This document shows, in pieces, positions 1 to 47,021 of a stretch of 47,021 bases of DNA (position 1 is its first letter; every line of letters starts with the position of its first letter). The translations under genes and the position numbers were made by a program. Below the pieces are notes generated by a model. It saw nothing but the letters and a program-made list of their open reading frames with translations, searched no databases and was not told the DNA's origin. The DNA is from Rathayibacter sp. SD072 (GTDB lineage Bacteria > Actinomycetota > Actinomycetes > Actinomycetales > Microbacteriaceae), in assembly GCF_017355185.1 (NCBI RefSeq), contig NZ_JADILJ010000027.1, positions 1 through 47,021 on the forward strand, written 5' to 3'.

Positions 1-453
1 GGTCGCGTACGACTCCAGCGCGTTGGTCAGGACGGGGACCAGCAGCTCCTTGCCCTCCACGTCGCCGTACTGGAAGTAGACGGGGAACAGGCTGCCGGGA
101 ACGGTGTCGAGGCCCGACATCGTCACCGCCTGCTCGGCGGTCGGGCCGATCTCGTTCCGGCCGGGGACGAGCTCGAGCTCGCCGTCGGTCCGGCCCTCGC
201 TCGACTCGTACTGCACCTCGAGCGTCTCGGTGTCGGCGGAGTCGTTCACGATCGTGACCACGAGAGTGCCCTCCTCGCCGTCGTTCGAGACGATGAAGGC
301 GTTGCGGAGGGCGAGATCGCCGATGGTCGCTCCGACTCCGTCGCTCGGGTCGTAGATGTTGCGGGTCGCCTGGGGGGCGACGAGGTTGCAGCCGGCGGTT
401 GCGAGGGCGACGCCGACCGCGAGAACGACGGATGCAGCGATACGCGCCTTCAC
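1..453 (-). CDS. Putative secreted lipoprotein, 3' part missing at window edge
   Basis: At least 151 codons read leftward from a GTG at 453; the C-terminus lies beyond the window. The start is chosen because a GGAGGA Shine-Dalgarno lies a few bases upstream. The N-terminus has a short basic stretch (KAR), a hydrophobic run of about 15 residues and a lipobox-like ATAGC ending in Cys22, so a lipid-anchored extracytoplasmic protein is expected. The remainder is rich in Asp, Glu, Thr and Val with no motif I recognise. It is divergent from ispDF, separated by about 175 bp. Function unknown; the lipoprotein call is an inference from the N-terminus. Confidence 0.72.
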   Translation of the reverse strand, partial: MKARIAASVVLAVGVALATAGCNLVAPQATRNIYDPSDGVGATIGDLALRNAFIVSNDGEEGTLVVTIVNDSADTETLEVQYESSEGRTDGELELVPGRNEIGPTAEQAVTMSGLDTVPGSLFPVYFQYGDVEGKELLVPVLTNALESYAT

Positions 454-629
454 AGGTTCCTCCAGATCGTCGGCCCTGCTCGCCCCGGACAGGGCGTCTT
501 CACGGTGCACGGGCCGACTCCAGATTAGCGTAGCGACCCCTCCGCGCCCGTCCGACCGAGGGGGTCCTCACCCGCAGAGGCCCCCTGGTACTCTGACCGC
601 CGGCGACCGCCGGTGGAAGGACGTGCCCG

Positions 630-1820
630 ATGACCCCCCTCTCCGCGGCTGCTCCCACCGTCGCCGTCGTGATCGTGGCGGCGGGCAGCGGCACCCGGCT
701 CGGACGCGAGCGCCCCAAGGCCTACGTCGACTGCGCGGGGCGCACGATCCTCGAGCGCAGCCTCCGCACGGTCCTCACGCTCTCCGAGCCCGTCGAGATC
801 GTCGTCGTGGCTCCGGCGGAGCTCGTCGACGAGACCGTCGCGCTCTGCCGCACCGCCTCGGGCTCCGACGGCATCGCGGTCACGGCCGGAGGGGCGACCC
901 GCCAGGAGTCGGTGTCGCGCGGCCTCGCGCTGCTCGCACCCTCGATCGACACGGTGCTCGTGCACGACGCCGCACGCGCACTCACTCCCGTCGGTCAGTT
1001 CGAGCGGGTCGTCGCGGCCGTCCGCTCGACCGGGGGAGGGGTCGTCCCCGGGCTCCCGGTCACCGACACCATCAAGCGCATCGAGGCCGACGGCGCGATC
1101 CTCGAGACGGTCGACCGCTCGCTGCTGGCCGCCGTGCAGACCCCGCAGGGCTTCCCGCGCGCACTGCTCGACGCCGCGTATGCGGCGGCCGGCACGGAGC
1201 ACACGGACGACGCGGCGCTCCTCGCGGCGCACGGGCACGGATCCGTCGTCGTCGCGGGCGATCCGCTCGCCTTCAAGATCACCACGCCGTGGGACCTCTC
1301 GAGGGCGGAGCAGCTCCTCGCCCCACCGGTTCCCGTCGCCCCTCCGCGGGTCGGCATCGGCACCGACGTGCACGCCTTCGACGACGAGTCGCCTCTCTGG
1401 CTCGCGGGACTGCACTGGCCCGGCGAGCGGGGCCTCTCCGGCCACAGCGACGGGGATCCGGTCGCGCATGCGATCTGCGACGCGCTGCTGGCGGCCGCGG
1501 GCCTCGGCGACATCGGCTCCCGCTTCGGCACCTCCGACCCGAGGTTCGCGAACGCGCACGGCGAGGTGTTCCTCGTCGCGACGCGCGACCTCGTCGAGGC
1601 GGCGGGGTTCGTCATCGGCAACGTCGCGGTGCAGCTCATCGGCAACCGCCCCAAGTTCTCGCCGCGCCGGGACGAGGCGCAGCGGCTGCTCTCGGGGCTG
1701 CTCGGCGCGCCGGTGAGCGTGGCGGCCACCACGTCGGACGCCCTCGGCTTCACCGGCCGGGGCGAGGGAGTGGCGGCGACCGCCACCGCACTCGTGCTCC
1801 CCGCCCCGCCAGCGCGCTGA
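630..1820 (+). CDS. ispDF: Bifunctional IspD/IspF (MEP cytidylyltransferase / MEcPP synthase)
   Basis: A 396-residue fusion for two steps of the non-mevalonate isoprenoid pathway. Residues about 10-230 are the 2-C-methyl-D-erythritol 4-phosphate cytidylyltransferase, with the nucleotide-binding loop AAGSGTRLG (17-25) followed by a lysine. Residues about 240-392 are 2-C-methyl-D-erythritol 2,4-cyclodiphosphate synthase, starting GIGTDVHAF (242-250), where Asp246 and His248 are the expected metal ligands, followed by GHSDGDP. The short linker is Pro/Val-rich. Fused IspDF is known in some bacteria. Only 43 bp separate it from cysS. The ATG at 630 starts just before the first beta strand. Confidence 0.95.
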
Positions 1821-1851
1821 TCCGCGGCCCGGCCGGAGGCGGCGCGCCCGG

Positions 1852-1857
1852 TAAACT
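1852..1857 (+). promoter_or_regulatory. -10 box (TAAACT) placing the cysS start as leaderless
   Basis: TAAACT fits the actinobacterial TANNNT -10 consensus. Exactly six bases separate it from the GTG at 1864, so the predicted first transcribed base is at or next to the start codon. No Shine-Dalgarno is visible between them. Confidence 0.55.
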
Positions 1858-1863
1858 CGCCCC

Positions 1864-3312
1864 GTGACTCTGCGACTGCACGACTCGAAGGCCCAGGCCC
1901 TCGTCGATTTCGTCCCCCTCCGTGCGAACGAGGTCGGGATGTACGTCTGCGGACCCACCGTGCAGTCCTCCCCGCACATCGGTCACCTGCGCTCGGCGCT
2001 GGTCTACGACCAGCTGCGGCGCTGGCTCCGCTACCGCGGGTTCCACGTCACCCTCGTGCGCAACGTCACCGACATCGACGACAAGATCCTCGCGATCGCC
2101 GAGGAGTCGCGCCGCGCCGCCCCCGAGGAGGTGCCGTCCGAGCAGTGGTGGGCCCTGGCCTACCGCGTCGAGCTCGAGTTCACGGCGGCCTACAACGCCC
2201 TCGGCATCCTCCCTCCCACCTACGAACCGCGCGCCACGGCGAGCATCGCCGAGATGATCGGGCTCGTGCAGCGCCTCATCGAGCTCGGCCACGCGTACCC
2301 CGCGCCCGACGAGTCCGGCGACGTCTACTTCGACACCCGCTCGTGGCCCGACTACGGCGCCCTCACCCACCAGCGCCTCGAGAGCATGGAGGCCGCGACC
2401 GACGCGGACCCCCGCGGCAAGCGCGACCCGCACGACTTCGCCCTCTGGAAGGGCATGAAGCCCGACGAGCCCGAGTCGGCGTCCTGGGCCTCTCCGTGGG
2501 GCCGCGGCCGCCCGGGCTGGCACATCGAGTGCTCGGCGATGTCGACGAAGTACCTCGGCACGCAGTTCGACATCCACGGCGGCGGCCTCGATCTCCGCTT
2601 CCCGCACCACGAGAACGAGCTGGCCCAGTCCAGCGCGGCGGGGCACGCCTTCGCGTCCTACTGGCTGCACAACGGGCTCGTCTCGGTGACCGGGCAGAAG
2701 ATGAGCAAGTCGCTCGGCAACTCCGTGTTCGCCTCCGAGCTCCTCGGCGCCGCGCGACCGCTGGTCGTCCGCTACTACCTCGGCTCGGCGCACTACCGCT
2801 CGACGCTCGAGTTCCACGACGGTGCGCTCGACGAGGCCGAGGCCGCCCTCGAGCGGATCGAGGGCTTCCTCGACAGGTCGCGCCGACGCCTGGAGGGCAC
2901 CCGCTTCGCCACCCTCGGCGAGCCGCTCGTGCCCGAGGAGTTCGCCGAGGCGATGGACGACGACCTGTCGGTCCCGCAGGCGGTCGGCGTCCTGCACGAG
3001 ACCGTCCGGGCCGGCAACGCCGCCCTCGACGCCGAGGATCTGGGCACCGTCGCGGCGCTGCGCACGCAGGTCCTCGCCATGGCGTCGGTGCTCGGCATCG
3101 ACCCGGAGGCGCCCGAGTGGGCGCGCTCCGACGACGAGCCCTCCTACCGGGCTCTGAGCGTCCTCGTCGACCGTCTGGTCCTCGAGCGCCAGTCCGCGCG
3201 GGAGCAGCGCGACTGGGCGGCCGCCGACCGCATCCGAACCGATCTCGCTGCGGCGGGAATCACGATCGAAGACACCCAGACGGGTGCGCATTGGAGTCTC
3301 GATGGCGAATAA
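1864..3312 (+). CDS. cysS: Cysteine--tRNA ligase
   Basis: A 482-residue class I aminoacyl-tRNA synthetase that charges tRNA-Cys. The zinc-binding cysteine is in YVCGPTV (Cys29), the HIGH signature follows in SPHIGHL (38-41), and KMSKS lies at 279-283. The segment [10 protein letters not shown] and the downstream [15 protein letters not shown] are typical of CysS and carry the other zinc ligands. Length is normal for the family. The GTG start is supported by the -10 box six bases upstream. The last 11 bases overlap the start of rlmB in another frame, so the two are probably translationally coupled. An MshC-type mycothiol ligase was considered, but the length and C-terminal domain fit CysS. Confidence 0.95.
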
Positions 3313-4324
3313 GCCCGGCCGCCCAGGAGCGGTCCGAAAGAAGAGCAAGGGCAAGGCCGTCGGTTCCGGCGGTCAGGGCAGGCAGGCCCTCGAGGGCAAG
3401 AAGCCCACGCCGAAGGCGGAGGACCGTCCGTACCACCCCGCGGGCAAGGCGAAGGCGGCGCGCGAGCGCTTCGTCGCCGCCGGCGGCAAGGGGCGTCCCG
3501 GCAGCACGCTGTCGGCGGCCGCCAGAGGGGGAGCGGGCCGCCCCGCTCCGTCGCGCAGGCCCAAGAGCGTCGACGAGTCCGAGATGGTCACGGGCCGCAA
3601 CTCCGTCCTCGAGGCGCTGCGGGCGAAGATCCCCGCGACGACGCTCTACGTGGCGACCCGCATCGAGATGGACGACCGGGTCAAGGAGGCGCTCAAGCTC
3701 GCCACCGCGCGCGGCCTGCCCGTCCTCGAGGTCATGCGCCCCGAGCTCGACCGGCTCGCCGGCCCCGACTCGGTGCACCAGGGCCTCGTCCTCAAGGTGC
3801 CGCCCTACGAGTACGCCCACCCGAGCGATCTGCTGCAGCGCAGCATCTCCCGCGCGCAGGTCCCCCTGTTCGTCGCGCTCGACGGGATCACGGACCCCCG
3901 CAATCTCGGCGCGATCATCCGCTCGGTCGCCGCGTTCGGCGGTCAGGGCGTCATCGTGCCCCAGCGCCGCTCGGTGGGTCTGAACTCGGCCGCGTGGAAG
4001 ACCTCGGCCGGAGCCGCGGCCCGCGTGCCCGTCGCCATGGCGTCGAACCTGACCGCCATGATCAAGGACTTCAAGCGCGACGGCGTCTTCGTCATCGGGC
4101 TCGACGGCGGCGGCGACACCATGCTGCCGGGTCTCGAGCTGGCCGATCGGCCCCTGCTCGTGCTCGTCGGCAGCGAGGGCAAGGGGCTGTCCCGCCTCGT
4201 CACCGAGCAGTGCGACGCGATCGTCTCGATCCCGATCAGCTCGGCGGCGGAGTCGCTGAACGCGGGCATCGCCGCGTCCGTCGCGCTCTACGAGATCTCG
4301 AAGCTCCGCGCGTCACAGAAATAG
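3302..4324 (+). CDS. rlmB: 23S rRNA (guanosine-2'-O-)-methyltransferase RlmB-like
   Basis: A 340-residue SpoU/TrmH (SPOUT) 2'-O-methyltransferase. The three family motifs are visible: NLGAIIRSV near residue 201, GSEGKGLS near 290 and [14 protein letters not shown] near 318; together they build the knotted SAM site. The first 95 residues are rich in Lys, Arg, Gly and Ala, a basic extension common in actinobacterial members. A substrate-binding domain (ARNSVLEAL onward) follows. I chose the ATG at 3302, inside the cysS end, because GGAG lies seven bases upstream. The exact target nucleotide (G2251 in E. coli) is by family, not shown here. Confidence 0.9.
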
Positions 4325-4511
4325 CGAGGGGCCCGGCACGGCGATCTGCGGTGTCGTCGTCGGGCGCGATACCTCCGGTATCGCTTCCTCCTCCGCCTTG
4401 CAGCTCACCGCGAGGGGCCCGGCACGGCGATCTGCGGTGTTGTCGTCGGGCGCGATACCTCCGGTATCGCTTCCTCCTCCGCCTTGCAGCTCACCGCGCC
4501 GGGCCCCTCGC
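4324..4511. repeat. Tandem palindromic repeat: 50-bp conserved core with pairing arms, two units
   Basis: Two units with an 86-bp period (4324-4409 and 4410-4495, one C/T difference) are closed by a right arm ending at 4511. The complete unit 4410-4511 has a 26-nt left arm (4410-4435), a 50-nt core (4436-4485) and a 26-nt right arm (4486-4511). The arms are complementary at 23 of 26 positions; read on the minus strand, two of the three mismatches become G-U pairs. Each core holds a perfect 8-bp hairpin with a 3-nt loop (4366-4384 and 4452-4470). The core recurs in opposite orientation at 23256-23305 (48/50 identical), but with unrelated arms. It sits between convergent genes. Nature unknown. 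Confidence 0.85.
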
Positions 4512-4530
4512 GGGGCCGGGAAGAACGACG

Positions 4531-4562
4531 AAGGCCCGTGCGGAGCGATTCGCACGGGCCTT
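4531..4562 (-). terminator. Hairpin terminator of the DUF4032 gene
   Basis: AAGGCCCGTGCG and its exact complement CGCACGGGCCTT form a 12-bp stem with an 8-nt loop, 13 bases beyond the DUF4032 stop codon. No clear U-run follows, as is usual in this group. Confidence 0.75.
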
Positions 4563-4574
4563 CCTCGTGAGAGG

Positions 4575-5891
4575 TCAGACGTTCTTCGTCCAGTCGACCT
4601 CGGCGTCCTCGTCGGTCAGCTCGGCGTCGCCCGCCTCGTCGATCACGAGGTTGGGCAGCGTCAGGGCCTCGGTCGGCGGGGCGATGATCGTCGCCTCGTC
4701 GCGGCGGTGGCGCAGGATGTCGTTCACGTAGGCGGTGACCGCCTCGGCGAGCGGCACATCGCGGGCCTGCTGCTGCGACATGAACCAGCGGTGCTCGAGC
4801 AGCTGGTGGAACATCTCCGCCGGCTCCAGACGCCCCTTCAGATCGCGCGGGATCGAGCGGATCACCGGCTCGAAGACCTGAGCCAGCCATTCGTGGGCGA
4901 CCATCTCCTCGTCCAGACCCTGCTTGCCGTAGGTCGCGGTGTACGAGTCGAGGTCGTTCAGGAGCCGTCGCGCCTGGTTCTCCTGGGCGTCGAGCCCGGT
5001 CAGGCGGAGCAGGCGGCGCTGGTGGTGGCCGGCGTCGACGACCTTCGGCTGGATCCGCACCGTCGATCCGGCGTCGTCGGTCTTGATCGCCAGCTCCTCG
5101 ATGTCGAAGCCGAGGTCGTTCAGGCGGTTCACGCGGTCGTTGATGCGCCAGCGCTCGGAGGTGGCGAACGACTCGACGCCCGTCAGCTCCTTCCAGAGGC
5201 TGCGGTACGCCGCGACGATCCCGTCCGAGACGGTGATGGGGTCGAGGTCCTCGTCCACGCGGCCGCCGGCCTCGAGGTCGAGGAGCTCGCCGGCGATGTT
5301 CACGCGGGCGATCTCGAGGTCGTTCTCGCGCTGGCCGTTCGAGAGCCCGCCCGAGTAGAGCTGTCCCGTCTCGGCGTCGACCAGGTAGGCGGCGAACGCA
5401 CCGGCGTCACGGCGGAACAGCGTGTTCGAGAGCGACACGTCGCCCCAGAAGAAGCCGATCACGTGCAGGCGGACGAGCAGGAGGGCGAGGGCGTCGACGA
5501 GGCGGGTCGCCGTGTCCGGCCGCAGCGTCTGGGAGAAGAGCGCCCGGTAGGGGAGCGAGAACTTGAGGTGGCGCGTCACCAGCACGGCGGGCAGCTCACC
5601 GCCCTCGTCGTCGGTGCGGTTCGCGATGACGGCGCCGGGCACCACGCAGGGCACGTCGAGGCGCTGGAGGGTCTTCAGCATCTCGTACTCGCGACGAGCC
5701 ATCTCGGCGGTCGTCTCCTTCACGGCGACGACGTGCCCCGAGAGGTGGGCGAAGCGCACCGTGTGCCGCGAGATGCCCTTGGGCAGAGCGGCGATGTAGG
5801 CGTCGGGCCAGTCGTCGAGGCGCAGGTTCCACGGGAGGTCCAGGAGGGCGGGGTCGACGGTGGCGGAGGTGATGTTCAGGGATCCGGACAT
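4575..5891 (-). CDS. DUF4032 family protein with a kinase-like fold
   Basis: A 438-residue protein I recognise as DUF4032, an actinobacterial family related to lipopolysaccharide kinases. Visible kinase-like elements are VAVKE with Lys58 (beta-3 lysine), a downstream acidic helix, the catalytic-loop-like GDVSLSNTLF (Asp151, Asn156) and VDAETG (Asp172) in place of DFG. The C-terminal half (about 200-420) is helical and ends in a very acidic tail. No signal peptide or membrane segment is seen. The substrate is unknown, and activity is inferred only from the residues listed. It is followed by a strong terminator and then the 4.3-4.5 kb repeat. Confidence 0.82.
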   Translation of the reverse strand: MSGSLNITSATVDPALLDLPWNLRLDDWPDAYIAALPKGISRHTVRFAHLSGHVVAVKETTAEMARREYEMLKTLQRLDVPCVVPGAVIANRTDDEGGELPAVLVTRHLKFSLPYRALFSQTLRPDTATRLVDALALLLVRLHVIGFFWGDVSLSNTLFRRDAGAFAAYLVDAETGQLYSGGLSNGQRENDLEIARVNIAGELLDLEAGGRVDEDLDPITVSDGIVAAYRSLWKELTGVESFATSERWRINDRVNRLNDLGFDIEELAIKTDDAGSTVRIQPKVVDAGHHQRRLLRLTGLDAQENQARRLLNDLDSYTATYGKQGLDEEMVAHEWLAQVFEPVIRSIPRDLKGRLEPAEMFHQLLEHRWFMSQQQARDVPLAEAVTAYVNDILRHRRDEATIIAPPTEALTLPNLVIDEAGDAELTDEDAEVDWTKNV

Positions 5892-5992
5892 GGAGCGCCG
5901 TTCGTGTCGGAAGTCGGGCGGTGGAGGAGCGGTAACGAACGCTGCCGCCGTCCCGGAGGAGACGGCGGCAGCGTGTGCGCGGGAGCGGAGCC

Positions 5993-7069
5993 TTAGGAGA
6001 GGCGCTCGCCCGACTCCGCGTCGAAGATGTGCACGCGGTGGTTCGCGGTCACGTAGACGCGGTCGCCCGCGGTGGGGTGCACGCGGCCGTCGACGCGCGC
6101 GACGATGTCGGTGCGGCGTCCCTCGACCTCGGTGTGGCCGTAGAGGTAGCCGTCCGAGCCGAGCTCTTCGATGAGGTCGACCTCGATGGGGAGGCCGCCG
6201 GGCTGCGTCGAGACGGTGACGTCCTCGGGGCGGACGCCGAGCGTGACGACCTTCTGGCTCGTCTTCGCGAGCGCCTCGCGGGCGATCGGGAGAACGGTGT
6301 CGCCGAACTTGACTCCGCCGTCGGTGACGTCGGCGTGGAACAGGTTCATCGCGGGCGAGCCGATGAAGCCGGCCACGAAGACGTTGTTCGGGTTCTCGTA
6401 CAGGTCGCGCGGGCTGCCAACCTGCTGGAGGAGGCCGTCCTTGAGGACCGCGATGCGGTCGCCCATGGTGAGCGCCTCGGTCTGGTCGTGGGTGACGTAG
6501 ACCGTGGTGATGCCCAGGCGGCGCTGGAGGGTGCCGATCTGAGTGCGGGTCTGGACGCGGAGCTTGGCGTCGAGGTTCGACAGCGGCTCGTCCATGAGGA
6601 ACACCTGCGGCTTGCGGACGATGGCGCGGCCCATCGCGACGCGCTGACGCTGACCACCGGAGAGGGCCTTCGGCTTGCGGTTGAGGTAGGGCTCGAGGTC
6701 GAGCATCTTCGCGGCCTCGAGGACCCGCGCGGCGCGCTCGTCCTTGTTGATGCCGGCGATCTTGAGCGCGAAGCCCATGTTCTCGGCGACCGACATGTGC
6801 GGGTACAGCGCGTAGTTCTGGAACACCATCGCGATGTCGCGGTCCTTCGGCGGAACGTCCGTGACGTTGCGGTCGCCGATGAGGATGCGGCCCTCGTTGA
6901 CCTCTTCGAGGCCGGCGAGCATGCGCAGGGAGGTGGACTTGCCGCAGCCGGAGGGCCCGACGAGGACGAGGAACTCGCCGTCGCCGACCTCGAGGTTCAG
7001 CTTGTCGACGGAGGCACGCGTGGCCCCGGGGTAGACGCGGGACGCGTGGTCATAGGTTACGGACGCCAT
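5993..7069 (-). CDS. msiK: Sugar ABC transporter ATP-binding protein, MsiK/UgpC type
   Basis: A 358-residue ATPase of the MalK/UgpC/MsiK branch. Walker A is GPSGCGKST (38-46), the Q-loop is Gln84, the signature LSGGQ is at 136-140, Walker B VFLMDE at 156-161 and the switch histidine is His194. Residues from about 240 form the OB-like regulatory domain typical of CUT1 sugar importers. No permease or binding protein lies beside it. In actinobacteria such orphan ATPases serve several sugar importers (MsiK in Streptomyces). The ATPase-less importer at 32434-35547 is a candidate partner (inference). A GAAGGAG Shine-Dalgarno precedes the ATG. The gene symbol reflects the functional type. Confidence 0.9.
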   Translation of the reverse strand: MASVTYDHASRVYPGATRASVDKLNLEVGDGEFLVLVGPSGCGKSTSLRMLAGLEEVNEGRILIGDRNVTDVPPKDRDIAMVFQNYALYPHMSVAENMGFALKIAGINKDERAARVLEAAKMLDLEPYLNRKPKALSGGQRQRVAMGRAIVRKPQVFLMDEPLSNLDAKLRVQTRTQIGTLQRRLGITTVYVTHDQTEALTMGDRIAVLKDGLLQQVGSPRDLYENPNNVFVAGFIGSPAMNLFHADVTDGGVKFGDTVLPIAREALAKTSQKVVTLGVRPEDVTVSTQPGGLPIEVDLIEELGSDGYLYGHTEVEGRRTDIVARVDGRVHPTAGDRVYVTANHRVHIFDAESGERLS

Positions 7070-7173
7070 TGTTCTTGCTCCTTCACCGGCAGGTACGTGC
7101 CGGACGATCCGAGTGAATGGAATTGATGATGGTCATCGTCGTGTGGACGACGGCGGCCAACCGTCACAGTATG
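7070..7173 (-). promoter_or_regulatory. Promoter and structured leader of the MsiK-type ATPase gene
   Basis: A CATACT -10-like box lies at 7168-7173 on the minus strand, predicting a leader of about 90 nt. Just before the Shine-Dalgarno a 6-bp hairpin forms from CCGGCA and TGCCGG. An RNA motif named msiK is described upstream of such genes in actinobacteria. I cannot verify a match to its consensus here. Confidence 0.4.
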
Positions 7174-7264
7174 CCACGCGCCGCAACCGCGCCACCGCGA
7201 CGGCGCCTCCTGGTCGCGGCCCCGGCGACTACCCGCCGTTTGGGGTATTCCCAGGGCTCGCGCG

Positions 7265-7270
7265 TAGGAT
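7265..7270 (+). promoter_or_regulatory. Possible -10 box (TAGGAT) of the DsbA-like gene
   Basis: TAGGAT fits TANNNT. A weak -35 candidate (TTGGGG, 7240-7245) lies 19 bases upstream. The predicted leader of about 50 nt would carry the Shine-Dalgarno-like CGGAG before the ATG at 7327. Confidence 0.35.
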
Positions 7271-7326
7271 TCCGGCGTCGCGTCCCGGCGACGTCCTTCC
7301 CCTCTCTTTCTCGGAGTGTCCTTGTC

Positions 7327-8235
7327 ATGACCAACGGCGGAGCCAACGACCGTCTCTCGAAGAACCAGCGTCGAGAGGCAGCGAGGGAGAAGGCCCGACG
7401 ACTCCGCGAGCAGCAGAAGCGCCGCGATCGCGCCGGCCGTCTCCTCCTGCAGGGCGGGCTCGCCGTCGCCGTCATCGCCGTCGTGGCGATCGTCGCCCTC
7501 GTGCTCGTGCCGAACCTCCGCCCGGCCGAGGTGGGCCCCGGTCCGGCGAACATGGCCAGCGACGGCCTCGTCGTGGGTGAGGGCCTGGTCGCGCAGACCT
7601 CCGACCCGATCCCCGCGAGCGGCACCCCCAGCCCGAGCGAGCTCGACACCTCGACCGGCACCGTCGACATCCGCGTCTACGTCGACTACCTGTGCCCCTA
7701 CTGCGGCCAGTTCGAGACGACCAACGGCGAGCAGATCCAGGAGTGGGTCGAGAGCGGGGCCGCGACCGTCGAGATCCACCCGATCGCGATCCTGACCACG
7801 CGCTCCAACGGCACGAAGTACTCCGAGCGCGCCGCGAACGCCGCCGCCTGCGTCGCCGACAGCTCTCCCGACTCCTTCTTCGACTTCAACGCGCTGCTCT
7901 TCGAGAACCAGCCCGCCGAGGGGACCGACGGCCTGTCCGACAAGCAGCTCAAGGGCTACGCGGCCGACGCCGGAGTCGAGGACACGGCGGCCGTCGACTC
8001 CTGCATCGACGACGGCTCCTTCACGAGCTGGGTGCAGGCCGCGACCGAGCGGGCGACCGCGGGGCCGCTGCCGGGCACCGAGGTCGAGAAGGTCTCCGGC
8101 ACCCCGACCGTCCTCGTGAACGGCGAGGCCTACACCGGCTCCCTCACCGACCCCGAGGCGTTCAGCTCGTTCGTGCTCGCTTCGGCGGCCGACACGTACT
8201 CCTCGGCGTCGCCCACCCCGACGCCCGCGAGCTGA
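7327..8235 (+). CDS. Membrane-anchored DsbA-family thioredoxin-fold protein
   Basis: A 302-residue protein. The N-terminal 37 residues are strongly basic and helical, a single transmembrane segment spans about 38-62, a Pro/Ser/Thr linker follows, and an extracytoplasmic DsbA-like domain runs from about 112. The active site is CPYC (Cys123, Cys126) in YVDYLCPYCGQFE, and the cis-proline region is SGTPTVLVNGE near the end. Such proteins oxidise or isomerise disulfides in exported proteins. It is divergent from the MsiK-type gene and ends at a strong terminator. The ATG at 7327 gives the normal topology; an in-frame upstream extension would add an implausible leader. Confidence 0.88.
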   Translation: MTNGGANDRLSKNQRREAAREKARRLREQQKRRDRAGRLLLQGGLAVAVIAVVAIVALVLVPNLRPAEVGPGPANMASDGLVVGEGLVAQTSDPIPASGTPSPSELDTSTGTVDIRVYVDYLCPYCGQFETTNGEQIQEWVESGAATVEIHPIAILTTRSNGTKYSERAANAAACVADSSPDSFFDFNALLFENQPAEGTDGLSDKQLKGYAADAGVEDTAAVDSCIDDGSFTSWVQAATERATAGPLPGTEVEKVSGTPTVLVNGEAYTGSLTDPEAFSSFVLASAADTYSSASPTPTPAS

Positions 8236-8251
8236 CGTTCGTCGAGCACTG

Positions 8252-8292
8252 ACGAAGGGGCGCGTCCGGAGGATCCGGGCGCGCCCCTTCGT
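8252..8292 (+). terminator. Hairpin terminator after the DsbA-like gene
   Basis: ACGAAGGGGCGCG and CGCGCCCCTTCGT form a 13-bp perfect stem, and the intervening bases form a second small hairpin. It lies 16 bases after the stop codon. Confidence 0.8.
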
Positions 8293-8447
8293 CGTCGTTC
8301 GGCGGGCGCGGCGCGAGGAGGCGCGTCGGTCGCACGGTGAGCACCCGTGAGGATGCGGCCCGCCGACCGCCCGGCCTTCCGAGCGGCGGGACGATCACGG
8401 ACCGCGGCCGTGTGGAGTACGGCTCCGCTCAGGCGCGGGGACTTCGG

Positions 8448-8520
8448 AGCCGACGACGGGACTCGAACCCGTAACCGCCCGATTACAAGTCGGGTGCGCT
8501 ACCAATTGCGCCACGTCGGC
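8448..8520 (-). tRNA. tRNA-Thr (anticodon TGT)
   Basis: A 73-nt cloverleaf on the minus strand: acceptor GCCGACG/CGTCGGC, D-stem GCGC/GCGC, anticodon stem CCCGA/TCGGG with loop CTTGTAA (anticodon TGT, reading ACA), and T-stem ACGGG/CCCGT with loop TTCGAGT. The terminal CCA is not encoded. Confidence 0.97.
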
Positions 8521-8542
8521 AGGTGCCCTGAGGCACCCGGAC

Positions 8543-8548
8543 ACACTA
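8543..8548 (-). promoter_or_regulatory. -10 box (TAGTGT) of tRNA-Thr
   Basis: TAGTGT on the minus strand fits TANNNT and lies 22 bases before the mature tRNA 5' end, leaving room for a short precursor leader. Confidence 0.5.
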
Positions 8549-8549
8549 T

Positions 8550-8584
8550 CGCGGGCGCCGCGCCGAGGAGGCGGGGCGCCCGCG
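8550..8584 (-). terminator. Hairpin terminator after the nitroreductase gene
   Basis: CGCGGGCGCC and GGCGCCCGCG form a 10-bp perfect stem a few bases past the nitroreductase stop codon and just before the tRNA-Thr promoter. Confidence 0.7.
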
Positions 8585-8588
8585 GGCG

Positions 8589-9143
8589 TCAGGGCGCGAG
8601 GACGCTGAGGTGCTTCTCGGCCGGCGTCGGCCGCTTGGGCCCGCCGATCTTGCCGTCGGGGCGCCCGACGTACAGCCAGCCCAGGAGCTCCTCGCCCTTC
8701 TCGAGACGGTGCGCCTTGCGGACCGCCTTGGCGCGCGTGTACGAGCCGGTGCGCCAGAACACGCCCCAGCCCGCCTCGTCGAGCAGCAGGCTCAGGAGGT
8801 GCGCGACGCCCGAGGCGACGGCCTCCTGCTCCCAGTCCGGCACGCTGGACTTCTTCGTGCTCACCACGACGGCGAGCAGGAGCGAGGCGCGGTGCGTCTT
8901 CTCGATGTACTTGCGCGGGTCCTTCTTCGACCCGGACGCCGCCGCGAAGGCGCGGCCGATGCGGTCGCGCGCCGCTCCGCGGATCTCGATGACCCGCCAG
9001 GGGCGCAGCGAGCTGTGGTCGGCGAGGCGCGACGCCGCCTGGACGTACGTCGCGATCTCGTCGTGCCCCGGCGCCTCCGCCGTCACCTTCGACCGCGAGC
9101 GTCTCGCGAGGACGGCGTCGAGCACCGGAGTGGGCACCGTCAC
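8589..9143 (-). CDS. Nitroreductase family protein
   Basis: 184 residues resembling small FMN-dependent nitroreductases. The N-terminal RRSRSKVTAEAP and the segment HSSLRPWRVIEIRG fit the FMN-phosphate-binding Arg/Ser region. GVAHLLSLLLDEAGWGVFWRTG is the dimer-helix region, and GWLYVGRP near the end is the usual flavin-contact strand. It is expected to reduce nitro compounds or quinones with NAD(P)H; the substrate is unknown. The GTG start overlaps the msrB stop codon (GTGA), so it is probably translated by coupling from msrB, which suggests a shared oxidative-stress role. Confidence 0.82.
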   Translation of the reverse strand: MTVPTPVLDAVLARRSRSKVTAEAPGHDEIATYVQAASRLADHSSLRPWRVIEIRGAARDRIGRAFAAASGSKKDPRKYIEKTHRASLLLAVVVSTKKSSVPDWEQEAVASGVAHLLSLLLDEAGWGVFWRTGSYTRAKAVRKAHRLEKGEELLGWLYVGRPDGKIGGPKRPTPAEKHLSVLAP

Positions 9144-9547
9144 TCGCTCTCGGCCTGGAACTCGAGTGCGATCGAGTTCATGCAGTAGCGGTCGCCGGTC
9201 GGAGTGCCGAAGCCGTCCGGGAACACGTGGCCGAGGTGCGAGCCGCAGTTGGCGCAGCGCACCTCGGTGCGCACCATGCCGAGGGTGCTGTCCTCGATCA
9301 GCTGGACCGCGTCCGGGTTCACGGACTCGTAGAAGCTGGGCCAGCCGCAGCCGGAGTCGAACTTGGTGCCGCTCTGGAAGAGCTCCGCGTGGCAGGCGGC
9401 ACAGGTGTACAGGCCGGAGCGGTGCTCGTCGAGCAGCTCGCCCGTCCACGGACGCTCGGTGGCGGCTTCGCGCAGGACCGCGTACTGCTCGCGGTCGAGC
9501 TCCTCGCGCCACTGGGCGTCGGTCTTGTTCACGGAATACGACGACAT
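9140..9547 (-). CDS. msrB: Peptide-methionine (R)-S-oxide reductase
   Basis: 135 residues, the usual MsrB size. The structural zinc site is formed by CAAC (Cys49, Cys52) and CANC (Cys98, Cys101). The catalytic cysteine is Cys122 in RYCMNSIAL, and Cys67 in GCGWPSFYE is the candidate resolving cysteine. GSHLGHVFPDGF is the family signature. It repairs methionine-R-sulfoxide in proteins using thioredoxin. It is the first gene of a two-gene operon with the nitroreductase and diverges from the elaA-like gene across a palindromic promoter region. Confidence 0.95.
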   Translation of the reverse strand: MSSYSVNKTDAQWREELDREQYAVLREAATERPWTGELLDEHRSGLYTCAACHAELFQSGTKFDSGCGWPSFYESVNPDAVQLIEDSTLGMVRTEVRCANCGSHLGHVFPDGFGTPTGDRYCMNSIALEFQAESE

Positions 9548-9570
9548 GGGTCTCCCTAGGATTCCTCGCC

Positions 9571-9611
9571 AGTTTACGGGGGAGGGGTGCTCCCCTCCTC
9601 TCTCGTAAACT
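9571..9611. promoter_or_regulatory. Palindromic divergent promoter region, msrB / elaA-like
   Basis: AGTTTACG (9571-9578) and CGTAAACT (9604-9611) are exact inverted repeats enclosing a second palindrome, GGAGGGG/CCCCTCC. Each outer arm contains TAAACT reading outward: at 9606-9611 for the rightward gene, seven bases before its GTG, and at 9571-9576 (minus) for msrB, 23 bases before its ATG. One symmetrical structure therefore appears to carry both -10 boxes. Confidence 0.55.
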
Positions 9612-9618
9612 CCCAGCC

Positions 9619-10113
9619 GTGCAGGCGAATTCCGTGATCTCGAAGGCGTGGAGCGAACTCACGATCGAGGAGGTCCACTCGTTCGCGAGGCTGCGGACCG
9701 ACGTGTTCCTCCGGGAGCAGAAAGTGGACGACGAGGAGCTCGACGCGCGTGACCTCGAGCCGACCACGCGCCACTGGTGGATCGCGGACGAGCGCGGGGC
9801 CGCGGCGTACCTGCGCACCCTCCGCGACGACGAGCCGGAGCACGCCGATGCGCACCGCATCATCGGACGCGTCGTGACGCGCGCGGACCGGCGCGGCGAG
9901 GGGCTCGCCCACGCCCTGGTGCAGGCGGTGATCGAGCGCTACGGGCAGGAGGCGATGCTCCTGCACGCGCAGTCGTACGTCGCGGGGCTCTACGCGCGCT
10001 CGGGGTTCGCGGCGTTCGGCGCCGAGTACCGGGAGGCGGGCATCGACCACGTGAGCATGTACCGGAGCGCCTCCCCGGCGCGGGCGGACGGCGTGCCTAC
10101 GCTGGAGCGATGA
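9619..10113 (+). CDS. GNAT acetyltransferase, ElaA family
   Basis: 164 residues. The start (VISKAWSELTIEEVHSFARL) and the sequence LRTDVFLREQKVDDEELDARD are characteristic of ElaA-like GNAT proteins. The acetyl-CoA-binding stretch is IIGRVVTRADRRGEGLAHAL, a variant of the Q/RxxGxG/A loop. AQSYVAGLYARSGF is the usual C-terminal GNAT helix-strand. The substrate is unknown. The GTG at 9619 is chosen because a TAAACT -10 lies seven bases upstream, predicting leaderless mRNA. The stop codon overlaps the next ATG (ATGA). Confidence 0.85.
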   Translation: MQANSVISKAWSELTIEEVHSFARLRTDVFLREQKVDDEELDARDLEPTTRHWWIADERGAAAYLRTLRDDEPEHADAHRIIGRVVTRADRRGEGLAHALVQAVIERYGQEAMLLHAQSYVAGLYARSGFAAFGAEYREAGIDHVSMYRSASPARADGVPTLER

Positions 10114-10397
10114 GCGGGACGACGGGAACGACGCGGGGCGCGGGCGCGACCCTCTCGGACCGGGACCGCGAGGTCCTCGCCTTCGAGCGCGAGTGGACCT
10201 CGCGCTCGGGCGACAAGGAGGACGCGATCCGGTCCAGGTTCGGCCTCTCGGTCGCCCGCTACTATCAGGTCCTCGGCGCGGTCCTCGCCTCTCCGGCGGC
10301 CCTCGCTCACGACCCGATGCTCGTCAACCGCCTCCTGCGCATCCGCGACGGACGCTCCGGTGCCCGCGCGGCACGACGCCTCGGGCGCCCCGAGTAG
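10110..10397 (+). CDS. DUF3263 domain protein
   Basis: 95 residues. The central region LSDRDREVLAFEREWTSR, followed by FGLSVARYYQVLGAVLAS and HDPMLVNRLLRIRD, is the DUF3263 pattern of actinobacteria, a small predicted helical, possibly DNA-binding, domain. The start overlaps the elaA-like stop (ATGA). A TACGCT box at 10098-10103 also stands six bases before the ATG, so both coupled and leaderless expression are possible. In relatives it commonly precedes a LytR_C protein, as here. Molecular function unknown. Confidence 0.82.
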   Translation: MSGTTGTTRGAGATLSDRDREVLAFEREWTSRSGDKEDAIRSRFGLSVARYYQVLGAVLASPAALAHDPMLVNRLLRIRDGRSGARAARRLGRPE

Positions 10398-10442
10398 ACC
10401 CGCTGCTCGAGCACACCGCAACGGAAGGCCGGCCCCGACCCG

Positions 10443-10985
10443 ATGTCGAACACGCACCCCAAGGACCGCTTCGACGAGATCCCGGCGACGGAGGGGCGCG
10501 TCGGAGCGCACCGTCGGCCTCCTGCCCCGCACGCGCGCCTCGTGGCCTTCGCCTGGGCGGCGCTGGCCACGGGCGTCATCGTGCTGCTGGGATTCATCGG
10601 CCTCCTCGTGATCGACAACCGCGTCCAGTTCAACGACGTCTTCACCGCCCCCACGGGCATCGCGGACGCGTCGGCGTCGCCCTCCGCGACGCCGACCCTC
10701 GATCCGGCGCTGCAGATCGCCGTGCTGAACGGGACGGCGACCGCGGGGCTCGCCGCGAGTGCGGGCGATCAGCTGACGACGGCCGGCTGGACGGTGCCGA
10801 CGGTCGCGAACGCGAACTCCGAGGATCAGGCCGTGACGACCGTCTACTACAGCGACGCCGCCCTCGAGGGTGCGGCACTGGGCCTCGTCGAGTCGCTCGG
10901 CGCCGGTGAGATCGTGCAGGGCGACGAGTTCGTCGAGACCGGCGATCTGGTCGTCGTCCTCGGTGCGGACTACCCGGTCGACTGA
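10443..10985 (+). CDS. LytR C-terminal domain membrane protein
   Basis: 180 residues: a cytoplasmic Pro/Arg-rich N-terminus, one transmembrane helix (about 36-58), a Ser/Thr/Ala/Pro linker and a LytR_C domain (about 85-180) beginning LQIAVLNGTATAGLA and ending in a Val-rich strand with LVVVLGADY. The domain occurs alone or attached to LCP wall-glycopolymer ligases. No LCP catalytic domain is present. It probably acts at the cell envelope. It follows the DUF3263 gene by 45 bp and likely shares its transcript. Confidence 0.85.
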   Translation: MSNTHPKDRFDEIPATEGRVGAHRRPPAPHARLVAFAWAALATGVIVLLGFIGLLVIDNRVQFNDVFTAPTGIADASASPSATPTLDPALQIAVLNGTATAGLAASAGDQLTTAGWTVPTVANANSEDQAVTTVYYSDAALEGAALGLVESLGAGEIVQGDEFVETGDLVVVLGADYPVD

Positions 10986-11192
10986 GGCCTCCGGAGCCCG
11001 GGAGCCGATGCATCCTCGCGTTGGAGGGGGTGTTCTGTTTCCGGCACGTTTAATCCGTGTTGAATCGCGGACAACTCTTTCCCGAACGCCCGTTCCGGCC
11101 GTTTCCGGCGTCATTCCGCGGATTAGTATCTCGACTCGGAGGCACTAGCGCATCGCTGGTGTCGAGGGCAGCACAGCACTTTGGGAGTGGAA

Positions 11193-11396
11193 ATGGCGAA
11201 CGGAACCGTCAAGTGGTTCAACGCTGAGAAGGGCTACGGCTTCATCACGGTCGACGAGGGCGGACAGGACGTGTTCGTCCACTACTCCGCGATCGACATG
11301 TCGGGCTACAAGGTCCTCGAGGAGGGCCAGCACGTCGCCTTCGAGGTCGGCAGCGGATCGAAGGGACCCCAGGCGGAATCGGTGCGCGTGGTCTGA
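11193..11396 (+). CDS. cspA: Cold-shock protein, CspA family
   Basis: A 67-residue single cold-shock domain with both RNA-binding motifs: KGYGFI (RNP1-like) and DVFVHYSAI (RNP2-like). It binds single-stranded RNA/DNA as an RNA chaperone. The ATG at 11193 is preceded by GGGAGTGG. A TAGTAT box near 11125-11130 would give a leader of about 60 nt, and long leaders are common for cold-shock genes. It stands between the DUF3263/LytR_C pair and groEL, separated from groEL by a hairpin and CIRCE boxes. Confidence 0.95.
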
Positions 11397-11411
11397 TCCG
11401 CGCGCCTGTCG

Positions 11412-11450
11412 CAGGAGCCGTCGCCCGCCTCGAGCGGACGGCGGCTCCTG
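11412..11450 (+). terminator. Hairpin terminator after cspA
   Basis: CAGGAGCCGTCGCCCGC pairs with GCGGACGGCGGCTCCTG with two mismatches around a 5-nt loop, 16 bases after the cspA stop. Confidence 0.7.
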
Positions 11451-11472
11451 TCGTTCCGCCCGTGTCGCGTCG

Positions 11473-11499
11473 CTTGCACTCGTCACCCGTGAGTGCCAG
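11473..11499 (+). promoter_or_regulatory. CIRCE operator 1 (HrcA site) upstream of groEL
   Basis: TTGCACTC - 9 nt - GAGTGCCA, matching the CIRCE consensus TTAGCACTC-N9-GAGTGCTAA in arm sequence and in the exact 9-nt spacing. It predicts repression by HrcA and heat-shock induction. Confidence 0.88.
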
Positions 11500-11507
11500 A
11501 ATCGCTC

Positions 11508-11534
11508 TTGGCACTCGGTTGATCCGAGTGCCAG
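11508..11534 (+). promoter_or_regulatory. CIRCE operator 2 (HrcA site) upstream of groEL
   Basis: TTGGCACTC - 9 nt - GAGTGCCAG, with perfect inner arms GGCACTC/GAGTGCC, lying 43 bases before the groEL ATG. The two operators are about 34-35 bp apart centre to centre. Confidence 0.9.
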
Positions 11535-11540
11535 GAATGA

Positions 11541-13196
<1,656 letters not shown>

Positions 13197-13216
13197 TCCG
13201 ACCCGCACCACACGCT

Positions 13217-13248
13217 GAAGGCGGTTGCCCTCCGGGGGAGCCGCCTTC
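13217..13248 (+). terminator. Hairpin terminator after groEL
   Basis: GAAGGCGG and CCGCCTTC pair as an 8-bp stem, extended inward by an imperfect CCC/GGG helix, 20 bases after the groEL stop. Confidence 0.7.
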
Positions 13249-13340
13249 TGTGCATCCCGGCCCGGTGCCGAGCGCAGGCGTCCGCCGGCCGGAGGGGCGC
13301 TACGCTCACGCAGAGCGGTGCGCCCCGCCCGGCGCCGCGC

Positions 13341-13631
13341 TCACGAGCCGAAGAGCCGCGCGTTCGCCTGCTCGGTGTCCTCGTACTGCTGCGCGGCGGT
13401 GCCGAGAGCGAGGGTGATGGTCGAGAGCCCCTCGTCGACCTGCGCCTGAGTCGCCCGCCAGACGCCGACCACCCCCTGGAACGCGCTCGAGGCCCGGCCC
13501 TGCCACGAGGCCTCCAGGCCGGTCAGCTGGGCGAGCAGTCCCGAGACCTCCGTCTGGATGCGGTCCATGTAGCCGTGCGCGGTGCCGGTCATGGTGGTGA
13601 GCGCGTCGATGTCGGTCTGGTAGCGGGTCAT
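13341..13631 (-). CDS. WXG100-family (ESAT-6-like) protein
   Basis: A 96-residue helical-hairpin protein. SWQGRASSAF carries the WxG turn near the middle, and the C-terminal YEDTE fits the YxxxD/E export signal of type VII secretion substrates. The usual length is about 100 residues. No EccC ATPase or other ESX component is nearby, so any secretion machinery must be elsewhere (inference). It lies downstream of the histidine kinase gene on the same strand, 80 bp away. The ATG at 13631 has GAGGAC upstream. Confidence 0.85.
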   Translation of the reverse strand: MTRYQTDIDALTTMTGTAHGYMDRIQTEVSGLLAQLTGLEASWQGRASSAFQGVVGVWRATQAQVDEGLSTITLALGTAAQQYEDTEQANARLFGS

Positions 13632-13711
13632 GGGGGAGTCCTCTCGTTCCGGTCGGCGCCGGTCGGCGCGTGCGAGAACGGTAGGTCCGAGGGCGGGGAC
13701 CGCGGAGGCGG

Positions 13712-15373
13712 TCAGACCGAGGCTGGGGAGGATTCGCCGTTCGGGCCGACGGTGAGGAGAGGCAGGGCTACGCGGAACGTCGCGCCTCCGCCCGGCGTCT
13801 CGACGACGTCGACGCGGCCCTTGTGGGCGCTGACGATGGAGGACACGATCGCGAGGCCCAGTCCGCTGCCTCCGGTCTCGCGGGTGCGCGACGTGTCGGC
13901 GCGCCAGAAGCGCTGGAAGATCTTCTCGCGGATCTGCGGCGGGATGCCCTCGCCGTGGTCGATGACCTCGAGGAACGCCACGCGGCGGGAGCGGTCGACG
14001 GCGACGCCGATCTCGATCGGAGTGTCCTCGGGCGTGTACCGCACCGCGTTGCCGATGAGGTTGGTGAGCACCTGGCGGATCTTGTTCTCCTCCGCCATCA
14101 CGAGCGCGGGGACGCCCGCCTCCTCCGGGGCGGCCTCGGCGGTGCCCGCTGCGATCTCCTCCGCCTTGACGACACGGCGGGGGCGGCGTCGCAGACGAGC
14201 GAGCCGGGCGCTCGCGGCCGCGATCGGACCGGTGAGGCCTGCGGCGGCGGTCTGCATCGGCTGGGTCGCGCCGTCGGCGAGCTCGTCCTCGTCGAGGGCG
14301 GGGGTCTCGATCGGAGTGTCGTCCCGGGTCTCGACGCCGAAGTCGCGATCGGGCCACGAGGCCATGGCGTCCATGGCGGCGTCGCGGGCGAGCGGCATGA
14401 GGTCGACGGGCGCCAGGGCGAGCGGCTTGGTCTCGTCGAGACGGGCCAGCTCGAGCAGGTCCTCCACGAGGCCGCCCATGCGGATCGCCTCCTTCTCGAT
14501 GCGCTCCATAGCCTGGCCGACGGCCTCGGGCGTCTGCAGCGCGCCCATCCGGTAGAGCTCGGCGTAGCCGCGGACCGAGACGAGGGGAGTGCGCAGCTCG
14601 TGGCTCGCGTCACCGACGAAGCGCCGCATCTGGTCGATGGTGCGCGCCCGATCGCGGAACGCGGTGTCGATGCGCCCGAGCATCGCGTTGAGGGAGCGGT
14701 TCAGACGCCCGACCTCGGTGTTCGGGGTGGTGCCGTCGAGGCGCTGGCTGAAGTCGCCGTCGGCGATCGCCGCGGCGGTGCGCTCGACCTCGCGCAGCGG
14801 GGCGAAGGTGGTGGTGACCAGCAAGCGCGTGAGCAACGCCCCGATGACGACGATCGCGACTCCGAAGCCGAGGAAGATCGTCAGGTACAGCGTCATGATG
14901 TAGTCGACGTTCCGCGTGGACGTCGCCAGGAGCAGCGTCTCGATCTGGTTGCCCTGCGAGTACGTCGTCGCGACGAAGTGGTACTCGATCTTGCCGTTCT
15001 CGCTCAGGACGTGCTGAACCTTGTCCGTCATCTTGAGCGCCTGCTCGATGGTGAACGTCTCGGGGAAGACGGGGTCGGTCGGACCGGCGGCCGTCGTGTC
15101 CCCGCGGTTGCCGAGCGCGTCGTAGACGGCGCCGACGTAGTCCGCGTCGTCGTCGTCGAGTCCCGCCTCGCCGATCGCGCTCAGCGAGTCGGCGACGGCC
15201 TGCGCCTTGAGAGTCAGATTGCGGTCGAGCTGCGAGATGAGCTGCGGCTTGAGCATCGTCATGGTGCCGATGCCCGAGACCAGGAGTCCGAGGGTCAGCA
15301 GCAGCACGGTCACCGCGGTGATCTTCGTGCGCAGCGAGATGGAGTTCCACCGCTCGGCCAGGGTCTGGTGCAT
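13712..15373 (-). CDS. Sensor histidine kinase with an enlarged linker before the ATPase N-box
   Basis: 553 residues. TM1 is about 17-40, an extracytoplasmic sensor region about 41-158, TM2 about 159-185, then HAMP. The phospho-acceptor is His258 in DASHELRTP. The ATPase domain has the N-box NLIGNAVRY (Asn438, Asn442), G1 DHGEGIP (Asp472) and G2 GGSGLGLA (501-508). Between the HisKA region and the N-box lie about 75 extra residues (350-425) rich in Ala, Glu and Arg (ARLARLRRRPRR), longer than in typical kinases. It is downstream of its response regulator, separated by 101 bp with two hairpins. The signal is unknown. Confidence 0.92.
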   Translation of the reverse strand: MHQTLAERWNSISLRTKITAVTVLLLTLGLLVSGIGTMTMLKPQLISQLDRNLTLKAQAVADSLSAIGEAGLDDDDADYVGAVYDALGNRGDTTAAGPTDPVFPETFTIEQALKMTDKVQHVLSENGKIEYHFVATTYSQGNQIETLLLATSTRNVDYIMTLYLTIFLGFGVAIVVIGALLTRLLVTTTFAPLREVERTAAAIADGDFSQRLDGTTPNTEVGRLNRSLNAMLGRIDTAFRDRARTIDQMRRFVGDASHELRTPLVSVRGYAELYRMGALQTPEAVGQAMERIEKEAIRMGGLVEDLLELARLDETKPLALAPVDLMPLARDAAMDAMASWPDRDFGVETRDDTPIETPALDEDELADGATQPMQTAAAGLTGPIAAASARLARLRRRPRRVVKAEEIAAGTAEAAPEEAGVPALVMAEENKIRQVLTNLIGNAVRYTPEDTPIEIGVAVDRSRRVAFLEVIDHGEGIPPQIREKIFQRFWRADTSRTRETGGSGLGLAIVSSIVSAHKGRVDVVETPGGGATFRVALPLLTVGPNGESSPASV

Positions 15374-15401
15374 GGCGGTGGGACTCCCTCGATGGCGGAA
15401 C

Positions 15402-15454
15402 GGCGGCCGCCCCTCGAAGGGACGGCCGCCGGGCTGCGGAGCCTCGGGCTCCGC
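15402..15454 (-). other. Two consecutive hairpins between response regulator and kinase genes
   Basis: GGCGGCCG/CGGCCGCC (15402-15430) and GCGGAGCC/GGCTCCGC with a 3-nt loop (15436-15454) are perfect 8-bp stems. They lie within what should be the regulator-kinase transcript. They may act as a partial terminator or an mRNA stabiliser that lowers kinase relative to regulator. Confidence 0.5.
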
Positions 15455-15474
15455 GACGTGGATCGGACGGGAGG

Positions 15475-16164
15475 CTAGGCCTTCGCGACCTTCAGCATGT
15501 ATCCGAATCCTCGCTTGGTCTGGATGAGCGATTCCTCGGAATGCGTGTCGAGCTTACGTCGGAGGTACGAGATGTAGGACTCGACGATGCCCGCATCGCC
15601 GTTGAAGTCGTACTCCCAGACATGGTCCAGGATCTGCGCCTTGCTGAGCACCCGGTTGGGGTTGAGCATCAGGTAGCGCAGGAGCTTGAACTCGGTCGGG
15701 CTGAGCTCGACGGGCTCGTCGCCGACGAGGACCTCGTGGGTGTCCTGGTCCATGGTGAGCTCGCCGGCGCGGATGACGGCGTCCTCCTCCGCGTGCATCG
15801 TGCGGCGGAGGATCGCCTTGATGCGAGCGACGATCTCGTCGAGGCTGAACGGCTTGGTGACGTAGTCGTCGCCGCCGACGGTGAGGCCGGTGATCTTGTC
15901 CTCGGTGTCGTCCTTCGCCGTGAGGAAGAGGATGGGCGAGGTGTAGCCGGCGGAGCGCAGCCGCTTCGTGACGCCGAACCCGTTCATGTCCGGGAGCATG
16001 ACGTCGAGGATGATCAGATCGGGCTCCTCCTCGAGGACGGCCGAGATGGCCTGAGCGCCGTTCCCCACCGCGCGCACGGCGAAGCCGGCGAAGCGGAGGC
16101 TCGTGGTGAGCAGGTCTCTGATGTTGGGCTCGTCGTCGACGATGAGAATTCGGGGTCCGTCCAT
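15475..16164 (-). CDS. OmpR-family response regulator
   Basis: 229 residues. The receiver domain (1-120) has acidic pocket residues in IVDDEPN, phospho-acceptor Asp54 in LILDVMLPDMNGF-like context, and TAKDD and KPF conserved at the switch Thr and Lys positions. The C-terminal winged helix (about 135-228) begins LTMDQDTHEVLVGDEPVELS and ends RGFGYML. It pairs with the downstream kinase. I chose the ATG at 16164 because AGAAG lies eight bases upstream; a GTG two codons earlier is possible. Target genes are unknown. Confidence 0.93.
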   Translation of the reverse strand: MDGPRILIVDDEPNIRDLLTTSLRFAGFAVRAVGNGAQAISAVLEEEPDLIILDVMLPDMNGFGVTKRLRSAGYTSPILFLTAKDDTEDKITGLTVGGDDYVTKPFSLDEIVARIKAILRRTMHAEEDAVIRAGELTMDQDTHEVLVGDEPVELSPTEFKLLRYLMLNPNRVLSKAQILDHVWEYDFNGDAGIVESYISYLRRKLDTHSEESLIQTKRGFGYMLKVAKA

Positions 16165-16246
16165 GAACACATCTTCTGCGCGTTGGCTGAACGGAGTCTG
16201 GGAGCGAAGTGGTGGATCGCTCGGCGTCGTCCTCGCGCCCGCGCGC

Positions 16247-16495
16247 TCAGGAGGCGCGGCGGCGCCGCACTCCGACGACGAGCATCGCGATCATCATGAG
16301 GAACGCGATCGGCAGGCCCACGAGGGGGATCGCGAAGACGAACTGCCACAGCGGGCCCTCGTACTCGCGCAGCCCTGTAGCGGGCGCGATCAGGATGGCG
16401 AGGAACGCCAGCACGGTCACGACGATGATCGCGATGAACATGTAGGCGAGGGTGCGCTCGGCGCGTCCGATGCCCGCGGGCGGCTGTGGCTTCAC
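16247..16495 (-). CDS. Small two-helix membrane protein
   Basis: 82 residues with two hydrophobic helices (about 15-38 and 50-74) and a C-terminal VGVRRRRAS basic end. No family function is evident. It starts at GTG 16495, with a TATCCT -10 box six bases upstream (leaderless). Divergent from the cold-shock/DUF3027 operon. Confidence 0.75.
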   Translation of the reverse strand: MKPQPPAGIGRAERTLAYMFIAIIVVTVLAFLAILIAPATGLREYEGPLWQFVFAIPLVGLPIAFLMMIAMLVVGVRRRRAS

Positions 16496-16501
16496 GCGTC
16501 A

Positions 16502-16507
16502 AGGATA
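16502..16507 (-). promoter_or_regulatory. -10 box (TATCCT) for the small membrane protein
   Basis: TATCCT on the minus strand, six bases before the GTG at 16495. Confidence 0.5.
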
Positions 16508-16526
16508 GGCCGAGCCGGGGAGCCTC

Positions 16527-16532
16527 TAAACT
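16527..16532 (+). promoter_or_regulatory. -10 box (TAAACT) for the cold-shock/DUF3027 operon
   Basis: TAAACT lies 32 bases before the ATG, giving a short leader that contains the strong Shine-Dalgarno AGGAGGGG. It is near back-to-back with the -10 of the divergent small membrane protein. Confidence 0.5.
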
Positions 16533-16564
16533 GGTGGCTGCTTCGATTCCAGGAGGGGTTCTGC

Positions 16565-16945
16565 ATGCCTACCGGCAAGGTCAAGTTCTACGACGAGGAG
16601 AAGGGCTTCGGCTTCATCAGCACTGATGACGGCCAGGAGGTCTTCCTGCACGCGTCCGCGCTGCCCTCGGGGACCGCGGTGAAGCCCGGCACGCGACTCG
16701 AGTTCGGCATCGCCGACGGCAAGCGCGGAGCGCAGGCCCTGTCGGCCCGCATCCTCGAAGCCCCCGTCAGCATGGTCAAGATGAACCGCAAGTCGGCGGA
16801 CGACATGTCGGTGATCGTCGAGGACACCGTCAAGCTGCTCGACGGGATCGGCACGGGCCTCAAGCGCGGTCGCTACCCCGACAAGGCGCACGGACGCAAG
16901 ATCGCGGCCCTGCTGCGCAAGGTCGCGGACGAGCTGGATGCCTGA
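16565..16945 (+). CDS. Cold-shock domain protein with C-terminal extension
   Basis: 126 residues. An N-terminal cold-shock domain (1-66) has KGFGFI and EVFLHASAL, and a helical, basic C-terminal extension (67-126) has KMNRKSADDMSVIVEDTVKL. The extension is absent from ordinary CspA proteins and is typical of the longer actinobacterial type. Its last eight bases overlap the DUF3027 start, so the two proteins are probably made together. Nucleic-acid binding is by family; the role of the extension is unknown. Confidence 0.9.
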   Translation: MPTGKVKFYDEEKGFGFISTDDGQEVFLHASALPSGTAVKPGTRLEFGIADGKRGAQALSARILEAPVSMVKMNRKSADDMSVIVEDTVKLLDGIGTGLKRGRYPDKAHGRKIAALLRKVADELDA

Positions 16946-17918
16946 CGCCGACGAGACGACCGGCGACCTCGCGCCGCAGGAGGGGCAGGAGTCCCTCCTT
17001 CCTGTCGGCTCCGACTCGGACCCGGCAGGGGTGCCCGCGTCGGAGGACGTTCCCGTCGAGGCTCTCGAGGGCTCCGTCGACACTGCCGATCCGGCTCCCG
17101 AGCGGGCGGAGGTGCCGGTGGACGACGCCGGCTCGGACGACGGACTCGCGGAGGCCCCCCAGGAGGTCGAGGCACTGGAGTCGGATGAGGTGTCTCAGCA
17201 GACCGAGGCACCGGAGTCGGAGGAGACCGAGCTGACCGCGACGGCCGGCGAGGAGGACGCCTCCGAGGAGCCGGAGCCGGACGCCTCGGCGGACGAGGCC
17301 GCGGACGACCTCGCCCCCGAGCCCGTGTACGAGCTCGATCCGGTGCTCGCGGCGTCGGAGGACCGGGCCCGCGAGGCGCTCGCCGACATCACTCCTGCGG
17401 ACACGATCGGGCCGCTGGTGGCGACGCTCGCTCAAGGCGAGCACGTCGTCTCGCTCCAGTTCGCCAACCTCATGCGCGGTTATCCCGGATGGCTCTGGAC
17501 CGCGACGCTCTCGCGCATCGACGAGACCGAGGACGTCAACGTGCTCGAGGTCGAGCTGCTGCCCGGTGAGGGCGCCGTCCTGGCTCCCGACTGGGTGCCG
17601 TGGACCGACCGCCTCGCCGATTACCGCGCTGCGCAGGACGCCGCCGGCGAGGAGCTCGAGGACGCGGAGGACGAGGACGCGGACGACGAGGACTCGGACG
17701 AGGAGGACGCCGATTCCGAGGACGAGTTCGACGACCAGGTCGTGCTCGACGACGACGAGGACGACTCGGACGACGACGACTCGGACGATGATGACGATGA
17801 CGACTCCGAAGACGACGACTCGGACGATGATGACGACGACGACTCCGAAGACGACGAGTCCGAGGACGAGGACTCCGAAGACGACGATGACGACGACCGG
17901 GACGACGACGACCGCTGA
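16938..17918 (+). CDS. DUF3027 protein with long acidic low-complexity tail
   Basis: 326 residues. An acidic N-terminal stretch (1-125) precedes the conserved DUF3027 core at about 128-230, including ALADITPADTIGPLV, FANLMRGYPGWLWTATL and APDWVPWTDRL. Residues about 237-326 are almost only Asp, Glu and Ser, with a 13-residue internal repeat encoded by a 39-bp tandem duplication. The start overlaps the cold-shock gene. The neighbourhood DUF3027-DUF2530-serC is recalled from other actinobacteria, including mycobacteria. Function unknown; the tail resembles acidic segments that mimic or repel nucleic acid (inference). Confidence 0.85.
   Translation: MPDADETTGDLAPQEGQESLLPVGSDSDPAGVPASEDVPVEALEGSVDTADPAPERAEVPVDDAGSDDGLAEAPQEVEALESDEVSQQTEAPESEETELTATAGEEDASEEPEPDASADEAADDLAPEPVYELDPVLAASEDRAREALADITPADTIGPLVATLAQGEHVVSLQFANLMRGYPGWLWTATLSRIDETEDVNVLEVELLPGEGAVLAPDWVPWTDRLADYRAAQDAAGEELEDAEDEDADDEDSDEEDADSEDEFDDQVVLDDDEDDSDDDDSDDDDDDDSEDDDSDDDDDDDSEDDESEDEDSEDDDDDDRDDDDR
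17781..17858 (+). repeat. 39-bp tandem repeat coding the acidic tail
   Basis: Two copies of a 39-bp unit (17781-17819 and 17820-17858) differ at two bases. Each codes Ser, seven Asp, Ser-Glu and further acids. It is the likely product of in-frame slippage. Confidence 0.85.
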
Positions 17919-17957
17919 GTCGGCGTCTCGGCCGCGCGCCGCGGGGGAGGGGCCGGC

Positions 17958-18815
17958 GTGATCAACTCCGACACGCTCGTCTCCTACCCCGACGGAGCCA
18001 CCGCCTCCGAGGGGGCGATCCTGCACCTGGAGGTGCGCGAGGACGGCCGCTGGGTCGTCGTCCTCGACGAGACGGCCGCGCATCCGGTCGATCCCACCTG
18101 GCCGGACCAGGGTGCCGATGTCGGCGCCCTCGTGGCGGAGGGCCTGCGCTACCGGCTCCTCGACTGCCGGATCGCGGCGTGGGACGGCAGTGCGCTGCAC
18201 CTCGGCGACCGCCTTCCCGTGCGCCTCGGGACCGAGGGCTGGAGCTTCGTCGTCGCGCACCTCGTCGCCGACGCGTCGGCGCTCGCCGAGGGTCAGCGGG
18301 TCCGCGTCGAGATCGACCCCGCCGAGCGGCGCTCGCTGTCGCGGGGTCACACCGCGTGCCACCTGGCGTCTCTCGCGCTCAACGCCGCCCTCGCCGGCTT
18401 CTGGAGCAAGCCGGTCCGCACCGACTCGCTCGGCAGCCCCGACTTCGATCAGGCGGCGATCACGACGTCCCTCATCCGGTCGTCCGGATCGACGGACGTC
18501 TACCGGCTGGGCAAGTCGCTGCGGCGCAGCGGCTTCGACACCGCCCGACTCCAGGAGGCGCTCCCCGACCTGACGGAGCGGATCGACGAGCTGCTCGCCG
18601 AGTGGATCGGCACCGACGCGGATGTGCGGATCGAGAGGGACGACGCGAGCCTGAGCGCGCGGCGCACCTGGCGGTGCGATCTGCCCGCCGGTGAGGCGTC
18701 GATCCCGTGCGGCGGGACGCACGTGGCCCGGCTGTCGGAACTCGGGAGCGTCACCGTGGAGCTCGCGATCGATCCGATCGAGGCGACGCTCACGATGGAG
18801 ACGGACGCCGGCTGA
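17958..18815 (+). CDS. AlaX-like standalone tRNA-editing domain protein
   Basis: 285 residues. The zinc-dependent editing site of the alanyl/threonyl-tRNA synthetase second additional domain is visible: HTACH (His131, His135) followed by CGGTH (Cys251, His255). The N-terminal beta-rich part (1-110) matches the barrel found before this domain. Free-standing AlaX proteins remove mischarged Ser or Gly from tRNA-Ala. No catalytic synthetase core is present. GTG 17958 is preceded by GGGGGAGGGG. It lies downstream of DUF3027 by 39 bp. The exact tRNA target is not shown by sequence. Confidence 0.82.
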   Translation: MINSDTLVSYPDGATASEGAILHLEVREDGRWVVVLDETAAHPVDPTWPDQGADVGALVAEGLRYRLLDCRIAAWDGSALHLGDRLPVRLGTEGWSFVVAHLVADASALAEGQRVRVEIDPAERRSLSRGHTACHLASLALNAALAGFWSKPVRTDSLGSPDFDQAAITTSLIRSSGSTDVYRLGKSLRRSGFDTARLQEALPDLTERIDELLAEWIGTDADVRIERDDASLSARRTWRCDLPAGEASIPCGGTHVARLSELGSVTVELAIDPIEATLTMETDAG

Positions 18816-18819
18816 CCCG

Positions 18820-19056
18820 TCAGCGGCGGTTGCGGCTGTAGAAGAGGCCGATCGTGCCGAGCACGAAGCCGATGACGACGGTCGACAGCACCAGGGGAGG
18901 GACGTCTCCTCCGATCGCGGACGCCACGAGCACGCCGATCAGCGCCGCCAGCCAGATCAGGCAGCCGACGAGCAGCGCCCGGGCGTCGTCGCTCGGGTAG
19001 GGCGGAGGACTCGGTCGGCGCTCCTCCTCGCGGAGCCACAGCCTCATCCTCCGCAC
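18820..19056 (-). CDS. DUF2530-like small membrane protein
   Basis: 78 residues: a basic N-terminus followed by two hydrophobic helices (about 28-48 and 53-72) and the C-terminal YSRNRR. I believe it is DUF2530, known beside serC and DUF3027 in actinobacteria. The GTG at 19056 is four bases after the serC stop, so it is probably the last gene of the serC transcript. An ATG three codons later is possible. Function unknown. Confidence 0.7.
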   Translation of the reverse strand: MRRMRLWLREEERRPSPPPYPSDDARALLVGCLIWLAALIGVLVASAIGGDVPPLVLSTVVIGFVLGTIGLFYSRNRR

Positions 19057-19060
19057 CCGC

Positions 19061-20182
<1,122 letters not shown>

Positions 20183-20185
20183 TTA

Positions 20186-20191
20186 ATACTA
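20186..20191 (-). promoter_or_regulatory. -10 box (TAGTAT) of serC
   Basis: TAGTAT on the minus strand followed by six bases and then the ATG of serC. Confidence 0.55.
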
Positions 20192-20304
20192 GGGTTCCCG
20201 GCTCGCCCCCTCCTTCGAGTGACGAAGGCCTGGTGCCGTACGCCTCGCGGATGTTGCGACACGGTGCCCAGTAAGGTTGAGCGCGCCGAGACGGGAAGGC
20301 TGAG

Positions 20305-20997
20305 ATGACGGATCTGATCGACACGACCGAGATGTACCTGCGGACCATTCTGGAGCTGGAGGAGGAGAACATCATCCCCCTCCGTGCTCGCATCTCGGAG
20401 CGTCTGAGCCACTCGGGACCGACCGTCTCGCAGACCGTCGGGCGCATGGAGCGCGACGGCCTCGTCGTCGTCTCGGGCGACCGCCACCTCGAGCTCACCT
20501 CCGACGGCCGCCGCAAGGCGATCCACGTCATGCGCAAGCACCGCCTCGCCGAGCGCCTCCTGCACGACGTCATCAAGCTCGACTGGGAGTTCGTGCACGA
20601 GGAGGCCTGCCGCTGGGAGCACGTCATGAGCGAGCAGGTCGAGCGCCGTCTCCTCGAAATGCTCGACCACCCGACGGAGTCGCCCTACGGCAACCCGATC
20701 CCCGGGCTCGACGAGCTGGGCGACAGCCCTGCCTCGCGCTTCGCGGACGGCGTGATCAGCCTGCCGCGCTTCGTCGCGGGCTCCGCCGAGCCCAAGCGCG
20801 GAGTCGTCCGACGCCTCGGCGAGCCGGCGCAGGTCGACCCGGAGCTGCTGCTGCAGCTCAAGCAGGCGGGCGTGATGCCGGGCGCCGAGGGCGAGTTCTC
20901 GGCGCTGAACGGCTACGTCCTGGTGCGCATCGACGGCGCGGAGGCGGGCATCGAGCTCCCCACCGAGGTCGCGGCGCACATCTTCCTCGTCGTCTGA
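20305..20997 (+). CDS. DtxR/IdeR-family metal-dependent repressor
   Basis: 230 residues. The N-terminal winged helix has RARISERLSHSGPTVSQTVG. The metal ligands fall exactly at DtxR/IdeR numbering: Met10, His79, Glu83, His98, Cys102, Glu105 and His106. A C-terminal SH3-like domain (about 150-230) ends LNGYVLVRIDG...IFLVV. It is expected to repress iron-uptake or manganese genes when metal-bound; the metal and regulon cannot be told from this window. Divergent from serC. A TAAGGT box near 20274 could be the -10. Confidence 0.93.
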   Translation: MTDLIDTTEMYLRTILELEEENIIPLRARISERLSHSGPTVSQTVGRMERDGLVVVSGDRHLELTSDGRRKAIHVMRKHRLAERLLHDVIKLDWEFVHEEACRWEHVMSEQVERRLLEMLDHPTESPYGNPIPGLDELGDSPASRFADGVISLPRFVAGSAEPKRGVVRRLGEPAQVDPELLLQLKQAGVMPGAEGEFSALNGYVLVRIDGAEAGIELPTEVAAHIFLVV

Positions 20998-21098
20998 CCG
21001 GTTCCGGATCGCGGGGTTCCTGACCGGACGCTGGACGGACTCCTAGTGCATCCCGGGTCCCGCCGTCGGCTGTCCCCAGGATCCGGTGCCGTCGAATG

Positions 21099-21114
21099 GT
21101 GACAAATCGGTAAC
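21099..21114 (+). promoter_or_regulatory. Possible MtrA box upstream of the NlpC/P60 gene
   Basis: GTGAC - 6 nt - GTAAC is a direct repeat with 11-bp period, resembling the MtrA response-regulator site (GTAAC repeats) known upstream of wall hydrolases in actinobacteria. A TACGCT -10-like box follows at 21122-21127. Confidence 0.45.
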
Positions 21115-21127
21115 GGTCGCTTACGCT

Positions 21128-21270
21128 CTGGGGAGCCCTGCATCCGAACCTCGGTTCCAGGGCGCGGAATCCGACGTCCCCCTGCCCGTCTCGGACCACC
21201 GTGAACATCGATGCTTCGTGCATGAGACGGGACAGCTGCCTGGGCTGACGGGACGCGGAGGTCCAACCCC
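21128..21270 (+). other. Long 5' leader of the NlpC/P60 gene, structure unassigned
   Basis: About 137 nt are expected between the likely transcription start and the TTG start. The stretch holds several short hairpins and the sequence CGGAATCCGAC. Peptidoglycan hydrolase genes in actinobacteria are often preceded by a c-di-AMP riboswitch, but I do not find its conserved 3' block. I call it only a structured leader. Confidence 0.3.
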
Positions 21271-22209
21271 TTGGCCGAGAACGACACCCCCGGAACCCCC
21301 GACCGGTACCGCTCCACCCACCCGAACAGCCCCCGCAGCACCGCCACCTTCGAGAACCAGCCGCCCGTCGTGCGCGCTCGGATCCACTCCGAGGCGCCGG
21401 TCGCCCGTCGTGCCGTCCCGACGGCTCCGGCGCGGCAGCGCGACGTGACCGACTTCGTGCCGTCGCCGGCCGGCACCCCGCGCAAGCACCGGGGCCGGAA
21501 GCTCGGCAAGGTCGCGATCGTCGGCTTCGCCGGCGCGCTGGTCGCCACCATGGCCCTGCCCGCCTACGCCTTCTCGCCGGGCACCGAGACCGACAGCCCC
21601 TTCGCCGCCTCGCAGGCCGACCTCCTCCGACAGGGCGACGCGCAGACCGTTGCGGTCGCCGGCAGCGTCGTGCAGAACGCGATCGCACGCGACGCGTTCT
21701 CGGCCGAGGCCGCTCCTCCGCCCCCGCCGCCCCCCGAGCCGGAGCCCGTGGTCGAGCCCGTCGTGGAGACGGACGACGTCGAGGAGGCCCGCGCCGAGAC
21801 GGCGGAGGAGTTCAACTCCTACGACGGCGCCTCCGCCGCGGAGCTCGCCGCGTCGGCTCCGACCACCGGGTACAGCCTGTCGGCCGTGTTCAACACCGCG
21901 ATGCAGTACCAGGGCGTGCCCTACGTCTTCGGCGGCGCGGACCCGAGCGGCTTCGACTGCTCCGGTCTGGTCATGTACGTGTTCGCGCAGTACGGCATCT
22001 CGATGCCGCACTCGGCCGCAGGCCAGGCCGCGATGGGCACCCGCATCCCGGAGTCCGAGGCGCAGCCCGGCGACCTGGTGATCATGCCCGGCCACGACGG
22101 CTTCTACGCGGGGAACGGCAACATCCTGCACGCGCCCTACGCCGGTGCGAGCGTCCGGGTGCAGCCGATCTGGACGTCGGACTACTACATCGTGCGCATC
22201 GCCGGCTGA
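21271..22209 (+). CDS. Exported NlpC/P60 peptidoglycan hydrolase
   Basis: 312 residues: a long basic, Pro-rich cytoplasmic N-terminus (1-75), a hydrophobic export segment (about 77-98, ending ALPAYAFS), a Pro/Glu linker with a run of prolines near 150-160, and a C40 peptidase domain (about 198-312). The catalytic Cys230 is in FDCSGLV, His275 in GDLVIMPGHDGFYAG and the third residue is His287 in ILHAPYAG. It should cleave stem peptides in the cell wall. TTG at 21271 is chosen because CGGAGG lies 7-8 bases upstream. Confidence 0.9.
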   Translation: MAENDTPGTPDRYRSTHPNSPRSTATFENQPPVVRARIHSEAPVARRAVPTAPARQRDVTDFVPSPAGTPRKHRGRKLGKVAIVGFAGALVATMALPAYAFSPGTETDSPFAASQADLLRQGDAQTVAVAGSVVQNAIARDAFSAEAAPPPPPPPEPEPVVEPVVETDDVEEARAETAEEFNSYDGASAAELAASAPTTGYSLSAVFNTAMQYQGVPYVFGGADPSGFDCSGLVMYVFAQYGISMPHSAAGQAAMGTRIPESEAQPGDLVIMPGHDGFYAGNGNILHAPYAGASVRVQPIWTSDYYIVRIAG

Positions 22210-22223
22210 CCGCCGGTCGCACT

Positions 22224-22262
22224 CGGACGAGCCCGCTCCCTCCCCGGGGGCGGGCTCGTCCG
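22224..22262 (+). terminator. Hairpin terminator after the NlpC/P60 gene
   Basis: CGGACGAGCCCG and CGGGCTCGTCCG form a perfect 12-bp stem shortly after the stop codon. Confidence 0.8.
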
Positions 22263-22336
22263 CGTTCCGGGCGTCATCGATGTGAAATGCGGATGACGAA
22301 TTCCGGCGAACCTCTGGTGTTTCGCGGGGGAAGGAA

Positions 22337-22342
22337 TACTCT
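22337..22342 (+). promoter_or_regulatory. Possible -10 box (TACTCT) of a non-coding transcript
   Basis: GGAATACTCT contains overlapping AATACT and TACTCT -10 candidates in a gene-free gap. No good -35 is visible. Confidence 0.35.
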
Positions 22343-22348
22343 GAACCC

Positions 22349-22579
22349 CACTCCGCTCGAACGGCGGAGCGGTTCGTCGAGGGACGGAGTGCCGGGATGG
22401 CCGAGCGGAACGGGCACCACGCTGTGGGGCTGCGTTCGCGCGTGCGGCGGACCGACTCGATCCGGGCGGGGATCCTCTCCGCGTCGGTGCACTCCTCCGA
22501 CACGCGGATACGTCACCACGACTCGACGCGGCGATCTGCCGCGGGCCCGAAGGGCGCCGTCATCACGACGGCGCCCTTC
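22349..22579 (+). ncRNA. Candidate small RNA or attenuated leader upstream of the HNH gene
   Basis: The gap 22210-22635 has no convincing gene. After the NlpC terminator and a -10-like box comes a G+C-rich segment with several potential stems: CTCCGC/GCGGAG near 22351-22369, CCCCAC pairing with a later GTGGGG, and GTGCC with GGGCAC. It ends at a 13-bp terminator (22549-22579), 56 bases before the HNH ATG. This fits either a free RNA of about 230 nt or a leader with transcription attenuation. A 79-codon reading frame (22397-22636) passes through and ends TGATG on the HNH start, but its composition is not protein-like. Identity unknown. Confidence 0.35.
22549..22579 (+). terminator. Strong hairpin terminator upstream of the HNH gene
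   Basis: GAAGGGCGCCGTC and GACGGCGCCCTTC form a perfect 13-bp stem with a 5-nt loop, followed by TTCG. It precedes rather than follows a recognised gene. Confidence 0.75.
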
Positions 22580-22635
22580 TTCGCGTTCTGGGCGATGCCG
22601 CGCGGCGACGGCCGAGGCACGTTCGGAGGTCACTG

Positions 22636-23133
22636 ATGCGCACCCTGGTTCTCAACGCCGGCTACGAGCCTCTCGCGGTCGTCTCGTTCAAGCGGGCGCT
22701 GGTCCTGCTGATGACCGAGAAGGCCACCGTCATCGAGGCCGACGAGGACAATCCGGTGCACGGTGCGGCCGGCGACTACGTCCGCCCGTCCGTGATCCTG
22801 CTCACGCGCTACGTGCGGATCCCGAGCTCGCGGACGGTGCCCGTGTCCCGCCGTGGCGTGCTGCGCCGGGACAACCACCGCTGCGGCTACTGCGGGACCC
22901 ACGCGAACACGATCGACCACATCCAGCCGAAGTCGCGCGGCGGGCGCGACACGTGGGAGAACCTCGTCGCCTGCTGCCACCGCTGCAACAACACCAAGAG
23001 CGACCGCACGCCGGCCGAGATGGGCTGGCACCTGCGGACGGTGCCCCGTGTGCCGCGGGCCGGATCCTGGCTCGTGCGCGGCGCGGAGCGCATGGAACCC
23101 GAGTGGAACGGCTACCTGGCTCCGGCAGCCTGA
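22636..23133 (+). CDS. HNH endonuclease family protein
   Basis: 165 residues. It begins MRTLVLNAGYEPLAVVSFKRA, the standard start of a widespread actinobacterial HNH family. The nuclease core spans about 75-130: zinc CxxC in CGYCG, TIDHIQPKSRGG (the catalytic His), NLVACCHRCNNTKSDRTP (Asn and the second CxxC). It should nick or cut DNA; its biological role is not established. GGAGG lies seven bases before the ATG. The gene stands downstream of a strong hairpin and upstream of the palindromic repeat. Confidence 0.9.
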   Translation: MRTLVLNAGYEPLAVVSFKRALVLLMTEKATVIEADEDNPVHGAAGDYVRPSVILLTRYVRIPSSRTVPVSRRGVLRRDNHRCGYCGTHANTIDHIQPKSRGGRDTWENLVACCHRCNNTKSDRTPAEMGWHLRTVPRVPRAGSWLVRGAERMEPEWNGYLAPAA

Positions 23134-23230
23134 GCCGCGAGATGCCACTTCGGTACGAGGTGACCGCAGAGTCGCCCACCGGAGTGACATCTCGCGGAAG
23201 CGTCGTCGGACCGGCCGACCGCTCTACCGG

Positions 23231-23330
23231 ACGCGGTGCGAGGGGCGGCTTCCGCAAGGCGGAGGAGGAAGCGATACCGGCGGTATCGCGCCCGACGACA
23301 ACGCCGCGGAAGGCGTCCCTCGCACCGCGT
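23231..23330. repeat. Third copy of the palindromic repeat: 50-bp core with locus-specific arms
   Basis: A 25-nt left arm (23231-23255) and 25-nt right arm (23306-23330) are complementary except for one G-T and one G-G. They enclose a 50-nt core (23256-23305) that is 48/50 identical to the reverse complement of the core at 4436-4485. The internal hairpin is GCGATACC / GGTATCGC with a 3-nt loop (23271-23289). The arms are unrelated to those at 4.4 kb. The right arm ends on the first base of the convergent phosphoketolase stop codon, so the element fills the end-to-end gap between two convergent genes, as at 4.4 kb. Confidence 0.85.
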
Positions 23331-25804
23331 CATTCGTTGTCGCCGCCCGTGGCGGTGCTGGCGTTGCCGGAGCGCTCGCCGGACCAGGTCCAGTTCGCGA
23401 CCTCGGGGAGGTCCTCGCCGAACTCGCGGGTGTAGGCGCGGGCGCGGAGGCGGGCGTCCTGCATCTCCTGGCGGAGGCCGGCGGCGCGGGAGCCGAGGCC
23501 GGGGGTGCGGTCGATGACGTCGATCACGAGCGAGTAGCGGTCGAGGTCGTTCAGCATCACCATGTCGAACGGAGTGGTGGTGGTGCCGTTCTCCTTGTAG
23601 CCGCGCACGTGCAGGTTCTGGTGGCCGGTCCGCTTGTAGGTCAGGCGGTGGATCAGCCACGGGTAGCCGTGGTACGCGAAGACGACGGGGCGGTCGGGAG
23701 TGAAGACCGCGTCGAACTCGCGGTCCGAGAGGCCGTGCGGGTGCTCGGACTCGGACATCAGGCGCATGAGGTCGACGACGTTGACGGTGCGGATCGCGAG
23801 GTCCGGCAGCTTCTCGCGCAGGATGCTCACCGCGGCGAGGGTCTCGAGGGTCGGGACGTCGCCCGCACAGGCGAGCACGACGTCCGGAGACTCGCCCTGA
23901 CGCTCGCTGCTGGCCCACTCGAGGATGCCCAGGCCGCGCGAGCAGTGCGCGACGGCCTCGTCCATCGTGAGCCACGCGGGGGCGGGCTGCTTGCCCGCGA
24001 CGACGACGTTGACGTAGTCGACGCTGCGGAGGCAGTGGTCGTAGACCGAGAGCAGCGTGTTGGCGTCGAAGGGCAGGTAGACGCGCACCACCTCCGGCTT
24101 CTTGTTGACGACGTGGTCGATGAAGCCCGGGTCCTGGTGGCTGAAGCCGTTGTGGTCCTGGCGCCAGACGTGGCTCGAGAGCAGGTAGTTCAGGCTCGCG
24201 ATGGGGCGGCGCCACTCGATCTCGCGCGTGCCGTTGAGCCACTTCGCGTGCTGGTTGAACATCGAGTCGATGATGTGGATGAAGGCCTCGTAGCAGGTGA
24301 AGAGTCCGTGCCGACCGGTGAGCAGGTACCCCTCGAGCCAGCCCTGGCACTGGTGCTCCGAGAGCACCTCCATGACCCGGCCCGCGCGGGCGAGGTGGTC
24401 GTCGAGCGGGCTGAGCTCGCCCTCCCACTGCTTGTCGGTGGCGGCGTAGACGCTCTGCAGGCGGTTGCTCGCGACCTCGTCGGGTCCGAAGATGCGGAAG
24501 TTGGTGGGGTTGGCGCGGATGACGTCGGCGAGCCACTCGCCGAGCACCTTCGTCGCCTCGGCGACCGTGCCGCCGGGGGACTCGACGACGACCTCGTAGC
24601 GGCGGAAGTCGGGCAGGTGGAGCGACTGGCGCAGGAGGCCGCCGTTCGCGTGCGGCGTGGCGCTCATCCGCAGCTCGCCCTCGGGAGCGAGCGAGCGCAC
24701 GCGCTCGGCGATGCCGCCGCTCTCGGTGAAGAGCTCCTCGGGGCGGTAGGAGCGGAGCCAGTCCTCGAGGAGGCGGGTGTGCTCCTCGGTGTCCCGCGCG
24801 TTGGCGAGCGGCACCTGGTGGGCGCGATACGTGCCCTCGACCTGGACTCCGTCGATCTCGGCGGGGCAGGTCCAGCCCTTCGGGGTCTTCAGGACGATCA
24901 TCGGCCAGGCCGGCCGCGTCAGGTCTCCGGTCGCGGCGCGCTCCTTGATGGCGGCGATGCGGTCCAGGACCGTGTCGAGGACCTCGGCGAAGCGCTCGTG
25001 CACGCGCATGGGGTCCTCGCCGTCGAAGCCGCCCTCGACGAGGAAGGGCTCGTGCCCGTAGCCGCGGAGCAGGCTCTCGAGCTCCTCGTACGGGATGCGG
25101 GCGAGGATCGTGGGGTTCGCGATCTTGTAGCCGTTGAGGTGCAGGATGGGCAGGACCACTCCGTCGGTCGCGGGGTTCACGAACTTGTTCGAGTGCCAGC
25201 TGGTGGCGAGCGGGCCGGTCTCGGCCTCGCCGTCGCCGACGACCGCGGCGACGAGCAGATCGGGGTTGTCGAAGGCGGCTCCGTAGGCGTGGCTGAGCGC
25301 GTAGCCGAGCTCGCCGCCCTCGTGGATGCTGCCGGGGGTCTCGGGAGCGGCGTGGCTGGGGATGCCGCCGGGGAAGCTGAACTGGCGGAAGAGGCGGCGC
25401 AGGCCGTCCTCGGTCTCGTCGATGTGCGAGTAGATCTCGCTGTAGGTGCCGTCGAGGTAGGCGTTGGCGACCATGCCCGGGCCGCCGTGGCCGGGTCCGG
25501 TGATGTAGAGGGTGGACTGCCGGCGCTCGCGGATCGCGCGGTTGAGGTGCGCGTAGATGAGGTTCAGCCCCGGAGTGGTGCCCCAGTGGCCGAGGAGGCG
25601 CGGCTTGATGTGGTCGCGGGTGAGCGGCCCGGCGAGCAGCGGGTTCGCGAGCAGGTAGATCTGACCGACGGCGAGGTAGTTGGCGGCGCGCCACCAGGCG
25701 TCGACGGTCTCGAGGGTCTCCTGCGTCAGCGGGGCGTCCGCGTCGCGGGCGGCCCAGGTGTGCTCGGAGGCGGAGGGGAGCGCGGTGATCGTGGATGCGG
25801 CCAT
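23330..25804 (-). CDS. xfp: Xylulose-5-phosphate/fructose-6-phosphate phosphoketolase
   Basis: 824 residues, the normal size. Family stretches include [34 protein letters not shown], the thiamine-diphosphate site [19 protein letters not shown], and [19 protein letters not shown] in the C-terminal half. The enzyme cleaves xylulose-5-P or fructose-6-P with phosphate to acetyl-phosphate plus glyceraldehyde-3-P or erythrose-4-P. No acetate kinase gene is adjacent. The ATG at 25804 starts the first conserved segment; no strong Shine-Dalgarno is seen. Substrate preference cannot be read from the sequence. Confidence 0.95.
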
Positions 25805-25896
25805 GACGCCACGCTCGCATCCGACCGCCCCGGGCGGTAGGGCCTTGCGGCGCTCGCGCTCGGGACGGTCGGATGCGGGGTGCTGCTCCGGTGCTC

Positions 25897-26655
25897 TCAG
25901 CCGCGGGGAGTGGCGCGGCGGAGGATCATCCAGCCGCTGAGGGCCGCGATCGCGGTGGGGGCGAGCAGCAGTGCGAATCCGCCGGTCGGGCCGACCGCTT
26001 GGAGGGCGAGCCACACCGAGTCCCACGTGCCCGTGAGGCTGATCACGGCGACGGTGGCGACGGCCACCGCGGCGAGGCCGATCCAGAAGACCGTCATGCC
26101 GACCGCTCGCCAGCGGACGTACACGGAGGCGGTGGCGGCTCCGACGAAGAAGAAGAACAGGAACAGGACGAAGACGCCGAAGGCGCGCTCGACCCAGGAG
26201 ATGCCGCCGAAGCCGACGACCCGGAACAGGATCCCGCCCATGCCCCAGCCGTTCGTCGCCGACTCGATCGCGGCCATGACCGTGTAGAGCACCGTCCAGC
26301 CGGCGGAGAGGAGGAGGAAGGTGAAAGCGCTGCCCCAGTAGAAGTCGCGCCGCGTGGAGCCGTAGCCCAGCGCCAGGCCGAAGGTGATGTTCACCGCCTG
26401 GATCGCGACGACGAGCATGTAGATGAAGATGAACGCGCCCGGTCCGGAGACCTGGACGCCGGATTCGCCGCCGGCGCTGTCGGCGCCGATCGTCCGCAGG
26501 ACGACCCAGAAGATCGCGAGGCTGCCGAGGAAGATCGCGGCGAGGATCCCGAGCGGCGTGTAGAGCAGCGTCGCGGGGTTGGCGAAGTGCAGGCGGACGA
26601 TGCGGAGCAGTCGGTCGGAGGTGCCGAGGTGCCGTACGGGGGCCGTGGTGGTCAT
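25897..26655 (-). CDS. ABC-2-type permease-like membrane protein
   Basis: 252 residues with about six hydrophobic helices (starting near 35, 78, 118, 163, 192 and 222). Its ATG overlaps the stop of the ATP-binding gene (ATGA), and it ends the GntR-ABC-permease operon. It is therefore the likely membrane partner of that ATPase. The family is diverse and no substrate is indicated; Ytr-type systems in Bacillus respond to wall-active antibiotics. Confidence 0.8.
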
Positions 26656-27539
26656 GAGGCGTCCTTCCCTGAGGGGGTCGTGCTCGTGAGCTGCACCACG
26701 AGCTGCTGGAGGGAGACGGGCTCGAGCTCGAGCCCTGCGGCTGCGGCCTGGGCCCGGCCCGAGTGGTCGAGGCGGGGGAGGGTGGCGGAGGCGAGTCCGC
26801 CGACGCCGCTGCGCGAGAGCACCTCGCGACCGGACGTGAACGCGTCGACCGCGCTGCGCGTGCCGACCACCGTGGCGGCTGAGCCGCGCAGCTCCTCCGC
26901 ATCGCTGTCGACGACGAGCCGACCCTCGTCGAGGACGAGGACGTGCTCGAGGAGGCTGCTGACCTCGTCGATCAGGTGCGTGGAGAGGACGACCGTGCGG
27001 GGGTGCTCGGCGAAGTCGGCGAGCAGGCGGTCGTAGAAGAGCTGGCGGGCGACGGCGTCCAGACCCAGGTACGGCTCGTCGAAGAAGGTGAGCGGGGCGC
27101 GCGAGGCGAGGCCGACGATCACCCCGACAGCCGAGAGCTGCCCTCGCGAGAGCTTCTTGACCCGGCGGTTCAGCGGCAGTCGGAAGTCGCTCGCGAGCTC
27201 GTGCGCGAAGGCGTCGTCCCAGCCCTCGAAGAACCACTGGGCGCTGCGCAGGACGTGCTTCACCTGGAAGTCCTCGGGGTACTTCTGGCTCTCCTTGATG
27301 AAGCAGGTGCGGGAGAGGACGGCGGCGTTCTCGACGGGAGCCGCCCCGAAGACGCGGATGTCGCCGGAGCTGGCGAACTCCTGACCGGTGAGGAGGGACA
27401 TGAGCGTCGTCTTGCCGGCGCCGTTGCGGCCGAGGAGGCCGTGGATCCGGTTCTCGTCGAGGGCGAAGCCCACGTCGCGGATCGCGTGCATGCTGCCGTA
27501 GTGCTTGCTGAGGCCGGCGACCTCGATGACCGCGCTCAT
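26652..27539 (-). CDS. ABC transporter ATP-binding protein (Ytr/BcrA-like)
   Basis: 295 residues. Walker A is [16 protein letters not shown], the signature is the variant LSRGQLSAV instead of LSGGQ, and Walker B is [12 protein letters not shown], followed by the H-loop in [10 protein letters not shown]. The first 200 residues are the nucleotide-binding domain; the last 90 are an unassigned C-terminal part. Start and stop overlap the neighbouring genes by four bases each, so the three form one translationally coupled operon. Probably part of an exporter. Confidence 0.9.
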
Positions 27540-27892
27540 CGCGATCCCCCTTCGCTGATCATGGTGGCGAGCTCCTCGCGGGTGAGGCCGAGCTTGGCGG
27601 CCTCGGCGAGCAGCGGTGCGACGAACTGGTCGCGGAACTGCGTGCGGCGCTTCTCGACCAGCCGGTCGCGGGCGCCCTCGGCGACGAACATGCCGATCCC
27701 CCTCTTCTTGTAGAGGACCCCGTCGTCGACGAGCAGGTTCACGCCCTTCCCGGCGGTGGCCGGGTTGATGCGGTGGAACGCGGCGAACTCGTTGGTCGAG
27801 GGGACCTGGGTCTCTTCGGGGAGCGCCCCCGCGATGATGTCGTTCTCGATCTGCTCGGCGATCTGCAGGAAGATCGGCCGTGAGTCGTCCAT
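27536..27892 (-). CDS. GntR-family regulator, YtrA type
   Basis: 118 residues: a winged-helix domain (about 6-75: PIFLQIAEQIENDIIAG, VPSTNEFAAFHRINPATA, GIGMFVAEGA) with only a short C-terminal dimerisation helix pair, as in the YtrA subfamily that controls ABC exporters. AGGAAGGAG lies seven bases before the ATG. It is the first gene of the operon. The palindrome at 27924-27949 is the likely autoregulatory operator. The effector is unknown. Confidence 0.9.
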   Translation of the reverse strand: MDDSRPIFLQIAEQIENDIIAGALPEETQVPSTNEFAAFHRINPATAGKGVNLLVDDGVLYKKRGIGMFVAEGARDRLVEKRRTQFRDQFVAPLLAEAAKLGLTREELATMISEGGSR

Positions 27893-27923
27893 GGGTGCTC
27901 CTTCCTGCTGGCCGTTGGTTGCG

Positions 27924-27949
27924 TGGTTAGTTGGTGCAGTAACTAACCA
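27924..27949 (-). promoter_or_regulatory. Palindromic operator upstream of the GntR-ABC operon
   Basis: TGGTTAGTT - 8 nt - AACTAACCA: two perfect 9-bp arms located 32 bases upstream of the gntR ATG. It is A+T-rich compared with its surroundings. It is the expected position for binding by the YtrA-type regulator. Confidence 0.72.
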
Positions 27950-28003
27950 AGCAGGTCGGGGCTCCGCTGTCAACCGCGGCTTCGGGGGAGGGGTGGGCGA
28001 CGG

Positions 28004-28009
28004 GTACAC
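28004..28009 (+). promoter_or_regulatory. -10 box (TACACT) of tRNA-Arg
   Basis: TACACT fits TANNNT and lies 11 bases before the mature tRNA 5' end. Confidence 0.5.
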
Positions 28010-28020
28010 TGGCTCGGCCA

Positions 28021-28092
28021 GCCTCTGTAGCTCAATGGAAGAGCGACTCCGTCCTAAGGAGCAGGTTGGGGGTTCGAGTCCCTCCAGGGGCA
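28021..28092 (+). tRNA. tRNA-Arg (anticodon CCT)
   Basis: A 72-nt cloverleaf: acceptor GCCTCTG/CAGGGGC (one G-T pair), D-stem GCTC/GAGC, anticodon loop GTCCTAA with T33 and anticodon CCT (reads AGG), T-loop TTCGAGT. Discriminator A is followed by an encoded CCA (28093-28095). The first anticodon-stem pair is A-C, and position 32 is G, which is uncommon. Confidence 0.96.
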
Positions 28093-28381
28093 CCACGCAT
28101 CGCCGCAGCGACCCCTGCCCCTGCCGGAGACGAGCGCCGGATCGGCGCCGCTCCCGTCTTCTGAAATCCGGTCAGGCGACGAGCACCGGCTCCGTGGAGC
28201 GGCGCTCCCTCCGCGACCCGAGGACCTGCTCCGCCCACGGAGTCGATGAGGAGCGGAGCGCCGCATCCCGCGGGCCGTGAGCGTCGCACTGCTCGCACGC
28301 CCTCCCAAGAGGGCATGTCTCAGACGGCGGACGTTCGCCAGGATGGGGACGGTCTGCGGGTAGGGAACCCGCTGGTCGGGG

Positions 28382-30439
28382 GTGGATGTGGGAGCGGCCG
28401 GTCAGTCCGCCGGGCTGGAGGAGCGACGACTCCGCGCGGTGGCCGCGGAGCACGATCGTCTGGCCTCGGAGGCGCGGCACGCCGCGGAGCGCTGGATGAT
28501 CGCGCACAGGACCGAGCGTCAGGTTGCCGGCAGTCTTGCACCGCTCTCCGCCGCCGGGTACACCTTCCTGCATGACCGCGGATGGCCGGGGTCGCGCTCT
28601 CGAGCGCAGATCGATCACGTGCTCGTCGGTCCGGGTGGACTCTTCATCGTGGACACCAAGGCCTGGGCGGACGTCGAGATCTCGGCGGGTCGGATCTTCC
28701 GCGGTCAGGCGGACGTCACGGATGACCTCGAGGGACTGGCGGACGTCGGCTACCGGACAGAGGCGGTGATGGCGGACCTGGGTCTGGCTCCCGGCGAGGT
28801 GCACGTGCTCGTCGTGCTGGCCGGGCGCAGCACGCCCGCCGTCGAAGTGGGCGGCGTGGTCGTCATCGGCGAGAAGCGGGCCGCTCTGCACATCAACTCG
28901 CGAGGCCGTCGGCTCACGGACATCCAGGTGAACGCGGTGCTGACCGCCGCCCTCGGCCACTTCCCGGTTCTAGGGGCGTCGCCGGTCCCTGTGGACGCGG
29001 CCATCCCCGATCCTGTGATGGCGGAGTCTGAGCCGGAGCCGCTGCTCGACGTCGAGGAGGTGACGGAGATCCTCCTCGCCGGGCTCCTCGCTGCGCCCAT
29101 CGAGGAGTGGATGGCGTTCCTCCATCCCGGTCAGGCCAGGCTCGTCCGCCGCGGCTTCAACGGACCCGCACGCATCCGCGGGGCTGCGGGGACCGGCAAG
29201 ACCGTCGTGGGTCTGCATCGCGCGGCGTACCTGGCTCGCTCGCAGCGCAGCAGAGTGCTCGTCACCTCCTTCGTGCGGACCCTGCCCGAGGTGCTGGGCG
29301 CGCTTCTGGCCAGACTCGCTCCCGATGCCGTCGACTCGGTCGAGTTCGCGGGCGTCCACGCGTTCGCTCTGCGGCTCCTCGCGGAACGGGGCATCCGCGT
29401 CCGCCTGGACGGTGCCCAGGTCGAATCGGCCTTCTCCTCGGCGTGGCTGCGCGTCGGCGCGGGTGGCGCCCTTTCTGCGATCGAGCCGAACCCCCACTAC
29501 TGGCGGGACGAGATCGGCTACGTCATCAAGGGCCGAGGCCTGACGCGGTTCGACCAGTACGCGGACCTCGTCAGGACGGGCCGCCGCCGCCCGCTCGCAG
29601 TCGATCAGCGGCGCGAGGTGTGGCGTCTGTTCCTGGCCTACGAGGCGGGGCTCCGACAACGGGGTGTGCACGATTTCGGCGACGTCATCCTGCACGCCGA
29701 GGCCTCGTTGCGTGCGACGCCTCTCGAGGAGTACGGCGCGGTGATCATCGACGAGGCGCAGGACCTCACCTGCGCGATGGTGCGCATGCTGTTCCTGCTG
29801 ACCGGCGACAGGGCCGACGGGCTCACCCTGATCGGGGACGGGCAGCAGACCATCTACCCGGGCGGGTTCACGCTGACCGAAGCCGGCGTCTCGATCGCGG
29901 GGCGGGGCGTCGTGATGTCGACCAACTACCGCAACACGAGGGAGATCGCCGAGTTCGCGGCAGCCCTGGTCGCGGGCGACGAGTTCGCGGACATCGAGGG
30001 GGACGTCGGCGGTCGCGACCTCCTCGGCGAGGTGCCGCGGTCGGGACCGGTTCCCGTCTCGCGGAGCTTCACCGCTCGCGCGGCTCACGATCGGGAACTG
30101 GTCGAGCACGTCACGGGCCTCGACTGCCGACCCGGCGATGTCGGCGTCCTCTGCCTGACGAACCAGGGGGTGAGGGATGCGATCCGAGTGCTCAGCGGAG
30201 CGGGGATCCCCGTCCTGCAGCTGACGGAGTACGCAGGGCTGCCCGTCGACGCGGTCAAGGTGGGCACGATCAAGCGGGCGAAGGGTCTCGAATTCAAGCA
30301 CGTCCTCCTGCCGCGCGTGCCGCCGCCTCTCCTCGAGAGCGCCGTCTCCGAGGACGAGACGTGGACCATCCGCCGGCGCGAGCTCTACGTCGGGATGACC
30401 CGGGCGCGCGACAGTCTCTGGATCGGGGCGTGTCCCTGA
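28382..30439 (+). CDS. NERD-nuclease / UvrD-like helicase fusion
   Basis: 685 residues. The N-terminal NERD domain (about 38-170) shows PD-(D/E)xK-type residues: Glu45, Asp78 in QIDHVLVGPGGLF, and Asp91-Thr-Lys93. The SF1 helicase follows: Walker A GAAGTGKT (about 267-274), Walker B VIIDEAQDLT (about 454-463), TNYRNTREIAEF, KGLEF (about 634) and GMTRARDSLW near the end. It probably processes DNA; a housekeeping repair role and a solitary defence role are both possible. It stands alone downstream of tRNA-Arg after a 289-bp gap. The start is uncertain: GTG 28382 has only a weak Shine-Dalgarno, and a later start is possible. Confidence 0.88.
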   Translation: MDVGAAGQSAGLEERRLRAVAAEHDRLASEARHAAERWMIAHRTERQVAGSLAPLSAAGYTFLHDRGWPGSRSRAQIDHVLVGPGGLFIVDTKAWADVEISAGRIFRGQADVTDDLEGLADVGYRTEAVMADLGLAPGEVHVLVVLAGRSTPAVEVGGVVVIGEKRAALHINSRGRRLTDIQVNAVLTAALGHFPVLGASPVPVDAAIPDPVMAESEPEPLLDVEEVTEILLAGLLAAPIEEWMAFLHPGQARLVRRGFNGPARIRGAAGTGKTVVGLHRAAYLARSQRSRVLVTSFVRTLPEVLGALLARLAPDAVDSVEFAGVHAFALRLLAERGIRVRLDGAQVESAFSSAWLRVGAGGALSAIEPNPHYWRDEIGYVIKGRGLTRFDQYADLVRTGRRRPLAVDQRREVWRLFLAYEAGLRQRGVHDFGDVILHAEASLRATPLEEYGAVIIDEAQDLTCAMVRMLFLLTGDRADGLTLIGDGQQTIYPGGFTLTEAGVSIAGRGVVMSTNYRNTREIAEFAAALVAGDEFADIEGDVGGRDLLGEVPRSGPVPVSRSFTARAAHDRELVEHVTGLDCRPGDVGVLCLTNQGVRDAIRVLSGAGIPVLQLTEYAGLPVDAVKVGTIKRAKGLEFKHVLLPRVPPPLLESAVSEDETWTIRRRELYVGMTRARDSLWIGACP

Positions 30440-30503
30440 CTCGGCGCGTCGACGCTGTCGGCTCTGCGGAGGACACGCCTGCGGTACCTCCCGGCGGGTC
30501 CGG

Positions 30504-31136
30504 CTACGAGGCGAGTGCGGCGCCCGCGACGGCCGAGGAGCCCAGGTCGCTCTTCGGGAGGGCGGCGCCGGTCGAGACGGCGTCGATCCACTCGTCGGTG
30601 GTGCCCACGGCAGCGAAGTTCGAGTTGAGCAGCGCGAGCAGTGTGGTGTGGACCGTCTCGGCGTCGACGGAGCCGGCCGCGTTCGAGATCGCGATGGCGC
30701 CGGTGGCGTCCGAGAGGACCTCGGCGGTCAGCCCGTGCGTCTCGGCCTCGGCGGCCGAGGCGAGGATGCAGTTGTTGGTCATGTAGCCGACCAGGGTGAT
30801 CGTGTCGACGTCGCGCTCGCGCAGCCGGGCGAGCAGATCGGTGCCGGCGAAGACGGTGCCGTACTGCTTGGTGATCGACGTCCACTCGGTCGTGCGGCGG
30901 CGCTCGATCTCGGGGTGCAGCGCGAAGCCCTCGGTGCCGGGCGCGAAGACGGGAGCGCCCTCGCCCGCGCTGTGCTGGAAGACGGCGATCGGGAGGCCGG
31001 CGGCGGTCGCGGCGTCGATCGCGGCGGCGATCCGGGGGAGCGAGGAGGCGTGCGGCGGGAAGCGGATCTCGAGAGGTCCGGCGAAGTACTCCTGCTGGAC
31101 GTCGACGAGGATCAGGGCGCGGCGGGGTGCGGTCAT
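30504..31136 (-). CDS. Isochorismatase-fold cysteine hydrolase
   Basis: 210 residues. The catalytic triad of the family is in place: Asp12 (ILVDVQQEY), Lys90 (WTSITKQYG) and Cys123 (GYMTNNCILAS), with the cis-peptide region just before the cysteine. The family includes isochorismatases, nicotinamidases and N-carbamoyl amidases; the substrate cannot be told. The ATG at 31136 has GGGAG upstream. It is divergent from the GlxA-type regulator, which may control it (inference). Confidence 0.88.
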   Translation of the reverse strand: MTAPRRALILVDVQQEYFAGPLEIRFPPHASSLPRIAAAIDAATAAGLPIAVFQHSAGEGAPVFAPGTEGFALHPEIERRRTTEWTSITKQYGTVFAGTDLLARLRERDVDTITLVGYMTNNCILASAAEAETHGLTAEVLSDATGAIAISNAAGSVDAETVHTTLLALLNSNFAAVGTTDEWIDAVSTGAALPKSDLGSSAVAGAALAS

Positions 31137-31251
31137 GGTGGTGTCTCCCAGGGGTCGGGGCGGTCCTCCGATCCTCGTGGTCGGCTCGGGCCCCGACCAG
31201 TGGCACGCAGGCGGCTCTACGATGGATTCGGGCCAATCGGAGGAGATCACC

Positions 31252-32196
31252 GTGCGCATCGCGATCCACGCCGTCGACGGCGTGACGATGTTCCACCTCT
31301 CGGTGCCGCAGATGGTCTTCGACGAGGTGCGGCGGCTCGGCCTCGCCGAGTGGGAGACGCTCCTGTTCGCCGACCGGCCGGGGTCGATCCGCACGGCGGA
31401 GGGCTACACGATCGGCGGGGTGCGCGGGCCGGAGGCGGCCGCAGCGGCCGACCTCGTGGTGATCCCGTCCTGGATCGACGACGGCCGGGCGCCCGGCGCG
31501 ACCCTCTCGCGCGTGCTGCTCGACGCGCACGAGCGCGGCGCGAGGATCGCGGGCCTCTGCCTCGGAGCGCTCGTCCTCGCCGACGTCGGACTGCTCGACG
31601 GTCGCGCGGCGGTCACGCACTGGCAGGCGGCGGCGGGGATGGCGGCGCGCCACTCGTCCATCGAGGTCGACGCCACCGCGCTCTACCTCGACCTCGGCGA
31701 CGTGCTGACCTCTGCGGGCACCGCCTCGGGGCTGGACGCGTGCCTGCACGTCGTCCGCGGCGCGCTGGGAGCGGAGGCGGCCAACCGGGTCGCGCGCAGT
31801 CTCGTCGTCGCGCCGCACCGCGAGGGCGGGCAGGCTCAGTACATCGAGCGGCCGCTGCCCGAGGAGCCGACGGACGACCGCATCGCGCGCGCCTCCGCCT
31901 GGGCGCTGGCGCACCTCGACGAGGAGCTGGGCGTGGATCGGCTGGCGGCCGCGGCGCTGATGAGCCGGCGCTCGTTCGTGCGGGCGTTCCGCGCGGCCAC
32001 GGGGACCACTCCGGCCGCCTGGGTGCGCTCGCGCAGGCTCGACGAGGCGCGCCGGATGCTCGAGACGACCGACCTGCCGATCGATCGGATCACGACCGAC
32101 TGCGGGTTCGGGAGTCCGGTCACCCTGCGGCAGAACTTCGCGCAGGCGTTCGGCAGCACGCCGTCCGGCTACCGGCGGCGCTTCGGCGCAGCCTGA
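31252..32196 (+). CDS. GlxA-type AraC regulator (DJ-1/PfpI-like domain plus HTH)
   Basis: 314 residues. The N-terminal amidotransferase-like domain (1-190) carries IAGLCLGALVLAD with the nucleophile-elbow cysteine and THWQAA. The C-terminal AraC double helix-turn-helix runs from about 215 to 312 (DRLAAAALMSRRSFVRAFRAATG ... SPVTLRQNFAQAFG). GTG 31252 follows GGAGGAGATCACC; an in-frame ATG at 31222 is less likely. A TACGAT -10 candidate is at 31218-31223. The last 160 bp are partly duplicated at 35724-35862. Confidence 0.9.
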   Translation: MRIAIHAVDGVTMFHLSVPQMVFDEVRRLGLAEWETLLFADRPGSIRTAEGYTIGGVRGPEAAAAADLVVIPSWIDDGRAPGATLSRVLLDAHERGARIAGLCLGALVLADVGLLDGRAAVTHWQAAAGMAARHSSIEVDATALYLDLGDVLTSAGTASGLDACLHVVRGALGAEAANRVARSLVVAPHREGGQAQYIERPLPEEPTDDRIARASAWALAHLDEELGVDRLAAAALMSRRSFVRAFRAATGTTPAAWVRSRRLDEARRMLETTDLPIDRITTDCGFGSPVTLRQNFAQAFGSTPSGYRRRFGAA

Positions 32197-32337
32197 GCCG
32201 CAGGCGGGCGGCGATCGGCGGAACGTCCGCGCGCGCGAGCTCCTCCAGGAGAGCGCGTCGGGCGACGCGGCGCTGCGCCGATGCCTCCTCCGGTACGCGG
32301 CCACCCCTGACCGATGACGAACTCGTGCGCTCCGAGA

Positions 32338-32360
32338 GTTTGTATTGTCGATTGACAAAC
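32338..32360 (+). promoter_or_regulatory. Palindromic operator overlapping the sugar-ABC promoter
   Basis: GTTTGT (32338-32343) and ACAAAC (32355-32360) are inverted arms, with an inner TTGTC/GACAA pair. The right arm overlaps the -35 box, so a bound repressor would block the promoter. The A+T-rich palindrome recalls LacI-family sites (inference); no LacI gene is in the window. Confidence 0.55.
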
Positions 32361-32380
32361 AGCGGGCGCCGCCGCATCCT
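32352..32380 (+). promoter_or_regulatory. Sigma-70-type promoter of the sugar-ABC operon
   Basis: A perfect -35 TTGACA (32352-32357), a 17-nt spacer and the -10-like CATCCT (32375-32380), 53 bases before the ATG. Confidence 0.7.
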
Positions 32381-32433
32381 GATCTCATTCGCACACTGTC
32401 GTGCGATCCGGAGTGAGTATCGAAGGAGATGCC

Positions 32434-33729
32434 ATGCGATCGCTTACGCGTTCGGGGACCGCGCTGGGGCTCGTCGGCCTGACAGCGCTCCTGCTCAGCG
32501 CCTGCACGAGTGCCGGAGGGGACGAGGACGGACCCGTCACGCTGACCTTCTGGTCCTGGGCGCCGAACACGCAGGAGATCGTCGACGTCTGGAACGAGGA
32601 GAATCCCGACATCCAGGTCGAGTACACGGACGCGGGAGGCGGAGACGACTCGTCCGCCAAGCTCCTCACCGCCGCGCGGGCCGGGAACGCGCCCGACGTC
32701 GCGCTCGTCGAGTACACGACGCTGCCCTCGCTCATCGTCTCGGGAGTGCCCCGGGACATCACCGAGGACGTCGAGGACGTGCAGAACTCGTACACCGAGG
32801 GCACCTGGGCGCAGACCACCTTCGACGGTGCCGTCTTCGCGCTGCCGCAGGACGTGGGCCCCGGTGCGCTGATCTACCGCAGCGACCGGTTCGAGGAGCT
32901 CGGCATCGAGGTGCCGACGACCTGGGCTGACTTCCGTGAGGCGGCCGCCGCCGTCCGGGCCGCGGACCCGTCCACCTACATCGCGGCGATCCCCGCCGGC
33001 GAGCTCGGGTTCTTCGCCGGAGTCGCCGCCCAGGCCGGCGCCGAATGGTGGTCGATCGACGACGGCACGTGGTCGGTCGGGATCGACGCCGAGGAGTCGC
33101 TCTCCGTCGCCGACTACTTCCAGGCACTGGCGGACGAGGACCTGATCTCGACCGAGCCGCTCCTGACCCCGGAGTACAACAAGAAGCTCAACGAGGGCAC
33201 GATCCTGTCGTGGCCCTCGGCTCTGTGGGCACCGGGCGTGATCGAGAGCGTCGCGCCCGAGACGGCGGGATCGTGGTCGATGGCGCCGTCGCCGCAGTGG
33301 GAGGAGGGTGACGCCCGCGTCGCCTATCAGGGCGGCTCCGGCGTGATCGTCACCGAGGGGAGCGAGCACCCCGAGCAGGCCGCCGAGTTCGCCAAGTGGC
33401 TGAACGCGAGTGCGGAGGGGTCGGAGCTGGTGCTCACGAAGCAGAACGCCTATCCGGCGGCGATCTCGGGCCAGGAGCTCGCGGCCGAGAGCGAGCCGCC
33501 GACCCTGATGCCCCAGCAGACGGACTTCTACTCGCTGGCCGCGCAGATCTCCTCCGAGACCGTGCCCGTGATCTGGGGACCCAACGTCAACGTGGCCAAG
33601 TCGACTTTCGAGGACCGCCTCAACAAAGCGATCGACTCCGGCGGCTCCTGGCGCGACGCCTTCGTCGAGACGGCGGAGGCCGTGAGGGCCGACATGCGCG
33701 AGACCGGCTACGAGCTCGCCGAGGACTGA
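32434..33729 (+). CDS. Sugar ABC transporter solute-binding lipoprotein
   Basis: 431 residues. The signal peptide ends in the lipobox LLLSAC with Cys24. The mature part matches family-1 sugar-binding proteins: VTLTFWSWAPNTQEIVDVWNEENPDIQVEY at the first lobe, LPQDVGPGALIYRSDRFEELGIEVPTTW and ADPSTYIAAIP in the cleft region, and Trp-rich stretches (AEWWSIDDGTW) that suggest a carbohydrate ligand. GAAGGAG lies five bases before the ATG. The two permease genes follow at once. The ligand is unknown. Confidence 0.93.
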   Translation: MRSLTRSGTALGLVGLTALLLSACTSAGGDEDGPVTLTFWSWAPNTQEIVDVWNEENPDIQVEYTDAGGGDDSSAKLLTAARAGNAPDVALVEYTTLPSLIVSGVPRDITEDVEDVQNSYTEGTWAQTTFDGAVFALPQDVGPGALIYRSDRFEELGIEVPTTWADFREAAAAVRAADPSTYIAAIPAGELGFFAGVAAQAGAEWWSIDDGTWSVGIDAEESLSVADYFQALADEDLISTEPLLTPEYNKKLNEGTILSWPSALWAPGVIESVAPETAGSWSMAPSPQWEEGDARVAYQGGSGVIVTEGSEHPEQAAEFAKWLNASAEGSELVLTKQNAYPAAISGQELAAESEPPTLMPQQTDFYSLAAQISSETVPVIWGPNVNVAKSTFEDRLNKAIDSGGSWRDAFVETAEAVRADMRETGYELAED

Positions 33730-33730
33730 G

Positions 33731-34666
33731 GTGAGCACCTCCATCGGCTCACGCCCGCGGGCGGGGCGCTCACTGCGCCCGCGGCTCGCCCCGTACCTCT
33801 TCTCGGCACCCGCCGTCGTGCTCTACGTCGGATTCATGCTCGTGCCCATGGGCTACGCGGTGTGGCTCAGCCTGCGCGCCTACCGCCTGGTGGGCGGCGG
33901 CGTCCTCGGCACCCGGCAGAACGTCTTCGTCGGGCTGGAGAACTACGCGTCCGTCCTCACCGACCCGGAGCTGCTGGCGAGCCTGGGCAGACTCGCGGTG
34001 TACGGGCTGATCGCGGTGCCGATCACGCTGGGGCTCGCCCTGCTCTTCGCGCTGCTGCTGGATGTGCCGGCGGTGCGCGCCAAGAGGTTCGCCCGCACCG
34101 CGATCTTCGTGCCCTACGCGGTGCCCGGAGTCGTCGCCGCGCTCCTCTGGGGATTCATGTACCTGCCGAGCACCAGTCCGTTCTCGTACCTGACCCGGGC
34201 GGCCGGGCTCGGCACGATCCCGTTCCTCGACAGCCCGACCCTGTTCGGCTCGCTCGCGAACATCGCGATCTGGGGAGGGGTCGGCTTCAACATGATCATC
34301 ATCTACACGTCGCTCCGCGGGATCCCGATGGAGCTGTACGAATCCGCCCGGCTCGACGGGGCGAGCGAGACGCAGATCGCCCTGCAGGTCAAAGTGCCGC
34401 TGGTGATGCCCGCGGTCGTGCTGACCCTCGTGTTCTCGCTCATCGGCACGCTGCAGCTCTACGGGGAGCCCGCGACTCTGCAGCCGATGGCTCGCGACAT
34501 CAGCCAGACCTGGGCGCCCCTCATGACGATCTATCGGGATGCCTTCATCACCGACGACCTGCCCGCCGCGGCGGCGTCCTCGACGGTGCTGGCGCTGGGC
34601 ACGGTGCTGGTGTCGGCACTGGTCCTCGTCCTCGCGAACCGCCGGCAGAGGGAGGCGGTGAAGTGA
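33731..34666 (+). CDS. Sugar ABC transporter permease 1 (CUT1 type)
   Basis: 311 residues and six predicted membrane helices. The cytoplasmic EAA loop that docks the ATPase is present as YESARLDGASETQIALQVKVPLVMP. GTG at 33731 starts one base after the binding-protein stop codon. Its stop overlaps the second permease start (GTGA). It forms the transmembrane channel with the next protein. Confidence 0.93.
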   Translation: MSTSIGSRPRAGRSLRPRLAPYLFSAPAVVLYVGFMLVPMGYAVWLSLRAYRLVGGGVLGTRQNVFVGLENYASVLTDPELLASLGRLAVYGLIAVPITLGLALLFALLLDVPAVRAKRFARTAIFVPYAVPGVVAALLWGFMYLPSTSPFSYLTRAAGLGTIPFLDSPTLFGSLANIAIWGGVGFNMIIIYTSLRGIPMELYESARLDGASETQIALQVKVPLVMPAVVLTLVFSLIGTLQLYGEPATLQPMARDISQTWAPLMTIYRDAFITDDLPAAAASSTVLALGTVLVSALVLVLANRRQREAVK

Positions 34667-35547
34667 CCGCGACTCTCGAGCGCCCGCCCGTCCGCGCTGC
34701 GGCGCCGGAGGCGAGGCGGCGTCGCGGGGGAGTGCTCCCGACGCTCGTGCTGCTGGTCGGCGCGGTCTACTGCCTGGTTCCCGTGGTGTGGGTGTTCGTC
34801 GCCACCACCAAGGCGCCGAGCGAGCTGTTCTCGACCTTCACCTTCGCCCCGGGCACGGGACTCCTGGGAAACCTGGGCGACCTGTTCACCTACAACGGCG
34901 GCCAGTTCGTGCTGTGGGCGCTGAACTCGCTCCTCTACTCGGGAGTGGGCGCGCTGCTGTCGACGTTCGTCTCGTCGATGGCCGGCTACGCGCTTGCGAA
35001 GTACGAGTTCCCGGGGCGCCAGGTGCTGTTCTACGGGATCCTCGCGGGAGTCCTGATCCCGGGCATCACCCTCGCGGTGCCGCAGTACCTGCTGCTCTCG
35101 CAGCTCGGGCTGGCGGGGCATCCGCTGTCGGTGCTGATCCCGGTGATCATCAGCCCGTTCGGCATCTACCTCTGCCGGGTCTACGCCGCCTCGGCGGTGC
35201 CCCAGGAGACCATCGAGGCGGCGCGGATCGACGGCGCGTCGGAGTGGCGGATCTACCGCTCGATCGCCGTGCCGCTGCTGCTGCCCGGGATGGTGACCGT
35301 CTTCCTCCTGCAGTTCATCGGCATCTGGAACAACTTCCTGCTGCCGTACATCATGCTGTCCGACCAGTCGGACTACCCGCTCACCGTGGGTCTGTTCACC
35401 CTGCTCGCCCGCGGCTCGGGTGCGCCGGCGCTCTACTCTCTCGCCATCACCGGCGCGGCCGTCTCGATCGTGCCGCTCGTCGCGCTCGTGCTGTTCCTGC
35501 AGCGCTACTGGCGGCTCGATCTCATCTCGGGAGGGATCAAGGGCTGA
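34663..35547 (+). CDS. Sugar ABC transporter permease 2 (CUT1 type)
   Basis: 294 residues with six predicted helices. The EAA loop is IEAARIDGASEWRIYRSIAVPLLLPG. Typical second-permease features include NSLLYS and GYALAKYEFPGR. GTG at 34663 overlaps the previous stop. No ATP-binding gene follows; the operon ends at a hairpin. The transporter must borrow an ATPase, and the MsiK-type protein at 5993-7069 is an obvious candidate. Confidence 0.93.
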   Translation: MTATLERPPVRAAAPEARRRRGGVLPTLVLLVGAVYCLVPVVWVFVATTKAPSELFSTFTFAPGTGLLGNLGDLFTYNGGQFVLWALNSLLYSGVGALLSTFVSSMAGYALAKYEFPGRQVLFYGILAGVLIPGITLAVPQYLLLSQLGLAGHPLSVLIPVIISPFGIYLCRVYAASAVPQETIEAARIDGASEWRIYRSIAVPLLLPGMVTVFLLQFIGIWNNFLLPYIMLSDQSDYPLTVGLFTLLARGSGAPALYSLAITGAAVSIVPLVALVLFLQRYWRLDLISGGIKG

Positions 35548-35551
35548 AGCG

Positions 35552-35579
35552 GGCGGGGCACCGGCGTCGGTGCCCCGCC
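35552..35579 (+). terminator. Hairpin terminator of the sugar-ABC operon
   Basis: GGCGGGGCACCG and CGGTGCCCCGCC form a perfect 12-bp stem with a GCGT loop, immediately after the permease stop. Confidence 0.82.
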
Positions 35580-35723
35580 TTCCCGTACCCGCGGATCGTG
35601 ACGTGGGTCGTGGGCACTCCGCGCGCGCCGACCAGGTGGAGCGGGTCGTCGGTCGCGACGGTGGACCCGCCGATCGCGAAGGCGGAGAGGCCTCCGGTGT
35701 CGAGGGCCGTCGGAGGGCGGCGT

Positions 35724-35862
35724 TCGCGCAGGCTCGAGACGACCGACCTGCCGATCGACCGGATCCCGACCGACTGCGGGTACGGGAATCCGGTCACCCT
35801 GCGGCACAACTCCGCGCAGGCGTTCGGCAGCACTCCGTCCGGCTACCGGCGGTGCTTCGGCG
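35724..35862 (+). pseudogene. Remnant of a GlxA-type regulator C-terminus
   Basis: 139 bp closely match 32029-32188, the end of the intact GlxA-type gene, with scattered substitutions and a 21-bp in-frame deletion between two GCTCGA repeats. The encoded fragment reads LETTDLPIDRIPTDCGYG, then SPSGYRRCFG-like residues, without any stop of its own at the matching place. Nothing upstream resembles the rest of the regulator. The 364-bp gap 35548-35911 otherwise holds the ABC terminator and, on the minus strand at about 35590-35715, a short protein-like stretch (AIGGSTVATDDPLHLVGARG) that may be a second gene remnant. Confidence 0.82.
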
Positions 35863-35911
35863 TGGTTCGCGCCATCGGAATGGCAGGGGAGGAGCGCGCG
35901 TTGCCCCGAGG

Positions 35912-36787
35912 GTGACGATCGAACCCGTGGTGCTCGAGGACGTGCTGGCTTCGCTCGAGGTGACGCTCGGGGCGACCCGGCGCGTGACGGTGCCGCCCGG
36001 GGAGCGCCTCGGACTCGCACCGGGCGCCGTCGTGCTCGTGTACGTCGTCGAGGGTGCGATCACCGCGCTCGCTCCGTGTGCGACCGCCTGCGAGCTCGAC
36101 CTCCCCGCCGGCGAGGCGACGGCCGTCCGCCCGCCGCGGGCGCTGCGGGCGGGCGACGCTCTGCTGACGTTCGGCGGGCAGCCCGTGGAGATCGCCTCCC
36201 CGTCGGGGGCGCGGCTGACCGTCGTCGAGGTGCAGCTCGAGGCCTCGGCGTGCCTCCTGCCGCTGCCGGAGCTGGTGATCGCCGGCGGGTTCGCGCGGCT
36301 CGAGCCGGCCGCGGCGGCGCTGGCGGCGCAGCTCGGCACGGCCGCCGACGGGACGGTGCGGTCGGGCGATCCCGTCATCTGCCTCCTGATGGTGCGCACC
36401 GTGCTGCTGTCGGTGGTGCGGGCGTGGGCCTTCAGCGACACCGCCTCGGCGCTGCCGACGACGGGCGACGCCTACCTCGACCGGGTGGTCGCGGCGGTGG
36501 ACAGCGAGCCGGGCCTCGAGTGGACGGTGGACCGCCTCGCGAGCATCGGGGCGATGTCGCGGACGGTGCTCACGGAGCGGTTCCGCGCGGCCTTCGGTCG
36601 CACCCCCGCGGGCTACGTCACCGAGGTGCGGATGCGGCGGGCGAAGGACCTGCTCGAGGCGGGGCGCAGCGTGTCGGAGGCGTCGCGGGCGCTGGGCTAC
36701 TCCTCCGACGACGGCTTCAGCCGCGCGTTCCGGCGGCACGTCGGCGTCGTGCCGTCGCGTTGGCGGACGGCACGACGCGCGGCGTGA
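35912..36787 (+). CDS. AraC-family regulator with cupin-like N-terminus
   Basis: 291 residues. The N-terminal part (1-185) fits a cupin-type sensing domain (RVTVPPGERLGLAPGAVVLV; an Asp/Pro-rich strand region). The C-terminal AraC helix-turn-helix pair covers about 190-288: DRLASIGAMSRTVLTERFRAAFGRTP and EASRALGYSSDDGFSRAFRRHVG. The GTG at 35912 is my choice, but the Shine-Dalgarno is weak, so the start is uncertain. It is convergent with an MFS exporter gene only four bases away, which is a likely target. Confidence 0.87.
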   Translation: MTIEPVVLEDVLASLEVTLGATRRVTVPPGERLGLAPGAVVLVYVVEGAITALAPCATACELDLPAGEATAVRPPRALRAGDALLTFGGQPVEIASPSGARLTVVEVQLEASACLLPLPELVIAGGFARLEPAAAALAAQLGTAADGTVRSGDPVICLLMVRTVLLSVVRAWAFSDTASALPTTGDAYLDRVVAAVDSEPGLEWTVDRLASIGAMSRTVLTERFRAAFGRTPAGYVTEVRMRRAKDLLEAGRSVSEASRALGYSSDDGFSRAFRRHVGVVPSRWRTARRAA

Positions 36788-36791
36788 GCGC

Positions 36792-37988
36792 TCAGACGGC
36801 GGAGCGCCGGTTCGACGAGCCGAACAGGGCCGCTCCGACGAGGAGCAGGACCGCGCCGATCGCGTAGTCGGCCTCGACGCCGACCTGGTCGACGAGCACG
36901 CCGCCGACGCCGGCGGCCACCACGATCGCGGCCTGGAAGCCGACGACCACGAGGCTGCCGCCCGCCTCGAGGCGGTCGGTCATGCGGTGGCCGACCCAGG
37001 CGTTGACGATGATGAGCCATGAGGCGAAGAAGAAGCCCCAGACGAACACGGCGACGGCGACGGCGGCGACCACACCGGGGAGCAGGAGGACGGCTCCCAC
37101 GGCGATCGCGATGGCCACCGGCGCGACGACGCCGAAGAAGGCGAAGGAGCGGTCGATCACCGATCCGATGACGATGTTGCCGATCAGGCCGCCGGCGCCG
37201 AAGAGCGCCAGCAGGCCGACCACTGTCGCGGCGTCGACTCCGTCCGTGCGCTCCAGGGCGAGCCGGATGTAGGTGTACGCGAGGAAGTGGCCGAGGACGA
37301 TCAGGACGTGCCCGGCGAAGCCCTGGCGCACGCCGCGGCGGCGCACCGTGTCGAGCAGGATCCCGAGTCCGGCGGCCGGAGCGGCGGGGACGCTCGGGAG
37401 GACGAGGCGCAGCGGGACGGCGAGGAGCGCGGTGAGGACGCCGATCAGGACGAACGCCGCTCGCCAGTCGACGAGCTCGCTGAGGACGACGCCGAGGGGC
37501 ACTCCGGCGACGGTCGCGAGGGAGAGCCCGGCGCTGGTGAACATGGTCGCGCGCCCCACGCGGTCCTGGCCGACGACCCGGGCCGCGACGGTGATCGACA
37601 TGGACCAGAAGGCGCTGATGGCGGCTCCCAGCAGGAGTCGCGAGAGCAGCACGAGCGGGAGGGTGGGCGCGAGACCGGCGAGGATCCCGGAGACGCCGGC
37701 GGCGACGGCCGTCCAGACGAGCAGGCTGCGGCGGTCGAGCCGGGGGACCATCAGGCCGATCGTCGGAGCCACGAGGAGGCCGACGAACGCGGTCACCGTG
37801 ACGGTCTGGCCGGCCTGGCCGGGCGTGACGTCGAGTCCGGCCGCCATCTCGGTGAGGACGCCGTTGGGCAGGAACTCGGCGGTCACCAGCAGGAAGCTCA
37901 GGAGCATCAGGACGACGAGGGGCACGTAGGGGAACCGCCTCGCGGTCGTCTGGGGGCGGACGACGGGGAGGGACGCTGTCGAGGGCAT
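36792..37988 (-). CDS. MFS exporter, DHA1/AraJ-like
   Basis: 398 residues with twelve predicted helices. The first helix has the pattern of sugar/drug efflux MFS proteins (FLLVTAEFLPNGVLTEMAAGLDVTPGQAG), the loop 2-3 segment is VPRLDRRSLL, and helix 5 holds TSAGLSLATVAGVPLGVVL (antiporter motif C-like). The substrate is unknown. The neighbouring AraC regulator, convergent, is a likely controller. Confidence 0.88.
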   Translation of the reverse strand: MPSTASLPVVRPQTTARRFPYVPLVVLMLLSFLLVTAEFLPNGVLTEMAAGLDVTPGQAGQTVTVTAFVGLLVAPTIGLMVPRLDRRSLLVWTAVAAGVSGILAGLAPTLPLVLLSRLLLGAAISAFWSMSITVAARVVGQDRVGRATMFTSAGLSLATVAGVPLGVVLSELVDWRAAFVLIGVLTALLAVPLRLVLPSVPAAPAAGLGILLDTVRRRGVRQGFAGHVLIVLGHFLAYTYIRLALERTDGVDAATVVGLLALFGAGGLIGNIVIGSVIDRSFAFFGVVAPVAIAIAVGAVLLLPGVVAAVAVAVFVWGFFFASWLIIVNAWVGHRMTDRLEAGGSLVVVGFQAAIVVAAGVGGVLVDQVGVEADYAIGAVLLLVGAALFGSSNRRSAV

Positions 37989-38217
37989 GTGCTCGAGTCT
38001 GGCGGTGCGGCGACGGCGCCGCCCGACCGGACGGCCGGGGGATCCGACCGGACGACCGCCGGGACGGCGAGCGCCCGGCGGCGGGGCCTCCGCTCCTGAG
38101 TCCCGCCCGCGCCCGGGGAGCCGGTGCGGGGATTCAGGGCGCTCGGAGGGTGTTCGGACGGCCTTCGCTCAGGTGGCCCCGGGATGATCGACGCTGATAC
38201 CCGACGGAAGGTCTTCT

Positions 38218-39018
38218 GTGAGCACTCTCAAGCGCATCCTCAGCATGGCGTCGAAGGCGCTCGACTCGAAGAGCTCGACGAGCTCCGCCGCGCGCCCCGC
38301 CTCCTCGAGCGGAGGGACGGACTGGCGCGATCTGGTCCGCACCGCCGCCGACAAGGTGACGGGCGACTCGCGCCCCGCTCCCCAGTACGGCGCCCCCGCG
38401 CCCCGCGCCTCCTCCCGACCGCAGGACGCCCGCCCCGGGCAGCCGGTCGTGTCCGCGGAGGACCGCGCGGCGATCGCCCGCTACGACTACCTCCTCCGCA
38501 CCGCCGACCCCGAGCAGCTCGAGCAGGTGCACCGCGACGCGTTCGCGAAGCTGACGCCGGCGCAGCGCTCGCAGGTCGAGGCGCGCCTGCGCGACGAGCT
38601 GCCCGCGAACGAGCAGCCGCGCTCCTCGGCGCCCGACGACCTCGCCCGTGCGGCCACGCGCGGCGAGGCGCAGAACCCCGGCTTCCTCAAGAAGATGTTC
38701 TCGAAGCCCGGCACCCGGGGAGCCCTCGCAGGCGCCGGAGTCGGCGCCGTCGCGGGGGTCGGCCTCGGTGCCGCGGGCGGTCTGCTCGCAGCGGTCGCCG
38801 GCGGCGCGGTGCTCAGCAGCGTCGGCGGCTCCCTCCTGCAGGGAGTCGATCTCGAGGGCCTGAGCGGCTTCGGCGACCTCGGGGAGTTCGGCGACATCAC
38901 CGGCTCGGCGGGCGACTTCGTCTCGGGTGCGGGCGAGCACGCGTCGGGGCTCGGCGAGCAGGTGTCGGACTTCCAGATGCCGGACCTCGGCGACCTCGGG
39001 TCGTTCTTCGACCGCTAG
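38218..39018 (+). CDS. Hypothetical protein with a glycine-zipper hydrophobic segment
   Basis: 266 residues of unknown function. The N-terminal half is polar, with a charged helical part (about 82-135: EDRAAIARYDYLLRTADPEQ, AFAKLTPAQRSQVEARLRDELP). Then comes a Gly/Ala-rich hydrophobic stretch (about 163-205: ALAGAGVGAVAGVGLGAAGG) that could insert in a membrane, and a tail with repeated DLG/GEF/GDF motifs. The GTG at 38218 has GGAAGG nine bases upstream. Similar proteins are often mis-annotated as transport ATPases; no ATPase motif is present. Confidence 0.75.
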   Translation: MSTLKRILSMASKALDSKSSTSSAARPASSSGGTDWRDLVRTAADKVTGDSRPAPQYGAPAPRASSRPQDARPGQPVVSAEDRAAIARYDYLLRTADPEQLEQVHRDAFAKLTPAQRSQVEARLRDELPANEQPRSSAPDDLARAATRGEAQNPGFLKKMFSKPGTRGALAGAGVGAVAGVGLGAAGGLLAAVAGGAVLSSVGGSLLQGVDLEGLSGFGDLGEFGDITGSAGDFVSGAGEHASGLGEQVSDFQMPDLGDLGSFFDR

Positions 39019-39084
39019 GCCGCTGGACCGCCAGGCCGCTGGACCGCCAGTCCGCTGGCCGCTGGTCTGCTGGTCTGCTGGTCA
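39017..39084. repeat. Short tandem repeat after the glycine-zipper gene
   Basis: Two exact 16-bp copies of AGGCCGCTGGACCGCC (39017-39032, 39033-39048) are followed by degenerate CCGCTGG / TCTGCTGG repeats to 39084. It starts at the stop codon. It probably arose by slippage. Confidence 0.8.
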
Positions 39085-39102
39085 GCCCGGACGTCGGACC
39101 CG

Positions 39103-39522
39103 CTAGTCCTCGGATCGTCCCCCGGACTCCGGACGGGCGCGGCGCCACACGAGCAGCGCGAGCGCCGCGCCGACGATCCCGACGAGCAGGAGCGCGCCCC
39201 CGGTGATCGCGACCGCGGTCGTCGACCAGTCCGGCAGGATCCGCACCACCGTGCCGTCGAGCAGCGTCCAGTCGCACGACGCGCCGAGTGGCCACCACGA
39301 CCACGCACCGCGCAGCAGCTCGCCCTCCTCGGCGGGCACCCGCGCGACACTCGCCAGGCAGGCCGCGTCGAAGCCCCGACGGGCGAGCGCGGCGTACTGC
39401 AGCGGAACGAGCGCCAGGAGCGCGATCCCTGCGAGCGCCACGACGCCCGAGGTGAGGGCTGCGAGTCGTCGGGGCGTGACGCGCGGACGGGAGCGCGGGC
39501 GGTCGGGGGTCGGCTCGCTCAT
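39103..39522 (-). CDS. Hypothetical two-helix membrane protein
   Basis: 139 residues: a basic N-terminus, TM1 (about 22-44), an extracytoplasmic loop with two cysteines (Cys55 and Cys83) that could form a disulfide, TM2 (about 102-125) and a short charged end. A CACGAT -10-like box lies six bases before the ATG, suggesting leaderless mRNA. No family recognised. Confidence 0.72.
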   Translation of the reverse strand: MSEPTPDRPRSRPRVTPRRLAALTSGVVALAGIALLALVPLQYAALARRGFDAACLASVARVPAEEGELLRGAWSWWPLGASCDWTLLDGTVVRILPDWSTTAVAITGGALLLVGIVGAALALLVWRRARPESGGRSED

Positions 39523-39587
39523 CCTCCGATCGTGCCACGGTCGACTGAGGGGGCCCTCCGCGGATGGTCCCTGCGACCGGGGGCACG

Positions 39588-39593
39588 TACCCT
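39588..39593 (+). promoter_or_regulatory. -10 box (TACCCT) for the PLDc_N gene
   Basis: TACCCT followed by exactly six bases and then the ATG at 39600; leaderless arrangement. Confidence 0.5.
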
Positions 39594-39599
39594 CGGTGC

Positions 39600-39983
39600 A
39601 TGGGGACTCTCTTCTCGCTGCTGACCGTCGTGCTGATGGTCCTGGCGCTCGTGGACGTCGTGCGCCAGCCGGACAACGTCGTCCGCAACCTGCCCAAGAT
39701 CGTCTGGATCCTGCTGATCGTGTTCATCCCGCTCATCGGAGTGACGATCTGGTTCCTGCTCGGGCACGAGTGGAAGCGGGGCGACGGCGGCTCCTTCATC
39801 CCCGGCGGGCGCACGCCCCGGCAGCGCCGGCGCCCGGCGGCGCCGCAGACGATCGTCGTGCGGCCCGCGCAGAAGTCCACGGAGGAGCAGCTCGCCGACC
39901 TCGAGCGCGAGGAGGCGCACTACGCCCGCCTCGCGGAGGAGCGGCGTCGCCGGCTCGAGGGCGAGCGACCGCAGGACGCCTGA
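39600..39983 (+). CDS. PLDc_N domain membrane protein
   Basis: 127 residues: two hydrophobic helices (about 4-22 and 34-54) with the linking VRQPDNVVRNLPKIVWILLIVFIPLIGVTIWF, the hallmark of the phospholipase-D N-terminal (PLDc_N) small membrane domain. A basic, then coiled acidic/basic C-terminal tail (EEQLADLEREEAHYARLAEERRR) follows. There is no phospholipase catalytic HKD motif, so no enzyme activity is implied. The start is fixed by the -10 box six bases upstream. Confidence 0.86.
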   Translation: MGTLFSLLTVVLMVLALVDVVRQPDNVVRNLPKIVWILLIVFIPLIGVTIWFLLGHEWKRGDGGSFIPGGRTPRQRRRPAAPQTIVVRPAQKSTEEQLADLEREEAHYARLAEERRRRLEGERPQDA

Positions 39984-39992
39984 GGCCGCCGT

Positions 39993-40014
39993 CGGCGCGG
40001 GCGGACCCGCGCCG
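39993..40014 (+). terminator. Hairpin between the PLDc_N and SGNH genes
   Basis: CGGCGCGGG and CCCGCGCCG form a perfect 9-bp stem in the 42-bp gap between two convergent genes. It may serve both. Confidence 0.6.
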
Positions 40015-40025
40015 GCGACTCCGGC

Positions 40026-40934
40026 TCAGCCCGTGGTCGCGAAGTTCGACGCGCTCCACTGCACAGAGGCGATCTTGGCCTGGCCGGCGATGCTGGGGTG
40101 GAAGTAGTCGACCTTGCCGATGAGGCTGCTGGTGACCGGAGTGGCGGTCAGCGCTCCGCCGTCGTAGTCGCAGAGCGTGCCGGCGGCGGCGCAGGCGTTC
40201 TGCAGAGCGGTGTTGTACTGGGCGGTCCGCGTCTTGGCCGCGGCGGCGGAGGCGCTGGCGGCCGTGGTGCTCAGCTTCGCGCCGGTGGCGGAGACGCCCC
40301 GGGTGGTGCGGCAGATGTTGCCCGAGGACCAGATGACGGCTCCGAAGCCGCTCCGGACGACGGCCCACTCGCCGGCGACGTTGGGCATGGAGGCCAGCAC
40401 GATCTTGGCCGCGGGCCAGGTGCTGCGGATCTTGGTGATCGCGGTCGTCGCCGATGCGCTGAAGGTCGAGGCGGGCGTCATCGTGTAGCCGTCGGCGGCG
40501 ACCGGGTTCTTCGCCGAGCACAGGTCGTTGCCGCCGATCAGCAGGGTCACCACGTCGGGTTTGACTCCCGCGGCGACGGCGGTGTCGACGCGCGAGGGGA
40601 CGGCGGCGATGAGGTCGCCCGAGACCGAGTAGTTGGCGGCGGTGACCGTGGTGCCGGGGTTCGCCGCGCGCAGGCGCTGGGTGAAGGAGTTGACGGTGGT
40701 GTTCGTGCCGGTCGACCAGTTGTTGCGCGGGCAGTCGGCGAACGAGCCGCAGGTGCCGTAGCCCTGGGTGACGGAGTCGCCGAGGGCGAGCACGGACAGC
40801 GTGGGCGTGGCGGCGGACGCGGCACCGGCGGGCACCAGGGCGGTGGTCAGGGCGAGGACGGCGCCGGCGGCCAGAGCGGCGAGGCGGCTCCTCCCGGCGG
40901 ATCGGCGCGGGCGGGGGAGGACGTGACTCGGCAT
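40026..40934 (-). CDS. Secreted SGNH/GDSL-family esterase
   Basis: 302 residues. A signal peptide (about 1-42, RR-rich start, ending AGAASA|ATP) is followed by an SGNH hydrolase: block I LALGDSVTQGYG with Ser54, block III IGGND with Asn136, and block V VDYFHPS with Asp276 and His279. Several cysteines (in TCGSFADC, DLC, NIC, NAC and LC) are suitable for disulfides outside the cell. It is probably an extracellular esterase or lipase; the substrate is unknown. Confidence 0.9.
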   Translation of the reverse strand: MPSHVLPRPRRSAGRSRLAALAAGAVLALTTALVPAGAASAATPTLSVLALGDSVTQGYGTCGSFADCPRNNWSTGTNTTVNSFTQRLRAANPGTTVTAANYSVSGDLIAAVPSRVDTAVAAGVKPDVVTLLIGGNDLCSAKNPVAADGYTMTPASTFSASATTAITKIRSTWPAAKIVLASMPNVAGEWAVVRSGFGAVIWSSGNICRTTRGVSATGAKLSTTAASASAAAAKTRTAQYNTALQNACAAAGTLCDYDGGALTATPVTSSLIGKVDYFHPSIAGQAKIASVQWSASNFATTG

Positions 40935-41051
40935 GGGGGATCGCTCTCGGTCATCGGCGACGGGGGCCGCCGAGGTCGACGCTAGGTCCCGGGGGCGTCG
41001 GGCGCTCCTGCGGCTCTGGCCCCAGAACGGCCGGAATGCGGTTGCCGTTCG

Positions 41052-41666
41052 TCAGGGGGCCGGGCGGAGGATCCGCAGTCGGCTGTTCGCCCAAGCGAGC
41101 GCGCCCGCCAGCACGAACGCGACGGCGATCGCCGCGACGTAGACGGCCACCGAGCCGTACCCGTTCGCCGGGTCCAGGAACGGGTAGGGCACCCAGCCGT
41201 CGGTCGCACCGCGCACCAGGACGACGACCAGCCAGACGACGGGGTACAGCACGACGACCCAGAGGCGCCGCCACGGGAGGGGAGGGCGATCGCCCACGAG
41301 CAGCCAGTCGAGCACGCCGTAGAGGGGGAACAGCACGTGCATGACCGTGTTCGCCCACGGCAGCGCGACTCCGCCCGCGAGACCCGCGAGCAGCAGGTTG
41401 TAGACGACTCCGACGATCGCGATGTACCCGGTCGCGGCACCGCGCGCGAGCACGAGCCCGCCGCTCTGCGGACGTCGGGCGAGCGAGAGGCCCCCGGTGG
41501 CGAGCAGGATCGCCGCGAGCAGGATGTTGCCCTGGATGGTGAAGAAGCCGAAGAAGTTCCACGGGATGAGCGGGGTGCGCGAGGCGGTGTCCAGGGCCGT
41601 GGCCACGACGGCCGCGAGCACGGTCAGGGCGACGACGATCCGGACGAGGGCGACTGCGGTTCTCAT
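41052..41666 (-). CDS. Pr6Pr-family membrane protein
   Basis: 204 residues and about six hydrophobic helices. The pattern WNFFGFFTIQGNILLA, NLLLAG, WANTVMHVLFPLYGVLDWLLVGD and YPVVWLVVVLVRG matches the Pr6Pr family of six-helix proteins. AAGGAG lies just before the ATG at 41666. No activity is known for the family. Confidence 0.82.
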   Translation of the reverse strand: MRTAVALVRIVVALTVLAAVVATALDTASRTPLIPWNFFGFFTIQGNILLAAILLATGGLSLARRPQSGGLVLARGAATGYIAIVGVVYNLLLAGLAGGVALPWANTVMHVLFPLYGVLDWLLVGDRPPLPWRRLWVVVLYPVVWLVVVLVRGATDGWVPYPFLDPANGYGSVAVYVAAIAVAFVLAGALAWANSRLRILRPAP

Positions 41667-41726
41667 AGCGCTCCTTCGGGTGACGGCGTCACTGCTCTGC
41701 CGAGAGTACCGGCGAGCCCGCGGCGC

Positions 41727-41732
41727 TAGCCT
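41727..41732 (+). promoter_or_regulatory. -10 box (TAGCCT) for the DUF429 gene
   Basis: TAGCCT, then six bases, then the GTG at 41739; leaderless arrangement. Confidence 0.5.
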
Positions 41733-41738
41733 GACCGG

Positions 41739-42476
41739 GTGCTCACGATCGGTGTCGACCTCGCCGCGGAGCCGGCCCGAACGGCCCGGGCCGCCGTGGA
41801 GTGGAGCGCGGGGCGGGCGAGGATCCGCGAGGTCGCCCTCGACTCCTCCGACGCCGCGATCGTGGCCCTGTCGCGCGGCGCGACGACGGTCGGCATCGAC
41901 TGCGCGTTCGGCTGGCCGCTGGAGTTCGCCGCCTTCGTGCACGCCCACACGCGCCGGGAGGTCGCTCCGCGCAGCCTCGCCGGGCGCGACTGGCGCCGGC
42001 GGCTGGCGTACCGGGAGACGGACCGCGCGGCCCGCGAGGCGACCGGCCGCTGGCCGCTCAGCGTCTCGACCGATCGGCTCGGCATGACCGCGATGCGCTG
42101 CGCCGAGCTGCTCGAGGCGTTCGAGGAGGAGGGCGAGGTCGTGGACCGGTCCGGGGCCGGTCGTCTGGTGGAGGTGTATCCGTCAGCGGCGCTCCGGCAC
42201 TGGCAGATCGACACCGCGGGCTACAAGACCCGGCCCGAGGCGGTGCCGCGTGCGGTCGACGCCCTGCGCCGCGCCGCTCCGTGGCTCGAGGGACCCGCGG
42301 AGGCGTTCGCGCTGATGGCGCGCTCGAACGACGCGCTCGACGCGGTGATCGCGGCGCTGAACGCCCGTGCCCACGCGCTCGGCGCGACGCTGCCGATCCC
42401 GGAGGAGCACCGCGAGGCCGCCCGTGCGGAGGGCTGGATCGCGCTGCCGACCGGGCCGCTCGCCGAGCTGGTCTAG
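41739..42476 (+). CDS. DUF429 family protein
   Basis: 245 residues. Conserved DUF429 segments are seen: the N-terminal IGVDLAAEP, VGIDCAFGWP, YRETDRAARE, VEVYPSAALRHW and the late NDALDAVIAALNARA. The acidic residues in the first, second and last of these fit an RNase H-like fold, so a nuclease-type active site is possible, but no function is proven. Leaderless start. The last residues AELV* come from the first copy of a 17-bp tandem repeat shared with the convergent gene. Confidence 0.85.
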   Translation: MLTIGVDLAAEPARTARAAVEWSAGRARIREVALDSSDAAIVALSRGATTVGIDCAFGWPLEFAAFVHAHTRREVAPRSLAGRDWRRRLAYRETDRAAREATGRWPLSVSTDRLGMTAMRCAELLEAFEEEGEVVDRSGAGRLVEVYPSAALRHWQIDTAGYKTRPEAVPRAVDALRRAAPWLEGPAEAFALMARSNDALDAVIAALNARAHALGATLPIPEEHREAARAEGWIALPTGPLAELV

Positions 42477-42495
42477 ACGCCGAGCTGGTCTAGAC
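42462..42495. repeat. 17-bp tandem repeat supplying both convergent stop codons
   Basis: GCCGAGCTGGTCTAGAC occurs twice in direct tandem (42462-42478, 42479-42495). It contains the palindrome GTCTAGAC. The DUF429 gene stops at the TAG in copy 1, and the ThuA-like gene, read from the other strand, stops at the TAG in copy 2. Confidence 0.85.
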
Positions 42496-43143
42496 GCCCA
42501 GCCAGTCGAGCGCGCCCGTGAGCAGGGCCCGGTGCGCGGGGGAGTCGTACGAGGCGGCCGTGTGGCCGAGCGCGTCGTAGACGGTGCGGCCCCCGCTCGG
42601 ACGCTCGAGCGCCCAGATCAGGGGGTGGTCGATCCCCTCGTGCTCGTGGACCGCCAGGACCTCGGCCGACGGCGAGACCTCGAGCCAGGAGTAGCGCTCG
42701 TCCTCGAGCTCGAAGTCGGCGGCCCCCGCGGTGACCGGGTGCCCCGCGCCGGTGATGCGGATGCGCGCCGGACCGAAGTCGGGGTGCATCGACACGTCGT
42801 GCACCCAGCGGCCTCCGAGGAGCCGCGGCCACTCGTCGGCGTCCACGAAGCTCGTGGACGAGACGTGGAGCCCGAGCAGGGGCACGGGTGAGCGGAGGAG
42901 CCGCGCGAGACCGGCTCGCGCCGTCGGGGCCGGCGACGCGGCTCCGTCCCGCGGGAGGCCGACGTTCACGACGACGAGGTCGGGGAGGTCGTCGAGTCGC
43001 GACAGCGCGTCGTCGACATCGCCCCGCACCTCGACGCGGTGCCCGCGATCCGACAGCAGGCCGGCCACGGCGGCGCTCGTCCCGGCGAACGGATGCCAGG
43101 GATCGCTGTAGCGGCCCTCGCCGGTCAGGAGCAGGGTGCGCAC
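42490..43143 (-). CDS. ThuA-like domain protein
   Basis: 217 residues with a class I amidotransferase-like (ThuA) fold: RTLLLTGEGRYSDPWHPF at the start, DLVVVNVGLPRD, then LLGLHVSSTSFVD in place of the nucleophile elbow, LLGGRWVHDVSMHPDFGP, HPVTAGAADFELEDERY and YDALGHTAASYDSP at the end. ThuA proteins are tied to trehalose or other sugar use, but the role here is open. GTG 43143 has GGAGAGG just upstream. Confidence 0.85.
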   Translation of the reverse strand: MRTLLLTGEGRYSDPWHPFAGTSAAVAGLLSDRGHRVEVRGDVDDALSRLDDLPDLVVVNVGLPRDGAASPAPTARAGLARLLRSPVPLLGLHVSSTSFVDADEWPRLLGGRWVHDVSMHPDFGPARIRITGAGHPVTAGAADFELEDERYSWLEVSPSAEVLAVHEHEGIDHPLIWALERPSGGRTVYDALGHTAASYDSPAHRALLTGALDWLGV

Positions 43144-43217
43144 GGGGTCCTCTCCGATTCCCGCGGCGGGGAGCGACGCCTCGAGGCTCCCGGCGGAACT
43201 CTGCCGCGGGTCTCCGC

Positions 43218-43436
43218 TCAGGCCGGGATCTTGGCGTTCAGGGCCGACGCGACGATCTCGGCGGCGCGCTCCGCCTCTTCCACACTCGAGAAGGGGCCGG
43301 TCGGGATGAAGGGGTCGCCGAGGAGTCGGCGGTCGGTCTCGAGTCGGAACTGGGGCAGCTCCGCCCCGGGGACGACGACGATCCGGATTCCGTTCCGGCT
43401 CCATCGCGCGGGTTGGATGATGGGTGTCTGTGTCAT
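43218..43436 (-). CDS. Small hypothetical protein (72 residues)
   Basis: MTQTPIIQPARWSRNGIRIV ... DPFIPTGPFSSVEEAERAAE: a short beta-rich start and a final helix, no membrane segment, no family recognised. The ATG at 43436 has GGAGAG six bases upstream; a longer form from 43478 is possible but lacks this site. It lies 74 bp upstream of the ThuA-like gene on the same strand. Confidence 0.6.
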   Translation of the reverse strand: MTQTPIIQPARWSRNGIRIVVVPGAELPQFRLETDRRLLGDPFIPTGPFSSVEEAERAAEIVASALNAKIPA

Positions 43437-43563
43437 GGTGCTCTCCGCTTTCGCGTGTCGTAGCGCGTCGGTTCTCACCTCATCGCGCTCACGTCACGCT
43501 ACGTCGGACGGGACCCGCATCCCACGGGCTTGACCTCTCGTTCGGGCGGGAGTAGCGACGTCG

Positions 43564-44346
43564 TCACCGCGCCGAGGTCCGCTCGCGCCGGGGTTCGATC
43601 GCTGCGTCGTCCTCGTCCCCGCTGCTCCCGAGGGGAGCGGGAGACGCGGCCGCTCGGCGCAGCCGGAGCCCGTGCACCGCGAGGATCGCCAGGACCCCGA
43701 GCAGGAAGACCGCGACTCCTGTGGCCGCGATGGGGAGGGCGACGGTGCCGAGCGGGCCCGGCTCGGGAGCGCCCTCGTCGGTCACGGTGAAGGTCACGCG
43801 CCGCTCCTGGGGTATCCCGTCGGCGTTCTGCCGGGCGAGGGCCTGCTCGAGGAACACGGACGTCGCCGCTCGGGAGAGCTCGACGGCGCGGGCCGGATCG
43901 GGCGAGGTGCCGATGATCGAGAGGATCGGCAGTGACGCACGTCCGGGGTTGCGCTCGGAGCCGGACGGCTGGGTGGTGCGGCGGACTCCGCCGACGCCCT
44001 CCCGCTCACCGAGGGGACCCTGCCGCGCGACGACCTCGGACCGGACCGCCTCACCGCTGACGAGATACGCGTAGACCACCGCGGTGCTGCTCAGGTCCTC
44101 CTCCTGCGCCGCGCTCATGCCGGGCACGCGCTCCAGCGCGGGGGACTCCGACAGGAACGGGCTGCGCGGGCCGCCTCCGAGCAGCACGGTCGTTGCGGCG
44201 CTGTACTCGCGCTCGGCGCGGATCTCGAGGGCGCCGTCGCGGATGGTGAAGTGCACGGCCGTCGCGACGAGGGCGGCGAGCAGGGCAGCGGCGACGACCG
44301 CGAGGCGGTAGTGCCAGAGGACTCTGAGGTAGGCGGGGATCTCCAC
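43564..44346 (-). CDS. Wzz/YveK-like polysaccharide chain-length determinant protein
   Basis: 260 residues: a short cytoplasmic N-terminus with the Wzz-like start EIPAYLRVLWHYRL, TM1 (about 14-33), a large extracytoplasmic domain with YSAATTVLLGG and ISPDPARAVELS-type repeats, TM2 (about 203-226) and a basic/acidic cytoplasmic tail without kinase motifs. Such proteins regulate export or length of cell-surface polysaccharide. It is the third gene of a likely operon with the response regulator and kinase (35 bp after the kinase stop). Confidence 0.78.
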   Translation of the reverse strand: MEIPAYLRVLWHYRLAVVAAALLAALVATAVHFTIRDGALEIRAEREYSAATTVLLGGGPRSPFLSESPALERVPGMSAAQEEDLSSTAVVYAYLVSGEAVRSEVVARQGPLGEREGVGGVRRTTQPSGSERNPGRASLPILSIIGTSPDPARAVELSRAATSVFLEQALARQNADGIPQERRVTFTVTDEGAPEPGPLGTVALPIAATGVAVFLLGVLAILAVHGLRLRRAAASPAPLGSSGDEDDAAIEPRRERTSAR

Positions 44347-44381
44347 CCGACCAGGGTGACCGGCGGACCCTTTCGCCAGCC

Positions 44382-45707
44382 TTACACGCCCTGCGCGGGG
44401 ATCCGGATCTCGAGGCGCGCGCCACCCTGCGGCGACTCGAGGAGCCGTGCCGTCCCCCCGGACACCCGCGCCGCCTCGGCGATGATCGCGAGACCCAGCC
44501 CCGATCCTCCGGTGTCGCGCGCTCGGGCGTCGTCGCGGCGCTCGAAGCGGCGGAACACCCGCTCCCGGTCGGCCTCCGGCACTCCGGGTCCGTCGTCGTC
44601 GACTAGGACGACCGCCTCGTCCCCCTCGCGCAGCACGCTGAAGACCACGACGGAGCGAGCGTGGCGGAGGGCGTTGTCGGCGGCGTTCCGCACGGCGCTG
44701 CGGAGGAGGATCTCGTCTCCCCGCACCTGGGCAGGGCCGATCCCCGCGCTGCCGACCGTGGCCCCCAGCGCGCGGAGGCGCTGCGCCTCGAGCAGGACGA
44801 TGTCGTCGAGGTCGACGTCGTCGAGCGTTCTCGGGGCGCGCTCGTCGATACGGGCCAGCAGGAGCAGCCCCGACACGAGGGACTGCATCCGTTCGGCTTC
44901 GTCGTCGACGACGCGCGCCAGCTCGGCCAGGCGCATCGACTCGGGGTGCCGCAGCGCGACCTGCGCGTGCTGGCGGATCGCGGCGACGGGGGAGCGGAGC
45001 TCGTGCGATGCGTTCGAGACGAACGCGCGCTGAGCCGCCTGCGAGCGCTCGAGCCGCGCGAGGAGGCCGTTCATGGTGTGCGCGAGGCGGGCGATCTCGT
45101 CCCGCCCTCGCGGCTCCTGCACTCGACGCTCGAGGTCGGCCGCCTCGATGGCCTCGACATCGGATCGGATCCGCTCGACCGGCCGGAGCGAGCGGCCCAC
45201 GACGAAGCGCACCGCCGCCCCTACGACGAGCGTGACGGCGGGCACCGCGACGGCCAGCAGCCCGGCGGCGGAGTCGACGGCGTCCTCCGCGCCCGCGAGG
45301 GTCCGTGCGACGACGACGGTCTCGCGCGGGTCCCCGCCGAGCTGCAGATCAGCCGATGCGACCACGAACCGAGTGCCGGTGATCGTGACGACGGTCGGCT
45401 CCTCGCGGACCGGGAGCGGCACCGGGGACACGGACTCGGGGTCGGCGACGGCGACGACCGCGCCCTGCCGCTGCAACTGGATGACCACCTCGTCGGCGGT
45501 GAAGGCCGGCAGTCGGCCGGCGTTCTCGGTGTCACCCGCGATCTGCCGGGCCTGCTGACCGGCGGTGAAGGCCTCGGCGTCGACGAGCGAGCGCTCCAGG
45601 AGCGCCGTGAACGCCACCGCACCGGCGACGAGGACCACGAGGATCGCCGCGGAGACGAGCACGGTGAGCCGGACGCGGATGCTCCAGGCGGCAGGACGCT
45701 CAGCCAT
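44382..45707 (-). CDS. Sensor histidine kinase
   Basis: 441 residues. TM1 is about 11-34, a sensor loop about 35-147, TM2 about 148-170, and HAMP about 171-222. The phospho-acceptor is His235 in SNASHELRSP. The ATPase domain has an N-box with Asn341 and Asn345 (RNAADNALRHA), VDDDGPGVP (G1) and GGSGLGLAI (G2). Its ATG overlaps the regulator stop by eight bases. The signal is unknown; the linked Wzz-like gene suggests cell-surface polysaccharide or envelope stress (inference). Confidence 0.94.
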   Translation of the reverse strand: MAERPAAWSIRVRLTVLVSAAILVVLVAGAVAFTALLERSLVDAEAFTAGQQARQIAGDTENAGRLPAFTADEVVIQLQRQGAVVAVADPESVSPVPLPVREEPTVVTITGTRFVVASADLQLGGDPRETVVVARTLAGAEDAVDSAAGLLAVAVPAVTLVVGAAVRFVVGRSLRPVERIRSDVEAIEAADLERRVQEPRGRDEIARLAHTMNGLLARLERSQAAQRAFVSNASHELRSPVAAIRQHAQVALRHPESMRLAELARVVDDEAERMQSLVSGLLLLARIDERAPRTLDDVDLDDIVLLEAQRLRALGATVGSAGIGPAQVRGDEILLRSAVRNAADNALRHARSVVVFSVLREGDEAVVLVDDDGPGVPEADRERVFRRFERRDDARARDTGGSGLGLAIIAEAARVSGGTARLLESPQGGARLEIRIPAQGV

Positions 45708-46386
45708 CGGACGCCTGCGCCTCCCGCAGCCGGTACCCGGCTCCTCGGAGCGTCGTGATCGACTCCGTGCCGAACGGCCGGTCGATCTTGGCCCGCAGCC
45801 GCGCGACGTAGACCTCCACGATGCTGATGTCGCCGTCGAACGCGTCGTCCCACACGCCTTCGAGGATCGCCTGCTTCGAGACGACCCGGTCGCTGCGGCG
45901 CGCCAGGAAGTCGAGGACGGCGAACTCCCGGGAGGTCAGGCGGATCGCGACGTCGGCGCGGCGCACCTCCCGAGACGCGGGATCGATCACGAGGTCCCCG
46001 AACCGGTGCGCCACCGGTCGCTCCGGACGGCCGCGCCGCACGAGCGCCCGCAACCGGGCGACGAGGACGGAGTGGTCCAACGGCTTCACGACGTAGTCGT
46101 CCGCGCCCGCGTCGAGACCGGCGATCTGATCCCCGTCGCCGTCCTTCGCCGTCAGCAGGAGGACAGGAGTCCAGTCGCCCTCGTCGCGGAGGGTCCGGCA
46201 GAGGGCGGATCCGCTCATCCCCGGCATCATGAGATCGAGGACGATCGCGTCGTACCCGGTCTCGCGTGCGCGCCAGAGACCGTCGACGCCGGTGTGCGCC
46301 ACATCGACGGAGAAACCCTCGGCCTCGAGCCCGCGGCGGACGCCGTCGGCGAACCGCACCTCGTCGTCGACAACCAGGATCCGCAT
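45700..46386 (-). CDS. OmpR-family response regulator
   Basis: 228 residues. The receiver domain has phospho-acceptor Asp51 in AIVLDLMMPGMSG, TAKDGD and the switch Lys in VVKPLDH. The winged helix is in the C-terminal 100 residues (LTSREFAVLDFLARRSDRVVSKQAILEGVW ... TLRGAGYRL). It is the first gene of the regulator-kinase-Wzz operon. A GATACT box with upstream TG (extended -10) stands six bases before the ATG, so the message is probably leaderless. Confidence 0.94.
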   Translation of the reverse strand: MRILVVDDEVRFADGVRRGLEAEGFSVDVAHTGVDGLWRARETGYDAIVLDLMMPGMSGSALCRTLRDEGDWTPVLLLTAKDGDGDQIAGLDAGADDYVVKPLDHSVLVARLRALVRRGRPERPVAHRFGDLVIDPASREVRRADVAIRLTSREFAVLDFLARRSDRVVSKQAILEGVWDDAFDGDISIVEVYVARLRAKIDRPFGTESITTLRGAGYRLREAQASDG

Positions 46387-46392
46387 CCGTCG

Positions 46393-46398
46393 AGTATC
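46393..46398 (-). promoter_or_regulatory. Extended -10 box (TGTGATACT) of the response-regulator operon
   Basis: GATACT preceded by TGT on the minus strand; six bases separate it from the ATG at 46386. Confidence 0.5.
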
Positions 46399-46434
46399 AC
46401 AACTCGCCGGGGGCCGACGGGAACCGGGGCGGCG

Positions 46435-46932
46435 TCACTCCAGCCGGTCGAGCGTCTCGCTGATCGTGCGCAGGCACTGGATGAGGACCGCCATCTGCTT
46501 CGCGTCGAGGTCGGCGAGCACCTCGCCCTCGGCGTGCACGAGGTGGCGCATCGCCTCGTCGACCCGCTTCGTGCCCCGCGGGGTCAGCGAGACGATCTTG
46601 CTCCGGGAGTCGGCGGCGTTCTGCTCGCGCAGCACGAGCCCGCGGGCGGCGAGTCGGTCGAGCCGGTTGGCGAGGTTGCCGCTCGAGATGCCGAGGCGGG
46701 CGGCGAGTGCCGAGGGGGTGAGCCCGGACGCGCCGTTCTGGCGGAGCATCGAGAGCAGCTCGAACTCCCACGGGGCCAGATCGCTGACGGCGAAGGCCTG
46801 CCGGCGGAACTCCTGCACGCGCGGGCTGAGGCGCCGCAGCCGCGAGACGACGTCGAGGGGCGCGAAGTCGAGGTCGGGCAGGGCTTCGGCCCAGGCGTCG
46901 ATCACCAGGTCGACATCGTCGTCTTCACGCAT
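46435..46932 (-). CDS. MarR-family transcriptional regulator
   Basis: 165 residues. The winged helix has LAPWEFELLSMLRQNGASGLTPSALAARLGISSGNLANRLDRLAARGLVLREQNAADSR in its core (about 50-110), with long dimerisation helices on either side. The effector and targets are unknown. It lies nine bases after the stop of a partial upstream gene, so co-transcription is likely; a GATAAT box eight bases before the ATG is an alternative own promoter. Confidence 0.92.
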   Translation of the reverse strand: MREDDDVDLVIDAWAEALPDLDFAPLDVVSRLRRLSPRVQEFRRQAFAVSDLAPWEFELLSMLRQNGASGLTPSALAARLGISSGNLANRLDRLAARGLVLREQNAADSRSKIVSLTPRGTKRVDEAMRHLVHAEGEVLADLDAKQMAVLIQCLRTISETLDRLE

Positions 46933-46941
46933 CGCACTCGA

Positions 46942-47021
46942 TTATCCCCGCCGCAGCGGGATCCCGGCGACCCCGTCCGCCGGGATCCGGCTGAGGAGCC
47001 CCTCGGGCGGCACGGCGTGGG
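46942..47021 (-). CDS. C-terminal end of an unidentified gene cut by the window edge
   Basis: An open frame enters from the right edge and ends at TAA (46942-46944), coding HAVPPEGLLSRIPADGVAGIPLRRG at its end. The codon pattern is G/C-rich at third positions, as in neighbouring genes. It would be the upstream partner of marR. Too short to identify. Confidence 0.4.
   Translation of the reverse strand, partial: HAVPPEGLLSRIPADGVAGIPLRRG

Follow-up and report, generated by a model that had tools for sequence, protein, structure and literature searches.

How does a bacterial genome come to carry a nearly identical 50-bp core at two loci, in opposite orientation and each time enclosed by arms that pair with each other and are specific to their locus? 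The question is raised by contig NZ_JADILJ010000027.1 of Rathayibacter sp. SD072, a plant-associated bacterium, whose positions 1 to 47,021 were analyzed as a whole and are called the window in what follows. Palindromic repeats in bacteria have mostly been described as REPs with fixed stems, as terminators, or as remnants of MITEs. In contrast, the stems of the repeats considered here covary at the same genes, their fold forms on the strand opposite to the gene, and in one genus they are bound to stop codons.

These repeats belong to an unnamed family of dispersed, structured elements, which we file with the dispersed palindromic and MITE elements as an unusual form that is strand-specific and anchored at gene ends. 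It is firm that the strand-specific fold is selected, that the family is related to MITEs, and that in Rathayibacter the stop codon is where the element is anchored, its fold strand being antisense to the gene. Going by its sequence, the element is a MITE-related structure fixed at the 3' ends of genes that probably works as an RNA hairpin of antisense transcripts. The first interpretation, made from the letters of the window and referred to here as the sequence-only reading, is partly supported.

Copies in the Window and Its Genome

The window holds three copies, two of them in tandem. Complete copy 1 (4410..4511, minus strand; an arm of 26, an inner part of 50, and an arm of 26) is defined by its pairing and by a score of 108.9 bits with the covariance model R1, which was built from 12 copies of the window's genome, and has its 50-bp core at 4436..4485 (minus). 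Next to it, with a period of 86 bp, lies a tandem copy without its own outer right arm (4324..4409, minus; R1 match 4324-4425, 83.7 bits), the core of which (4350..4399, minus) is 98% identical to that of copy 1. Complete copy 2 (23230..23331, plus), likewise defined by pairing and by R1 (104.4 bits), has its core at 23256..23305 (plus). The sequence-only reading had counted 48 identical positions out of 50 between the oppositely oriented cores at 4436-4485 and 23256-23305, and this count was reproduced; the tandem copy at 4324-4409, the strand-specific fold, and the stop-codon anchor with its antisense orientation are absent from that account. The core pattern in the window is beyond chance: with up to three mismatches it finds three matches there, versus none in 100 dinucleotide shuffles.

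On the fold strand of copy 1 (minus, 4410-4511) the 26-bp arms form 23 Watson-Crick and two G-U pairs with one mismatch, and on that of copy 2 (plus, 23230-23331) 24 Watson-Crick pairs and one G-U pair, again with one mismatch; these pair counts bear out the earlier remark that three of the five arm mismatches are G-U. Folded as RNA in the core orientation used by the sequence-only reading, the complete copies 1 and 2 have z = -7.4 and -6.1, the fold strand of copy 2, which is the strand opposite to that orientation, has z = -9.1, and the tandem copy folded alone has z = -1.9.

At the first of the two loci, locus A, the upstream gene is a called gene for a SpoU rRNA methylase (rlmB-like; 3302..4324, plus; PF00588, E 9.5e-35), whose TAG stop codon at 4322-4324 is abutted and overlapped by the tandem copy, and to which the fold strand of copy 1 (minus) is antisense; the convergent gene encodes a DUF4032 protein (4575..5891, minus; PF13224, E 1.7e-73). 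At locus B the upstream gene is that of a phosphoketolase (23330..25840 with an approximate start, minus; PF09364, PF03894, PF09363). The fold strand of copy 2 (plus) is antisense to it, and its TGA stop codon (23332-23330, minus) lies partly within the arm; the convergent gene encodes an HNH endonuclease-domain protein (22636..23133, plus; PF14279, E 4e-13).

Copies are many rather than confined to these two loci: the window's genome (3.88 Mb) has at least 14 clear ones when searched with a 100-base query, and R1 finds 23 matches in it at E ≤ 0.01, some of them weak and one an opposite-strand echo. In one stretch of this genome (G000:C23:75800-76207) four R1 matches, weak to good, are arrayed in one direction.

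Anatomy and Covariation

The sequence-only reading described a conserved apex on a variable stem. The apical hairpin proved to vary too, and the nearly invariant part is an asymmetric internal loop, with GCAAGGCGGAGGAGG on one side and CGACGACAACGC on the other, which lies between the apical hairpin and variable arms of 24-28 bp. The hairpin differs among copies and is mostly still paired, and the arms pair in nearly all copies, as the element proposed by that reading would have them do.

The arms and the apical hairpin covary. Among the 12 copies of the window's genome, 97.2% of the cells are paired versus 74.7% in shuffles, and double changes occur in 26 of 39 pairs versus 16.2. In 111 distinct rows fitted to the model the paired share is 96.6% versus 74.3%, a comparison in which the fitted alignment leans to its own structure, and in 28 copies from many genera, aligned with MAFFT, it is 89.2% versus 68.1%. 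In this last set (A4), 22 pairs have a double change versus 19.4, a level reached by 13 of 500 shuffles, and the other measures were reached by none; core identity within it is due to selection of the copies, because these were mostly found via the exact core pattern, of which the arms are no part.

Covariation can also be followed among copies that share a gene. We formed 17 sets of at least two copies each (69 distinct sequences, only 102-nt copies at most 30 nt from the stop codon), in which the same gene is inferred, because copies were grouped by how alike the C-terminal 16 residues of their upstream proteins are. Double changes kept the pair 526 times and broke it 43 times, counted over pairwise comparisons that are not independent, and in a control with the partners slid by 1-3 the numbers were 23.5 and 173. 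All p-values on such data overstate the case, because the copies are related.

Regarding the loop, R1 and the broader model R2 differ in the register of single G-C pairs, between which covariation cannot choose because these G and C are near-invariant. The loop could form tandem G-A steps; a kink-turn was considered and rejected, as the bulge and the GA steps come in the wrong order.

The Strand That Folds

The fold is maintained on one strand. When both strands were folded, the strand with GCAAGG gave the more stable fold in 14 of 14 copies of the window's genome, and in these copies its arms pair via G-U at positions that are A-C on the opposite strand. Counted over every pair in 103 distinct Rathayibacter rows, there are 247 G-U versus 39 A-C (181 versus 39 once the one mostly U-G pair is excluded), and 113 copies from other records, four of them from Rathayibacter, give 405 versus 35. 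The best control is restricted to departures that arose inside the same-gene sets; in the arms these are 50 G-U, 5 A-C, and 15 other mismatches, with p 2e-10 for 50:5 if independent, which related copies are not; those in the apical hairpin (4, 3, and 4, respectively) are without bias. The polarity is tied to the core regardless of the direction of the neighboring gene, with 97:8, 122:8, 90:5, and 38:8 in the four main arrangements of the other records, where MITE copies share much of the signal by descent. Selection thus acts on one strand, as RNA or as single-stranded DNA, regardless of the direction of the host gene.

A parasite without function, whose arms are kept alike by quasi-palindrome correction, i.e., template switching, would account for long and near-perfect arms, for tandem variation at the same site, and for the core-less deletion forms found in Gordonia. 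However, correction alone produces neither a 10:1 excess of G-U over A-C, nor a conserved loop, nor the 88:0 gene orientation reported in the next section, and we consider this origin very unlikely.

Anchoring at Stop Codons

Of 114 R1 matches in Rathayibacter, 98 entered the counts of gene context; here, as in the other counts that involve gene direction, a simple codon-based caller assigned the starts and strands of genes. The 16 excluded matches are four opposite-strand echoes, one duplicate, and 11 tandem or low-scoring copies. With the non-fold strand read forward, the upstream gene runs in the same direction at 94 of the 98 copies, and at 82 of the 98 the stop codon falls within -13 (inside the arm) to +8 nt of the element start. 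Among the 12 same-direction copies that are farther off, 10 are separated from the stop codon by 42-204 nt and follow a further copy, full or partial. On the other side, 48 of the 94 copies have a co-directional next gene, 44 a convergent one, and two an uncalled one. The convergent neighbors named by the sequence-only reading are found at both window loci but are not a general rule.

Among copies without terminal inverted repeats (TIRs), the stop codon inside the arm belongs to the sense gene in 88 cases (81 in Rathayibacter and seven elsewhere) and to the opposite strand in none, the fold strand thus being antisense in 88 of 88; in 46 further TIR-less copies no stop codon was called in the arm. 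Moreover, the same upstream C-termini recur in different Rathayibacter species. The carrier genes in the window's genome are housekeeping genes: according to Pfam, they encode the SpoU/rlmB-like protein, phosphoketolase, a glutaredoxin (nrdH-like), ribose-phosphate pyrophosphokinase, and a DUF3151 protein, and by eye also GMP synthase, an OmpR-type regulator, ABC permeases, a sugar-binding protein, and a DUF853-like protein. No function common to these carriers was seen with Pfam or by eye. Six DUF3151 genes end in GAC TGA, GCT GAT TAG, or GCG GAT TAG, and the distal arm carries the complement, except for one mismatch in one of the six copies, which is A-C on the fold strand and goes against the polarity. 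These endings show that the predicted pairing extends into the coding region, with compensatory changes that reach the last codons.

A place right behind stop codons and strong hairpins are what an ordinary intrinsic terminator would have, and the sequence-only reading had thought of a structured RNA or terminator-like element with a covarying stem. The stem does covary; yet a run of four T within 10 nt after the hairpin is absent on either strand in all 98 copies, a separate T-flanked hairpin follows at locus A (approximately 4527-4567, by eye), and termination does not require a long asymmetric loop that is conserved, which together make a terminator hardly tenable.

The same place suits an element of the sense mRNA, i.e., a REP-like hairpin of the 3'-UTR or between cistrons, which would either guard the upstream cistron against decay from the 3' end or be a cleavage site that parts one cistron from the next. 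Its position behind the stop codon on the mRNA sense strand is exact, and some copies lie between operon-like genes (nrdH-nrdI, and sugar-binding protein-ABC ATPase; names partly by eye), where a role in the sense mRNA would be natural and which count against an antisense role. In addition, the sense strand folds strongly too, with -50 to -77 kcal/mol for the copies of the window's genome. Such a role explains the place and the operon-like cases but not the strand, as the wobble polarity favors the other one (50:5 within sets and 247:39 over the 103 rows), and we regard it as rather unlikely.

The Same Sites in Related Genomes

Locus A can be compared across 15 genomes of the genus, of which eight have one to three copies, one of these degenerate, and seven have none. 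The seven empty sites have no arms after the stop codon and in some cases carry other, unrelated palindromes (by eye), so the refuting outcome named in the sequence-only reading, that empty sites keep both arms as a pre-existing terminator, did not materialize; on the same grounds we reject the idea that the core was inserted into a terminator loop already in place. Locus B was readable in 12 of the 15 genomes: the element stands after the phosphoketolase gene in two, is inverted and placed after the opposing HNH-protein gene in three, is represented by truncated or arm-only remnants in two, and is absent from five. From the two loci together it follows that the arms are present or absent along with the element, and that the element follows the gene whose stop codon it abuts.

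Other repeats occupy these places as well. The intergenic place of locus A contains CTGATCGAGTAGGCCGC...GATCTCGATACGC repeats and AGGGGGTTGTCAC palindromes in L055, L082, L085, L087, L090, and L091. At locus B, a second and unrelated palindrome (CGCGAGATG...CATCTCGCG) lies at about 23142-23205 of the window, and palindromes like it occur in five relatives that lack the element there (G002, G005, G006, G008, and G014).

Distribution and the MITE Form

At E ≤ 1e-5, R1 matches 15 of 15 Rathayibacter genomes, one of 33 others of the family, and one of 31 others of the order, and R2 with strict filters matches 19 of 296 genomes of the phylum, the window's own included; the distribution across Actinomycetota is patchy. 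A scan with the exact pattern found at least 117 stretches, 80 of which were listed by name. Among these listed matches most are from Streptomyces, and the others come from Kitasatospora, Gordonia, Nocardioides, Pseudonocardia, Frankia, Leucobacter, Microtetraspora, Rathayibacter, one Propionibacteriaceae bin, and three Lachnospiraceae/Clostridiales assemblies. These three assemblies look like bins, and misbinning is possible, yet the arms of one match (L158) are A+T-rich. Phage records gave no match to the element, nine plasmid records, all from Streptomyces, gave one, and a single contig of a viral collection (L256) has the exact pattern, in an A+T-rich version with long matching arms.

Most copies in other actinobacteria lie inside MITE-like elements with TIRs and CTAG/YTAR ends. 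TIRs with a score of at least 14 were found at 99 of 129 copies outside Rathayibacter and, beyond the arms, at two of 106 Rathayibacter copies; for scrambled pairs the 95th percentile of the score is 11 and the 99th is 18. CTAG/YTAR is present at both ends of many copies of this long form, and its TIR sequence varies by genus with core and fold kept. In Streptomyces the CTAG/YTAR end, 50 nt from the core, often includes the TAG or TAA of a stop codon. Rathayibacter, in turn, has the TIR-less form, which lies at a stop codon, has its fold strand antisense to the gene, and is kept at the same genes throughout the genus.

Copy number rises to 65 in one Frankia (Frankia sp. CIT1, L442-L471), which also has at least 197 matches to the TIR pattern; some of its copies (L452, L469, and L470) have a further insert on the loop side. 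In Gordonia, seven elements of 59-83 bp (L412, L413, L418, L422, L423, L430, and L438) have the same TIRs and no core. They were considered as precursors and rejected as such, since by eye they look like deletions between arm repeats instead. An apparent 3-kb composite in Leucobacter (L409) was likewise set aside, because this stretch is mirrored about its middle and is probably an assembly artifact. When an autonomous partner was sought in one Gordonia and one Frankia with the TIR pattern, the matches listed were all short pairs.

The small mobile palindrome that the sequence-only reading offered as its alternative thus captures the relationship of the family. The REP-associated transposase that it suggested looking for was sought as Y1/RAYT (PF01797, E ≤ 0.001) and found in none of the 15 genomes of the genus and in one of 40 searched, an order relative; mobilization by a RAYT/IS200 enzyme of the same genome is therefore rejected for Rathayibacter.

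Replication Forks and a Possible Role as DNA

In four Rathayibacter genomes the non-fold strand is co-directional with the replication fork at 33 of 36 loci, versus 57 of 95 other nearby genes (Fisher p 3e-4, for loci that are not independent), and the three lagging-strand genes are cases in which the element follows the gene and not the fork. With dnaA taken as the origin, the rule holds for 11 of 13 copies in one other closed genome, where all 10 copies that were read have TIRs, and for only six of 15 copies, i.e., without bias, in one Streptomyces. The loci used were L257-L293, together with genomes G374 and G089.

This bias hints at effects at the level of DNA. The fold strand might be recognized as a single-stranded or cruciform DNA hairpin by a protein of mobility or replication, and the short form would then either be a relic that no longer moves or still move slowly, with stop codons as its target. 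The MITE form with its TIRs and YTAR/CTAG ends, the patchy distribution over 19 of 296 genomes, the presence or absence of the element with zero to three tandem copies at the same site, and the fork co-orientation in Rathayibacter and in the other closed genome all agree with this. However, the fold strand is the leading-strand template and not the lagging template, which is the one usually single-stranded; the Streptomyces genome is without fork bias, at the three lagging-strand genes the element keeps to the gene, and no Y1 transposase was found in the 15 genomes of the genus. Mobility and the fork bias are accounted for by a role as DNA, whereas the compensatory upkeep at the same housekeeping genes is not, and we hold such a role to be unlikely.

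A Proposed Hairpin in Antisense Transcripts

An RNA hairpin of antisense transcripts would explain strand, orientation, and place together. The short form would have descended from the MITE form by loss of the termini and would have been kept because it works. The hairpin would form in transcripts that enter the gene from its 3' side, whether they come from a convergent neighbor or from a spurious or divergent promoter, and it may serve as a point of cutting or arrest, through RNase III-like cleavage, through Rho, or through a loop-binding protein, in such a way that the antisense RNA ends at the stop codon and the coding region is shielded. Besides the operon-like cases and the fork bias, two considerations temper this reading: where the next gene is co-directional (48 of the 94 copies) an RNA of the fold strand would need an antisense promoter, and the polarity, which in the MITE form is present at any orientation and is there partly shared ancestry, may stem from the family's existence as mobile elements. 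Taken in full, as a TIR-less MITE descendant kept as an antisense RNA hairpin at gene ends, the explanation is the one we favor, with confidence somewhat short of even.

A wider version of it, which we put forward more tentatively, is that a mobile structured element may have been domesticated into an RNA hairpin that lies antisense to housekeeping genes and marks gene boundaries, a signal of a new class. The stop codon and last codons of the gene itself would then make up the outer arm, antisense transcripts would be stopped or cut exactly at the boundary of the coding region, and the antisense fold would constrain synonymous codon choice at gene ends. The element opens questions about selection on antisense RNA structure at gene ends, about how a MITE turns into a fixed gene-end element, and about non-coding folds that constrain synonymous codons.

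Comparison with Known Systems

In the attC sites of integrons the fold strand is complementary to the coding strand, the site lies at the stop codon of the gene, and the stem is variable. The present element is alike in all three respects; it differs in that its outer ends vary and its center is conserved, whereas the attC consensus has conserved outer core sites and a variable inside, and no cassette arrays were seen. MITEs of the IS630/Tc1-mariner type have a CTAG/TA target, which the CTAG/YTAR ends of the long form resemble; unlike for those MITEs, neither an autonomous partner nor a transposase was found here.

REPs are dispersed extragenic palindromes, mostly behind coding regions and sometimes clustered. 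They measure 20-40 bp, their stems are constant within a family, and they carry an end tag, as in the GTAG and CGTC super-families, the latter apparently without a dedicated transposase; neither Actinobacteria nor Streptomyces is mentioned in that text on REPs and BIMEs (PMC3733652). Our element is similar in being dispersed, palindromic, mostly 3' of coding regions, and in some cases clustered, and dissimilar in its length of about 102 bp, its locus-specific and covarying stems, its conserved internal loop, and the stop codon in one arm. A constant stem of 20-40 bp with a GTAG or CGTC end tag is not what its copies have; CGTC occurs inside the core, on one strand (by eye). MITEs with RNA-like folds are known from bacteria as ERIC, RUP, and Correia (PMC2229807). 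The long form resembles them in its TIRs, short target-like ends, strong fold, and many copies, and differs in that the TIR sequence changes between genera with core and fold kept; the Rathayibacter form differs further in having no TIR and in being fixed at the same genes.

The marks of a structured RNA, covarying pairs and a wobble bias on one strand, are both present. Rfam gave no match on the element of the window at the gathering threshold, the best match below it being sodF_sRNA with 26 bits versus the 46 required (E 0.033), and nothing up to E 1 for two further loci (L204 and L158); a literature search, in which few subscription journals were covered, found no description of the element. 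With R1 and R2, covariance models are now at hand for a family absent from Rfam 15. Elsewhere in the window, Rfam identified an msiK RNA, a cis-regulatory motif, at 7072-7128 on the minus strand (RF01747, 57.6 bits).
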